From Bacteroidales bacterium (GTDB taxonomy: Bacteria > Bacteroidota > Bacteroidia > Bacteroidales > UBA932), in assembly GCA_017934185.1 (NCBI GenBank), contig JAGBJY010000018.1, positions 1-47,901 of the forward strand: DNA of 47,901 nucleotides. Direction: 5' to 3'. Numbering within the stretch: the stretch's first letter is position 1; each line of letters starts with the position of its first letter. Below, one piece after another: positions 1 to 47,901 of the stretch. A program made the position numbers and the translations under genes. The notes below the pieces were generated by a model that did not search any database, was not told where the DNA came from, and was given only the letters and a program-made list of their open reading frames with translations.

Positions 1-214
1 CGAAATGAGAGGATGGTAACAAATGGAAGTAAATTATGTCTCCTTGCCCCATGTCTTTCCAAACGGCTTCTTGTTAACAACCGCGGTTAGAGCTATGCCG
101 TATCCCATTTTCAGTAGTGTATGGTATGCCAGGAACGGCATTAGCTCAACCAAAAGCGTTATCACAACGCGGTGCAAAGTTGAGGAACTTTCATCGGAGA
201 GCAAAGACTTTGAA

Positions 215-275
215 CACTGCTTATCCCCCCCCCCACCCAGAAAAAGCAACCCTGCAAATACACTTCAAAGCAGAA
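215..275. repeat. Left copy of an imperfect inverted repeat
   Basis: This begins CACTGCTTAT, runs through a C-tract (225-234) and continues AAAAAGCAACCCTGCAAATA, then CACTTCAA. The reverse complement of 2008-2071 gives the same order: CACTGCTAATTT, a C-tract, AAAAGCGACCCTGTAAATAC, then ACTGCAA. The two copies point inward at each other across about 1.8 kb. This could be the terminal repeats of a non-autonomous mobile element, or leftover ends of two insertion sequences. There is no transposase between them, and I do not see a target-site duplication. Confidence 0.6.
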
Positions 276-394
276 AAAGACCACATAAGGGCATAGCGGC
301 GCGTAGAAACCAGTATGCCCGGCAATCCATCAGGACTACCGGGGCCTTATCATGTACTTAGTTGGGTGTTAATTCTTAACGGGGCAATTGTTCA

Positions 395-637
395 CTATTT
401 CTTTTTCCCTTGGGCATGGTATGTTCTGCACTGCGAAATGGGAGAAAGCCCGAGTCTATTTACAACTTCGGTCGAGATGACAGAAGCGGTTGCCCCCGTG
501 TCCCATAACGCGGAGAACTGCTGAATATCTGCCGGGGAAAATGGCGTTGTCGAATCCTTAGAAGCTCCAACGCCACAAGGGGTCATCAATTCAGATGTAA
601 GATGTTCATTCCTGGAAGTAAACGCAACCGGATCCAT
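395..637 (-). pseudogene. Truncated retropepsin-like aspartic protease
   Basis: The 80-residue product contains the retropepsin active-site signature ALWDTGATASVIS, with the catalytic Asp at about residue 46. Proteins of this type are usually around 150 residues, with a second half carrying a strand-turn and an (I/V)G(M/A)D motif. Here the frame runs into KKK and a stop directly after HAQG, and no frame beyond it on the minus strand resumes a retropepsin-like sequence, so the C-terminal half has been lost. Its ATG shares a base with the stop of the upstream DUF5678 gene (TAATG), so the two were translationally coupled. Function inferred from the motif only; probably inactive, because the dimer or second lobe needed for activity is incomplete. 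Confidence 0.6.
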
Positions 638-879
638 TAAAAAGCAACTCTTGAAGTGAAGAAACGTTGTGAGTAGGCTCCATCTCCCTCAGTACAAAGC
701 TGGAGCATGAAGTTACCTTTGCCAAAGGTGTTCAATGCAGTATCATACCCCTCTTTGAGGGAATCATAAGCCCCCTTCACTCCATCGGCAGTGATGATGA
801 TATACTTGCCGTTGTACTGTTTCACAAGTTCATCTTGATTCTCAAGATAGTATTTGAAGAGTTCCTGTATCATACTCAT
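637..879 (-). CDS. DUF5678-like small protein
   Basis: This encodes 80 residues with the pattern NQDELVKQYNGKYIII, then GAYDSLKEGYDTAL, and a C-terminal FTSRVAF. That resembles DUF5678 proteins, which are often found beside retropepsin-like aspartyl proteases. No catalytic residues, signal peptide or membrane segment are visible. The gene has its own -7 box at 893-900 and is coupled by a TAATG overlap to the truncated protease gene downstream. The pair probably forms one functional unit, but the role is unknown. The start could also be the second Met (873). Family assignment is from memory of the sequence pattern. Confidence 0.65.
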   Translation of the reverse strand: MSMIQELFKYYLENQDELVKQYNGKYIIITADGVKGAYDSLKEGYDTALNTFGKGNFMLQLCTEGDGAYSQRFFTSRVAF

Positions 880-892
880 CTTATTAGGGTAA

Positions 893-900
893 CAAAGTTA
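893..900 (-). promoter_or_regulatory. -7 box upstream of the DUF5678 gene
   Basis: TAACTTTG on the minus strand is a full match to the Bacteroidota -7 consensus TAnnTTTG. It lies 13 bases before the ATG at 879. The -33 element is not clear. Confidence 0.5.
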
Positions 901-1011
901 CAAACAATTGTTATAATTGAAAATAGTTCGTTCAAAAATCATTCAAATTTCCGTTCAAACGCCGTTCTATCGACATTTATGGCAAAAACGGCCTTTTCTT
1001 GGGTGTACTTA

Positions 1012-1023
1012 GTATGGCCATAC
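1012..1023. promoter_or_regulatory. 12-bp perfect palindrome
   Basis: GTATGGCCATAC lies in the 270-base gap between the XRE-type gene and the DUF5678 gene. It could be an operator. The rest of the gap (901-1148) holds no convincing gene; the short plus-strand frame through it has no recognisable features. Confidence 0.2.
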
Positions 1024-1148
1024 CCTCCCCCTCAATACAGAAGGAGCCTTGGCGATAATATTTTATGCGATGAATGTCTGCATATGAACGCTTTAACGAA
1101 CGATGAAATAACGGTTTTTGTGCGAGAATAGCAAGAATTGAGGAATTC

Positions 1149-1418
1149 TCATTCTGTGACTCTTACCAATGGTTCACCCAGCGCTGTTGATATCTCGGCA
1201 ATAGATTTCAACGTGAGGTTAGGAAAGCCCGATGTCCACCTTGAAATGACCGCTTCCGACCGACCCATTTTTTTTGCAAGATCCCGCTGCGTCATGTTCT
1301 TCTGCTTGAGGACGGCATCGATGCGGGCAATGATGTCGGCTGACAGTTGCACCTCGGACATGACCTCCGGAGATACGGCCGCCATCTTTTCATTAAACCA
1401 TTCCTGCTTGTTTCTCAT
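1149..1418 (-). CDS. XRE-family HTH antitoxin-type regulator
   Basis: This 89-residue protein contains a Cro/C1-type helix-turn-helix over about residues 27-85. Helix two and the recognition helix read MTQRDLAKKMGRSEAVISRW, followed by LTLKSIAEISTALGE. The start at 1418 is preferred over the longer frame to 1505, because the extra N-terminal residues are read from the other frame of the upstream toxin gene. The ATG lies inside the 3' end of that toxin gene, with about 26 bp of overlap, the usual order for HigBA-like pairs in Bacteroidota (toxin first). It probably binds and represses the pair's promoter. Confidence 0.8.
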   Translation of the reverse strand: MRNKQEWFNEKMAAVSPEVMSEVQLSADIIARIDAVLKQKNMTQRDLAKKMGRSEAVISRWTSGFPNLTLKSIAEISTALGEPLVRVTE

Positions 1419-1847
1419 GACTATATTTGGCGATGCTCTCATTAAGTATCTTCTCAAACTTCTGGAGGTCCAAAACATAGCCGCACAGCTTAGGATTCTC
1501 CTCATACGTGCGTGAATTCTTTACCCCGCCATTGCCGAGAATAACTATCTGGTCTGAAAGTCTCAGGCAATACAGCCGGAGCTTGCCACTCTCGATGGCA
1601 GTGCCTGAACGCTGTCGTTCATGCCACCATCCGGGCGAAAGAACCGCTCAAGGGCACCAATGCGCAAGATAGCCTGAAGTGCAGCTATGATACGCTGATA
1701 ATCACGGTTGTACGTAGCGTTCATTTCGAACTCCGCCACGAACTTTTCAAACTCCGTGGTGCCGTCCATCTCAAAGCTGATAGAGTACAAAGAAGCCTTG
1801 CCAGACTCATTCAGCAGTTCAACCGTTGTTTTCTTCTTCACGTTCAT
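1393..1847 (-). pseudogene. RelE/HigB-type (Gp49-like) toxin, frameshifted
   Basis: The first frame (1847 to 1563) gives MNVKKKTTVELLNESGK through IIAALQAILRIGALERFF. It then reads NDSVQALP followed by nonsense and a stop. Shifting frame near 1597 (one base missing in the window) resumes a clear toxin C-terminus, ESGKLRLYCLRLSDQIVIL then GNGGVKNSRTYEENP and LDLQKFEKILNE, ending at 1393. Together that is about 151 residues, typical of the Gp49-like HigB family. The antitoxin gene overlaps its end and is intact. The shift could be a real inactivating mutation or a one-base sequence error; no slippery site suggesting programmed frameshifting is visible. Confidence 0.7.
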
Positions 1848-1851
1848 GCGG

Positions 1852-1887
1852 CAAAGGTACTAAAAGAAAACTTAACATACAAGTTAA
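1852..1887 (-). promoter_or_regulatory. Promoter and candidate operator of the toxin-antitoxin pair
   Basis: TACCTTTG at 1852-1859 is a perfect -7 box only a few bases from the toxin ATG, so the mRNA would have almost no leader. TTG lies 20 bases further upstream. An inverted repeat TTAAC-ATACAA-GTTAA (1872-1887) overlaps the -33 region, where an autorepressing antitoxin would be expected to bind. Confidence 0.5.
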
Positions 1888-2007
1888 TTATTGAATTTGT
1901 GACAAGTATGTCTAATCTTCAATCCGTTTTCTGTGCTACTCTGAGTACTGGCGCTCCTTTGGTCTTGAGATTTCCGGACATATAATTGAATATCAGAGGT
2001 TAAAAGT

Positions 2008-2071
2008 CTCTGTTTCTTTCTTGCAGTGTATTTACAGGGTCGCTTTTCGGGGGGGGGTAAATTAGCAGTGC
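2008..2071. repeat. Right copy of an imperfect inverted repeat
   Basis: This is the reverse-complement partner of 215-275; on the plus strand it ends with a G-tract and then TAAATTAGCAGTG. Outside it (2072-2265) begins the leader of the triple-tyrosine sensor gene. The stretch 1888-2007 between the toxin promoter and this repeat holds no gene I can recognise. Confidence 0.6.
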
Positions 2072-2239
2072 CCTAGATCTTTCTTTTGTAAAGAAAAACT
2101 ATCATCTTTGCAGTCATACAAACATTATTATTGAAAGAACTAAATGGAAAACTTGAAAAGGCGCGCGCGAATTTTCTAGCTTTTGCTAAAACGGGCGTAA
2201 AAAAGTTGACATATAATCTGATAGGTCGAGAATTTTTCG

Positions 2240-2247
2240 TATTTTTG
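2240..2247 (+). promoter_or_regulatory. -7 box of the triple-tyrosine sensor gene
   Basis: TATTTTTG matches TAnnTTTG and lies 18 bases before the chosen ATG at 2266. That supports this start over the longer open frame beginning at 2131. A second weaker box (CATCTTTG, 2110-2117) lies further upstream. Confidence 0.45.
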
Positions 2248-2265
2248 TTAAGTAAACATCCAGAC

Positions 2266-5082
2266 ATGAAAATAAAGCTAAGCGCAATCCTCCTCACAAT
2301 TACTCTTGCCTGTGTTTCTCTGCAGGCCAGGGATAATAACATCTTTTATCCGCCCACAGAAGTTTTCACAAAAGACCTTTACAGGGCCGACGGAAAAAAC
2401 TGGGCCATTCAGGCTTCAGAAGAAGGAATGGTCTACACAGGCAATAACCGGGGACTATTAGTTTATGACGGTTACAGGTGGGAACTCCTTCAACATCCCG
2501 GAGCACATCCCATTCGCGCCCTTCTCATGGCGGAAGGTAGAGTCTATGTAGGCTCCTACATGGAGTTTGGTTTCTACAACAAAAACACCTCCGGGCGGTG
2601 GGAATATACCTCCTTGTCGGCCACCGTAGACGAAGACCTCCTGAAAAAGGATGAAATTTGGAACATCGAAATAAGCGGGGACCGCGTAGTCTTCCAATCC
2701 TTCTACGGCCTGTATGTGTATGACGGAGTTTCGGTAAAGACTTTTCGCTTCCAACATTTTATCCAGTCTTTCCATATTCACAGCACCGGTGAAGCGCTTG
2801 TATGGTTCTTAGACCAAGGAGTGGCTACTGTTGACCTTACCACGGGAGAGTTCCAACCTTCTAGTGAAAGTCCTTTCAACAGCTACATTGTCCGCTGGAT
2901 TTCAGAAGGCAACGGCTCTCATCTTGTTCTTACTTTTTCTGACGGGCTGTTCAGGATGAAGGAGGGCAGATATGAACCCTTCCCCACAGAGATTGATGCC
3001 CTCATCAAAAGGTCACAGCCCCTCTGCGCAGTCCGTGATTCCACCAACGGCAGCATTTATATTGGGACCAAACTGGAAGGCATCTTTGTATTGTCTCCAA
3101 AGGGAAAACTGCTATGGCATTTTTCTACAGACAACTTGCTGCCAGACAACATTATTGAAAAGATTTCCCTTGGCGTCCAAGGCGATGTGTGGGCTGCAAC
3201 CGGGAACGGAATAGCCCGTATCATGATCCAGGCCCCTACAAAGAATATCTTAAACCTGACCCCTTCTGTGGGAGATATTAACACGGCACTGTATACTCCT
3301 CCTTACCTGTATTTAGGCACGTCGCAAGGCTTGTACAAAGGCATTCTTACAGAGGATTTCCAGCAACTGAAAAACATTGAGCATATTTCCTCCATCAATA
3401 CAAGCGTTCTGAGTCTGTCTCGTTTTTCAGACCAGGTGTTTTGCGGAACCAATGACTACACTTTTGAGCTTACGCAAAACAACCTTCCCAAACTGCAGTG
3501 CCGGGTATCCGGAGGAGCCGACATGGACAGCGGTACCATCCATGGCAAGGAGGTTATCATACAAGGAACATATACGCGGCTCTGCGTATATATACGCGAA
3601 AATGGCCAATGGAAATACAGCCATAAAGTGGAAGATTTTCTAGGCCCGGTTACCAGTTGTAAAATAGCCCATGACGGAACCATTTGGGCAGCCTCGCAGC
3701 ACGGAGGACTATACGCCATGAAGCTGGAGGACTCACTGCAAAAGGCTTCCAGTTTAAAGTATTACAAAGACCTGGACTCAAATACCACACTCCCCATCCA
3801 AGTTTGCCGATATGCCAATAGGGTTGTCTTTTGTGATGGGAAAACAGGTGTTTACACTTACGATGATATCCACGACAAAATTGTTCCGCTTAAACATCTT
3901 GGTGCATATTCTCAAGTGCAATCGATAGTTCCAGCCGAAAATGACACACATTTCTTCCTCTTCGAGGACAGGGTGATGCTTATGAAAACAACGGCCGACT
4001 CTCTGGTAATGGTACACAACCTGTCTTATCCCAAGAACGAAGTAAGGTCCATAGACGGTCCCCAACGAATTGTTCCTCTCGGAAGCCAGCATAGCCTTCT
4101 TCCCCGGCATAACGCATTGATTATCTTTGACAATTCCCCTGTAAAAAAAATGGACACCTGCTCACTAGGAACCCTGTCACTGGCAAGGCTTAGAATAGAG
4201 GATTTCACGAAAGGCGAACAGCAACTGATTCCTCTTGACAAGAAAACACAGGTACGTATCCCCTACCGATTCAACAATCTTACATTCACGTACTGTTTCC
4301 CCTCCCTTAAAGCGAACTGTGCCGTATCTTTTAGATACAAGGTGACGGGGCTGGACAATCAATGGCACAGTATGGGAGAAATCCCCGATTTGTCCCTAAA
4401 ATATCTCAGAGAAGGAAAATATACCGTTTGCGCCCAAGCGGTGTCGCCCGACGGGAAGACCGTATCACAACATGACTACACCTTTGTGATAAAGCCTCCT
4501 TTCTACCGCTCAATGCCCATGTATGCTTTGTCTCTGCTGCTTGTCTTTGCACTTATCAGCCTATATATCGCATTCCGGAAAAGACAAATTATCAATGAGA
4601 AGAATTTAGCCATTCGCCGGATAAGGGAAGAAGAAATGGAGAACGAACTGAGGCTCAAAAACGAAGAACTGTCAGAAAGGCTATGGACCCGTTTCCACTG
4701 GAACGAAGCCCTGATGCGGATCAAGAAAACCCTCACAGAACAAAAACTACGGCTGGGGAAGAATTATCCGGACAAAGACTTCTCTGCCGTATGCAACCTC
4801 ATTGACAAACAAATGTTTTCTGAGAGCGAATGGGATAAGTTTTCCGGGAACTTTGACCTTACCCACAATAACTTTATCACCAGATTGGCAGCAGAGTATC
4901 CTCAACTCTCAGAGAACGATATCCGCTTCTGCACTTATCTTCGGATGAATATCGAGAACAAAGAGCTGGCCACCCTGCTTAATCTCTCGCCCAAGGGAGT
5001 TGAAGCAGCCCGCTACCGCCTGAGGAAAAAGTTTGGTCTTGGAAGGGATGAATCGCTCAATATGTTCCTGCTGAACTATTAG
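2266..5082 (+). CDS. Triple-tyrosine-motif sensor with propeller and C-terminal HTH
   Basis: This 938-residue membrane sensor/regulator has a signal peptide (MKIKLSAILLTITLACVSLQA), then about 650 residues of two-component-regulator-type beta-propeller repeats. A Y_Y_Y domain follows, with SFRYKVTGLDNQWHSM and LREGKYTVCAQA. Next come one transmembrane helix (MYALSLLLVFALISLYIAF), a short charged coiled coil (REEEMENELRLKNEELSERL) and a LuxR-like HTH ending (ENDIRFCTYLRM, NKELATLLNLSPKGVEAARY). There is no histidine kinase or receiver domain, so it should act as a one-component trans-membrane regulator: periplasmic sensing, cytoplasmic DNA binding. The ligand is unknown. It is AT-richer than the genes after 6347 and sits beside the repeat-bounded patch, which suggests it was acquired. 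Its 3' end overlaps the convergent MarR-like gene by 26 bp. Confidence 0.85.
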   Translation: MKIKLSAILLTITLACVSLQARDNNIFYPPTEVFTKDLYRADGKNWAIQASEEGMVYTGNNRGLLVYDGYRWELLQHPGAHPIRALLMAEGRVYVGSYMEFGFYNKNTSGRWEYTSLSATVDEDLLKKDEIWNIEISGDRVVFQSFYGLYVYDGVSVKTFRFQHFIQSFHIHSTGEALVWFLDQGVATVDLTTGEFQPSSESPFNSYIVRWISEGNGSHLVLTFSDGLFRMKEGRYEPFPTEIDALIKRSQPLCAVRDSTNGSIYIGTKLEGIFVLSPKGKLLWHFSTDNLLPDNIIEKISLGVQGDVWAATGNGIARIMIQAPTKNILNLTPSVGDINTALYTPPYLYLGTSQGLYKGILTEDFQQLKNIEHISSINTSVLSLSRFSDQVFCGTNDYTFELTQNNLPKLQCRVSGGADMDSGTIHGKEVIIQGTYTRLCVYIRENGQWKYSHKVEDFLGPVTSCKIAHDGTIWAASQHGGLYAMKLEDSLQKASSLKYYKDLDSNTTLPIQVCRYANRVVFCDGKTGVYTYDDIHDKIVPLKHLGAYSQVQSIVPAENDTHFFLFEDRVMLMKTTADSLVMVHNLSYPKNEVRSIDGPQRIVPLGSQHSLLPRHNALIIFDNSPVKKMDTCSLGTLSLARLRIEDFTKGEQQLIPLDKKTQVRIPYRFNNLTFTYCFPSLKANCAVSFRYKVTGLDNQWHSMGEIPDLSLKYLREGKYTVCAQAVSPDGKTVSQHDYTFVIKPPFYRSMPMYALSLLLVFALISLYIAFRKRQIINEKNLAIRRIREEEMENELRLKNEELSERLWTRFHWNEALMRIKKTLTEQKLRLGKNYPDKDFSAVCNLIDKQMFSESEWDKFSGNFDLTHNNFITRLAAEYPQLSENDIRFCTYLRMNIENKELATLLNLSPKGVEAARYRLRKKFGLGRDESLNMFLLNY

Positions 5083-5425
5083 ACTGCAGGAGGGAGGGTA
5101 ATGTGATATCCGACGATATAATGGTTGACAGGAGATCTGCTCCAGAAGGCGTAAGAGAAAATTTCATGCAGCGAAGATCCTCTTTACAGAGTTTTCTTTT
5201 AATGAGACCCTTCGCCTCCATCTTGGCAATAAGTTTAGACGTATGGGACGCTTTAAGGCCAAGGGCGGCAGCTATTTCTCCTGCTCCCTTGTCGGGTTCC
5301 TCCTGGAGGTGACACAAGGCAAGCGCCTGGGTTAAATCCAACCCAAAGCGCTTGGTGAATTCTTTGTCGAAGCTATCCAGGGCCATGTAGAGCTCACGGA
5401 TTTTGCAGAGGCATTCTTTATTCAT
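5057..5425 (-). CDS. MarR-like winged-helix regulator, cysteine-rich
   Basis: This 122-residue protein has a MarR-type winged helix: GAGEIAAALGLKASHTSKLI is the HTH, then AKGLIKRKLCKEDLRC is the wing, and SLTPSGADLL follows. It has five cysteines (about 5, 7, 38, 80, 86), two of them flanking the wing. It overlaps the stop of the thioredoxin gene by 8 bp (ATGAATAA), so the two are co-translated. An inferred role is thiol or redox sensing coupled to the thioredoxin; the sequence shows the cysteines but not their chemistry. The start at 5425 (MNKECLC) is preferred to 5443. Its 3' end overlaps the convergent sensor gene. Confidence 0.8.
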   Translation of the reverse strand: MNKECLCKIRELYMALDSFDKEFTKRFGLDLTQALALCHLQEEPDKGAGEIAAALGLKASHTSKLIAKMEAKGLIKRKLCKEDLRCMKFSLTPSGADLLSTIISSDITLPSLLQSNSSAGTY

Positions 5426-6020
5426 GCAGCAGCTTCTCTTCAATTAGTTTTTTTAATTCGTGCCTCGGTAATGCTCCTTGCGTGATGGTGGGAGAACCTT
5501 CCATAGGGATGAATAACAAAGTGGGGATGGAGCGGATGCCAAAAACAGCCGACAGTTCCTGCTCTTTATCCACGTTTATTATGTAAACATAAATTTTTCC
5601 TCCGTATTCTTGGGCCAGTGCTTCCAGTTCCGGAGACAAACGCTTGCAGGGGGCGCACCAATCGGCATAGAAATCTATGATGGCAGGTTTGTCCCCAAGG
5701 TATTTCCACTCCGTGGGATTGTTTTCGTAGTCGGCGACTTTCTCCAGGAAATCGCTCTTTGTGAGATGAATGCTTGTCATTTTGTGTTCTTTTTGATTTT
5801 CAATGATGGTTTCTGGTTCCTTGACAGGGCTGGCGGCTGCACTGCGGCTTGTAAAGCCACTGGCTATCAGCAGTCCAAAAACAAGGCCGTAGATTGTAGA
5901 GGCATAGGGAGAAGAGGTAATGGGGCAGGTGCCACTAGAGCAGCCAACGAATTTCCAGTACAGGAAACCAGCCAATCCTCCAATAAATGCGCCCGCAGCG
6001 TAAATGAATATCTTTTCCAT
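5418..6020 (-). CDS. DUF6132 membrane domain fused to thioredoxin
   Basis: Residues 1-58 form a DUF6132-like region with two membrane segments (IFIYAAGAFIGGLAGFLYW and YASTIYGLVFGLLIAS) around a conserved GCSSGTCPITS loop. After a linker, residues 81-200 are a thioredoxin fold with the active site WCAPC (121-125), FYADW before it and the cis-Pro loop IRSIPTLLF. DUF6132 and thioredoxin are normally separate neighbouring genes. Here they share one frame. Met81 (5780) is preceded by an A-rich stretch (AAAAAGAACACAAAATG), so a free thioredoxin could still be made from an internal start. Probable role: membrane-tethered disulfide reductase activity on the cytoplasmic side, or export-linked redox; the topology is uncertain. 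Confidence 0.8.
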   Translation of the reverse strand: MEKIFIYAAGAFIGGLAGFLYWKFVGCSSGTCPITSSPYASTIYGLVFGLLIASGFTSRSAAASPVKEPETIIENQKEHKMTSIHLTKSDFLEKVADYENNPTEWKYLGDKPAIIDFYADWCAPCKRLSPELEALAQEYGGKIYVYIINVDKEQELSAVFGIRSIPTLLFIPMEGSPTITQGALPRHELKKLIEEKLLHE

Positions 6021-6034
6021 GTTGTTTATTTTTG

Positions 6035-6066
6035 CAAATCTAATGATTATTTTCCAATAAAACAAA
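6035..6066 (-). promoter_or_regulatory. Promoter of the DUF6132-thioredoxin/marR operon
   Basis: On the minus strand, TTTG (6063-6066), a 20-base spacer and TAGATTTG (6035-6042) form a full -33/-7 pair. The ATG at 6020 follows after 14 bases. Confidence 0.6.
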
Positions 6067-6087
6067 TTTCCAACGGAAAATATTTCG

Positions 6088-6224
6088 AAAAAAAATTAAG
6101 CGCACAAGATGTACGCCAGCCCACGTATGCAACTGTTACACTTTTCCGGTACTTGCTTGTACTTTCCTTTCAGTCTTTTCAACGATCTTGGTGTAAAAAT
6201 CCCGCTCGTTTTCGAAGCGGGACT
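6088..6224 (-). ncRNA. Candidate small RNA with own promoter and terminator
   Basis: A minus-strand promoter (TTTG 6253-6256, 19-base spacer, TACCGTTG 6226-6233) would start a transcript near 6224. It opens with a strong hairpin CCCGCT...AGCGGG (6201-6221) followed by AUUUUU. It continues with a small GUAC-AAGCAA-GUAC hairpin and ends in GCGUACA-UCU-UGUGCGC (6100-6116) followed by UUAAUUUUUUUU, a textbook intrinsic terminator. The length is about 135 nt. No long frame with a plausible start is seen on this strand. I cannot assign an RNA family; the 5' hairpin argues against 6S RNA. Confidence 0.5.
6100..6116 (-). terminator. Intrinsic terminator of the candidate small RNA
   Basis: A 7-bp stem (one G-U pair) with a UCU loop is followed on the minus strand by eight U residues (6088-6095). 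Confidence 0.6.
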
Positions 6225-6325
6225 GCAACGGTACAAACTATTTTTGAACTGACAAATTTTTTTGAAACTTTTTTTGAAAAATTTTCATTTTCGGCCAAAG
6301 CTCTGCAGATTCCTGTATTTTTTTA

Positions 6326-6333
6326 TAACTTTG
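6326..6333 (+). promoter_or_regulatory. -7 box of the glycosyltransferase gene
   Basis: TAACTTTG is a full match to TAnnTTTG, 13 bases before the ATG at 6347. Confidence 0.55.
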
Positions 6334-6346
6334 CAATTCTAATAAT

Positions 6347-7099
6347 ATGCACATGGACAGCAAACTGGTTCTCATACCCACCTATAATGAAAAGGAAAAC
6401 ATCGCAGACATCCTTCAAGCCGTGTTTTCCCTGGACGGCAACTTCCATGTGCTGGTCATTGACGACAACTCTCCGGATGGCACGGCAGCCATTGTAAAAG
6501 CCCTCCAGAACAGCTTCCCGGGCCGTTTGCACCTTTTGGAGCGCAGCGGAAAACTGGGCCTGGGCACCGCCTACCTGAGCGGTTTCCGCTGGGCCCTGGA
6601 ACAAGGTTACGACTATGTCTTTGAGATGGACGCCGACTTTTCCCACAACCCCGCCGACCTTCTCCGCCTGTACAAAGCCTGCGCAGAAGACGGAGCCCAG
6701 GTATCCGTAGGCTCCCGCTACTGCAACGGCGTGAGCGTGGTGGACTGGCCCATGAGCCGCATCCTTATTTCCTATTGGGCATCGGCCTATGTAAGGACCA
6801 TCCTGGGCATGAAGGTGTACGATACCACCGCCGGCTTTGTGTGCTATTCGCGCAAGGTCCTGGAAGGCATGGACCTGGACGCCGTGCAGATGAAAGGCTA
6901 CGGCTTCCAGATTGAGATGAAGTACACCGCCTGGAAACTGGGATACGTCCTCAAGGAAGTGCCCATCATCTTCACCAACCGCCAGAAAGGCAGTTCCAAG
7001 ATGAGCGGCAGTATTTTCGGGGAGGCCTTCTGGGGTGTCATCAAGCTTCGTTTCCGGAAACTAAAGCCTTGCCGCCCAAATCTATCTGCGTCAGAATAA
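6347..7099 (+). CDS. Polyprenol-phosphate mannosyltransferase (GT2)
   Basis: This 250-residue GT-A glycosyltransferase transfers a sugar, probably mannose from GDP-mannose, to a polyprenyl phosphate at the inner membrane. Visible motifs are VLIPTYNEKENI (start of the nucleotide-binding fold), VIDDNSPDGTAAI, FEMDADFSHNP (the DxD metal site) and GSRYCNGVSV. There is no membrane anchor, as in single-domain Dpm1-type enzymes. ATG 6347 or 6353 are both possible. Its last 59 bases are shared with the end of the convergent EamA gene, so its C-terminus (LKPCRPNLSASE) is encoded antisense to that gene. Confidence 0.85.
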   Translation: MHMDSKLVLIPTYNEKENIADILQAVFSLDGNFHVLVIDDNSPDGTAAIVKALQNSFPGRLHLLERSGKLGLGTAYLSGFRWALEQGYDYVFEMDADFSHNPADLLRLYKACAEDGAQVSVGSRYCNGVSVVDWPMSRILISYWASAYVRTILGMKVYDTTAGFVCYSRKVLEGMDLDAVQMKGYGFQIEMKYTAWKLGYVLKEVPIIFTNRQKGSSKMSGSIFGEAFWGVIKLRFRKLKPCRPNLSASE

Positions 7100-7955
7100 C
7101 CCCGCCCACCGCAATGGCCAGGCCCAGCCACTGGGCCCCGCAAAGGATTTCGTCCCCCAGCACAAAGCCGGCAAGGGCCGTTACCACAGGGTTCAACGCC
7201 TGGAAAATACTGGATTTGGCAACGCCCAGCCCTCCGATGGCATAGGCCCAGAGGGCAAACGCAACAGTGGAACAAAGCACGGCCAGACAAAGCACAGGCT
7301 CCCAGAAATTCCAGCCCATATACACCTCAGGGGCATAGTTTTCCATGCCGCGGGTAAGGAACAGCGGAATGAAAAAGATTGTGCCGATAAGGAACTGATA
7401 CATCACAATCACCGTAGGTTTGTACCCGCCGGAGAGCATCTTGGTAAAAGCCGCATAGGCCACCTCGGCGAAAACGGCCAGGATGAGCACAACAATGCCG
7501 AAGACAAAGAGGCGGCTGGTGGACGGTTGGGCGCGGGTTACCATGAAAAGGCCGCCCAGGCAGATGACCATGCCCACCACGTGCTGCCAGGTAATGCGCT
7601 CGTGGAAGAAAATGACGCCGGCCCCCAGCGCCACTACCGGCGTAGAGGCTATCACCAGCGAACTGATGGTGGGAGACCCCGTGAACTGAATGCCGTACGT
7701 TTCGCAGAAGAAATAAATAAAAGGTTCACAGGCGGCCAGCATGAGGAAATGCACCAAATCCTTCCGCTTGATACGCATGTCGTACCCGCACACCAGATTG
7801 ATGATAAGCAACAAGACGGCAGCCACAAAGATACGGATGGGCAGGAAATACTCTACCGGTATCCCCTGCTGGACCAGACGGTTGGACCAGATAAAGGAAA
7901 GTCCCCAGAAAAGAATGGCAAAAACGGCTGCCAGATAAACTTTGAGCGATTTCAT
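7041..7955 (-). CDS. EamA/DMT-family transporter
   Basis: This 304-residue inner-membrane protein has about ten hydrophobic helices in two homologous EamA halves. The first half begins VYLAAVFAILFWGLSFIWSN; the second ends with LNPVVTALAGFVLGDEILCG and LGLAIAVGGVILTQ. Drug/metabolite transporters of this type export small metabolites, but the substrate cannot be told from sequence. ATG 7955 (MKSLKV) is chosen, 10 bases after the GH97 stop; an upstream ATG (7973) would overlap that gene. It is the last gene of the operon read from 16087. Confidence 0.88.
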   Translation of the reverse strand: MKSLKVYLAAVFAILFWGLSFIWSNRLVQQGIPVEYFLPIRIFVAAVLLLIINLVCGYDMRIKRKDLVHFLMLAACEPFIYFFCETYGIQFTGSPTISSLVIASTPVVALGAGVIFFHERITWQHVVGMVICLGGLFMVTRAQPSTSRLFVFGIVVLILAVFAEVAYAAFTKMLSGGYKPTVIVMYQFLIGTIFFIPLFLTRGMENYAPEVYMGWNFWEPVLCLAVLCSTVAFALWAYAIGGLGVAKSSIFQALNPVVTALAGFVLGDEILCGAQWLGLAIAVGGVILTQIDLGGKALVSGNEA

Positions 7956-7965
7956 AGTAATAAGG

Positions 7966-9921
7966 TTATTCAATAGAAAGGACCCAGCCTCCGCCCGGAG
8001 CCAGGTGCAAGGTTACCGGTGTTCCATCCAGTTCCAAGGCCGATTTGCGGTAATCACGGCCGGCACGGTGGGCATTCACGCCATCGGCAAAAACCTGGGC
8101 GGTACCCTTGGGCAGGAAGCTCAGATCCAGCGTCAGGTCGCGGGCTTCCCAGCCGTTGAGCGCTCCCACGTACCATTTTGTACCCTTGCGGCGGGCCAGC
8201 ACCACGTACTCCCCTATTTTCCCGTCAAGGGCAAGGGTCTCATCCCATACCGTGGGGACAGCGGCAATCCAGTCCGTGCATTCGGGTTCCCGGAGGTAGT
8301 TGGACGGGGAATCGCAGAGCATGGACAGCGGCGCATCAAACACCACATATTCTGCCAACTGATGGCAGCGTGTTCCTTGAGACATAGCCTCGGAGCTCAC
8401 GGGCCGATAATTGCCCTTGGCGGCATTGCGCATGGCGCCCTGCGTATAATCGGCCATCCCTGCCACCAGGCGGGTGAACGGGATGGTGACGTCGTAGGTA
8501 ACCTGGTCTACGCTGGCGGGAGCCCATTTCATGTTCTCCAGGCCATACACGCCCTCGTAGTTCACGATATTGGGGTATTTCCGCTGGAGACCCACCGGTT
8601 TGGAGGCCCCGTGGAAGTCGCAGAGAAGGTGATATTTTGCCGCGACGGCGGCCGCCCGCTCATAAAACTGCATGATGGCCTGGTCGTCCCGGTCCATGAA
8701 ATCAATCTTCCAACCCTTCACCCCCATGGCCGAATACTGGGCACAGAGCGCTTCCAAATCGCGGTCCAGGGTTTTCCCAATGGTCCAGAGGATAATGCCC
8801 ACGCCTTTGCCGGCGGCATAATTCACCAGCTCCGGCAAGTCTATCTCCGGGCGCGTCTCAAAAATATTGAAAATGGTATTCTTGGCCCAGCCTTCGTCCA
8901 GCACCACGTATTCAATGCCCTTGGCAGCGGCAAAGTCTACATAATATTTATAGGTCTCTGTATTGATGCCCGCCTCAAAATCTACTCCGTAAATATTCCA
9001 GGCATTCCACCAGTCCCAGGCCACCTTTCCGGGCCGGAGCCAAGACCAGTCACCGGGCGCAAGGGGCTGGCCCAAACGCCAGCTGAGGTCGCTCTGGGCC
9101 AACTGCACATCCTGCGCAGCCACGGCAATGGCCCTCCAGGGAAGACGGGCCGATTGCTCGGCAAGGAGCGGTTTCCGGCTGGCAGGCAGCTGCTGGAAGG
9201 TACGCTCATCGTCGGGGACATAGCTTTCGGGGACCGGGGCAAAAACGCCCTTGAGGGTGGTGCCGCCGTCCCCGTTATAGAGGAACATCCCGGGATAGTC
9301 CGTCACATCCGAATCCAGCACGCACAGCAGCACCCCATCGGCCTCAACGGTGATGGGCAGAAAGCCCAGGCGCTCCTTGTTCCACCCGCTCAGCGGATGA
9401 TGGCTGTACTGCGATTCAAAAGAGTTGATAAACTGCGATTCAAGCGTTTGCGTATGCTGGGAAACGTAAGGGATATAGGCATTCCAGTCCTTGGCAAAGG
9501 CGAAAGTGGCTTCTTCGGCCTTTACATCCACCGGCTGATGAGGGGAGAATCGCCAGGCAACGGCGTCGTCGTACACCCGGAATTCCAGCGTGAAAGCCTT
9601 GGCCTTCAGGCACAGCTCGTTGCAATGGTCCCGCACCCGGGAGCGCTTGAAAACAGGAGCATCGGTCCACTCATCCACGGTGCGCCGCTGCACCCGGCTG
9701 AAGCGGGTACCCGGCCCCCAGACGCTGCCATCGGCCAGGGTCAGGGAGAGGGCCGAAGGGGCGATAAGCGGCACATTGTCCCGGGAAACACTGTAAGTAA
9801 GCGTATTCCCGTTTTGAAGGGTAAGCGTCAGATGTCCGTCCGGCGAAGTGACCACATACGCTTTGGCCTGCAAGCCCAGGCAAAGCGCCAGGGTGAAAAG
9901 GAAAATTGAAAGCTTTTTCAT
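7966..9921 (-). CDS. GH97 glycosidase, retaining (alpha-galactosidase-like) type
   Basis: This is a 651-residue secreted enzyme with signal peptide MKKLSIFLFTLALCLGLQAKA. An N-terminal beta-sandwich (about 22-270) precedes a (beta/alpha)8 barrel (about 280-560) and a C-terminal beta domain. The motif VKGWKIDFMDRDDQ places Asp407 where the retaining Bacteroides BtGH97b enzyme has its nucleophile. NYEGVYGLENMKW provides Glu462 at the acid/base position. SusB-type inverting enzymes use glutamates instead, so alpha-galactosidase-like activity is more likely than alpha-glucosidase. Its ATG overlaps the tex stop (ATGA). No SusC/SusD genes are nearby, so it is not in a polysaccharide-utilisation locus here. 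Residue equivalences are recalled, not aligned. Confidence 0.9.
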   Translation of the reverse strand: MKKLSIFLFTLALCLGLQAKAYVVTSPDGHLTLTLQNGNTLTYSVSRDNVPLIAPSALSLTLADGSVWGPGTRFSRVQRRTVDEWTDAPVFKRSRVRDHCNELCLKAKAFTLEFRVYDDAVAWRFSPHQPVDVKAEEATFAFAKDWNAYIPYVSQHTQTLESQFINSFESQYSHHPLSGWNKERLGFLPITVEADGVLLCVLDSDVTDYPGMFLYNGDGGTTLKGVFAPVPESYVPDDERTFQQLPASRKPLLAEQSARLPWRAIAVAAQDVQLAQSDLSWRLGQPLAPGDWSWLRPGKVAWDWWNAWNIYGVDFEAGINTETYKYYVDFAAAKGIEYVVLDEGWAKNTIFNIFETRPEIDLPELVNYAAGKGVGIILWTIGKTLDRDLEALCAQYSAMGVKGWKIDFMDRDDQAIMQFYERAAAVAAKYHLLCDFHGASKPVGLQRKYPNIVNYEGVYGLENMKWAPASVDQVTYDVTIPFTRLVAGMADYTQGAMRNAAKGNYRPVSSEAMSQGTRCHQLAEYVVFDAPLSMLCDSPSNYLREPECTDWIAAVPTVWDETLALDGKIGEYVVLARRKGTKWYVGALNGWEARDLTLDLSFLPKGTAQVFADGVNAHRAGRDYRKSALELDGTPVTLHLAPGGGWVLSIE

Positions 9922-12056
9922 TTGAGAAGTCTGAGTCCTATGCGTTTACGTTCCAAATCTACGGAGAGCACTTCCACCCTCACCTGCTGCTGCAGTTTGA
10001 GCACCTTGGAAGGCACCGCCATGCCCCGCACCCCCATCTGGGAGGCGTGAATGAGGCCGTTTTCATGCAGGCCGATGTCTACAAAAGCGCCAAAGGCCGT
10101 GAGATTGGTCACCAGACCGGGCAGTTCCATGCCGGGTTTGAGGTCTTCGATGTCCCGGATATCGTCGTCAAAAGAAAAGGCGCGGGCCGTCTCACGGGGG
10201 TCCCGCCCCGGCTTTTGCAGTTCCTGCAGGATATCATTGATGGTAGGAAGGCCGAAATTACCGCCCACATACTTCTCAGGGTCAATGCTCCGGCACAAAT
10301 CCGCATTGCCCACCAGCTCCGAAGCACTCACTTTCAGGTCTTGCGCCATCCGGTCCACCACTTTGTAGGCTTCCGGATGCACGGCCGAATTGTCCAGGGG
10401 ATTCTGCGCGCCGGGAATGCGCAGGAAACCGGCGCACTGCTGGAAAGCCTTGGCGCCCAGACGGGGCACCTTGAGCAGCTCTTCCCGGCCCTTGAAACTG
10501 CCGTTTTCGGCGCGGTACTTCACAATGGCACCCGCCAGGGCCGGGCCGATACCGCTCACATACTGCAGCAGATAGGGACTGGCCGTATTTAAATTCACCC
10601 CCACGTTGTTCACACAGCTTTCTACGGTATTGTCCAGTTTTTCTTTAAGAAGCCCCTGGTCCACATCGTGCTGATACTGCCCGACACCCAGTGACTTGGG
10701 GTCTATCTTGACCAGTTCCGACAGCGGGTCCATGAGCCGCCGGCCGATGGAAACGGCGCCGCGCACCGTAACATCGTACTCCGGGAACTCTTCCCGGCCC
10801 ACATCCGAGGCGGAATAGACAGAAGCGCCGTCTTCGCTCACGGAGAAAACCTGCACGCTTTCCGGCAGACCCACTTTCTTGACAAAATCTTCGGTTTCCC
10901 GACCGGCCGTACCGTTGCCGATGGCAATGACTTCGATGCCATACTTCTCCACCAGTTCGGCCAGCTTTTCAATGGCTTCCATCTTTTTGGCGGAGGGAGG
11001 ATGCGGGAAAATGACGTCGTGGCACAGAAGACTGCCCTGCGCGTCCAGGCACACCACTTTGCAGCCGGTGCGGAAACCGGGGTCGATGGCCAGGGTACGC
11101 TTCTGCCCCACCGGAGGGGCCAACAACAGCTGCCGCAGATTGTCGCCGAATACCTGCACCGACTCCTCATCGGCCTTCTGCTTGGCTTCACGGATAATTT
11201 CGCCGGAGATGGAAGGGTCCAGGAGGCGTTTCAGCGAGTCGTCCACCGCTTCCCGGAGCTGTTCCCCGCATTCGCGGGAGGGATAGCCGTGCTCCTGGCA
11301 CCAGTCGTAGTAGAGTTTGTTGCCGCATTTCTCTGCATCTGCGTCAAGGCTCACGCGAAGATACCCTTCCTCCTGGGCGCGCAGCATGGCCAGGAGGTTG
11401 TGCGCGGGAATCTTGGCAATGGGCTGGGAGAACTTGAAATAGCTGCGGTACTTCCCCGCCTCCGGCTCCGTTTCCCCTTTTTTGGTAACGGCCGATGCAA
11501 TGCGGCGCGTACGGTAAATGCCCCGGAGGGTTTCCCGGTGGGAGGCCGTCTCGCTGATTCTTTCGGCCAGGATGTCGCGGGCGCCCTGCAGGGCTTCTTC
11601 GGCCGATGACACCTCCCCCTTTACGTATTGCTGCGCCTCCTTCAAGGGGGCGTGTGTCTTTCCGCTCCACAGCAGATTGGCCAGCGGCTCCAGCCCCCTT
11701 GCCACGGCCACGCTGGCGCGTGTCTTGCGTTTGGGCCGATAAGGAAGATAAAGGTCTTCCAGCTCAGTGGCATTCACACAGTTATCTATTTGGCGGCGAA
11801 GCTCTTCCGTGAGCTTTCCCTGCTCCTCGATGGTGCCCAGGATGGACCCCTTGCGCTTTTCCAGGTCCGTGAAGACATCGGCCAAATGGCGAACCTGGGC
11901 CACATCAATGTCCGTGAGGCCGCCGGTGTGCTCCTTGCGGTAGCGGCTGATAAAGGGAATGGTGCAGCCGTCCTCGAAAAGGGTGATACAGTTTTCTACC
12001 TGCCAGGGCTTTACGCCCAGCTCCTGTGCAATGTGGTTAATGTAAAGTTCTTTCAT
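9918..12056 (-). CDS. tex: Tex-family RNA-binding transcription accessory protein
   Basis: This 712-residue cytoplasmic nucleic-acid-binding protein has the full Tex architecture. It has an N-terminal helical region with PFISRYRKEHTGGL and DLYLPYRPKRKTRA. A YqgF/RNase H-like core follows (LAIDPGFRTGCKVVCLD, IAIGNGTAGRETEDF). Helix-hairpin-helix repeats come next (GVNLNTASPYLLQYVSGIG, FKGREELLKVPRLG). A C-terminal S1 domain ends it (PGLVTNLTAFGAFVDIG, ENGLIHASQM). ATG 12056 is preferred to 12062. It lies 15 bases downstream of the ClC gene and is coupled to the GH97 gene through an ATGA overlap. Tex proteins affect transcription and RNA turnover. Confidence 0.96.
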   Translation of the reverse strand: MKELYINHIAQELGVKPWQVENCITLFEDGCTIPFISRYRKEHTGGLTDIDVAQVRHLADVFTDLEKRKGSILGTIEEQGKLTEELRRQIDNCVNATELEDLYLPYRPKRKTRASVAVARGLEPLANLLWSGKTHAPLKEAQQYVKGEVSSAEEALQGARDILAERISETASHRETLRGIYRTRRIASAVTKKGETEPEAGKYRSYFKFSQPIAKIPAHNLLAMLRAQEEGYLRVSLDADAEKCGNKLYYDWCQEHGYPSRECGEQLREAVDDSLKRLLDPSISGEIIREAKQKADEESVQVFGDNLRQLLLAPPVGQKRTLAIDPGFRTGCKVVCLDAQGSLLCHDVIFPHPPSAKKMEAIEKLAELVEKYGIEVIAIGNGTAGRETEDFVKKVGLPESVQVFSVSEDGASVYSASDVGREEFPEYDVTVRGAVSIGRRLMDPLSELVKIDPKSLGVGQYQHDVDQGLLKEKLDNTVESCVNNVGVNLNTASPYLLQYVSGIGPALAGAIVKYRAENGSFKGREELLKVPRLGAKAFQQCAGFLRIPGAQNPLDNSAVHPEAYKVVDRMAQDLKVSASELVGNADLCRSIDPEKYVGGNFGLPTINDILQELQKPGRDPRETARAFSFDDDIRDIEDLKPGMELPGLVTNLTAFGAFVDIGLHENGLIHASQMGVRGMAVPSKVLKLQQQVRVEVLSVDLERKRIGLRLLK

Positions 12057-12071
12057 CACCACAAAGATAAC

Positions 12072-13850
12072 TTAATCTTGTGAGAAATCCTTGAGTTCCT
12101 GCCGGTAAGCGCTGAAAATTTTTGACTTGGAAAGGAAGCCCAGATAATGGCGGTTTTCATCTACCACCGGGAGGTTCCAGGCGCCGGTTTTCTCGAATTT
12201 CCGCATCACCGAATCCATGGGCTCGTTGGGCAGCAGGTACTCCGGTGCCGAGCGCATGTAATTGTAAACGTGGCGTTTGGCATAGAGTTCCGTGCGGAAC
12301 ATGTCGCGGCGGATATCGGCCAGGGAAATATAGCCCTGGAAACGTCCCTTGCTGTCCAGCACTGGAAAAATATTGCGCTCGGAGGCCGATACCGCCTCCA
12401 CCAAATCTCCCAGGGTGGCATCGATGCGCACCCCCTGGAAATCGGTTTCCAGCAGGCTGGACGTGTGCATGAGGGTAAGGACCGCCTGGTCGGAGTCGTG
12501 GGTGAGCAGTTCCCCGCTGGCCGCAATGCGTTTGGTATAAATGGAATACTTCTCAAAGATGCGGGTACAGCCATAGGCCACGGCCGAGGTGAGGATGAGG
12601 GGTACGAGCAGCTCGTAACCACCTGATATTTCGGCTATTAAAAAGATGGCTGTGAGCGGGGCCTGCATGACGCCCGCCATGAGGCCGGCCATTCCCACCA
12701 GCACAAAATTGGAAATGGGAACGTTCAGGCCCAGCAGCCGCAGGGAATAGGCCAGTACAAAACCGGTAAGGGCCCCCATGAAAAGGGTGGGGCCGAAGGT
12801 CCCGCCCACGCCTCCGCCGGCATTGGTGAAGGTCATGGAGAAAACTTTGAGCAGGAGCACCAGCAGGAAAAACAGAGGCACTGCCCACGGCCAGCGGGCA
12901 ACAAAGCCAAGGGGGGTGTTGCCGCCAAAATCCGGCGCTCCGCCGTTAAGGAGCGGAGTGAGGATGTCATAGCCTTCTCCGTAAAGGGGCGGAAAAAGGA
13001 AAATGAGGATGCCCAGGCTGGCCGCCGAAACCGCCCAGCGAAGGTAGGGGTTTTTCACGCGCCCCAGCCGGTCTTCCATGGAAAGGGTGGTGCGGATGAA
13101 ATACAGGGCAAAAAGCGCACAGAGCACCCCCAGCAGGATATAAGCCGGTACATTATGCAGACTGAAAGGCTGGATGGTGGCGGCAAAAGGGCTGTTTCCC
13201 TGTCCCAGAATCAGATAACTCACCAGGGTGGCCGATATGGAACTGAGCAGAAGGGGCAGGATGCCGCTCATGCTCAGGTTGAAAAGCAGGATTTCCAGGG
13301 TGAAGAGCACGCCGGCAAGCGGAGCGCTGAAAATGCCGGCCACGGCACCGGCGGCCCCGCAGCCCAGCAGGAGGGTCATGCCCCTATAGCTCATGCCGGA
13401 GTATCGGCCCAGATTGGAGCCGATGGCAGCGCCGGTATAAACGATGGGCGCCTCGGCACCCACCGACCCGCCAAAGCCGATGGTGAGGGCACTGGTTACC
13501 AGCGAGGACCAGATGTTGTGACGCTTGATTTTGGACTCGTTCTTGGAAACGGCCTGCAGCACTTTGGTCACGCCATGGCCGATATTGTCCCGCACCAGAT
13601 AACGGACAATGAGAAGGCTCAGGAGCATACCAATGCCGGGGAGCACCAGAAAGGGCCATCGGCTGTCGGGGAATAAGCCGGTCAGGCCATGCTGAATGGC
13701 GTGAATGGCCCATTTCAGGCCCACGGCGGCCAGACCGCAGAGGATGCCGGTAAGGACGGACAGCGCCAGCAGGGCGTGTGTTTCCGGCACCCTACGCAAA
13801 AGGGTCCTGAGCGGACCCCAAACAAACTTTATGCTCCTTCTGGAAGCCAC
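12072..13850 (-). CDS. ClC-family chloride channel/transporter with CBS pair
   Basis: This 592-residue inner-membrane protein has the ClC selectivity sequences FGGSVGAEAPIV (gating Glu at about 133) and GGVGGTFGPTLF. About 430 residues of membrane helices are followed by two CBS domains. These include LGDLVEAVSASERNIFPVLD with GRFQGYISLADI, and MRKFEKTGAWNLPVVDE. It should move chloride, or exchange chloride for protons, with CBS regulation by nucleotides. The start is GTG, 2 bases after the stop of the upstream small-protein gene, so translation is probably coupled; no ATG is available before the first helix. Confidence 0.93.
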   Translation of the reverse strand: MASRRSIKFVWGPLRTLLRRVPETHALLALSVLTGILCGLAAVGLKWAIHAIQHGLTGLFPDSRWPFLVLPGIGMLLSLLIVRYLVRDNIGHGVTKVLQAVSKNESKIKRHNIWSSLVTSALTIGFGGSVGAEAPIVYTGAAIGSNLGRYSGMSYRGMTLLLGCGAAGAVAGIFSAPLAGVLFTLEILLFNLSMSGILPLLLSSISATLVSYLILGQGNSPFAATIQPFSLHNVPAYILLGVLCALFALYFIRTTLSMEDRLGRVKNPYLRWAVSAASLGILIFLFPPLYGEGYDILTPLLNGGAPDFGGNTPLGFVARWPWAVPLFFLLVLLLKVFSMTFTNAGGGVGGTFGPTLFMGALTGFVLAYSLRLLGLNVPISNFVLVGMAGLMAGVMQAPLTAIFLIAEISGGYELLVPLILTSAVAYGCTRIFEKYSIYTKRIAASGELLTHDSDQAVLTLMHTSSLLETDFQGVRIDATLGDLVEAVSASERNIFPVLDSKGRFQGYISLADIRRDMFRTELYAKRHVYNYMRSAPEYLLPNEPMDSVMRKFEKTGAWNLPVVDENRHYLGFLSKSKIFSAYRQELKDFSQD

Positions 13851-13852
13851 GG

Positions 13853-14218
13853 CTACTCGTCGTCGGCTCCGCTGGAATACTGTGCAATGTTGTCGTCCGG
13901 AAGGGTTTCCCCCGCAGCGTCGGATGCATCGGCACTGCCTCCGGCTACGGCCTCGTTTTCGGCGTCTTCTTCGCCTTCCAGCCAGCGGGCCACATCTTCC
14001 AGGTCATCCGTCTTGACATTGATTTTAACCAGGTAGATGACCTCCAGGGTTTCCACCGTAACGGCATAGAAGGAAGTGCCGTCCGGTTTAGGATATTTCA
14101 CCAAGTCTGTCAGGTAGTCGCTGAAGCCCTTGGGATATTTGGCGGCAAATGCCTCGGCGAGGTCCGGGTGTCCGGACATCTTCTCATAACTGACCACGTG
14201 TCTTTTCTTGTCTGCCAT
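13853..14218 (-). CDS. Conserved small acidic protein, unknown function
   Basis: The 121 residues form a basic/neutral N-terminal part with AAKYPKGFSDYLTDLVKYPK and GTSFYAVTVETLEVIYLVKI. A low-complexity acidic tail rich in Asp, Glu, Ala and Ser follows. There is no signal peptide or membrane segment. It resembles short hypothetical proteins found in Bacteroidales, and I know no function. It sits 3 bases after the ygiQ stop and 2 bases before the ClC start, so it belongs to the same operon. Confidence 0.75.
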   Translation of the reverse strand: MADKKRHVVSYEKMSGHPDLAEAFAAKYPKGFSDYLTDLVKYPKPDGTSFYAVTVETLEVIYLVKINVKTDDLEDVARWLEGEEDAENEAVAGGSADASDAAGETLPDDNIAQYSSGADDE

Positions 14219-14221
14219 ATG

Positions 14222-16087
14222 CTATTTCTTCTTGTGTTTTCGCGCTGCAATATTAAGGCTTTGTTTTGAACTCTGCAAGCCCTTCGAAGAATTTTTCGAA
14301 GAATTTTTAAAGAAAAATGATTTTTGCTGCTGTTTCTTCTCAGGATTGTGCTCGGTAAAGACCGGCGTCATGTCGCGGGGATCCAGTCCGGAGTAGAACA
14401 TAACCGAGGAAGTGGTCATGGGGGTGGGCGTGAAATCCTGCACCTGGTCCATCCAAATTCCCTTGAGGGCGGGATGGTTGGCCAGGTTCTGCATGTCCTT
14501 GAGGGTGCAGCCCGGATGGGAGGAGATGAAGTACGGCACCAGCCCCACGTGGGTTCCGGCCTCGCGGTTCACTTTGTCAAATTCTTTGCGCAGGCGCTCG
14601 AAAAGGCGGAAACTGGGTTTGGCCATTTTCTGAAGCACGTGATCTTCCGTGTGTTCCGGCGCTACTTTCAATCGGCCGGAAGTGTGGTTCAGGACCAGGG
14701 TTTTCAGGTAGGGCTTGGAACTGTCGTCCACAAAACCGTCCTCCGTAAGGAAGAGGTCATAACGGATGCCGCTGCCGATGTAACTGTGGCGGATGCCCTT
14801 GGTGTTGTCAATCTCCCGGAGCAGGGCCATGAGGCGGGTATGGTCGGTCTCCAGGTTGGGGCAACGGGCCGGGAACAGGCAGCTGCGGCGCTTGCACTTG
14901 TCGCAGATATTGAGGTTCTTGCCGTGCATGCCGTACATATTGGCTGTAGGAGCGCCCACATCCGAGATGTTGCCGGCAAAACCCGGCAAGTCATTCAGCT
15001 GCTCAACTTCCTTCAGGATAGACTGCTCGCTGCGGGACTGGATGAACTTGCCCTGATGCGCCGCAATGGTACAGAAGTTACAGCCGCCAAAACAGCCCCT
15101 GTGCGTATTCACGCTGAATTTAATCATGTCGTAGGCCGGAATGCGCTTGCCCTTGTAGCGCGGATGCGGCAGTTTGGTAAAAGGAAGGTCCCAGAAGGAG
15201 TCCATTTCCTCGGTGGTAGCCGGCGGAAAAGGCGGATTAATCTGCACGTACCCCTCCCCCACCGGTTCCAGGATGGTGTCCGGATGCATCATGTTGGCAT
15301 GGGTCTCAATCCAGTGGAAGTTCTCGGCAAAAGCACGTTTGTCTTTCAGGCACTCTTCGTAGCTGTGCAGCACCAGCGTTCCGGATAGGGAGGCCTTTTC
15401 TGGAGCATTTGCCCGGACAGGGTCGCAAAGCGACGCGGAAGAAAAGGCCTCCCTATCCGGAACGCGCCCCTTCACATAGAAAGCAATCTGCGGAATCTGC
15501 TGCATCCGGTGGCGGGTCCAGCCCTTTTCGATGCCCTTGGTGAGTTCCAGCATCGGCCTTTCTCCCATACCGTAGCAGAGATAATCGGCCCCGGAAGACA
15601 CCAGGACAGAGGGCAGAAGGCAGTCTTTCCAGTAATCGTAATGGGTGAGGCGCCTCAGGGAGGCTTCTATGCCGCCGATGATCACCGGCACCTCCGGGAA
15701 CAGTTTTTTCAGGATTTGGGTGTACACCGTCACAGCGTAATCCGGACGGGCACCGGCTTTGCCTTCCGGGGTGTAGGCATCGTCATGGCGCAGGCGCTTG
15801 GAGGCCGTGTAATGGTTCACCATGGAGTCCATGGCGCCGGAATTGAGGCCGAAATACAGCCTGGGGGCGCCCAGTTTGCGAAAGTCACGAAGGTCGTCGC
15901 GCCAGTTGGGCTGCGGAACCACGGCCACCCGGTACCCCCATTTTTGCAGCCAGCGCGCTATCACCGCCGTCCCGAAAGACGGATGGTCAATGAAAGCGTC
16001 ACCGCTGAACAGGATTACATCAACGTAATCCCAGCCCAGCGCCTGCACTTCCTTTACGGAGGTGGGAAACATGTAATTCTCGGCCAT
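14222..16087 (-). CDS. ygiQ: YgiQ-family radical SAM protein with in-frame palindromic insert
   Basis: This 621-residue UPF0313/YgiQ protein has an N-terminal domain (MFPTSVKEVQALGWDYVDVI, FGLNSGAMDSMVNHYT, IIGGIEASLRRLTHYDYW). The radical SAM core carries GCFGGCNFCT, so the CxxxCxxC cysteines are about residues 332, 336 and 339. An extra cysteine cluster follows (CDKCKRRSCLFPARC), and the tail is Lys-rich. Residues of about 209-237 are absent from ordinary relatives, where the sequence passes from GRVP straight to (V)LHSYEECL. This insert is encoded by the long inverted repeat at 15377-15464. The start at 16087 fits the -7 box at 16096; the longer frame is unsupported. It is the first gene of the six-gene operon. 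The reaction catalysed by YgiQ is not established. Confidence 0.95.
   Translation of the reverse strand: MAENYMFPTSVKEVQALGWDYVDVILFSGDAFIDHPSFGTAVIARWLQKWGYRVAVVPQPNWRDDLRDFRKLGAPRLYFGLNSGAMDSMVNHYTASKRLRHDDAYTPEGKAGARPDYAVTVYTQILKKLFPEVPVIIGGIEASLRRLTHYDYWKDCLLPSVLVSSGADYLCYGMGERPMLELTKGIEKGWTRHRMQQIPQIAFYVKGRVPDREAFSSASLCDPVRANAPEKASLSGTLVLHSYEECLKDKRAFAENFHWIETHANMMHPDTILEPVGEGYVQINPPFPPATTEEMDSFWDLPFTKLPHPRYKGKRIPAYDMIKFSVNTHRGCFGGCNFCTIAAHQGKFIQSRSEQSILKEVEQLNDLPGFAGNISDVGAPTANMYGMHGKNLNICDKCKRRSCLFPARCPNLETDHTRLMALLREIDNTKGIRHSYIGSGIRYDLFLTEDGFVDDSSKPYLKTLVLNHTSGRLKVAPEHTEDHVLQKMAKPSFRLFERLRKEFDKVNREAGTHVGLVPYFISSHPGCTLKDMQNLANHPALKGIWMDQVQDFTPTPMTTSSVMFYSGLDPRDMTPVFTEHNPEKKQQQKSFFFKNSSKNSSKGLQSSKQSLNIAARKHKKK
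14285..14308. repeat. Two tandem 12-bp repeats in the ygiQ tail
   Basis: CGAAGAATTTTT occurs twice in a row and encodes the repeated KNSSKNSSK in the Lys-rich C-terminal tail of YgiQ. It may be a replication-slippage expansion. Confidence 0.6.
15377..15464. repeat. 25-bp perfect inverted repeat inside ygiQ
   Basis: The left arm 15377-15401 (CGTTCCGGATAGGGAGGCCT and five more bases) is perfectly complementary to the right arm 15440-15464. The 38-base loop contains its own hairpin GTCGC-AAA-GCGAC (15422-15434). The element keeps the ygiQ frame open and encodes roughly DREAFSSASLCDPVR then ANAPEKASLSGT. This is the form expected of a mobile palindromic element inserted into a coding sequence. 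Confidence 0.85.
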
Positions 16088-16095
16088 AGACAGGG

Positions 16096-16128
16096 CAAAA
16101 GTACAAAAAAATTTCACGCGAAACCAAA
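16096..16128 (-). promoter_or_regulatory. Promoter of the ygiQ-to-eamA operon
   Basis: TACTTTTG (16096-16103) is a full -7 match on the minus strand, 8 bases before the ATG, with TTTG (16125-16128) upstream at 21 bases. All six genes downstream are separated by 15 bases or fewer. Confidence 0.55.
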
Positions 16129-16258
16129 GCCGGCGCCTGTGAGAGGCCATTTTCGGCGCAAGAATTATTGCCTGCGCTTTTACAATTGGCTTACTATCAG
16201 TTATTTGCAGCGCAATAAAACTGTGCGCCAAATATTTTCTCACGCCGCATTTCTGCCC

Positions 16259-16355
16259 TAACTTTGCCCTTGCAAACCCATCGTACGCATTCGGATCAAT
16301 CGCCGCACGATTTGCTTGCAGGGGGCCGGCCGGCTAGCAAGACCGGCCCCTTTAT
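16259..16355 (+). ncRNA. Candidate short structured RNA or attenuator
   Basis: TAACTTTG at 16259-16266 is a perfect -7 box on the plus strand. About 50 bases later a strong GC-rich hairpin GGGGCCGG...CCGGCCCC (16322-16350) is followed by TTTAT. Between them GCAAA/TTTGC and AATCG/CGATT can pair. The transcript would be roughly 80 nt. The lipoprotein gene has its own promoter further on, so this may be a separate small RNA rather than its leader. No -33 element is evident and the U-tract is weak. Confidence 0.3.
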
Positions 16356-16400
16356 GTTCGCCGCGGTGGTGTAGGGCAGCGGCTGAGGCGGCCGGGCAAA

Positions 16401-16431
16401 TTGCAAAAATAGCGGGAATTGCGTATCTTTG
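16401..16431 (+). promoter_or_regulatory. Promoter of the lipoprotein/exonuclease/rlmI operon
   Basis: TTG (16401-16403), a 20-base spacer and TATCTTTG (16424-16431) form a good -33/-7 pair. The ATG at 16451 follows after 19 bases, which supports this start over the longer open frame. Confidence 0.6.
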
Positions 16432-16450
16432 TGCAATTATTACACGCGCG

Positions 16451-17554
16451 ATGAGAAAATTCCTGATTCCCGGCATTGTCCTGGCGGTCATGCTGGCGGC
16501 CTGCAAACCAGTAAGCACGCCGCCCCGTCCCACCATCCCCTTGGTGTACAGTATTCTGGCCGATACCACCGGTACTGCCGGCCTTGTTGCCCAAGCGGGG
16601 ACCCGGGGGGCCGAGGGCTCCATCGCCATCATCGGCGAACCGTCCGATGCCATGGCGCTGGCCCGGCGTTTTGCAGGGGCCGATGCCGTGGACAACATCA
16701 GCGGCAAGCCCCAGCGGGATTCCCTGGCCGATTTTGCCGGTGAGACGTTTGACGTGCTACTGGATGCCGTGCATGCCCCCTATGATGCTTCCGTGTCAAG
16801 GCAGGGGCTGGACAGTCTGCGGGAAGCCGCTGTTGCCAATGCCCTTTTTGCCTGGGACAGCACCTGTTTCCGTTCGGTGACAGACAGTAAACCCCTTCTT
16901 TTCAAGTCACGCGCAAAGATTCTTATCTACACCTCTTCCCTGCATTCCGGCTATGGCGTGTTCGATGTAGACACCCTGCAGCAGCTTGCAGGAGGACAGA
17001 GCATCGTCCTGTCGCCGGTGCCGCTCATGCTGGAAAAAGCGCTGGATGCGGGCGCCAGAAACCTGGCGGTGTGGACTTCATCGGCCAAGAAAGAAGCCGG
17101 CGTATGGGAGATGGCCTTTGCGCGGATGCGGGTGCCTGATGCCTCTCTGAGTGTGCTCTGTACGGAGCCCGCCCTGGATATCCGCACCGAACTGAGGGAC
17201 CTGCTACGTCAGTACCGCTCCAGCGGGAAAAGCCTGGATGCCCTGCTCATCGACAATTATGTGACGGATGAGTTTCCCCTCAAGTCGGAGCTGGGCATCA
17301 TCCACATGGCGGGTATTGAGGAAGACCGTATTTTTGATCAGTTGCTGTCGCCGTCCTTCTTCTTTGTGGATCCGGCTTCCACGCTGATGGAAAGCACCTA
17401 TCGGCTCCTCCGGGAAAAACGGCTGTTCACGCACCGGATTGCCCGGCCGGCCATCCGATACTATGAGACCGAAACCGCCGACGACGGCGAGCCCATCCTG
17501 GTGGAAGCTGCTGCGTCCTATGTTCAGAGAGCCTATGTTTCAGATATCCATTAG
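16451..17554 (+). CDS. Lipoprotein of unknown function
   Basis: This 367-residue protein has a lipoprotein signal peptide (MRKFLIPGIVLAVMLAAC, lipidated Cys18). After it comes a globular domain with alternating hydrophobic strands such as TFDVLLDAVHAP, KILIYTSSLHSGYGVFDVD, RNLAVWTSSAKKEAG and LDALLIDNY. The pattern recalls the alpha/beta folds of periplasmic-binding-protein type, but I recognise no specific family. It overlaps the downstream exonuclease gene by 20 bases. It is anchored to the inner or outer membrane from the periplasmic side. Confidence 0.75.
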   Translation: MRKFLIPGIVLAVMLAACKPVSTPPRPTIPLVYSILADTTGTAGLVAQAGTRGAEGSIAIIGEPSDAMALARRFAGADAVDNISGKPQRDSLADFAGETFDVLLDAVHAPYDASVSRQGLDSLREAAVANALFAWDSTCFRSVTDSKPLLFKSRAKILIYTSSLHSGYGVFDVDTLQQLAGGQSIVLSPVPLMLEKALDAGARNLAVWTSSAKKEAGVWEMAFARMRVPDASLSVLCTEPALDIRTELRDLLRQYRSSGKSLDALLIDNYVTDEFPLKSELGIIHMAGIEEDRIFDQLLSPSFFFVDPASTLMESTYRLLREKRLFTHRIARPAIRYYETETADDGEPILVEAAASYVQRAYVSDIH

Positions 17555-18173
17555 TCCGGAAGAAATCGGCGCGCTGGAACTGGCTTCGTTCCCCGGGCAG
17601 ATTGTGGTGGTGGACGAAGAAGGACCCGTGCTGGACCAGGCCATCCGCTATCTGAAGCGGCAGAAGGTGCTGGGCTTCGACACCGAAACCCGTCCCACGT
17701 TCTCCCCGGACCAGCATTCCACCGGAACCGCCCTCCTGCAGCTCTCAGGCTCCGGGAAGGCCTACCTTTTCCGGCTCAAGAAAATCGGCCTTCCGGGCAA
17801 GCTGGCGTCCATTCTGGCCCGGCCTGACATCCTGAAAATCGGAGCTGCGACCCAGGACGATGTGCGGGGACTGCAGAAGATTACGCGTTTTTCCCCAAAG
17901 GGCTTTGTGGACCTGCAGAGCATCGTGTGGGAGTATGGCATCCGCGACAAGAGCGTAAAAAAAATGACGGCCATCATCCTGGGCGTAAAGATTTCCAAAG
18001 CACAGCAGCTTTCCAATTGGGAAGCCGAGCACTTGTCCGAAGGCCAGCAGCGCTATGCCGCCACGGACGCCTGGGTGTGCCGGGAAATGTACATGAAACT
18101 GCGGCAGTCGCCCAAGCATCCGCTCACGCCCGAGGAGTTGCACCCTGAAAGATTTACAGAAAACAATGGATAA
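17535..18173 (+). CDS. DEDDy 3'-5' exonuclease domain protein (RNase D/WRN-like)
   Basis: This 212-residue, single-domain exonuclease has ExoI KVLGFDTETRPTF (Asp and Glu), ExoII IGAATQDDVRGLQ and ExoIII QQRYAATDAWVC with the Tyr-x3-Asp of the DEDDy class. It should remove nucleotides from RNA or DNA 3' ends with two metal ions; the true substrate is unknown, and no HRDC domain is present. ATG 17535 (MFQISIS) is chosen; 17520 is an alternative. It overlaps both neighbours (20 bases with the lipoprotein gene, 8 with rlmI), which indicates one mRNA. Confidence 0.85.
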   Translation: MFQISISPEEIGALELASFPGQIVVVDEEGPVLDQAIRYLKRQKVLGFDTETRPTFSPDQHSTGTALLQLSGSGKAYLFRLKKIGLPGKLASILARPDILKIGAATQDDVRGLQKITRFSPKGFVDLQSIVWEYGIRDKSVKKMTAIILGVKISKAQQLSNWEAEHLSEGQQRYAATDAWVCREMYMKLRQSPKHPLTPEELHPERFTENNG

Positions 18174-19359
18174 AGTCATCCTTCGACCTCACCGCGAGGA
18201 ATCGCTCTTACGTTATCATCCCTGGGTGTTTTCCGGGGCCATTGCCCAGGTTGTGGGCCATCCCGCCGAGGGCGACCTGGTGAGCGTGGTCTCTTCCGAG
18301 GGGCAGCTCCTGGCCTGCGGTCATTATCAGATTGGCTCCATCGCCGTGCGCATCCTCAGCTTCGATGAAGATCCCACGCAGGCCGATTTCTGGCTCAGGA
18401 TGCTCTCCAGGGCCTATCAGTTGCGACTCAGCTGCGGCCTGGCAGCATCGGCCGATACCAATTGCTACCGCCTGGTGCACGGCGAAGGCGACGGGCTTCC
18501 CGGCCTCATCATCGACTACTACGACGGCGTTGCAGTGCTGCAGGCGCATTCCGTGGGCATGTTCCGGGCCAAAAACGCCATTGCGGATGCCCTCCGGGAA
18601 CTGTACGGGGATGCGCTGAAAGCCGTTTACGACAAAAGCTCCGGCACCGCCCCCTTCAAGGCCGGCCTGGAATTGGTGGACGGTTACCTGTACAAACGGG
18701 CCGATTTCACTGCCGAGGAGCAGTCCGTGCTGGAAAACGGGCACCGCTTCCTGGTGAACTGGGGCGAAGGCCAGAAAACCGGCTTTTTCCTGGACCAGCG
18801 CGAAAACCGCTTCCGGGTGGGACAACTCTCCCGCGGGCGCAATGTCCTGAACCTTTTCTGTTACACCGGAGGCTTCTCCATCTATGCCCTGGCCGGAGGC
18901 GCCACGCACGTGGATTCCGTAGACAGTTCCCAACGGGCCATGGACATGGTAGACCGCAATGTGGCACTGAACGGCTTCCCGGCGGAGCAGCACACTTCTT
19001 ACTGTGCCGATGCCATTGATTTTGTGAAGCAGGCTCCCGATGGCGCCTATGACCTCATTATTGTGGACCCTCCGGCCTTCGCCAAGCACCGCGGCGCCCT
19101 CAAGAACGCCCTGCGCGCTTACCAGCGCCTGAATGCCGCCGCCATTGCCAAGGTGGCTCCTGGCGGCTTTGTATTCACGTTCAGCTGCTCGCAGGTGGTG
19201 GATAAAGAGGCCTTTGCCCTGGCCGTGTTCTCTGCCGCCGCCCAAACCGGCCGCAGCGTACGCATCCTGGACCGCCTGAACCAGCCCGCCGACCATTCCG
19301 TAAACATTTTCCACCCCGAAGGCGAATACCTCAAGGGCCTGCTTCTCTACGTGGAGTAG
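18166..19359 (+). CDS. rlmI: Class I SAM-dependent rRNA methyltransferase (RlmI-like)
   Basis: This 397-residue protein has an N-terminal PUA domain (LRPHREESLLRYHPWVFSGA, GDLVSVVSSEGQLLACGHY) followed by a Rossmann methyltransferase domain. The latter carries KTGFFLDQRENR, the SAM-binding VLNLFCYTGGFSIYA and the catalytic-loop IIVDPPAFAKHRG. RlmI methylates C5 of a 23S rRNA cytosine in E. coli; the same reaction is inferred here. The start overlaps the exonuclease stop (ATGGATAA). Confidence 0.93.
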   Translation: MDKVILRPHREESLLRYHPWVFSGAIAQVVGHPAEGDLVSVVSSEGQLLACGHYQIGSIAVRILSFDEDPTQADFWLRMLSRAYQLRLSCGLAASADTNCYRLVHGEGDGLPGLIIDYYDGVAVLQAHSVGMFRAKNAIADALRELYGDALKAVYDKSSGTAPFKAGLELVDGYLYKRADFTAEEQSVLENGHRFLVNWGEGQKTGFFLDQRENRFRVGQLSRGRNVLNLFCYTGGFSIYALAGGATHVDSVDSSQRAMDMVDRNVALNGFPAEQHTSYCADAIDFVKQAPDGAYDLIIVDPPAFAKHRGALKNALRAYQRLNAAAIAKVAPGGFVFTFSCSQVVDKEAFALAVFSAAAQTGRSVRILDRLNQPADHSVNIFHPEGEYLKGLLLYVE

Positions 19360-19364
19360 CGCTC

Positions 19365-19395
19365 TTGCATAATTAGGTTTTTCTGCTTACTTTTG
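19365..19395 (+). promoter_or_regulatory. Promoter of pepC/pssA/lysozyme genes
   Basis: TTG (19365-19367), 20 bases, then TACTTTTG (19388-19395), followed by the ATG at 19423. This marks a new transcription unit after rlmI. Confidence 0.55.
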
Positions 19396-19422
19396 TGTTT
19401 GGACAACAAATTTGAACACTAT

Positions 19423-20598
19423 ATGAAAAAGTACATCCTCAGTGCAGTCCTTGCCGCAGCCGTTTCGGCAACCCTGACAGCCCAGCCCCGCGTGGCGGCT
19501 CCCGTGAATCCCTCGGATTATCAGTTTACCACGGTGAAGGAAAATCCCATCACGCCCGTGAAGAACCAGTACCGCAGCGGTACCTGCTGGTGCTTCAGCG
19601 CCCTGTCTTTCCTGGAGTCAGAGGCCATCAAGGCCAAAAATATCAAGGACACCACCCTGTATCCGGACTTCTCCGAGATGTTTGTGGTGCGCAAGGCCTA
19701 CTATGACCGCGCCATCAAATATGTGCGCCTGAACGGCATGCTCAACTTTGCGGCCGGCTCCGACTTCGGCGATGTGCTGGAAGTGGCCAAAACTTACGGC
19801 CTCATGTATCAGGGAGACTATTCCGGCCTCCAGTACGGTTATGACCTCCCCGTCCAGGGAGAGCTGGATGCCGTCCTCAAGGGCTATGTGAGCGCCGTGG
19901 TGAAAAACCCCAACAAGAAACTCACTTCTGTCTGGCCCAAAGGCGTGGATGGCATCCTGGACGCCTACATGGGCGTTATTCCGGAAGAAAAGATTGTAAA
20001 GCCGGAATCGTTGGGCCTGAATATGGACGACTACATTGGCTTCACTTCCTATACCCACCATCCGTTCTACACCGCCTTCGCCATGGAGGTGGAAGACAAC
20101 TGGCGCTGGACCCCTTCCTGGAACGTTCCGCTGGACGAATTCATGGCCATCATTGACAATGCCGTGGACAAGGGCTACACCGTAGCCTGGGGCGGCGACG
20201 TCTCAGAAGCCGGTTTCACCCGCAACGGCCTGGCCATCCTGGTGGACACCGAGAGCAAAGCCACCGCCGGCTCCGACCAGGAGCGCTGGGTAGGCAAGGC
20301 CGATGAAGCGCCCGCCGCCAAGCCCACTGCCAAGGAACTGGAAGTGACCCAGGAGAGCCGCCAGCTCATGTACGACGAGAAGACTTCCACCGACGACCAT
20401 GGCATGCACCTCTACGGCATTGCCAAGGACCAGAACGGTGCCAAGTACTACCTCATCAAGAATTCCTGGGGCCTTTCCGGCGAATACAAAGGCATCTGGT
20501 ACATGAGCGAGAATTTTGTCAAGGGCAAGACCTTGAACATTGTGGTGAACAAAAACGCCGTTCCCAAGGAAATCCTGAAGAAACTCGGCCTCAAATAA
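19423..20598 (+). CDS. pepC: Secreted C1B cysteine aminopeptidase (PepC/bleomycin hydrolase-like)
   Basis: This 391-residue papain-fold peptidase has signal peptide MKKYILSAVLAAAVSATLTA, so it acts in the periplasm or outside. Catalytic positions are Gln49/Cys55 in NQYRSGTCWCFSALSFLESE, His in DDHGMHLYGIAKD and Asn in YYLIKNSWGLSGEYKG. Bleomycin-hydrolase-type enzymes act as aminopeptidases on short peptides. The Met at 19423 is chosen because it begins the signal peptide and fits the promoter. Its stop is 1 base before pssA. Confidence 0.92.
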   Translation: MKKYILSAVLAAAVSATLTAQPRVAAPVNPSDYQFTTVKENPITPVKNQYRSGTCWCFSALSFLESEAIKAKNIKDTTLYPDFSEMFVVRKAYYDRAIKYVRLNGMLNFAAGSDFGDVLEVAKTYGLMYQGDYSGLQYGYDLPVQGELDAVLKGYVSAVVKNPNKKLTSVWPKGVDGILDAYMGVIPEEKIVKPESLGLNMDDYIGFTSYTHHPFYTAFAMEVEDNWRWTPSWNVPLDEFMAIIDNAVDKGYTVAWGGDVSEAGFTRNGLAILVDTESKATAGSDQERWVGKADEAPAAKPTAKELEVTQESRQLMYDEKTSTDDHGMHLYGIAKDQNGAKYYLIKNSWGLSGEYKGIWYMSENFVKGKTLNIVVNKNAVPKEILKKLGLK

Positions 20599-20599
20599 G

Positions 20600-21313
20600 A
20601 TGCGCATCTTCACTGTCCCCAACCTGATCACGTCCATGAATCTGCTCTGTGGCATTCTGGGCGTGATTTGTGCCTTGAACGGGGCCCAGGACATGGCGCT
20701 GCTGCTGATGATCCTGGCAGCCGTGTTTGACTTTCTGGACGGCCTGGCCGCCCGGGTCCTCCACAGCGTAAGCCCCATCGGCAAGGAACTGGATTCCCTG
20801 TCAGACATGGTGAGCTTCGGCGTACTCCCCTCCCTGATGATGGTGGAGGCCATGTCCCAGGGGGAAGTTGGCAGCATAGTGGCTTATCTGCCCCTTTTCC
20901 TGGCCCTGATGAGCGCTTTCCGCCTGGCGAAATTCAATATCGACAAGCGTCAGACCACGGATTTCCTGGGACTTCCCACCCCTGCCGCCGCCCTTTTCAC
21001 CGCCGCCCTGGTGAACTGCAACTGCAGCGTGCTCCATCATCTGGCGGCAACGGCCTGGTTCTACCCCGTGACAGCCCTCGTGCTGGGGCTCCTGCTGGTT
21101 AGCGAAATTCCCATGTTCAGCATGAAAGTAGCCAAGGGACATAAGTTACTGGATACCAAGCGGATAGTCTTCTTATCCCTGAGCGTGGCCGCCCTCGTTT
21201 ACGCCCTGGCTTTCCGGCAGGACTGGGTACTGGCCCTGCTGCTTGTGTTCGGCATTTACATCCTTGAAAATCTGATCCTCGTTGGCATCCCCGCAAAAAA
21301 AGAAGCCCGCTAA
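20600..21313 (+). CDS. pssA: CDP-diacylglycerol-serine O-phosphatidyltransferase
   Basis: This 237-residue inner-membrane enzyme makes phosphatidylserine, the precursor of phosphatidylethanolamine. The CDP-alcohol phosphotransferase signature is complete: DGLAAR at residues 47-52, Gly61, Asp65 and Asp69 in GKELDSLSDMVSFG. About six to eight hydrophobic helices follow. PssA type II is distinguished from PgsA by the order NLITSMNLLCGILG at the N-terminus. It is co-transcribed with pepC and overlaps the lysozyme gene by 32 bases. Confidence 0.93.
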   Translation: MRIFTVPNLITSMNLLCGILGVICALNGAQDMALLLMILAAVFDFLDGLAARVLHSVSPIGKELDSLSDMVSFGVLPSLMMVEAMSQGEVGSIVAYLPLFLALMSAFRLAKFNIDKRQTTDFLGLPTPAAALFTAALVNCNCSVLHHLAATAWFYPVTALVLGLLLVSEIPMFSMKVAKGHKLLDTKRIVFLSLSVAALVYALAFRQDWVLALLLVFGIYILENLILVGIPAKKEAR

Positions 21314-22070
21314 AAGGCGCAAAAAGCCCAAGAAGAAAGTGCTGAGCCCCTGGTTGATACTGGGGGCTTTGCTGCTGATTCTTGCGCTGGCCATCGGCCT
21401 GCCCCACTGGCTGGAAAGCGGAAATCCCGTCACCGGGGCCGCCGTGCCGCAAGGATACCGGCATTTTGTGCTGGACCTGTCCCATCACAACCCCCGCGAC
21501 ATCCAGTGGGATTCCCTGAAAGTGGTGATTGACCATAGCGGCCACACCAGCAAAAACCTTCCGGGTGCCAAGGCCATCCTCCCCCTCCAGCACGTCATCC
21601 TCAAAGCCACCGAGGGGGAATCCATGAAAGATGCCCATTTCCTTCAGTGGTGGACCGATGCCGGCAAGGCCGGACTTTCCCGGGGCGCCTACCACTTTTT
21701 CAGAAGCTCCCGCAATGCCCAGCTGCAGGCCCAGAACTACATAGAAACGGTACAGCTTTCGCACAAAGACCTTCCCCCGGTGCTGGATGTGGAGACGGTG
21801 CACGAAGGCTGCACCCGGCAACAGCTGAACCGGCAGGTCCTCACCTGGCTACGCATGGTGGAGGAGCACTACGGGCGCACCCCCATCGTCTACACCTCCG
21901 ACTCCTTTGCCAAAGACTGGCTGGATGGGGAAATCCGCGAGCACTATCCCCTCTGGATAGCCCGCTACAATACGGAAAAGCCCCAGACCCAGGGCTGGCG
22001 CTTTTGGCAGTTCACCGACCAGGCGGTGGTATACGGAGTCAAGGGAAAGGTGGACCTTTCAGTCTTCTAA
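21282..22070 (+). CDS. Membrane-anchored GH25 lysozyme (muramidase)
   Basis: This 262-residue protein has a Lys-rich cytoplasmic tip (KKKPAKRRKKPKKK), one transmembrane helix (SPWLILGALLLILALAIGL) and a GH25 barrel in the periplasm. The barrel has HFVLDLSHHNP, HVILKATEG, RGAYHFFR, LPPVLDVET and a C-terminal WRFWQFTD. The acidic residues in DLSHHN and DVE are the usual catalytic ones. It should cut the MurNAc-GlcNAc bond in peptidoglycan. The start is TTG at 21282 inside the pssA end; no ATG precedes the helix. Its end overlaps the convergent S4 gene by 12 bases. Confidence 0.9.
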   Translation: MASPQKKKPAKRRKKPKKKVLSPWLILGALLLILALAIGLPHWLESGNPVTGAAVPQGYRHFVLDLSHHNPRDIQWDSLKVVIDHSGHTSKNLPGAKAILPLQHVILKATEGESMKDAHFLQWWTDAGKAGLSRGAYHFFRSSRNAQLQAQNYIETVQLSHKDLPPVLDVETVHEGCTRQQLNRQVLTWLRMVEEHYGRTPIVYTSDSFAKDWLDGEIREHYPLWIARYNTEKPQTQGWRFWQFTDQAVVYGVKGKVDLSVF

Positions 22071-22442
22071 GCCATCCCAAAGCCGCTCCAAATCCCGGCG
22101 GTCCTTCTTGGTGGGACGTCCTGCCCCCCGGTCCCGCGTAAGGAAAAAAGTTTCTACCGGCGCATGCAGTTTCTCCAGTTCCTCTTCCGGGGTCAGATTC
22201 AAGGCAAAATTCTCTACCAGCTTGGCCCCCACGCGGTTTTCAATGGGCTGAATCACCTTATATACATAATTCACAGCCCCCTTGCGCACATGAATCACGT
22301 CCCCTTCCTGAACGGTACGGGAGGGCTTGGCATTCCCTTCACCCACTTTCACTTTGCCGCCTTTGCAGGCTTCGGCAGCCTCTGTCCGGGTTTTGAAAAC
22401 GCGGATGGCCCAGAGGTATTTGTCTATCCTCACTTCTGCCAT
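22059..22442 (-). CDS. hslR: Hsp15-like S4-domain RNA-binding protein
   Basis: This 127-residue protein has an N-terminal S4 domain (VRIDKYLWAIRVFKTRTEAA, GKVKVGEGNAKPSRTVQEGD) and a basic C-terminus GAGRPTKKDRRDLERL, as in Hsp15. Hsp15 binds stalled 50S subunits carrying nascent chains. The ATG at 22442 shares a base with the stop of the ManA-like gene (TGATG); a GTG just upstream is an alternative. It is the last gene of the run from 29237. Confidence 0.9.
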   Translation of the reverse strand: MAEVRIDKYLWAIRVFKTRTEAAEACKGGKVKVGEGNAKPSRTVQEGDVIHVRKGAVNYVYKVIQPIENRVGAKLVENFALNLTPEEELEKLHAPVETFFLTRDRGAGRPTKKDRRDLERLWDGLED

Positions 22443-23383
22443 CACAATTCCTCCACCGGGGCTGAAACCAGGTCTTCCGAAGGTCTCGGATCCATGCGCA
22501 GCTCAAGGAGCAGGGTATCCGGGGCGGTGGGAAGAAGGGTAAACTCACTCACTTCGGCGGGCACCAGGAGCACTTCGCCGGCTTTGAGGGCATAACTGGC
22601 CCCATCAGCCTGAAGCTGAAGGCCTCCCCGTTCGCAAACGTAGACAAAGAAGCTGTCTTCCGGCTCCCGACGGCTCTGAAGGGCCTGGGTAAGCGGCAGT
22701 TCATGGAAGGTAAACTGCTCCGTAACCAGGGAGGCGCCCACGGCGGTATCGGCCTTTTTCCAGGCGTTCAGATTCACAAGGTCAAAGGCTTCTTCCAGGT
22801 GGAGTTCCCGCTCCCGGGAGCCCCAGTCGTGCAGGCGGAACCAAAGCTCGGAAGCCTCGGCCATCTCCAGGAGCGTCACATCCTGGGCGGCATGCACCAG
22901 GCCCGGAGACACCAGGTAGCACTCTCCCGCCTTGGGTTTTACGCTGTGCAGCAGGCTTTCCACCGAACCGTCCTGGCAGGCGCGGTAAAACGCCTCGGCC
23001 GAAACGGGACGCTTGAAACCCAGGTACAGACGGGCCGAAGGACCGGCCGATTCTACGTACCAGATGGCCGTTTTTCCAAAGGAATCGTAGCGCTGCTCGG
23101 CGTTTTCATCGTCCGGATTCACGTGCAGCGAAGTGCGGCCGCGCACTTTCAGCCGCTTCACCATCACCGGGAACTGCGTTCCGTACCACTCAAAGGAGGT
23201 CTCGCCCACCACCCGTTCCAGATAGGTCTGCATGATGTCACTGAGGGTATTGCCTCCCAGCCAGCCTTCCCCGGCCATGGAATCCACAAAGCCCAAATCG
23301 GCCAAAAGATATTCTACGCTTCCCCAGGGCATTTCCGCCGCATCCGGCAGGAACTTCATCGGGGTGAGTTTCTTGTTATCCAT
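22442..23383 (-). CDS. Class I mannose-6-phosphate isomerase-like cupin
   Basis: This 313-residue protein has the ManA double-cupin layout: PWGSVEYLLADLG, FPVMVKRLKVRGRTSLHVNP, GKTAIWYVES, CYLVSPGLVHAAQDVTLLEM and WFRLHDWGSR, with a C-terminal cupin half. Canonical enzymes bind zinc through QxH, a Glu in a KxE motif and a later His. Here the first pair reads H87-V-N89, the Glu position is Ala106 and only H164 matches. Isomerase activity is therefore doubtful unless this subfamily uses other ligands. ATG 23383 lies 1 base after the upstream stop; GTG 23395 is an alternative. Confidence 0.8.
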   Translation of the reverse strand: MDNKKLTPMKFLPDAAEMPWGSVEYLLADLGFVDSMAGEGWLGGNTLSDIMQTYLERVVGETSFEWYGTQFPVMVKRLKVRGRTSLHVNPDDENAEQRYDSFGKTAIWYVESAGPSARLYLGFKRPVSAEAFYRACQDGSVESLLHSVKPKAGECYLVSPGLVHAAQDVTLLEMAEASELWFRLHDWGSRERELHLEEAFDLVNLNAWKKADTAVGASLVTEQFTFHELPLTQALQSRREPEDSFFVYVCERGGLQLQADGASYALKAGEVLLVPAEVSEFTLLPTAPDTLLLELRMDPRPSEDLVSAPVEEL

Positions 23384-23384
23384 A

Positions 23385-26186
23385 TTAACGTCCACAAATG
23401 TTCTTGAAATCGCACCAGGCGCAGGTTTGGAGCTCCTCCGTGCGCTTGAAAGGAAGTGACAAATCCGTAATTTCCCCCAGGAGCGCTTTCAGGCGCTCTT
23501 TCACCAGCCTGTTAAACTCTTGACTCTCTGCCACTTCCGGGATATCGCCGGTATAGAGGCGGGCCGTACTGTAAATAGCATTCACCACCTCCTGCCCATA
23601 TGCGGCGGCAAAATAATCATAAAGGAAAAGCTGCAGGGCAATCTTGGGGCGGTCCTTGTTCACCGGTCCGAAAAGCTTTTCCACCACGGCGGCCGCATTG
23701 CCGTCATGAATCTCCACCTCCGCATCTTCCACCTTGCCGGTCTTGTAGTCCACAATGCGCAACTGGCCGGGCCTGTAAGTATCCAGGCGGTCGATATAGC
23801 CCTTGAAATGGAAGCCTTCAAAGTCGGCCCGCTCTTTCTTTTCCAGGCCGATGATGCGGAACCCCTCCGAGCCTGCCGATGCCAAAAGGGCGGCGTCATG
23901 GGAGAGGGTACGCTGCACATAGTCCAGGATTACCTCCTCCAGCACCAGGTTGCGACCGCTCACCTCGATGCTGTGCATCTCGGAGAGCACCTCTTCCCGG
24001 ATTATCTTTTTCAGGCGGGCCTTGTCTCCCTGCATGGCCGCTATATCGGCCCGGCTAACGAGGGTCTTGCCGCTGTAAAGCCGCTGCATGGTATGATGGA
24101 AAACATTGCCCAGCATGCCTGCATCCAGGGATTCCGCCACTTCGTCTTCTGTGGAGAGGCCTTCCACCACCTGGTAATAAAACTTCACCGGGCAGGCCAG
24201 ATAGCTCTGCAAGGTGGAAGCCGACAGCTCGTGCTCCCGGATAAGGGCCACGTGCTGCGCCGTTTTGGGGATATCCTCCGCCACCTGCGTAGGCTGAATG
24301 GGTGCAGCCGCGGTAAAGCGCTTCAATTTCCAGTGGTAATGATACTCCAGCTGCTTGATATAGCGGCTTTCCTCCCCGTTTTTCAGGCCCTCAGTACGGC
24401 TGTCATACACCAGCCAGAGCTTCCGGGCGCGCTGAATCATGCGGTAAAAATAGTAGGCCCACACCGCATCCTGGAATTCATAGGTGGGCAGGCCGAAGCC
24501 TTTGCGCAGCTCCGGCGGAATGAAGGAGGCCTGGAAGCTCCTGCGGGGAAAACTGCCTTCGTTGGCACTCAGAATCACCAGATTCCTGAAATCCAGCGCA
24601 CGGGTTTCCAGCGGCCCCATCACTTGCAACCCCTGCAAGGGTTCTCCCCGGAAGGGTACCGAAATCCCCTCCAGGATCCGCTCCAGAATCCGCAGGTGCG
24701 TGGCGGGCAGCACCTCCAGGTCTGTTTCCAGCAGGATGTTCAGCTGGGTATGGCAGCGCTTGGCAAAGTCCACCTCCAGCAGCATGTCACCCTTCCGGGT
24801 CAGTTTACGGCCCACAAAAGCCACCACCTCCAGAAGATAGGCTTCCAGCGCATGGTTTTGCCGGGCCGATGCCACCGACACTTCCGTCACCACCGGCCTG
24901 AAAAGAAGGTCCAGCAAGGGCCCGCCGGCAAGATCGGCCGCCGGTACGTAGTATTTGGCATCGGCCTTCACCCGGGCCACCTTTTCGGCTTCTTCCTCCG
25001 TGAGCAGCGCCCGGAAAAGGCCGGAAGAGAACACTTCCCTTACCTGCCGATGGTAGTAGTACCAGCCGTCGGGGCGCCGTCGCATGCGCAGTTGGAGCTG
25101 CCCCAAGGCGCTGACAAGGGTATAGACCGCACTCCCGCTCATGGGATAGCCCATGGTCACATTGACGGCGTCGTGCTCCGGAGGAAGGGAGTTAAGGAGC
25201 GGTCCCAAAAGGGTTTCGTCGGGAAGGACAAAGGCGGTTTCCACAGGGTCGCCGTCTGCCTGCTCCAAAATCCAGGGGGCCAGCTTGGCCTGCCCTACGG
25301 CGGAAGGCACACTCACTACAAACACCTCTGGCTGGCCGGAGGCCTCAATGGGAAAAGCCTGGGGGAACTCCTCCACATTGCGCTGCATAAAGAACGAAGC
25401 CTTGCCGGCGGGGTCTTTGATTTCCTCGCTCACATAGTCCCATACAAATTCGGCCACGCGGGCATCCCGCATGCGGCGCAGTAGCAGGCGCTCACATTCA
25501 TTCAGGGCGTTCAGCCCCACAAAAACGTACTTTTCCCCTTCCAGAAGGTCGGTCACCGAGGCGGCCCCGGATTTCACCTTCTCGGCCAGGGCCCGGTAGA
25601 CCATCCCTTCATAGGCCATGTTTTTGGCCCGGAGGCTGGCATTGAAGGCGGTATAGAGCGGGAAAAGGAGGTTCCAAATCTGAAGGAAATGGGACTTCAC
25701 GGCATCGGTCCTGAGCCCGCCATTCTTGTCCCGGAAATGGGCCAGGAAATGCTCGATGGCCGCTTTCTGCCCTTCAGTGAGGTAGTCAAAACTGTCCTGG
25801 AGGGCACGGAAGTCCGAGACATTTTGGTAAAGGGACCTGGCATCGGCCAGGTACTTGTCCACATCATCAAAATCGGAGAGCATCACCTCTCCCCAGAAGA
25901 TGAATTCATCCAGGGGTTCCGCCTTGGGGTTCAGCGCCTTGTACTGCTCATACAATTCCAGCAACAGGCGCAGCCGCTCACTCACTTCGCCCTGGTACAG
26001 ATGGCAGAAGAAGTCGTTGATGGTATACATGGGCGGGGCCAGCATGGGCGCATTTCCCCTTACCCGTTCGCTCAGGTATTTCCGGAAAAACACCATAGAG
26101 CGCCGGTTGGGGAAGATAAAGCACGTATTCCCAAGGTCAGGGGTGGCATAATAGTGCGCCGCCACCTGTTTCAGAAAAGGCACCAT
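23385..26186 (-). CDS. AddB-like PD-(D/E)XK nuclease with Fe-S cysteines
   Basis: This 933-residue protein has a UvrD-like but degenerate N-terminal region (TCFIFPNRRSMVFFRKYL) and a C-terminal RecB-type nuclease domain. The latter has the catalytic FKGYIDRLDTY and IVDYKTGKVEDAEV, with Lys near residue 815. One Cys (about 664, LACPVKFYY) and a C-terminal cluster CAWCDFKNIC match the four-cysteine iron-sulfur staple of AddB. It should process double-strand DNA ends with an AddA helicase-nuclease, but no addA lies in this window. It begins 18 bases after sppA and ends 1 base before the ManA-like ATG. Confidence 0.85.
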   Translation of the reverse strand: MVPFLKQVAAHYYATPDLGNTCFIFPNRRSMVFFRKYLSERVRGNAPMLAPPMYTINDFFCHLYQGEVSERLRLLLELYEQYKALNPKAEPLDEFIFWGEVMLSDFDDVDKYLADARSLYQNVSDFRALQDSFDYLTEGQKAAIEHFLAHFRDKNGGLRTDAVKSHFLQIWNLLFPLYTAFNASLRAKNMAYEGMVYRALAEKVKSGAASVTDLLEGEKYVFVGLNALNECERLLLRRMRDARVAEFVWDYVSEEIKDPAGKASFFMQRNVEEFPQAFPIEASGQPEVFVVSVPSAVGQAKLAPWILEQADGDPVETAFVLPDETLLGPLLNSLPPEHDAVNVTMGYPMSGSAVYTLVSALGQLQLRMRRRPDGWYYYHRQVREVFSSGLFRALLTEEEAEKVARVKADAKYYVPAADLAGGPLLDLLFRPVVTEVSVASARQNHALEAYLLEVVAFVGRKLTRKGDMLLEVDFAKRCHTQLNILLETDLEVLPATHLRILERILEGISVPFRGEPLQGLQVMGPLETRALDFRNLVILSANEGSFPRRSFQASFIPPELRKGFGLPTYEFQDAVWAYYFYRMIQRARKLWLVYDSRTEGLKNGEESRYIKQLEYHYHWKLKRFTAAAPIQPTQVAEDIPKTAQHVALIREHELSASTLQSYLACPVKFYYQVVEGLSTEDEVAESLDAGMLGNVFHHTMQRLYSGKTLVSRADIAAMQGDKARLKKIIREEVLSEMHSIEVSGRNLVLEEVILDYVQRTLSHDAALLASAGSEGFRIIGLEKKERADFEGFHFKGYIDRLDTYRPGQLRIVDYKTGKVEDAEVEIHDGNAAAVVEKLFGPVNKDRPKIALQLFLYDYFAAAYGQEVVNAIYSTARLYTGDIPEVAESQEFNRLVKERLKALLGEITDLSLPFKRTEELQTCAWCDFKNICGR

Positions 26187-26204
26187 GCCGCTCCGGTTTT
26201 CGGG

Positions 26205-27983
26205 CTAACGGATATCCAGGGCGTAAGGCAGACGGGCGTAGGCCGCGCCGGGTTGGCCGGGTTTCAAGGCCTCAACGGCCCCGGAAAGGGCGGCAAAGGG
26301 GGTATCGGCCAAAACATAGGGCTCTTCCATGTTCTGTCCCATGGAAGAGAGGAGCTGTTCAAAGATGGACAGCGGCTGGGGATAACCTACCACCTTGTAC
26401 TGGTCGGAGGAATGGAAGTCGGCCAGGGCGGCGGCGTAGCGGATGGCATCCTCCAGGGTGCCAATCTCGTCCACCAGGCCGATGTTCAGGGCGTCTGCGC
26501 CGGCCCAGACACGTCCCTGGGCGATGGCGTCCACCTGCGCAGGCTCCATGCCGCGGCTGGAGGCCACCAGGTTCACGAACATCTCATAGATATCTTCCAC
26601 CGAAGCCTGGAGATAGGCCAGTTCCTGGGCGTCGAAAGGACGCGTGAGGGCATACATGTCGCTGTGCTTGTTGGAGCCCACCGTCTCTACGCCCACGCCC
26701 AGTTTCTTGGTCACCTGGGAGAATTCCGGAATCATGGAAAATACGCCGATAGAGCCCGTAACGGTAGTGGCATCGGCATAGATTTTCTGGCAGCCGTTGG
26801 AAATCCAGTAACCGCCGGAAGCCGCATAATTGCCGTAGGAGGCCACCAGGGGCTTCACTTTCTGGAGTTCATCCAGGGCCGCGCGGATTTTGACGGAAGC
26901 GCTTACGCTGCCGCCGGGAGAGTTCACGCGAAGCACCACGGCTTTCACGGAAGCATCCTTGCGCAGGGCATCGATTTCACGGACAAAACGGTCTCCGGCC
27001 ACGCCCTCGTAGCCTTTTCCATCCACAATGTCACCGTCGGCATAGAGCACCGCCACCTGGGTACCGCCAAGGGAGGGCACCACGCGGGCCGTCACATAGT
27101 CGGCAAAGGGCACCAGATGGAGTTTCTTCGCATCATCAATCTCGGCCAAGGTGGTCAGGCGGGCAAGGAGGGTCTCGTGGTCCAGCATCTCATCGGCCAG
27201 GCCGTAACGGAGGAAATCTTCGGGCAGGTTGAAAGCCAGGCCGTCCACCAGAAAGTTCAGGCGGTCTACGGGAAGGTCGCGGGCTTCGGCCATATAGCTG
27301 GCCATGGCATCCCAGGCGGTATTGACCAGCGTCTGATTCTGCTCACGGTTCTCGGCCGAGGCCGTTGAACGGATAAACATTTCGCCGGCACTCTTGTACT
27401 TTCCATGGCGGATCAGCTGCACATGCACGCCTACTTTGTCCAGCAGGTCTTTCAGGAAAATCATCTGGCTGGAAAGGCCGATGAGCTGAGGGCTGCCGCC
27501 ATGCTGCGCGCCGATGAAGACTTTATCGGCCACCGAAGCCAGGTAATAGGAGCCGTTGCCGGGATTCTCCGTATAGGCCACCACGGCTTTCCCACTCTGG
27601 CGGAAGCCCTTGAGGGCCGTACGGAGCTCTTCCAGCTGCGCCATCCCGGCATTCAGGCCGTCGGGGCGGAGGAGGATGAATTTGATGGCAGGATCCGCTG
27701 CGGCGGCTTCAATGGCCTTTACGGCATCGTGCAGGCCCACCTGCGGCAGCACATTGAAGCGGGAGAAGCTGGTAAAACTCTGCGCGGAAGGGTCCTGGGT
27801 CTGCTCGGCCATCTGGAAGGTGGAAAGGTCCAGATCCAGTACGCTGTTTTTGGTGACGCGCACCGTAGTGTTACCGCCGGCCATGGCACTGCCAAAGGCC
27901 ACCAGGATGAACAGGAAGGCAAGGAGTCTGAGCACAATGAAGGCGCAGATGACCGCCAGCATGGTTTTGACGAATTCTTTCAT
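26205..27983 (-). CDS. sppA: Signal peptide peptidase SppA, 67K type
   Basis: This 592-residue inner-membrane serine protease degrades cleaved signal peptides. It has an N-terminal transmembrane helix (AVICAFIVLRLLAFLFILVAF) and two tandem S49 domains. By analogy to E. coli SppA, the general-base Lys is K154 in SYYLASVADKVF and the nucleophile is S389 in NYAASGGYWIS. RVNSPGGSVSAS supports the fold. It starts 9 bases after the clostripain-like gene. Confidence 0.95.
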   Translation of the reverse strand: MKEFVKTMLAVICAFIVLRLLAFLFILVAFGSAMAGGNTTVRVTKNSVLDLDLSTFQMAEQTQDPSAQSFTSFSRFNVLPQVGLHDAVKAIEAAAADPAIKFILLRPDGLNAGMAQLEELRTALKGFRQSGKAVVAYTENPGNGSYYLASVADKVFIGAQHGGSPQLIGLSSQMIFLKDLLDKVGVHVQLIRHGKYKSAGEMFIRSTASAENREQNQTLVNTAWDAMASYMAEARDLPVDRLNFLVDGLAFNLPEDFLRYGLADEMLDHETLLARLTTLAEIDDAKKLHLVPFADYVTARVVPSLGGTQVAVLYADGDIVDGKGYEGVAGDRFVREIDALRKDASVKAVVLRVNSPGGSVSASVKIRAALDELQKVKPLVASYGNYAASGGYWISNGCQKIYADATTVTGSIGVFSMIPEFSQVTKKLGVGVETVGSNKHSDMYALTRPFDAQELAYLQASVEDIYEMFVNLVASSRGMEPAQVDAIAQGRVWAGADALNIGLVDEIGTLEDAIRYAAALADFHSSDQYKVVGYPQPLSIFEQLLSSMGQNMEEPYVLADTPFAALSGAVEALKPGQPGAAYARLPYALDIR

Positions 27984-27992
27984 ATAGCGTTG

Positions 27993-29237
27993 TTATTGTA
28001 TTAATCCGCTTGCCTCATTCCAGGCAATATGGCTCTTGTAATAAGCGTCCAGCGTAGCATTGCCGGCCGACGGGAGATAGAGCGACAGGCCCGAATAGGT
28101 GTTGATGGGGATGGATAAAAAGCGTTCGGACGTATCTTTGTACAGGATGGCCTGGTCCAGGGCGGCCTGCAGTTCCTCCTGCTCGGAAGCGGTGATGCCG
28201 GCTTTTACCAGAATGTCCAGAAGGTCATACAGGACGGTGCAATTGGGGGTGGCCACAGGGCGGAAATAACGCTGGACGCTGTCCGGGTTCAGGGATACAA
28301 GCTGCGCATGATACTTCTGGAACAGCCGCTTGCAAACCGAGGCCAGGGCATCCATCTTCCGGGTGTCTACGACGGTAACCGTGGCATCGCCCTGGGGGCC
28401 GTACTGGTTAAAGTAATCTTTGCAAACGCCCACGGGGTCCGGCTCCTTGGCAAAAAGATGCGTAGTTAAGGTACTGTAGTCAAAGCCCTTGGCCAGGATT
28501 TCCGTGGGCGAGAAGCCCACAACATCGGCCTTGCCCCTGAGCTGCCAGGCCACCTCTACGCAGCCCATGAGACAGGCGTCTATGAGAAGGTAGTCCATCC
28601 TGAAGGGAAGGGCCGCGGCAAATTCGTCCAGGGCCAGTTCATAGCCGTCGTTGCCCTTCCGGTCCTGCCCCAGCGAGCGACGGGGGGACGTCCAGGCAAG
28701 GCCGCCGTCCGAGGCTTTGTAATTGGGCGGAAGCCAGCCCAGGGCGTGCGAGGAGAAAATCATGCCGTAGCCCTTGGCGGGAAAACGGTCCCGGACGTAG
28801 TTCATGGCATCGGCAAAAATTTCCGGCGAACAGATGGGATCCTCCCCTCCCCAGGTTTTCAGCGTGTCCCGCACCGGCGCACCGTCCGAGCCGGCATAAA
28901 TGCGGAAAAGCACAGGGGCCGACGGCGAGGTATAGTTGCCGGAAGAGACGGGTTTACGGGCCAGCACCAGCAGCACGTCGGCCGAATAATAGTGCCCGAC
29001 GGGGAGCTTACTGCCCAGGAGGGTTTCCAGATTCTGGTCCAGATAGCCGGAAAGGGAATTGTAACCGGCTGACACATAAATTAGTACACGCCTTGTTTCC
29101 GTAGAGGGCAAACGCCTTTCCATTTCGCGGACATCCTTTCCGTCGGAAGGCCGGAAAGGGGCAAAATTATCATCCTTGCTGCAGGCCCACACAAGGGGCA
29201 GCAGCAGGCAGAATATGTACAGAGCGCACTTACGCAT
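27993..29237 (-). CDS. Clostripain-family (C11) peptidase lipoprotein
   Basis: This 414-residue protein has a lipobox ending at Cys19 (FCLLLPLVWACS) and the C11 catalytic pair His164 in IFSSHALGWLP and Cys222 in YLLIDACLMGCVEVA. KADVVGFSPTEILAKGF also fits. C11 enzymes cut after Arg or Lys; activation by self-cleavage is common in the family and not visible here. It is tethered outside the cytoplasm. The Met at 29237 is chosen because it begins the signal peptide and matches the -7 box at 29259. It is first in the run leading to hslR. Confidence 0.9.
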   Translation of the reverse strand: MRKCALYIFCLLLPLVWACSKDDNFAPFRPSDGKDVREMERRLPSTETRRVLIYVSAGYNSLSGYLDQNLETLLGSKLPVGHYYSADVLLVLARKPVSSGNYTSPSAPVLFRIYAGSDGAPVRDTLKTWGGEDPICSPEIFADAMNYVRDRFPAKGYGMIFSSHALGWLPPNYKASDGGLAWTSPRRSLGQDRKGNDGYELALDEFAAALPFRMDYLLIDACLMGCVEVAWQLRGKADVVGFSPTEILAKGFDYSTLTTHLFAKEPDPVGVCKDYFNQYGPQGDATVTVVDTRKMDALASVCKRLFQKYHAQLVSLNPDSVQRYFRPVATPNCTVLYDLLDILVKAGITASEQEELQAALDQAILYKDTSERFLSIPINTYSGLSLYLPSAGNATLDAYYKSHIAWNEASGLIQ

Positions 29238-29258
29238 AAATTCAGTTTTTACAAAATA

Positions 29259-29266
29259 CAAAATTA
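29259..29266 (-). promoter_or_regulatory. -7 box of the clostripain/sppA/addB-like operon
   Basis: TAATTTTG on the minus strand, 21 bases before the ATG at 29237. It is divergent from the DPP III promoter 14 bases away. Confidence 0.5.
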
Positions 29267-29280
29267 ACGATAATTTTTCA

Positions 29281-29288
29281 TAAATTTG
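29281..29288 (+). promoter_or_regulatory. -7 box of the DPP III/xerD genes
   Basis: TAAATTTG on the plus strand, 35 bases before the ATG at 29324. The -33 region is not clear and would overlap the divergent promoter. Confidence 0.5.
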
Positions 29289-29323
29289 CAAGACGGGCTA
29301 CAACCCCTTAAAAAGCAAAAATT

Positions 29324-31333
29324 ATGAACCGTTTTCTGAAAATGATGACCCTCACCTCCACCGCAGCGCTGCTGGCGGGTTGCGCTTCTTCCTCCGAGGA
29401 AGCGAAGACTCCTGAATTCAAGTATACCATCGATGCCTTTGCCGACCTCAAAGTCATGCGCTACCAGATTCCCGGCTGGGAAAATCTGAGCCTGCAGCAG
29501 AAAGAATACGCCTACCATCTGGCCGAAGCCGCCAAGTTCGGGCGGGACATCCTCTGGGACCAGAACTGCAAGGATAACCTGAGGGTGCGCCATGCGGTGG
29601 AAGCCATTCTCCAGGCCGATGGCATTGATACGGAAAAAGCAGACTATCAGGATTTTCTGGTGTACGCGAAGCGTCTGTTTTTCTCCAACGGCATCCACCA
29701 TCATTACGCCGAAGACAAGTTTTTCCCGGCCTGCTCCAAAGAGTATTTCGCGGGGCTCCTGGAGGCGGCCGGCGTGGAAGATGAAGGCCTGCTGGATGTT
29801 ATCTACAATCCGGAAGTCTGGCCCCAGCGCCGCTCTACCCGAACGGACGGAGACCTGGTGGCCCAGTCGGCCGTGAACTTCTACGAGGGCGTCACCCGGG
29901 AAGAAGTGGAGAAATACTACGCCGGCCTTGTGGACCCCACTGATCCGGAACCCGTTTCCTGGGGACTGAACACCAAGGTGGTGAAAGGCAAGGACGGCAA
30001 AGTGCGCGAGCTGCCCTGGAAGATTGGCGGGCTGTATTCCCCCGCCCTGGAAAAGATTTGTGAGGAACTGGCAAAAGCCCGTGAAGTGGCCGAAAATGAC
30101 ATCCAGAAGCGTGCACTGGGCCTTCTCATCGACTATTACTCCACCGGAGACCTCAAAAAATGGGATGCGTTCAATATCGAATGGGTGAAAGACACCCTGG
30201 GGACGGTGGACTTCATCAACGGTTTCATCGAGGACTACAATGACCCGCTGGGCCGCAAGGCGTCCTGGGAGGGTTACGTGAATATCAAGGACTTTGAAGC
30301 CTCCAAGCGCACGGAAATCCTCAGCGCCAACGCACAGTGGTTCGAGGACAACTCCCCCGTAGACCCGCGCTTCAAGAAAACCACCGTGAAGGGCGTTTCG
30401 GCCAAGGTCATCAATGCCGTGTGCCTTGCCGGAGACAGCTATCCTTCCACGCCCATCGGCATCAATCTGCCCAACGCAGACTGGATCAGGAAGGAGCATG
30501 GCTCCAAGAGCGTAACCATTGCCAACATCACCCACACCTACGACTATGCCGCGCAGGAACTTCCCACCAGCACCCTGGCAGAGTTTGCCTACGACAAGAA
30601 AGAGATTGAGCTGGCCAAGAAATGGGGCACCCTGGCCGATGAAATCCATACCGACCTGCACGAGTGCCTGGGCCATGGTTCCGGCCAGCTGCTGCCGGGC
30701 GTGAGCAGCACCGCCATGGGCGAATATGCCTCGGCCCTGGAAGAGGCCCGTGCCGACCTCTTCGGCCTATATTACACGGCCGACCCCAAAATGGTGGAAC
30801 TGGGCATTATGCCGGACCCGGAGGCCTACAAGGCCGAATATGCCAATTACATCCGCAACGGCCTCATGGTCCAGTTCACCCGCGTGGAACTGGGACGGCC
30901 CAACACCGAAGCCCACATGCAGAACCGCAAACTCATTGCCGAGTGGTGCTATCAGCAGGGTGCCAAGGACAAGGTGATTGTCAAGAAAGTGAAGGACGGA
31001 AAAACCTACTTTGTGGTGCGTGACTATGAGAAGCTGCGCGGCCTGTTTGCCCAGCTTCTGGCCGAAATCCAGCGCATCAAGAGCGAAGGCGACTATGAGG
31101 CCGGAAAAGCCCTCATTGAGACCTATGCCGTGCACATTGACCCTCAGCTGCACAAGGAAGTGAAGCAGCGCTACGAAGCCTTGAACCTGAAGCCTTACGG
31201 CGGTTTCATCAACCCGGAAATCCAGCCCGTGTACGCTGAAGACGGCACCACCGTCATTGACTACCAGGCCGTTTACACCGACGACTACCTGGGCCAGATG
31301 CTCCTCTACGGCAGCAAATACGCTACGCTTTGA
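29324..31333 (+). CDS. Dipeptidyl-peptidase III family (M49) lipoprotein
   Basis: This 669-residue metallopeptidase has a lipoprotein signal (TLTSTAALLAGCASSS). The M49 zinc motif HECLGH (446-451) and the third-ligand motif EEARAD (473-478; Glu474) are both intact. It removes dipeptides from peptide N-termini, here outside the cytoplasm. Its stop overlaps the TTG start of xerD (TTGA). It contrasts with the M49-like protein at 44535, which lacks these ligands. Confidence 0.93.
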   Translation: MNRFLKMMTLTSTAALLAGCASSSEEAKTPEFKYTIDAFADLKVMRYQIPGWENLSLQQKEYAYHLAEAAKFGRDILWDQNCKDNLRVRHAVEAILQADGIDTEKADYQDFLVYAKRLFFSNGIHHHYAEDKFFPACSKEYFAGLLEAAGVEDEGLLDVIYNPEVWPQRRSTRTDGDLVAQSAVNFYEGVTREEVEKYYAGLVDPTDPEPVSWGLNTKVVKGKDGKVRELPWKIGGLYSPALEKICEELAKAREVAENDIQKRALGLLIDYYSTGDLKKWDAFNIEWVKDTLGTVDFINGFIEDYNDPLGRKASWEGYVNIKDFEASKRTEILSANAQWFEDNSPVDPRFKKTTVKGVSAKVINAVCLAGDSYPSTPIGINLPNADWIRKEHGSKSVTIANITHTYDYAAQELPTSTLAEFAYDKKEIELAKKWGTLADEIHTDLHECLGHGSGQLLPGVSSTAMGEYASALEEARADLFGLYYTADPKMVELGIMPDPEAYKAEYANYIRNGLMVQFTRVELGRPNTEAHMQNRKLIAEWCYQQGAKDKVIVKKVKDGKTYFVVRDYEKLRGLFAQLLAEIQRIKSEGDYEAGKALIETYAVHIDPQLHKEVKQRYEALNLKPYGGFINPEIQPVYAEDGTTVIDYQAVYTDDYLGQMLLYGSKYATL

Positions 31334-32193
31334 TTCAAGACTACCGGAATTATCTCCGCATAGAGCGAAGGATGTCACCCAATACGGTGGCATCCTATTG
31401 TCACGACGTGGAGGGTTTCCTTACTTGGTGCGACCTGGCCCCCGCCGCGGTGCGGTCGGCCGATATTGAAACCTATCTGGGCCAAGTGAGGGACCGGGGC
31501 CTGTCCAAGCGCAGCTCGGCCCGGCTTTTGAGCTCTCTCCGCAGTTATTTTGACTGGTGTGTGCAGGAGGGCGAGGTGAAGGACAATCCCTGCGACAAGG
31601 TGGACGCCCCCAAACTGGGGAAATACCTGCCGGCGGTGCTGAGCGTAGAGGAAGTCACGGCCATCCTGGAGTCGGTGGACCTGAAAAAACCCAACGGGAA
31701 ACGGGACAGAGCCATTTTGGAAGTGCTCTATGGCTGCGGGCTGCGGGTAAGTGAAGCCGCAGGTCTGCTCATTTCACACATTCATTTTGCCGAAGGCTTT
31801 GTGGATGTGATAGGAAAGGGCAATAAGCAGCGGCTGGTCCCCCTGGGAGAGATGGCGGCCGATGCCATTCAGGCCTATCTGGAAGACCGCTTTCCGGCGG
31901 CCTCCCGCCAACACGAAGACCTTCTTTTCCTGAACCGCTTTGGAAAGCCGCTCAGCCGCATTGCCATTTTCAATCTGGTGAAAAACCAGGCGATGATTGC
32001 GGGCATCCGGAAAGAGATTTCGCCGCATACGTTCCGGCATTCTTTTGCCACACATCTCATAGAGAACGGGGCCGATTTGAGGATTGTGCAGGAAATGCTG
32101 GGGCATGAGAGCATCCTTACCACAGAAATTTACACCCACATAGACTCCAGTACCTGGCATCAGACAATTCTGGAACATCATCCCCGCCGGTAG
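31330..32193 (+). CDS. xerD: Tyrosine recombinase XerC/XerD
   Basis: This 287-residue site-specific recombinase has an N-terminal SAM-like domain (YLRIERRMSPNTVASY) and a catalytic domain. The full set of active residues is present: Arg139 (CGLRVSE), Lys163, His233 and Arg236 (HTFRHSFATH), His259 (LGHES) and Tyr268. Length and context fit chromosome-dimer resolution rather than a mobile integrase. The start is TTG, coupled to the DPP III stop; family N-termini begin at just this point. XerC versus XerD is not certain. Confidence 0.9.
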   Translation: MIQDYRNYLRIERRMSPNTVASYCHDVEGFLTWCDLAPAAVRSADIETYLGQVRDRGLSKRSSARLLSSLRSYFDWCVQEGEVKDNPCDKVDAPKLGKYLPAVLSVEEVTAILESVDLKKPNGKRDRAILEVLYGCGLRVSEAAGLLISHIHFAEGFVDVIGKGNKQRLVPLGEMAADAIQAYLEDRFPAASRQHEDLLFLNRFGKPLSRIAIFNLVKNQAMIAGIRKEISPHTFRHSFATHLIENGADLRIVQEMLGHESILTTEIYTHIDSSTWHQTILEHHPRR

Positions 32194-32212
32194 CCCCAAG
32201 AGCGCAGTTGTC

Positions 32213-32236
32213 ATCCTGAGCGAAGCGAAAGGATCT
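32213..32236. repeat. Interspersed-repeat-like sequence after xerD
   Basis: TCATCCTGAGCGAAGCGAAA then GGATCT. This is a form of the short TCATCCTGAGCGAAGCGAAGGATCT-type repeat seen in many bacterial intergenic regions. Its ends can pair (ATCCT/AGGAT). It lies 20 bases after the xerD stop. Confidence 0.5.
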
Positions 32237-32244
32237 CATGCAAA

Positions 32245-32279
32245 AAACCGGTCCTTGGAACGAGCCTCGAAACCGGTTT
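32245..32279 (+). terminator. Hairpin downstream of xerD
   Basis: AAACCGGT (32245-32252) pairs with ACCGGTTT (32272-32279), with a loop of 19 bases and a weak T-run. It may end the DPP III/xerD transcript. Confidence 0.35.
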
Positions 32280-32328
32280 CTTGACGTGTACTAAAACCTA
32301 AACCTATAATAAAGATGCAAGAAAAAAG

Positions 32329-32366
32329 AAAACGTTGCAGAAAAATTAAAAAATCTGCAACGTTTT
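32329..32366. terminator. Bidirectional terminator between xerD and the H1-like gene
   Basis: A 13-bp perfect inverted repeat (AAAACGTTGCAGA and its complement), flanked by A-runs on one side and T-runs on the other. It can end the H1-like mRNA on the minus strand (TTCTTTTTTC follows) and serve as backup on the plus strand. Confidence 0.7.
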
Positions 32367-32390
32367 GTGGGATTTTTGTGAAGTTCTTCC

Positions 32391-32564
32391 TTATTTGGCT
32401 TCTTCAACGGAAACTTTGCGGAATTCTTTCAGGTCCTTCATGAGGGCCAGGGCGGCCTTACGGGCGCGGGCACCGGCGGCCTTGTTTCCCTTAACTACCT
32501 GGGCTTCTGCGTTCTTGGCGAACTCTGCGAATTCGGCATTGATTTTTTCAACAAGCTCTTTCAT
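32391..32564 (-). CDS. Histone H1-like (Hc1-family) small protein
   Basis: This 57-residue protein is read as MKELVEKINAEFAEFAKNAE, QVVKGNKAAGARARKAALAL and KDLKEFRKVSVEEAK. It is Lys/Ala-rich and helical, like the short H1-like proteins conserved in Bacteroidota, which are thought to bind DNA. The ATG at 32564 follows an A-rich leader. A -7-like TACCTTTC lies at 32612-32619, about 47 bases upstream. The gene stands alone, with a strong terminator after it. Confidence 0.85.
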   Translation of the reverse strand: MKELVEKINAEFAEFAKNAEAQVVKGNKAAGARARKAALALMKDLKEFRKVSVEEAK

Positions 32565-32662
32565 AATGGTTTTGTTTTATTGATACGTTAATAATGTATT
32601 GCAAAACTTTTTCGAAAGGTAGACAAAAAATTCCAAAATCCAAAAAAATATTGCAGAAAAAT

Positions 32663-33262
32663 TTAATTTTCAGGCGTTTCCGCCGGTTTTCGGGGTACTT
32701 TTTTGGTATTTAGCGTGTTCATGGCCCTGGCAATGCCGATGGTAGAGATATCCTTGATTCCCTGCACAATACGGGCAGCGAGTTCCGGCACTTGGTCTTT
32801 CTCTTCCTCAGAAAGGTCTCCCAGCACAAAATCTACCTGTCCGCCGCGGGAAAAGTCATTGCCGATTCCCACCCGGATGCGGGCGAACTGGTCGCTCTCC
32901 ATTTTGGCGGTGATATCCTCCAGACCGTTGTGGCCGCCGGAACTGCCGCCGGGACGCAGGCGAAGCGTTCCGAATGGAAGGTTCAGGTCGTCGGAAATAA
33001 CAATGAGATTCTCCAGGGGAAGATGCAGTTTCTGCATCCAGTAGCGCACAGCATTACCGCTGAGGTTCATATAGGTAGAGGGCTTCAGGAGCACGAACCA
33101 CCGGCCCTTGAAGGAAACCTCGGCCACGTCACCGTAGCGGTCGGTCTTAAAAAGGACATTGGATGCCTGAGCCCAGGCATCCAATATCATAAAACCCATG
33201 TTGTGCCGGGTCCCGGCGTACTCTGCGCCTATGTTTCCCAGCCCTACAACAAGGTACTCCAT
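32663..33262 (-). CDS. pth: Peptidyl-tRNA hydrolase
   Basis: This 199-residue enzyme releases tRNA from dropped-off peptidyl-tRNA. Motifs: VVGLGNIGAEYAGTRHNMGF with Asn10 and catalytic His20, KPSTYMNLSG, VISDDLNLPFGTLRLRPGGS and GGHNGLEDI. It lies 11 bases downstream of rplY, the usual neighbour of pth in many bacteria. The C-terminal tail (KKVPRKPAETPEN) is short and polar. Confidence 0.96.
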   Translation of the reverse strand: MEYLVVGLGNIGAEYAGTRHNMGFMILDAWAQASNVLFKTDRYGDVAEVSFKGRWFVLLKPSTYMNLSGNAVRYWMQKLHLPLENLIVISDDLNLPFGTLRLRPGGSSGGHNGLEDITAKMESDQFARIRVGIGNDFSRGGQVDFVLGDLSEEEKDQVPELAARIVQGIKDISTIGIARAMNTLNTKKVPRKPAETPEN

Positions 33263-33273
33263 ACCGGAAAGAA

Positions 33274-33858
33274 CTAGGCGTTCTTGGCAGCCTCGGCCGC
33301 AGCCTGCTGCATGGCACGGGTGGTCTTGACAGAGCAGATGATGGTGTTCTTGTCGGAGACAATCTGGAGACCCTCAAACTTGAGGTCGCCGGCTACCATG
33401 CGCTTGTCCAGCTCCAGGGGAGTTACATCGATGTCCAGCTGATCCGGGAGGTCCTTCATGAGGGCGCAGACCTTGAGGCTGCGGGCGCTCTGGGTGAACT
33501 TACCACCAGCCTGCACACCCTTAGGGTGACCGGTGATGTTAAGAGGAACGCTGATAACGATGGGCTTGGTCTCGTTCACGGCCAGGAAATCTACGTGGAG
33601 GCAGTTGTCCTCTACGGGATGCCACTGATACTCGTGGGCCACGGCGGTGTAAGTCTTGTCACCCAGCACCAGGTCTACGATGTAAGAAGCGGGGGTATGG
33701 GTAAGCCCCTTGAGCTCTTTCTCATTGACGGTGAAAAGGATGTTGTCAATTCCCTGGCCATAAAGATTGCAGGGAACCAGACCCTGGGCACGGAAGGCTT
33801 TGAGAACGGCCTTGTTGCCTTTCTGGCGGATTTCGCCTTTAAGCGTAAAATGCTTCAT
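33274..33858 (-). CDS. rplY: 50S ribosomal protein L25, long (CTC) form
   Basis: This 194-residue protein has an N-terminal L25 domain that binds 5S rRNA (GEIRQKGNKAVLKAFRAQGL, PCNLYGQG) and a C-terminal TL5/CTC beta domain (PIVISVPLNITGHPKGV, LEVCALMKDLPDQLDIDVT-like region). The ATG follows the A-rich AAACAAAACAAAACA. It is the first gene of the rplY-pth operon. Confidence 0.95.
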   Translation of the reverse strand: MKHFTLKGEIRQKGNKAVLKAFRAQGLVPCNLYGQGIDNILFTVNEKELKGLTHTPASYIVDLVLGDKTYTAVAHEYQWHPVEDNCLHVDFLAVNETKPIVISVPLNITGHPKGVQAGGKFTQSARSLKVCALMKDLPDQLDIDVTPLELDKRMVAGDLKFEGLQIVSDKNTIICSVKTTRAMQQAAAEAAKNA

Positions 33859-33948
33859 TGTTTTGTTTTGTTTAAAATGTGTTACTCAGTGCGTCTAATG
33901 CGCACCCCATTGCACCAAAAAACCTTTGCGGCTTTTTTGAAAAGCGCG
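33859..33948 (-). promoter_or_regulatory. Structured 5' leader of rplY
   Basis: The predicted mRNA has about 85-90 untranslated bases. GCTTTT/AAAAGC (33931-33945) forms a hairpin right at the 5' end, and GTGCG/CGCAC a second one nearer the gene. Ribosomal-protein leaders often bind their own product. Whether this one does is unknown. Confidence 0.3.
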
Positions 33949-33980
33949 CAAAGGTACAAAATAATATTCTCATTTCCAAA
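33949..33980 (-). promoter_or_regulatory. Promoter of rplY-pth
   Basis: TTTG (33977-33980), exactly 20 bases, then TACCTTTG (33949-33956) on the minus strand: a full consensus promoter. Its -33 base positions reach the last codons of nothing but the intergenic gap before the DUF4837 stop. Confidence 0.65.
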
Positions 33981-34976
33981 CTATTCCTTCCACTCAAAAG
34001 AGTACAGCAGCGACTCCACCTGGCGAAGGTACTGGCGTTTGTCGTAGCGGGGGGCAAAGACAAAGGCTTCCAGGACAATGATATCCTTGCCGTCGGGGCT
34101 GTAGAAGGAATGGGAAACGAAGGGTCCGCCCATGAAATCGCCCTGGACCTCCCAGAAGCCGCGGGTTTCCACAAAGGCCCTTCCATGGTACTTGAGGGAG
34201 CGCACCGTGGGCTCCATGGCCGTGGAAGTGGTCATGAAGGAGCCGTCGAACATGCCGGGCACATTGGCCTTCATGACGGCATTGCGCTCTGAGATGATGT
34301 TTTCCACCGAGAAAACATCGCCCTGCTGGGGAACGGGATAGCGATAAATCATCACATACTGCTGGACGTACTGCTTCTCATCGGCAATCCAGACAAAGTC
34401 GTCGGTGAATTTTTTACAATGGTAGCCGGTGGGGAAATGCAGGATGCCGCCGGTGACCTTCTCTACAGGGGGCTGCAGAGCCCTTTCCTCATAGAGCTTG
34501 GCATTGGCAATAACGCGGTCCCGCTCACTCTGTTCAAAGAATTCGGCAATGACGGGGCCGGCTTCCTGGAAGAGGGAAAGGGCCTGGTCCTCATCGGCCG
34601 CATTGAGCTGGACCAGCGCCTGCGGACGGGCCCATACATTGTTCTTGTACACTACCCCGTTGCTTTGGTTCTGCGGATTGATATTCACCAGCAGCAGGTT
34701 GCGGTGCATTTTGAACATGTTGGTAAAGCTTCCGGCGGGCACGTTGGACACGGAGAAAAGCGGTTCTCGTTGTGCCAGATACGGGGTATCCCCCGCCAGG
34801 GTTTCCCGGATGGAAACGCCCAGGTTGCCTTCCCACTGCTCCCTTTCAATGACCACCAACACTTCCCCGGCCTTGCCGCTTACATTGGGCAGCAGGGTGC
34901 GCTTGTTGCCGTTCTTACAGCCGTTGAGCACAGTGGTAAAGAGCAGGAGAGATAGGAGTAACTTACTGTATTTCAT
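33981..34976 (-). CDS. DUF4837 family lipoprotein
   Basis: This 331-residue protein has lipoprotein signal LLLSLLLFTTVLNGC (Cys20) and the DUF4837 pattern: SGKAGEVLVVIEREQWEG, YLAQREPLFSVSNVP, FTNMFKMHRNLLLV and RGFWEVQGDFMGGPFVS. The family is common in Bacteroidota and has no known function. It begins 4 bases after the rseP stop, so it is co-transcribed with envelope and isoprenoid genes. Confidence 0.9.
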   Translation of the reverse strand: MKYSKLLLSLLLFTTVLNGCKNGNKRTLLPNVSGKAGEVLVVIEREQWEGNLGVSIRETLAGDTPYLAQREPLFSVSNVPAGSFTNMFKMHRNLLLVNINPQNQSNGVVYKNNVWARPQALVQLNAADEDQALSLFQEAGPVIAEFFEQSERDRVIANAKLYEERALQPPVEKVTGGILHFPTGYHCKKFTDDFVWIADEKQYVQQYVMIYRYPVPQQGDVFSVENIISERNAVMKANVPGMFDGSFMTTSTAMEPTVRSLKYHGRAFVETRGFWEVQGDFMGGPFVSHSFYSPDGKDIIVLEAFVFAPRYDKRQYLRQVESLLYSFEWKE

Positions 34977-34980
34977 ACAC

Positions 34981-36315
34981 TTAATGGATTAATCTTGCGA
35001 TATCGTTGCCAAAGGCCAGAAACATCAGGAGCACCAGGAGGAACATCCCGATAACCTGCGCTACCGCCAGAAAGCGGTCCGAGGGCCGGCGGCCCGTAAA
35101 AATCTCGTACAGACAGAACACAATATGGCCACCGTCCAGGGCCGGTACCGGCAGCAGGTTCATCACCCCCAGCATAATGCTTAATAGCGCCAGGATATAC
35201 AGGAACTGGTGCCAGTTCCAGGAAGAAGGGAACACCTGGCCGATGGCAACGAAACTGCCCACCGACTTGTAGGCCCCGGTGGAAGGCGTGGCCACCAGAC
35301 GCAGGTCCTGCACATAGCCTTTCACCTGGCTCCAGGTCATGCGGCAGCCGGCCGGAATGGCCTGAAGCAGCGAGTACCGGCGATACTCCATGTCCGGGTT
35401 CTGGGTAAATACCCCCAGCATGCCGGCCGAATCTATCTGCACCGGAATCTGAAGGGTATCGGCTTCCCGGAGCACTTCCAGGGCAATTTGTTCTCCCCTG
35501 TGCCGGGCAAAAACCTCACGGGCATCCTGCAGATAAAGGGTGCGCTCCCCTGCCACGCCCACAATCCTGTCGCCGCGAACGAGCCCCGCTCCGGCATTGG
35601 GCGAAGTGGCCATCACGCTGTCTACCACAAAAGGAAGGGCCACATCCAGCATGCCGGGCGTATTGAGCACCCGGTTCATCAGGGACTGGTCAATGTAGAT
35701 ATCCAGGGTGTCGGTGCCGCGGAGGACGGTGGCTTTTTTCACCTGCCGTCGGGCCAGATCGGCCTGAAGATTCAGGAAATCGGTGGGGACGTAATCGTCG
35801 TATTTGAGGATGATATCGCCGGTGCGGAAGCCCATTTCGCGGCCCAGTTCATTCACGTACACCGGGCTGTTGTTAGGAAGGTACACCTCTCCCCAGATGG
35901 CCAGGATGGCAATAAAAAGGCCGATGGCAAGGAGGAAATTGTTCAGCACGCCGCCGCTCATGACCACGAGGCGCTGCCATGCCGGTTTGGTGCGGAACTC
36001 CCAGGGCTGGGGCGGCTGCCGGAGCGCCTCCGTATCCATGGACTCATCAATCATGCCGGCAATCTTGCAATAACCGCCCAGGGGCAGCCAGCCAATCCCG
36101 TACTCGGTCTCCCAGTTCCTGGCCGAGGGGACCAGTTTCCGGAACCACGCCATGCGGGTGGAGAAGAGCTTGACGCCGTTCACATCGAAGAAAAGAAAGA
36201 ACTTTTCTACCCTGATTTTAAAGAGCTTAGCCCACAGGAAATGTCCCAGCTCATGGAAAAGGATGAGCACGGAAAGGGCCAGGATTACCTGCAGGATTTT
36301 TAGCAGGACACTCAT
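34981..36315 (-). CDS. rseP: RseP-type site-2 metalloprotease (M50)
   Basis: This 444-residue inner-membrane protease has zinc motif HELGH at residues 21-25 in the first helix, a periplasmic PDZ region and the C-terminal third-ligand motif NLLPVPALDGGH. RseP cuts anti-sigma factors within the membrane and clears signal-peptide remnants. Its ATG overlaps the dxr stop (ATGA). This dxr-rseP pairing is common in bacteria. Confidence 0.95.
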   Translation of the reverse strand: MSVLLKILQVILALSVLILFHELGHFLWAKLFKIRVEKFFLFFDVNGVKLFSTRMAWFRKLVPSARNWETEYGIGWLPLGGYCKIAGMIDESMDTEALRQPPQPWEFRTKPAWQRLVVMSGGVLNNFLLAIGLFIAILAIWGEVYLPNNSPVYVNELGREMGFRTGDIILKYDDYVPTDFLNLQADLARRQVKKATVLRGTDTLDIYIDQSLMNRVLNTPGMLDVALPFVVDSVMATSPNAGAGLVRGDRIVGVAGERTLYLQDAREVFARHRGEQIALEVLREADTLQIPVQIDSAGMLGVFTQNPDMEYRRYSLLQAIPAGCRMTWSQVKGYVQDLRLVATPSTGAYKSVGSFVAIGQVFPSSWNWHQFLYILALLSIMLGVMNLLPVPALDGGHIVFCLYEIFTGRRPSDRFLAVAQVIGMFLLVLLMFLAFGNDIARLIH

Positions 36316-37466
36316 AGGCTCTCAATCATTTGACTGGCCATCAGGTAGGCCGAGCGGTGGGTTTCAAAGATGTCGTCCAAGGTGGGATGCGCCAGATAAG
36401 GGGTACGGGCCATCACCTTGGCAATGACGTCCGGAATGTCGTAGAACCACACTCTGTCTTTCAGATAAGCGGCCACCATGGCCTCATTGGCGGCATTCAT
36501 GGCGCAAGAGATGTTTCCGCCGCGCTCCAGGGCGTCGAAGGCCAGCTGAAGACAAGGGAATTTCTGCACATCCGGCTCAAAGAAGCTCAAATCTTTGAGG
36601 GAACCGAAATCCAGGCGTTTCCCCTCCAGGGACAAACGTTCAGGATAGGCCAGGGCCAGTTGGATGGGCACCCGCATATCCGGGCAGCCCAGCTGGGCCA
36701 GGATGGCGCCATCGGCAAATTCCACCATGGAATGAATCACCGATTCCGGATGCACCACCACATGGATGCGGGCAGCGGGCACATCGAAGAGCCATTTGGC
36801 TTCAATGACCTCGAAGCCCTTGTTCATCATGGTGGCGGAGTCGATGGTGATTTTGGCCCCCATGTCCCAATTGGGATGCTTCAGGGCCTGGGCCTTGGTG
36901 GCCTTGGCAATTTCTTCGCGGGGCCAGGTCCGGAACGGACCGCCGGAGGCAGTGAGGTGAATCTTTTCCACCGGATTGCCTCCAGCACCCTGCAGGCATT
37001 GGAAAATGGCCGAATGCTCAGAGTCCACGGGATAAATCCGGGCTCCGGAACGGGCGGCCTCCCCCATTACCAGGGCCCCGGCGGCCACCAGGGTTTCCTT
37101 GTTGGCCAGGGCCAGGGTCTTTCCGGCTTTGAGGGCAGAGAGCGTAGGTTTGAGCCCGCTGAAGCCCACCATGGCGGCCACTACGGTATCTACCTCGGGA
37201 GCCTGCACCAGTTCACAGGCGGCTTCGATGCCCAGATGCACCTGGAAAGAATCCGGAAGGGCCTCCCGCACCTCCCGGTATTTGTCCGGATTGCAGATAA
37301 CCACGTGCGGAACCCGATATGCGAGGGCCTGCTGCACCAGCAGCGCAGCATTGCTGCCCGCCGATATCATGAAAACACGGAAGCGGTCCGGATGCTGCCG
37401 TACCACGTCCAGCGTCTGCGTTCCAATGGATCCGGTGGATCCCAATATAGCAATCTGTTTTGTCAT
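36312..37466 (-). CDS. dxr: 1-deoxy-D-xylulose-5-phosphate reductoisomerase
   Basis: This 384-residue enzyme carries out the second step of the MEP isoprenoid pathway, using NADPH. Features: AILGSTGSIGTQTLDVV (NADPH site), LANKETLVAAG, YPVDSEHSAIFQCL (metal-binding Asp and Glu), GGPFRTW, KITIDSATMMNKGFEVIEA and VVHPESVIHSMVEF. It is complete. It lies 7 bases after the M23 gene. Confidence 0.97.
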   Translation of the reverse strand: MTKQIAILGSTGSIGTQTLDVVRQHPDRFRVFMISAGSNAALLVQQALAYRVPHVVICNPDKYREVREALPDSFQVHLGIEAACELVQAPEVDTVVAAMVGFSGLKPTLSALKAGKTLALANKETLVAAGALVMGEAARSGARIYPVDSEHSAIFQCLQGAGGNPVEKIHLTASGGPFRTWPREEIAKATKAQALKHPNWDMGAKITIDSATMMNKGFEVIEAKWLFDVPAARIHVVVHPESVIHSMVEFADGAILAQLGCPDMRVPIQLALAYPERLSLEGKRLDFGSLKDLSFFEPDVQKFPCLQLAFDALERGGNISCAMNAANEAMVAAYLKDRVWFYDIPDVIAKVMARTPYLAHPTLDDIFETHRSAYLMASQMIESL

Positions 37467-37473
37467 TCTGAAC

Positions 37474-38316
37474 CTAAAACTTGATATACAGCGACGGATT
37501 CACCGACTTTCCCTCATACCAAAGCTCAAAGTGCAAATGGTCTCCCTTGGTAAGGGAGGAGGAAGTGGCCAGCACCCCGACGGGGGCCCCGGATTTTACG
37601 CTGTCCCCGGTTTTTCGCAGCAGTTTCTCCAAATTCTGATATATGGAAAGCAGGTCACCGCTGTGCTGCAGCACCATAGTGTAGCCGCTTTCCTGGTCCC
37701 AGCCCGTGGAAACCACCGTACCGTCCAGCACAGACATCACCGGCGTGCCGGCAGGAGCCGATATGTCCATCCAGGGATGCAGGGCTTCGTCGTACCCGCG
37801 GGAGACCACCCCGCTCACGGGAGTGAAGAAGGAAAGAGCCTCGATGGGAAGGTTCCGCCGGGGGGTTGAGCCCACCTCAAACTGTTCCTCCGCCAGGACA
37901 TCGGCCCTCAGGAGGGAATCCCGTACGGCAAGGAATGCGGCATCGGCCCTTTCACGGCTGGTGCGGCTGCCCAGGATGAGGCTGTCCATGCGGAGGGGCT
38001 CCTCCCCTGCCACCACACGCCTGAGGTTCTCCGTGTACAGTTCCCATTGGAGGATTCGGGTTTCCAGCGAGTCTATGCGGAGGGCGTTCTGCACGGCCTG
38101 CCGACGGGTTTTGGCATCCGGATAACCGGGAATGAAGGTACGGATGGGCGTAAAGGCAATCAGGCTGTAAATGCCCAGAACAACCACAACCGCCGCCGAT
38201 ACCGCCGCCACAATGAAGGCTGTTTTGGAGAAGCGCAGGCTCCACAGGCGCTCATGGGTTACGGCTTCCACCAGCGAAAGGCGGAAGATGCGGGGTTTTT
38301 TATCCTGTTTGTCCAT
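37474..38316 (-). CDS. Membrane-anchored M23 metallopeptidase
   Basis: This 280-residue protein has a cytoplasmic tip with one transmembrane helix (AFIVAAVSAAVVVVLGIYSLI). A helical region (LRIDSLETRILQWELYTENL) precedes a LytM-type domain with zinc ligands in DEALHPWMDIS (His and Asp) and HLHFELW (His-x-His). It should cut peptidoglycan cross-bridges, or act as a scaffold for one that does. ATG 38316 is chosen because the longer frame adds unrelated residues overlapping the ruvX promoter. It heads the M23-dxr-rseP-DUF4837 operon. Confidence 0.88.
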   Translation of the reverse strand: MDKQDKKPRIFRLSLVEAVTHERLWSLRFSKTAFIVAAVSAAVVVVLGIYSLIAFTPIRTFIPGYPDAKTRRQAVQNALRIDSLETRILQWELYTENLRRVVAGEEPLRMDSLILGSRTSRERADAAFLAVRDSLLRADVLAEEQFEVGSTPRRNLPIEALSFFTPVSGVVSRGYDEALHPWMDISAPAGTPVMSVLDGTVVSTGWDQESGYTMVLQHSGDLLSIYQNLEKLLRKTGDSVKSGAPVGVLATSSSLTKGDHLHFELWYEGKSVNPSLYIKF

Positions 38317-38325
38317 AAATATTCG

Positions 38326-38333
38326 TATATTTG
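38326..38333 (+). promoter_or_regulatory. -7 box of ruvX-def
   Basis: TATATTTG matches TAnnTTTG and lies only 8 bases before the ATG at 38342, so the mRNA would have almost no leader. The intergenic gap to the divergent M23 gene is 25 bases. Confidence 0.55.
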
Positions 38334-38341
38334 CAGACTGT

Positions 38342-38767
38342 ATGGACAGAATCATCGGCATAGATTACGGACGCAAACGCACCGGTCTCGCAGCCAGCGA
38401 CCCGCTGGGAATCTTTGCTTCCGCCCTTGACACAGTCGATTCTACAAAGTTAATAGATTATCTCAAAAATTACGCCGAAAAAGAGAGAATCGTTCATTTT
38501 GTAGTGGGCTATCCCGTGAATTTGAACGGGAAACCCGCCGAGGCCCAGGCCGATGTGGATGTTTTTCTGAAACAACTGAAAAAGGCATTCCCCGAAATCG
38601 GGATTACCCTGGAGGACGAACGTTTCACCTCTGTTCTTGCCCATCGCGCCATGATAGATGGAGGCATGAAAGCCAGCAGACGCCGGGACAAAATGGAAGT
38701 GGACCGTATCAGTGCGGCCATCATCCTCCAGAGTTACCTGGACCGCAACGCAAGAAATCATGATTAA
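38342..38767 (+). CDS. ruvX: Holliday-junction resolvase-like RuvX (YqgF)
   Basis: This 141-residue protein has an RNase H fold with IIGIDYGRKRTGLAASD (first acidic residue), VVGYPVNLNGKPAEA, ITLEDERFTS and the C-terminal KMEVDRISAAIILQSYL (acidic residue). YqgF/RuvX proteins process pre-16S rRNA in several bacteria. The Met at 38342 is the only start in line with the family; the open frame upstream is fortuitous. Its end overlaps def by 8 bases (ATGATTAA). Confidence 0.94.
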   Translation: MDRIIGIDYGRKRTGLAASDPLGIFASALDTVDSTKLIDYLKNYAEKERIVHFVVGYPVNLNGKPAEAQADVDVFLKQLKKAFPEIGITLEDERFTSVLAHRAMIDGGMKASRRRDKMEVDRISAAIILQSYLDRNARNHD

Positions 38768-39314
38768 ACCCATCTACCTCTACGGCGCAGAAGTGTTGCG
38801 CAAAACGGCGGCCCCGGCCGACCTCACAGACAAAGAAGGCCTCGTCGCCCTGGTGCAGGACCTCAAAGATACCCTCAAAGTGGCCGATGGCTGCGGCCTG
38901 GCTGCACCTCAAATCGGCGTAAGCCTCAGGGTGGTCATTGTGGACGGAGACGTGGTGTCAGATGTTTACGATTACCTGAAGGGCTTCCGCCGCACCCTCA
39001 TCAATCCCGAGATTCTGGCCGAGAGTGAAGAGAACGTCACCTACTCTGAGGGGTGCCTGAGCATTCCCGGCATCTACTGCGACATTGTCCGTCCCAAAAA
39101 GATGACCGTGCGCTACTACAACGAGGATTTACAGCAGGTCACCGAGGAATTTGACAACTTTGCCTGCCGCATGATCCAGCATGAACTCTCCCACCTGGAC
39201 GGAGACCTGTTCACGGACCACGCCGCCCCCATCAGAAAAAAGATGCTCTCCAGCAAGCTGCAGAACATCTCCAGGGGAAAGGTCCATCCCCACTATAATT
39301 CAAAACTGCGTTAG
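38760..39314 (+). CDS. def: Peptide deformylase
   Basis: This 184-residue metalloenzyme removes the formyl group from new proteins. All three motifs are intact: GCGLAAPQIG, EGCLSIPG (Cys ligand) and QHELSHLDG (two His ligands and catalytic Glu). It is coupled to ruvX by overlap and its last 4 bases overlap the end of the convergent M23/LysM gene. Confidence 0.97.
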   Translation: MIKPIYLYGAEVLRKTAAPADLTDKEGLVALVQDLKDTLKVADGCGLAAPQIGVSLRVVIVDGDVVSDVYDYLKGFRRTLINPEILAESEENVTYSEGCLSIPGIYCDIVRPKKMTVRYYNEDLQQVTEEFDNFACRMIQHELSHLDGDLFTDHAAPIRKKMLSSKLQNISRGKVHPHYNSKLR

Positions 39315-40351
39315 CGCACCCGGAGGCGTTTTCCAACCCGGAGCACCGTTTTTTCGCTGATGCCGTTCAGTTGGCACAGGCGCCGCACGGTAGTGTGATA
39401 CTTCTTGGCAATGCCGGAGAGCGTGTCGCCGCTGCGGATGGTATGGTAACGGATGGCTGCGGCTTCGGCGGCGGCGCGGGCAGCCGCTTCTTTCCTGGCG
39501 GCTTCCTCGGCGGCTATGCGGTCCTCTTCATCGGTGCGGAAAATCTCGTCCTCGTCATCCACATTCTGCACATAGCGCTGGTTGGGATTGAAGTACCAGC
39601 TGCGGATCTTCAGCAGCCGGTGCCGGAGGGCGCCTGTCTCAAAGTCAATGAGCCAGGTGGGATCGAAGGCCGCTCCCTTGTAGCGGGTTTCAAAATGCAG
39701 ATGCGGGCCCGTGGAACGGCCGGTGGAACCGCCCAGGCCGATGATGTCGCCGGCGCTCACCCAGTCGCCGGACTGGACATTCCGCTTGGAAAGATGGCCA
39801 TAGAAGGTCTCCAGTCCATTGGCATGACGGATAACCACCAGATTGCCATAGCCGCCCACATAGTCCGAGATGCGCACCTTGCCGTCAAAAGCAGCCGGCA
39901 CCGGCGTTCCGGTGGGATAAGGCAGGTCCACCCCCTGGTGGCGCCGGCCATGGCGGTAGCCGAACTGGGAGCGCACATGGGTCTGGTTGGGGCAGACGTA
40001 GGAATCCAGGGTATCCACCACCCAAATGGAGAATTGTGCGGGAATGGGATCCGGAGTACTGCGGTAGGGATTCACCGCCCGGGTATCCCAGCACTCGGTG
40101 AAAACGCTGTCGGCCTGCACCTGTGACAGATCACGTACATACCGGTAGGTACCGTTGGTATACAAAACCACCTTCACGGCGGGATTGCCCGTGTCCAGAG
40201 TGTCGGCGTGCGGCGTGCTAAGATGCGTCACCGGCTTCACCTCTTCCCGGCCAAAGGCATGGCGCAGGGAATCGGCCTCCCTGGTTTCTTCCTGTGCGGA
40301 AAGCGGGAGGCCGATGCCGAGAGCCCAGATTAAAAACAATACTTTCTTCAT
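39311..40351 (-). CDS. Secreted M23 peptidase with C-terminal LysM
   Basis: This 346-residue protein has signal peptide MKKVLFLIWALGIGLPLSAQ. The LytM domain has RHQGVDLPYPTGTPV (His and Asp) and GRSTGPHLHFETR (His-x-His). An Ala/Glu-rich helix (AAEEAARKEAAARAAAEAAA) follows, and one LysM motif closes the protein (YHTIRSGDTLSGIAKKYHTT). It should bind and cut peptidoglycan. It starts 3 bases after the phosphohexomutase stop. Confidence 0.92.
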   Translation of the reverse strand: MKKVLFLIWALGIGLPLSAQEETREADSLRHAFGREEVKPVTHLSTPHADTLDTGNPAVKVVLYTNGTYRYVRDLSQVQADSVFTECWDTRAVNPYRSTPDPIPAQFSIWVVDTLDSYVCPNQTHVRSQFGYRHGRRHQGVDLPYPTGTPVPAAFDGKVRISDYVGGYGNLVVIRHANGLETFYGHLSKRNVQSGDWVSAGDIIGLGGSTGRSTGPHLHFETRYKGAAFDPTWLIDFETGALRHRLLKIRSWYFNPNQRYVQNVDDEDEIFRTDEEDRIAAEEAARKEAAARAAAEAAAIRYHTIRSGDTLSGIAKKYHTTVRRLCQLNGISEKTVLRVGKRLRVR

Positions 40352-40354
40352 CCT

Positions 40355-41722
40355 TTATCTAACGCCGCCGAACTGGCCCACAATAATCTTATCGGCCTCG
40401 GCGATCTTTTCTTTCAGCAGTTCCTGCGAAGTGGCCTCGCAAATGAAGCGGAGGTAAGGCTCCGTATTGGAAGGACGGATGTTGAACCACCACTGAGGGA
40501 ATTCCAGGCGATAGCCGTCGAAGTCCATGACCTTGGTGGGCGTTTCCTTGGTTTCAAAGTAGGCCTTCACGGCATCCATGGCGCCCTTCTTGTCCTCTAC
40601 CTTGTAATTGATTTCACCGGAATTCTCATAGCCGGTAAGGCGGTCGATTTCTTCGGAAAGCTTGATTCCCTGCTTCTTGAGGGCGCTTACGATGCGAAGC
40701 ACGATGATACTGGAGAGCATGCCGCTGTCGCTGTAGAAGAAATCCTTGAAGTAATAGTGACCGGCGAGTTCCCCGCCCCAGAGACCGTCAATCTCGCGGA
40801 GCTTGGGAGCCGCAAAAGCGCGGCCTACGCGCCAGGTGTGGACATCGGCGTTGTAGTTTTTCACCAGATACTCGCCCACCGCCTTGGAGGAGCGGATTTC
40901 CTGCAGTACGCGGGGATTCTTCTCTCCGCGCTCGTCGCAGAAGTAGCGGGCCATCATGGCAATCACCAGGTCCGGGGCCACAAAACGGGCCTTGTCGTCC
41001 ACGAACATCACGCGGTCTGCGTCGCCGTCGTAGATAACGCCCACATCGGCCTTCATTTCGGCCACAAGCTTCATGAGGGGCTCTACATTCTTCATCACCA
41101 GCGGGTTGGGCTCGTGATTGGGGAAGCTGCCGTCCATGGTGTCGAAGAGGAACTGGGCGTCTTCGCCCTTATAGATTTCCTTGGCAAAGAGGGTGGCCAT
41201 GCCGTTGGAAAGGTCGAAGGCAATCTTGAGGTTGGAATAGTCGCCCTTGAACTTTTTCAGGAAGGCAATATAGTCCGGCTTGATGTCAATCTCCTTCACG
41301 CTGCCCTTCTTGGCGGCGGGGGGCGTGGGACGGCCTTCGTCAATCCACTGCTTGATTTGGCCAAGCCCGGTGTCCAGGCCCACGGGAAGGGCGTTTTCGC
41401 GGCTCACCTTCATGCCGTTGTACTCACGCGGGTTGTGGCTGGCCGTAATCTGGACAGAAGCCTTGTAGCCGTAATTGGCCGTACCGAAGTACACCAGCGG
41501 CGTGGAGCTGTAGCCGATATCGTCCACATCGGCACCCGCATCGGTGATGCCCTTAATGAGGGCGTCGTGGATTTCCTGTCCGGAAAGGCGGCAGTCGCGG
41601 CCCACCAGCACTTTATCGGTCTTTAACAGTTCCGGAATGAAATATCCCACTTTATAAGCGTCCTCCAGGTTCCAGTCTTTTCCCCAGATTCCGCGGATAT
41701 CATAAGCATGAAATGCACCCAT
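40355..41722 (-). CDS. Phosphomannomutase/phosphoglucomutase
   Basis: This 455-residue alpha-D-phosphohexomutase interconverts hexose 1- and 6-phosphates for nucleotide-sugar synthesis. It has phospho-serine loop VQITASHNPREYNGMK, metal loop VIYDGDADRVMF, sugar-binding WGGELAGHYYFKD and phosphate-binding IRPSNTEPYLRF. Choice between mannose and glucose cannot be made from sequence. It is first of a two-gene operon with the M23/LysM gene. Confidence 0.93.
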   Translation of the reverse strand: MGAFHAYDIRGIWGKDWNLEDAYKVGYFIPELLKTDKVLVGRDCRLSGQEIHDALIKGITDAGADVDDIGYSSTPLVYFGTANYGYKASVQITASHNPREYNGMKVSRENALPVGLDTGLGQIKQWIDEGRPTPPAAKKGSVKEIDIKPDYIAFLKKFKGDYSNLKIAFDLSNGMATLFAKEIYKGEDAQFLFDTMDGSFPNHEPNPLVMKNVEPLMKLVAEMKADVGVIYDGDADRVMFVDDKARFVAPDLVIAMMARYFCDERGEKNPRVLQEIRSSKAVGEYLVKNYNADVHTWRVGRAFAAPKLREIDGLWGGELAGHYYFKDFFYSDSGMLSSIIVLRIVSALKKQGIKLSEEIDRLTGYENSGEINYKVEDKKGAMDAVKAYFETKETPTKVMDFDGYRLEFPQWWFNIRPSNTEPYLRFICEATSQELLKEKIAEADKIIVGQFGGVR

Positions 41723-41749
41723 ATTGGTTTTGTTTAAAATGTTAATTTA

Positions 41750-41781
41750 CAAATATAGGAAAAAGGCCGATAAAATGCAAA
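41750..41781 (-). promoter_or_regulatory. Promoter of the phosphohexomutase operon
   Basis: TTTG (41778-41781), 20 bases, then TATATTTG (41750-41757) on the minus strand. The -33 element lies inside one arm of the terminator of the upstream porin gene. Confidence 0.6.
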
Positions 41782-41812
41782 AGGTCAGACTTTAACGGTC
41801 CGACCTTTTGCA
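41776..41812 (-). terminator. Terminator after the porin gene
   Basis: TGCAAAAGGTC (41776-41786) pairs with GACCTTTTGCA (41802-41812); further pairs extend inward (GAC/GTC). TTTTAT follows on the minus strand. It begins 7 bases after the porin stop. Confidence 0.75.
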
Positions 41813-41818
41813 GCGCTC

Positions 41819-43075
41819 CTAGAAATTGAACTTGGTCATACAGATGAAGCGGTGGTTCAGAATCCACTCCGGAGTGCCGGTGTACATGCCACGGGCGTTA
41901 CGCTCCCCACGGCCGAACTCGGCGGCGGTGAGGTTGTACTCCAGTGAAACGGTGAACTTTCCGAGGTTCCAGGCCACGGTGGGCGTAGCACGGAAGGCCT
42001 GCTGGATTCTGGTGTCGGCGGCGGAGTTCATCCAGAGCTGGTTGTCCGTGAGGTCCTTGGTGGTACCCAGCTGCTTCATGTAACCGAGCATCCCCATCAC
42101 CTGGAACTTCTTGCCGTAGGAGAAGCTCACAAAGGAAGCCCAATCCTGCATGGGAGTGTATTCAATGGTACCGTCATTGTTAAACGAGGCCACGCCGTAA
42201 CCGGAGAGGAGGTTCAGGTGCTCCCCTGCCTGGGCCAGGATGCTCTTGGCACGCAGCTGGAACTTTCCGCTGGTGAACTGCAGGAAAACAAACGGCGAAA
42301 CCGTGGACAGGAAACTGTTAACCTGAATGGTGGGAGCGTCGGCGCCCTGCACACGCCAGTCTGCAATGGTGCGATAGGGACGCATATTCACCATATCCAC
42401 ACCCAGGCGGGCCAGGAAGTTCTTGTTCTGATAGCTGGCGCCCAGATAGAACTCCGGCAGGCCATACTTGTAGTAATCCTTGCTCTTTCCGGCAGGACCG
42501 GTGGGCAGATAATGGTTCAGATACAGCAGGCTGGCAGTAAGGCTGAAGCCGCCACCCAGGGCGAAATCGGCCGTAAACTGGGGACTGCGGTTGAAGGGAT
42601 TGAAAGGCGCACCGGTTTCCAGGTTGTTCATGTGCGGCATGTCGGCTGCCATGGGATGCCAGGCCTGGCCGATGGTGAGGCTCACCGGACTCTCATCAAA
42701 AGTAAGCTTCATGAAAGCCTGGCGCAGGCGAAGGATGGGAACAGAACCGTTGAGGGCGTAAAAATCGGCCTCAACTTTACCGGAAACGCCCATTCTACCC
42801 CACTCATAGCCGGAAACATCCAGGCCCAGGCGGGTGGTGAGGGAGACAAAGCGCCAGTTAAAACCGGCATTCTGGTCAAAGCCGTCCACCACGGAAACAT
42901 CCTTGGGCATGTAGAAGTACAAGTCTTCGGTGCCGGCGCTGACGGCGCGGCTGTCAGCCACCATATAGTTACGGATAAAGCCGTACAGTTTGAAATGCGA
43001 GGGTTTCTCTTCCTGCGCAAAAGCGGCGCTGCCGGTAAGCAGCGCTGCCAATATAATTAGAACTACTTTTTTCAT
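41819..43075 (-). CDS. Outer-membrane porin (DcaP-like)
   Basis: This 418-residue protein has signal peptide VVLIILAALLTGSAAFAQ and a series of amphipathic beta strands with an aromatic C-terminal end (FICMTKFNF), as expected for an outer-membrane barrel. Features include HFKLYGFIRNYMVADSR and VSLTIGQAWHPM, the latter seen in DcaP-type proteins. It starts 1 base after the stop of the symporter gene, which suggests it admits the symporter's substrate to the periplasm. The start at 43075 begins the signal peptide. Confidence 0.85.
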   Translation of the reverse strand: MKKVVLIILAALLTGSAAFAQEEKPSHFKLYGFIRNYMVADSRAVSAGTEDLYFYMPKDVSVVDGFDQNAGFNWRFVSLTTRLGLDVSGYEWGRMGVSGKVEADFYALNGSVPILRLRQAFMKLTFDESPVSLTIGQAWHPMAADMPHMNNLETGAPFNPFNRSPQFTADFALGGGFSLTASLLYLNHYLPTGPAGKSKDYYKYGLPEFYLGASYQNKNFLARLGVDMVNMRPYRTIADWRVQGADAPTIQVNSFLSTVSPFVFLQFTSGKFQLRAKSILAQAGEHLNLLSGYGVASFNNDGTIEYTPMQDWASFVSFSYGKKFQVMGMLGYMKQLGTTKDLTDNQLWMNSAADTRIQQAFRATPTVAWNLGKFTVSLEYNLTAAEFGRGERNARGMYTGTPEWILNHRFICMTKFNF

Positions 43076-43076
43076 A

Positions 43077-44522
43077 CTATGCAAACGGGAACAGTTTGGT
43101 GAGCCAGAAATATCCCAGTGCAAAGCCGATGGCACCAATGATGAGGCCCACCTTGGTCATGTCCTTGGTCTCCACCATACCAGTAGCGGATGCAATGGCA
43201 TTCGGAGGTGTGGAAATGGGGAAGAGCATGGCGATGGAGGCGCACACGGCGATGAAGATAATCATGGCGGAAGTGCCACCCAAGGCCAGGAATTCGGCAT
43301 TGTTGGCAGCTGCGGGGTCTGCCATACCGTTGGCAACCACGATGAGGATAGGGATAAGGAGGGCAGCCGTGGCGGAGTTGGAGATGAAGTTACTCAGGAG
43401 GTAGCAAACCAGACCCGCAATCATCAGCACCAGCACCACGCTCATGCTGCCGAACGGAATGGCCTGGATGAGCACCTTGGCAAGACCGGTGTCCTGCAGG
43501 CAATAACCCAGGCAGAAACCACCGGCTACCAGCCACAGCACGTTCCAGTTGATTTCCTTGATTTCTTCCTTGCCGAACAGACCGGTTGCGGTGAACACAC
43601 CCAGCGGAATGAGGGCTACGATGTTGGAGTTGATATGGGTAAGCTGCTCGGTTGCCCACAGCAGGATAGTGCCCACGAAGGTAATCCACACCACATACAG
43701 CTTCCAGTCTTTCTTCTGCTTGCTCTCGGGGATTTCCAGGACCAGTTTCTTGGTCTTGAACGGGAACATGATGCGCAGGAGGATCCAGGCAATGAGAATC
43801 ATGATGAGCACATAGGGGATCATGTGTACGCACCATTCGCCAAAGCTCACATCAATCCCGGCCTGCTCCAGGGCGCCCTTGGCCGTAGCATTGGGCGGCG
43901 TGCCGATGGGCGTGCCGATACCACCGAGGTTGGCGGCCACAGGGATGGAGAGGGCGAGGCCAATCTTGCCCTTGTCATCGGCCGGAAGCTTGGAAAGCAC
44001 CGGGGTGAGGAGGGCCAGCATCATGGCGGCAGTGGCGGTGTTACTCATGAACATGGAGAAGATGGAAATCATGAGGAGGAAGCCCAGCAGCACAATTTCC
44101 GGCTTGGTGCCGAAGAGTTTCAGCAGGGCCCGGGCCAGGGTGACGTCCAGGCCGTATTTCTCGGCCATAATGGCCAGCACGAAGCCGCCCAGGAAGAGCA
44201 TCACCACAGGGTCGGCCATACTGGACATGATGCGGGCATAAGGCACCAGCGTACCATACTGAGGGTCACAGAAAAGGCCGATACCCTTGTTGGACACCGT
44301 CAGGAGGGCAATCACAATCACCAGCAGGGAGGTACTCCAGTTGGGGATAATCTCGAAAATCCACATCAGGGCGGCAAACACGAAGAGCGCGATAACACGC
44401 TGCTGGACAACGGTCAGTGCCTCAATGCCGTAGAACGACACGGGCACAGCCCAAAGGAAGACGGTGATGGCGAGCACAAGCGGCAGGAACACCCAATACT
44501 TAAGGTTGAATTTCTTAGCCAT
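43077..44522 (-). CDS. DASS/SLC13-family sodium-coupled anion symporter
   Basis: This 481-residue inner-membrane transporter has a duplicated architecture and both SNT-type sodium/substrate motifs: FMSNTATAAMMLALL and FISNSATAALLIPIL. It also has NLGGIGTPIGTPPNA and FPISTPPNAIASATG. It should import di- or tricarboxylates (or sulfate) with sodium. The substrate is not determined by sequence. It is the middle gene of a three-gene operon. Confidence 0.93.
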   Translation of the reverse strand: MAKKFNLKYWVFLPLVLAITVFLWAVPVSFYGIEALTVVQQRVIALFVFAALMWIFEIIPNWSTSLLVIVIALLTVSNKGIGLFCDPQYGTLVPYARIMSSMADPVVMLFLGGFVLAIMAEKYGLDVTLARALLKLFGTKPEIVLLGFLLMISIFSMFMSNTATAAMMLALLTPVLSKLPADDKGKIGLALSIPVAANLGGIGTPIGTPPNATAKGALEQAGIDVSFGEWCVHMIPYVLIMILIAWILLRIMFPFKTKKLVLEIPESKQKKDWKLYVVWITFVGTILLWATEQLTHINSNIVALIPLGVFTATGLFGKEEIKEINWNVLWLVAGGFCLGYCLQDTGLAKVLIQAIPFGSMSVVLVLMIAGLVCYLLSNFISNSATAALLIPILIVVANGMADPAAANNAEFLALGGTSAMIIFIAVCASIAMLFPISTPPNAIASATGMVETKDMTKVGLIIGAIGFALGYFWLTKLFPFA

Positions 44523-44534
44523 TATCTTTGTTTT

Positions 44535-46133
44535 TTATCTTTCGTAGGTAAAGCGGATGTCCACGGGGATTTTCTCCAGTTCCAGTTCCACCATATCGGC
44601 CTGGATAGAGGGGCTGACCACCGCATATTTTTCAATGAAGGAGCGGGCAGCATCCCGGTCGCCGGTGGCCTGGATTTCCAGGATACGGCCTCCCAGCAGC
44701 GTCAGGGCCATATACGTACGGTCATAGTCGATGCCGTATTTGCCGGAAGCCTTACGGGTGATGGCTCCCTGTTCCATGAGGTAATTGTAGATGGCCACAT
44801 TGGCACGGCCGGTGGCGTCGCCCACACCAAAACGGCAGGAGCGGAGCACATTGACCACAAAGGTAGCCAGCACATCCTTCTTCATGATGAGGGCGTCTAC
44901 GCGATTGGCCTCCACTTCCTGAGCGCAAAGATAGGCACCCAGCACGTTGGACTTGGCCTTTTCAAGGGTGAGGGCCTCGTTGCCCAGGGCATCGGCCACA
45001 GTTCCCTTGCCGTTCACGGTTTCCTTTACGCCCAGGCCTTTGGCAATCTCGCGGAACACAATGTTCCAGTAGAAAGCATTGGCATCCAGGTGCGCCTGGT
45101 CTTCACCTTCAAAGAGCACCATGCCGGCCGGGAAAACGGTGCGGTTGAATTTCTCGCGGATAATATTGTCAAAGAGGATGGTACGGGTGCCCATCTCTTC
45201 CTGTACTTTCTCGTCGTAGGGAAAGTTGATGGCAATCACCTTATAACCGGCATTGGTATAACCGCCGTAGTAAATGACATTGCAGGAGAAGATGTTGGAC
45301 TCCACACCGGGTACAAAGCTGTGGTACAGGCCGTCTCCGGGCAGGGCCGCCTGATACTCCGGCAGCCGTTTGCAAATGGAGGAGAGCTGCTCAGTACGGG
45401 CCAGGTTCTTCAGGAGCACATAGGCGCCATAAGAAGCCTTCCTGCCGTAAAGGTCGTCGTCAATGGCCTCATTCGGGCCGATGACGAGGTCCATCTTGCT
45501 GTCGGTCATTTCGAGCCAGGCCTTGTCACTCTCATAGTAGTTGTCCGTAAGGATGCCTTCGGCTTTCTTGAGAAGGTATTCCCGGACGCTGGACTTGATG
45601 GTGATATCGGCAGCCGCCCTCAACAGGTCGGCGATTTTTTGCACATGGGCCGCGTAGGCGTCGTGGTACCAGACCACCTCCAGTTTGCCATCCTTTCCGC
45701 GCTGGATGAGCGTGTAGGGGCTGTTTTTGGCGGGGTCGGCCAGGGCCTGGAACTCCTCATCCGTCATGTCTTCCGGATAGAAACGGGCGCCGGTGGGCTT
45801 TGCACCGTAGCCATCGATGAAAGGCTGGCCGTCAATGCGGTCCCAGGGGCCATAGTTGATGGCGGCATACTCTTTCTCGGCGGGGTCGGCCAGGGCACTG
45901 AAGAAAGCCTTGGGGCCGAAGTTCTGCTCCCAGTAAATGGCATCGGCCTCATCGGCAGCAAAACGGTAAAGATTCAGAACCTCCTTTCCGTTGTCGGTGA
46001 TTCCCGAAAGGTCCGGAGCGGGAATGGTCACCAGCGCATAGTTTTCCAGCAGTCTTTCGGCCTTGGAACGCTGCTTTTCGCAGGAAACCAGCACCAAAAG
46101 AGCGGCGCACAGCGCAATTACGAATTTCTTCAT
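44535..46133 (-). CDS. M49-like lipoprotein lacking zinc ligands
   Basis: This 532-residue protein has lipoprotein signal FVIALCAALLVLVSC (Cys18). It resembles the M49/dipeptidyl-peptidase III-like proteins of Bacteroidota: YRFAADEADAIYWEQNFGPK, YGPWDRIDGQPFI and a helical C-terminus. Where relatives have HExxH or HExxGH, this reads FREIAKGLG (R361, K365, G366), with no histidine. The later EE(A/C)(R/K)A(D/E) motif reads LEKAKSN, with Lys392 at the ligand position. Catalysis is therefore unlikely; binding of a peptide or acid ligand is possible. The gene is first in an operon with the anion symporter and porin. The long upstream frame to 46634 is antisense to gdhA and rejected. Confidence 0.78.
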   Translation of the reverse strand: MKKFVIALCAALLVLVSCEKQRSKAERLLENYALVTIPAPDLSGITDNGKEVLNLYRFAADEADAIYWEQNFGPKAFFSALADPAEKEYAAINYGPWDRIDGQPFIDGYGAKPTGARFYPEDMTDEEFQALADPAKNSPYTLIQRGKDGKLEVVWYHDAYAAHVQKIADLLRAAADITIKSSVREYLLKKAEGILTDNYYESDKAWLEMTDSKMDLVIGPNEAIDDDLYGRKASYGAYVLLKNLARTEQLSSICKRLPEYQAALPGDGLYHSFVPGVESNIFSCNVIYYGGYTNAGYKVIAINFPYDEKVQEEMGTRTILFDNIIREKFNRTVFPAGMVLFEGEDQAHLDANAFYWNIVFREIAKGLGVKETVNGKGTVADALGNEALTLEKAKSNVLGAYLCAQEVEANRVDALIMKKDVLATFVVNVLRSCRFGVGDATGRANVAIYNYLMEQGAITRKASGKYGIDYDRTYMALTLLGGRILEIQATGDRDAARSFIEKYAVVSPSIQADMVELELEKIPVDIRFTYER

Positions 46134-46160
46134 TACGGTTGTAATAATAGGTTTAGCCCA

Positions 46161-46168
46161 CAAAGATA
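46161..46168 (-). promoter_or_regulatory. -7 box of the M49-like/symporter/porin operon
   Basis: TATCTTTG on the minus strand, 27 bases before the ATG at 46133 and just after the gdhA terminator. Confidence 0.5.
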
Positions 46169-46176
46169 CAAAAAAA

Positions 46177-46197
46177 CCCGATGCGAATGGCATCGGG
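46177..46197 (-). terminator. Terminator of gdhA
   Basis: CCCGATGC/GCATCGGG hairpin with a 5-base loop followed on the minus strand by TTTTTTTG. It lies 19 bases after the gdhA stop. Confidence 0.8.
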
Positions 46198-46216
46198 ACC
46201 ATTATTTCAGTGAGAA

Positions 46217-47560
46217 TTAGATAATTCCCTGCTCCAGCATGGCGGTAGCCACCTTCATGAAGCCGGCGATGTTGGCGCCCTTCACATAGTCCACGCTGCC
46301 GTCGGGCTGGGTGCCGTACTTGACGCACTGCTCGTGGATAGACTTCATGATGAAATGAAGCTTGTCGTCCACCTCCTGGGCATCCCAGGAAATGTGCTCT
46401 GCGTTCTGGGTCATTTCCAGGCCGCTGGTGGCCACGCCACCGGCGTTCACGGCCTTGCCGGGAGCGAAGAGGATGCCGCTCTGCTGGAAGAAGTGGATGG
46501 CGCCGGGCTGGCAGCCCATGTTGGAAACCTCGCAGCAGCACCAGCAGCCACCTGCCTTGAGCTCCTTGGCATCTTCCTCGGACAGTTCGTTCTGGAAGGC
46601 GCAAGGAAGGGCAATGTCTACGGGAACGCTCCAACTCTTCTTTCCGGCAGTAAACTTGGCCTGGCCGGGGAATTTGTCGGCCATATCCTGCACCTTGTTG
46701 CGGTTGGAAGCGCGCATCACCAGCATGTAGTCAATCATTTCGGGGGTAATGCCGTCCGGGATCTCACACACGCCGTCCGGGCCGCTGATGGCCACTACCT
46801 TGGCGCCCAGCTCGCGGGCCTTGGTGGCAGCGCCCCAAGCCACATTGCCGAAGCCGCTGAGGGCCACTTTCTTGCCCACAATGCTCTTGCCGGCCTTCTC
46901 CAGAAGGTGCTGGGTGAAGTACAGGGCGCCAAAACCGGTAGCTTCCGGACGAAGGATGCTGCCGCCCCAGGTGCCGCCCTTTCCGGTCAGGACACCGGTG
47001 TTGTACTGGCGGGCCAGCTTCTTGTACATGCCATAGAGGAAGCCAATCTCGCGGCCGCCCACACCTACGTCACCGGCAGGAATATCCTGGTCGGGGCCGA
47101 TGCAGTTCCACAGCTCCAGCATGAAAGCCTGGCAGAAACGCATGATTTCGTCGTTGGACTTGCCCACGGGGTCAAAGTCACTGCCGCCCTTGGCACCGCC
47201 CATCGGCAGGGTGGTAAGGGCATTCTTGAAGGTTTGCTCGAAGCCCAGGAACTTGAGCATGGAAGGCGTTACGGCCTTGTGGAAACGGAGACCTCCCTTA
47301 TAAGGGCCGATGGCACTGTTGAACTGGATACGGTAACCGGTGTTGGTCTGGACCTCACCCTTGTCGTCAATCCAGGTTACGCGGAAAGTGAAGATGCGGT
47401 CCGGCTCTACCAGACGCTCCACAATCTTGGCTTTCTCAAACTCCGGGTGCTGGTTGTAAACCTCTTCGATGGATTCCAGAACTTCCTGCACGGCCTGCAA
47501 ATACTCTTTCTCAAGCGGGTACTTGGCCTGAAGGCGTGCCATGATGTCAGCTGTTTTCAT
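46217..47560 (-). CDS. gdhA: NADP-type glutamate dehydrogenase
   Basis: This 447-residue hexameric-type enzyme interconverts 2-oxoglutarate plus ammonia and glutamate. Visible features: GPYKGGLRFHKAVTPSMLKF, the catalytic lysine in LPMGGAKGGSDFDP, DIPAGDVGVGGREIGF, the Rossmann motif KVALSGFGNVAWGAA and PCAFQNELSEEDAK. The length and N-terminus are those of the bacterial NADP-dependent (small) class. The gene is alone between its own promoter and terminator. Confidence 0.96.
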   Translation of the reverse strand: MKTADIMARLQAKYPLEKEYLQAVQEVLESIEEVYNQHPEFEKAKIVERLVEPDRIFTFRVTWIDDKGEVQTNTGYRIQFNSAIGPYKGGLRFHKAVTPSMLKFLGFEQTFKNALTTLPMGGAKGGSDFDPVGKSNDEIMRFCQAFMLELWNCIGPDQDIPAGDVGVGGREIGFLYGMYKKLARQYNTGVLTGKGGTWGGSILRPEATGFGALYFTQHLLEKAGKSIVGKKVALSGFGNVAWGAATKARELGAKVVAISGPDGVCEIPDGITPEMIDYMLVMRASNRNKVQDMADKFPGQAKFTAGKKSWSVPVDIALPCAFQNELSEEDAKELKAGGCWCCCEVSNMGCQPGAIHFFQQSGILFAPGKAVNAGGVATSGLEMTQNAEHISWDAQEVDDKLHFIMKSIHEQCVKYGTQPDGSVDYVKGANIAGFMKVATAMLEQGII

Positions 47561-47601
47561 TACAGAAACAATTGTTTAGTGTTTATGGTTATAAATAAAA
47601 A

Positions 47602-47651
47602 GGAATTCGCTTTAATTCCGTTACAAATGTAAAGAAATAAAAGCGAATTCC
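47602..47651. promoter_or_regulatory. gdhA promoter flanked by a 12-bp inverted repeat
   Basis: On the minus strand, TTG (47652-47654), 20 bases and TACATTTG (47624-47631) form the gdhA promoter. A perfect inverted repeat GGAATTCGCTTT (47602-47613) / AAAGCGAATTCC (47640-47651) brackets the -7 box: one arm is between -33 and -7, the other just past the start site. This is where a nitrogen-responsive repressor could bind, or it could form an mRNA/DNA hairpin. Confidence 0.55.
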
Positions 47652-47763
47652 CAATTATAATTCACAAAAAATACTAAGCGGTAAAAGTGGTGGCACTCAA
47701 ATCCCTCCTTTACCAGTGCGGGGCGCGCGCTGGCGTTGTGGAGCGGCTGGGAAAAAGTTAAGG

Positions 47764-47783
47764 GCGACTCAAAAGTGAGTTGC
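47764..47783 (+). terminator. Hairpin with T-rich tail in the terminal gap
   Basis: GCGACTCA-AAAG-TGAGTTGC (one G-T pair) followed by TCTCTTTTTCTT on the plus strand. No plus-strand gene is visible between 47561 and here, so the transcript it would end is unknown. The stretch 47655-47763 contains no gene I can recognise. Confidence 0.4.
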
Positions 47784-47816
47784 TCTCTTTTTCTTATTAA
47801 GGCCGATAGGTGTGCT

Positions 47817-47898
47817 TAATGTCCCAGAAAGTGGGACATTAGTTGCATTTAATGCAGATTTTGCTTCTGATGTCCCTGTTTTGGGGACATCAGAAGCA
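47817..47898. repeat. Cluster of three hairpins with repeated ATGTCCC cores
   Basis: TAATGTCCCA-GAAAG-TGGGACATTA (47817-47841), then GCATT-T-AATGC (47845-47855), then a 15-bp perfect stem TGCTTCTGATGTCCC (47862-47876) / its complement (47884-47898). The sequence ATGTCCC or its complement occurs four times in 80 bases. No gene overlaps it in this window, and it may continue past the edge. Confidence 0.7.
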
Positions 47899-47901
47899 TT
47901 A

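Follow-up and report, generated by a model that had tools for sequence, protein, structure and literature searches.

A dispersed palindromic element read in frame within ygiQ and other conserved genes of rumen Bacteroidales

Rickettsia palindromic elements (RPE) and their Wolbachia counterparts are, in the available text of PMC3767692 and PMC2229807, repeats of about 100–150 nt that fall into several families and lie in frame in conserved genes, with different families possible at orthologous sites. A statement in PMC6649704 holds that RPE lose the identity of their repeats over time. The accessible part of the same source describes perfect inverted repeats in the coding DNA of Nematomorpha mitochondrial genes, which are thought to be actively maintained and for which template switching has been proposed. 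In yeast genes, according to the excerpted text of PMC8604942, template switching causes both arm homogenisation and spacer inversion. Among bacterial repeats, the available portion of PMC3733652 reports CGTC repeats from five phyla, including Bacteroidetes, which carry a terminal CGTC, a stem of 8–9 bp with AT at its start, a loop of 4–5 nt and a CCA-like tail, and it notes that some REP palindromes are intragenic. At the level of titles and abstracts, in literature mostly outside subscription journals, no Bacteroidota family of intragenic palindromes was found.

The window analysed here, a stretch of 47,901 nt from a Bacteroidales bacterium (contig JAGBJY010000018.1), carries on its minus strand an open reading frame (14222..16243, with a start assumed near 16087) that matches Pfam Radical_SAM_N (E 1.5e-119) and encodes the radical SAM protein YgiQ. 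The gene contains an inverted repeat whose left arm (15376..15401) and right arm (15440..15465) are 100% complementary and separated by 38 nt. A sequence-only reading of this DNA had described a perfect inverted repeat of 25 bp; the repeat proved perfect and 26 nt long, with one base more at each end. The listing for the window comprises 72 inverted-repeat pairs, and of the 25 longest this alone is 100% complementary; its predicted fold reached z = -10.6 against 200 shuffles. The loop (15402..15439, minus strand) comprises an inner 28-nt core (15407..15434, GTCGCTTTGCGACCCTGTCCGGGCAAAT), nearly invariant across copies, the majority of which read GTCGCTTCGCGACCC..., and five outer nucleotides on each side (TCCGC and GCTCC on the minus strand), unchanged in most compiled copies. 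Sequence and fold both place a nested hairpin, GTCGC-TTT-GCGAC, at 15422..15434 of the minus strand, and the ygiQ frame runs through the element uninterrupted by stops; both features had been read correctly from the sequence.

The element measures 90 nt, or 30 codons, and replaces a short variable loop. The corresponding segment spans 189 nt here and 120 nt in an uninterrupted YgiQ gene of the genus (L103), a difference of 69 nt or 23 codons, so that the added segment anticipated earlier is real but its length, given as about 28 residues, was slightly overestimated. Two results that would have spoken against the earlier reading were looked for; instead, the genome proved to hold further copies, and many YgiQ proteins of the genus lack the extra residues. 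Within the own genome, YgiQ and RsmH each had one full match, the remaining matches being to the element peptide only.

A chance palindrome, or ordinary variation in the length of the YgiQ loop, is an extremely improbable explanation. The loop does differ in length among species, but a search of the 2.13-Mb own genome with the 90-nt element returned 33 matches with E up to 10, a figure that includes self on both strands, and defined 19 strong places (L001–L019; E < 1e-10), each with a 38-nt loop; the best non-self match had an E value of 3.6e-29, and a chance origin was rejected on these grounds. The 21-nt inner pattern, with up to two mismatches, occurred 21 times. Sixteen of the 19 strong places lie in an open frame of a Pfam-supported host gene; L007 and L018 had no Pfam support, and L017, at a contig end, was outside the Pfam set. 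The sequence-only reading had proposed a protein-coding palindrome family, comparable to that of Rickettsia, in the event that copies existed in other genes of the genome. These 19 places, the Pfam host genes at 16 of them and the empty sites in relatives described below bear out that proposal.

Other repeats of the own genome were recorded alongside. L020 retains part of the core and lacks arms. Four more places of the own genome, L021–L024, are read as intergenic from their flanking frames; there, and also at L212 and L230 of the later set described below, different hairpins, some of them A/T-rich and resembling terminators, hold the inner core in their loop, in a common frame CAACGCTCC..core..GTCGCTTATG. 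This form is possibly ancestral or regulatory. A scan of 447,901 bases, consisting of 20 stretches free of known copies plus the window, yielded 12 inverted repeats of at least 14 nt: the window element, five of the AAAAACAGTAAGCAAT family, two of the GCAAAAGGTCGG family and four others. A different long inverted repeat, of 18 pairs around a 38-nt loop of other sequence, was seen within a 586-codon open frame (L153, 5129–5204).

In related genomes, the 21-nt core pattern (up to one mismatch) was present in 27 of 200 sampled members of the genus, a count in which arms were not established for every case; a reversed control pattern gave none among the matches listed in the same scan. The 28-nt pattern occurred in the own genome only among 295 genomes of the order, with 0 of 293 from other genera. 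Viral contigs searched with the exact 21-nt pattern, and phages and plasmids searched with the 90-nt element, gave no match. Empty sites accompany the filled ones: the rsmH site is empty in G005, G061 and G028 and filled in G000 and G019, and the ygiQ site is empty in many genus members. As regards MITEs, which have terminal inverted repeats and a target-site duplication, the arms here are copy-specific, and the filled and empty sites at both genes are too diverged for a duplication to be visible. Two further observations concern these loops. In three other genomes the rsmH loop holds different inserts (L239, L235 and L232, from G078, G064 and G062), including GATTCCCGGAACAAGTCCGGGAATGAC, a sequence similar to the ATGAC motif found in certain Rickettsia repeats. 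In the ygiQ genes of G078 and G075 (L099, L100), a short symmetric TTCC..GGAA remnant at the insertion site may be what an older palindrome left behind on deletion. That the element has moved and spread is inferred from its copy number, its patchy distribution and the empty sites.

The codon phase of the element was analysed in a first set of 50 occurrences distinct by context, drawn from the own genome, six rumen Bacteroidales assemblies (obtained in a named scan of 14 loci), G005, G019 (11 of its 13 places) and G028. Four G028 loci identical to Tb.RUG.533 loci were left out, as was L043, whose context is identical to that of L009; because of this identity L009 may be a contaminant contig. 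When sixty candidate frames were submitted to Pfam, 36 of the 50 copies lay in phase 0 of a supported gene, that is, 36 of the 37 in-gene supported rows. The sole exception, L044, is off phase in a DUF6259 gene and has poor arms. Two copies (L022, L032) precede the domains of a supported gene and are probably 5' of it; eight found no Pfam support in any frame submitted (L007, L018, L035, two in L041, L046, L049 and L073), and three rows (L017, L021, L061) were outside the Pfam search. Four of these rows, L018, L035, L061 and L073, appear to be orthologous to hosts that do have support.

The 36 phase-0 copies are spread over 27 genes. With short gene names assigned from the Pfam descriptions, the hosts are ygiQ, ligA, folP, prephenate dehydrogenase, citrate lyase ligase/CitG, fmt, WbqC, fabD, a Fer4 protein, atpB, polA, truB, rsmH, truA, a SpoU methylase, miaA, M20 and M16 peptidases, cysS, YfhO, fabF, metG, A2M, MFS, atpG, an FMN-binding protein and dnaX. 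In a later set of 24 rows (L207–L230, about one locus per genome), 15 loci with 20 frames were put to Pfam, of which 12 were supported in phase 0, one (L217) was split and two were unsupported, giving 12 of 13 in phase. Across both sets, 48 of 50 Pfam-supported in-gene copies use one codon phase. Against an expectation of one-third, P is 7e-21 for these copies and 2.5e-12 for 27 of 28 first-set genes, with orthologous sites not being independent. At L217 (about 1450–1786), an A2M gene switches frame close to the element, between its upstream and downstream domains; the frame change may reflect a pseudogene, an assembly error or a frameshift.

The loop with consensus arms has no stop codon in any of the six frames. 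Phase 0 encodes SASLRDPVRANAPE on the core strand and GAFARTGSRSDAEE on the opposite strand. In this phase the peptide is acidic and Cys-free on either strand (charge -1 and -2), the other phases carrying charges of +4 to +7; hydropathy did not separate the phases. As to the trait of RPE and Wolbachia elements that the peptide lies in solvent-exposed parts of a still active protein, alignment with PDB sequences places the insert between aligned blocks in RsmH and at a gapped stretch in CysS. The predicted CysS model (mean pLDDT 37.5) was unusable. The single phase is most simply read as selection for a linker that can be tolerated, with a phase bias of insertion as a possible alternative.

The arms differ from copy to copy and nevertheless remain paired. 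When all 50 first-set rows are counted, 686 of 750 arm positions were paired; 1000 permutations of the right arms gave 393 on average and 432 at most. At least 13 of 15 positions were paired in 43 of the 50 rows; in these 43 rows pairing reached 623 of 645 (shuffled mean 374, maximum 416), and as many as four types of pair were seen at a single arm position. The seven rows without full arms are L021, L022, L031, L032, two in L041, and L044. Under a rule allowing mismatches, the median arm extends 22.5 positions outside the 38-nt loop. Pairing was lower in the later set, with 270 of 360 positions (shuffled mean 136, maximum 173), and since only 12 of its 24 rows had at least 13 of 15 positions paired, arms do decay in many copies; L208 and L224 of this set may not be elements.

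Such pairing could in principle be selected in mRNA, with the hairpin kept for an RNA function as an RNase III target, a translation pause or a determinant of stability. The very stable fold and the retention of pairing despite differing arms would suit this explanation, which we nonetheless regard as quite improbable. Among the arm pairs of 40 in-gene copies, 36 of 876 were mismatched, and in host-mRNA orientation these comprised 14 G.U, 13 A.C and 9 others; the wobble bias that RNA selection would leave is absent, which points to DNA rather than mRNA. Moreover, the host genes are unrelated, the insert is absent from ygiQ and rsmH of many genus members, and no Rfam family scored above its gathering score at the element. 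The Rfam search output of SAM-II riboswitch, RNase P and TPP riboswitch was rejected, as were microRNA families that lay below gathering scores and would fit any long hairpin.

Changes consistent with copying between arms were seen. Two ygiQ copies of a larger element, L096 and L102 (genomes G061 and G005), share their arms except for two changes, each of which is matched on the opposite side. The inner TCCGC reads GGAGC in four of five G028/Tb.RUG.533 copies and in L061, a three-base change that equals a copy of the opposite GCTCC.

The element occupies fourteen host genes in two or more species, and seven of them (folP, prephenate dehydrogenase, rsmH, YfhO, cysS, metG and polA) hold both orientations of the core, which, judging by the flanking residues, look to be in the same loop. 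Repeated insertion into one permissive loop, with no inversion in place, is a possible though doubtful origin of the two orientations. Arms in the same gene are often unlike, and the rsmH and ygiQ loops hold other inserts in other species. Mean arm likeness was 0.41 for the same gene in different species (17 pairs) and 0.30 for other pairs (763), weak as proof of common descent within a gene; because same-gene arms are only slightly more alike, independent insertion could account for most flipped sites. Against it stand two cases in which near-identical arms enclose an inverted loop: metG of two species (L051 and L214), with the 38-nt loop inverted, and ygiQ (L096 and L097), with the larger type of element.

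Six relatives (L096, L097, L098, L101, L102 and L119) have this larger, type-2 element in ygiQ, in one orientation or the other and with mutually similar arms, whereas ygiQ of the own genome holds type 1. The type-2 core was matched in 28 of 61 genus genomes. At 20 of 30 loci (L261–L290) it lay within an inverted repeat whose arms are specific to the copy; in eight of the remaining ten, the locus was partial and inspection fell beside the match. Type-2 elements use more than one codon phase. They were also noted at L172, L177, L184, L186, L194 and L198 and, like those at the 20 loci, some are in open frames; they combine a conserved multi-hairpin core with an apical hairpin that varies and with long arms particular to each copy.

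As to mobility, no transposase or donor for the element was found. It seems unlikely that the element is REP-like and moved by the genus's own IS200-like (RAYT) transposases. Y1_Tnp matches are present in 27 of 37 genus genomes, the own genome having three matches, and REP elements can be intragenic according to the available text of PMC3733652. However, at 12 transposase loci examined out of a larger set of listed matches, the core adjoined the gene at none; the terminal hairpins, where visible, were other sequences, and the core occurred at one locus, about 3 kb off, in cysS. In addition, the GTAG tag is missing and the stem is unlike the short stem of CGTC repeats. In their own right, AT-rich perfect palindromes AAAAACAGTAAGCAAT(N)ATTGCTTACTGTTTTT (L135 at 2114–2158 and 3855–3899, L149, L151, L152 and L164) lie on both sides of a Y1 transposase gene and are found again at other places of the own genome, an arrangement like that of REP systems.

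We consider it likely that the ygiQ palindrome belongs to a dispersed and translated family of selfish or mobile palindromes whose arms are homogenised, and whose loop is flipped, by template switching. The observations comprise many copies of a near-invariant core within paired but differing arms, a near-single phase, empty sites and inverted loops. On the proposed explanation, some enzyme would have moved this DNA into genes, and surviving insertions would be mainly those in tolerant loops and in the phase that encodes an acidic linker rich in Ser, Pro, Ala and Glu. During replication, template switching between the arms would copy one onto the other, so that arm sequence could drift and yet stay paired, and would at times re-copy the loop backwards; the loop could flip with no loss of frame because both strands are open in the phase used. 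Improbable, by our estimate, is a class of element that its architecture defines and not its arm sequence, in which template switching rewrites the arms around a conserved core and the core can be flipped or exchanged in place, giving about 30 proteins two alternative peptide states.

The family is a Bacteroidota counterpart, with many replicate sites, of the protein-coding palindromes of Rickettsia. Some uncultured rumen gut bacteria carry short palindromes in housekeeping genes that are nearly always read as an extra peptide in the same phase, a natural experiment on palindrome survival inside genes. Because several species have the same genes filled, with both orientations represented, events of arm homogenisation and of loop inversion become countable, and the single codon phase offers an opening to ask what kind of peptide makes a parasite of genes tolerable.

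In kind, the element resembles RPE, by description and not by sequence. Like the RPE and Wolbachia elements, as far as the available text describes them, it is a dispersed palindrome in frame in conserved protein genes; it is somewhat shorter, at 90 nt. The kind is known from Rickettsia; the element departs from it in its Bacteroidales host, its copy-specific and mostly paired arms, the loop inversion at a shared site and the different cores at one site. The sequence-only reading had included neither these features of arms, loop and cores nor the single codon phase. The arms here differ and still pair in most compiled copies, whereas RPE repeats are said, in the statement cited above, to diverge. 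Orthologous RPE and Wolbachia sites may differ in family, according to the available text. With the GTAG- and CGTC-tagged REP sequences, as partly described, it shares short palindromes that are sometimes intragenic, but its anatomy departs from that of CGTC repeats in its long arms and 38-nt loop, and unlike in REP/RAYT systems its core hairpin does not flank an IS200-like transposase gene (0 of 12 loci). The Nematomorpha palindromes are likewise inverted repeats in coding DNA for which template switching is the proposed cause; in the accessible account, native conserved protein is encoded in both arms there, whereas here the conserved part is the core of an inserted, dispersed element. Finally, the excerpted yeast work (PMC8604942) describes the same pair of outcomes, arm homogenisation and spacer inversion within coding sequence, at ordinary short repeats, while those considered here are copies of one inserted family.
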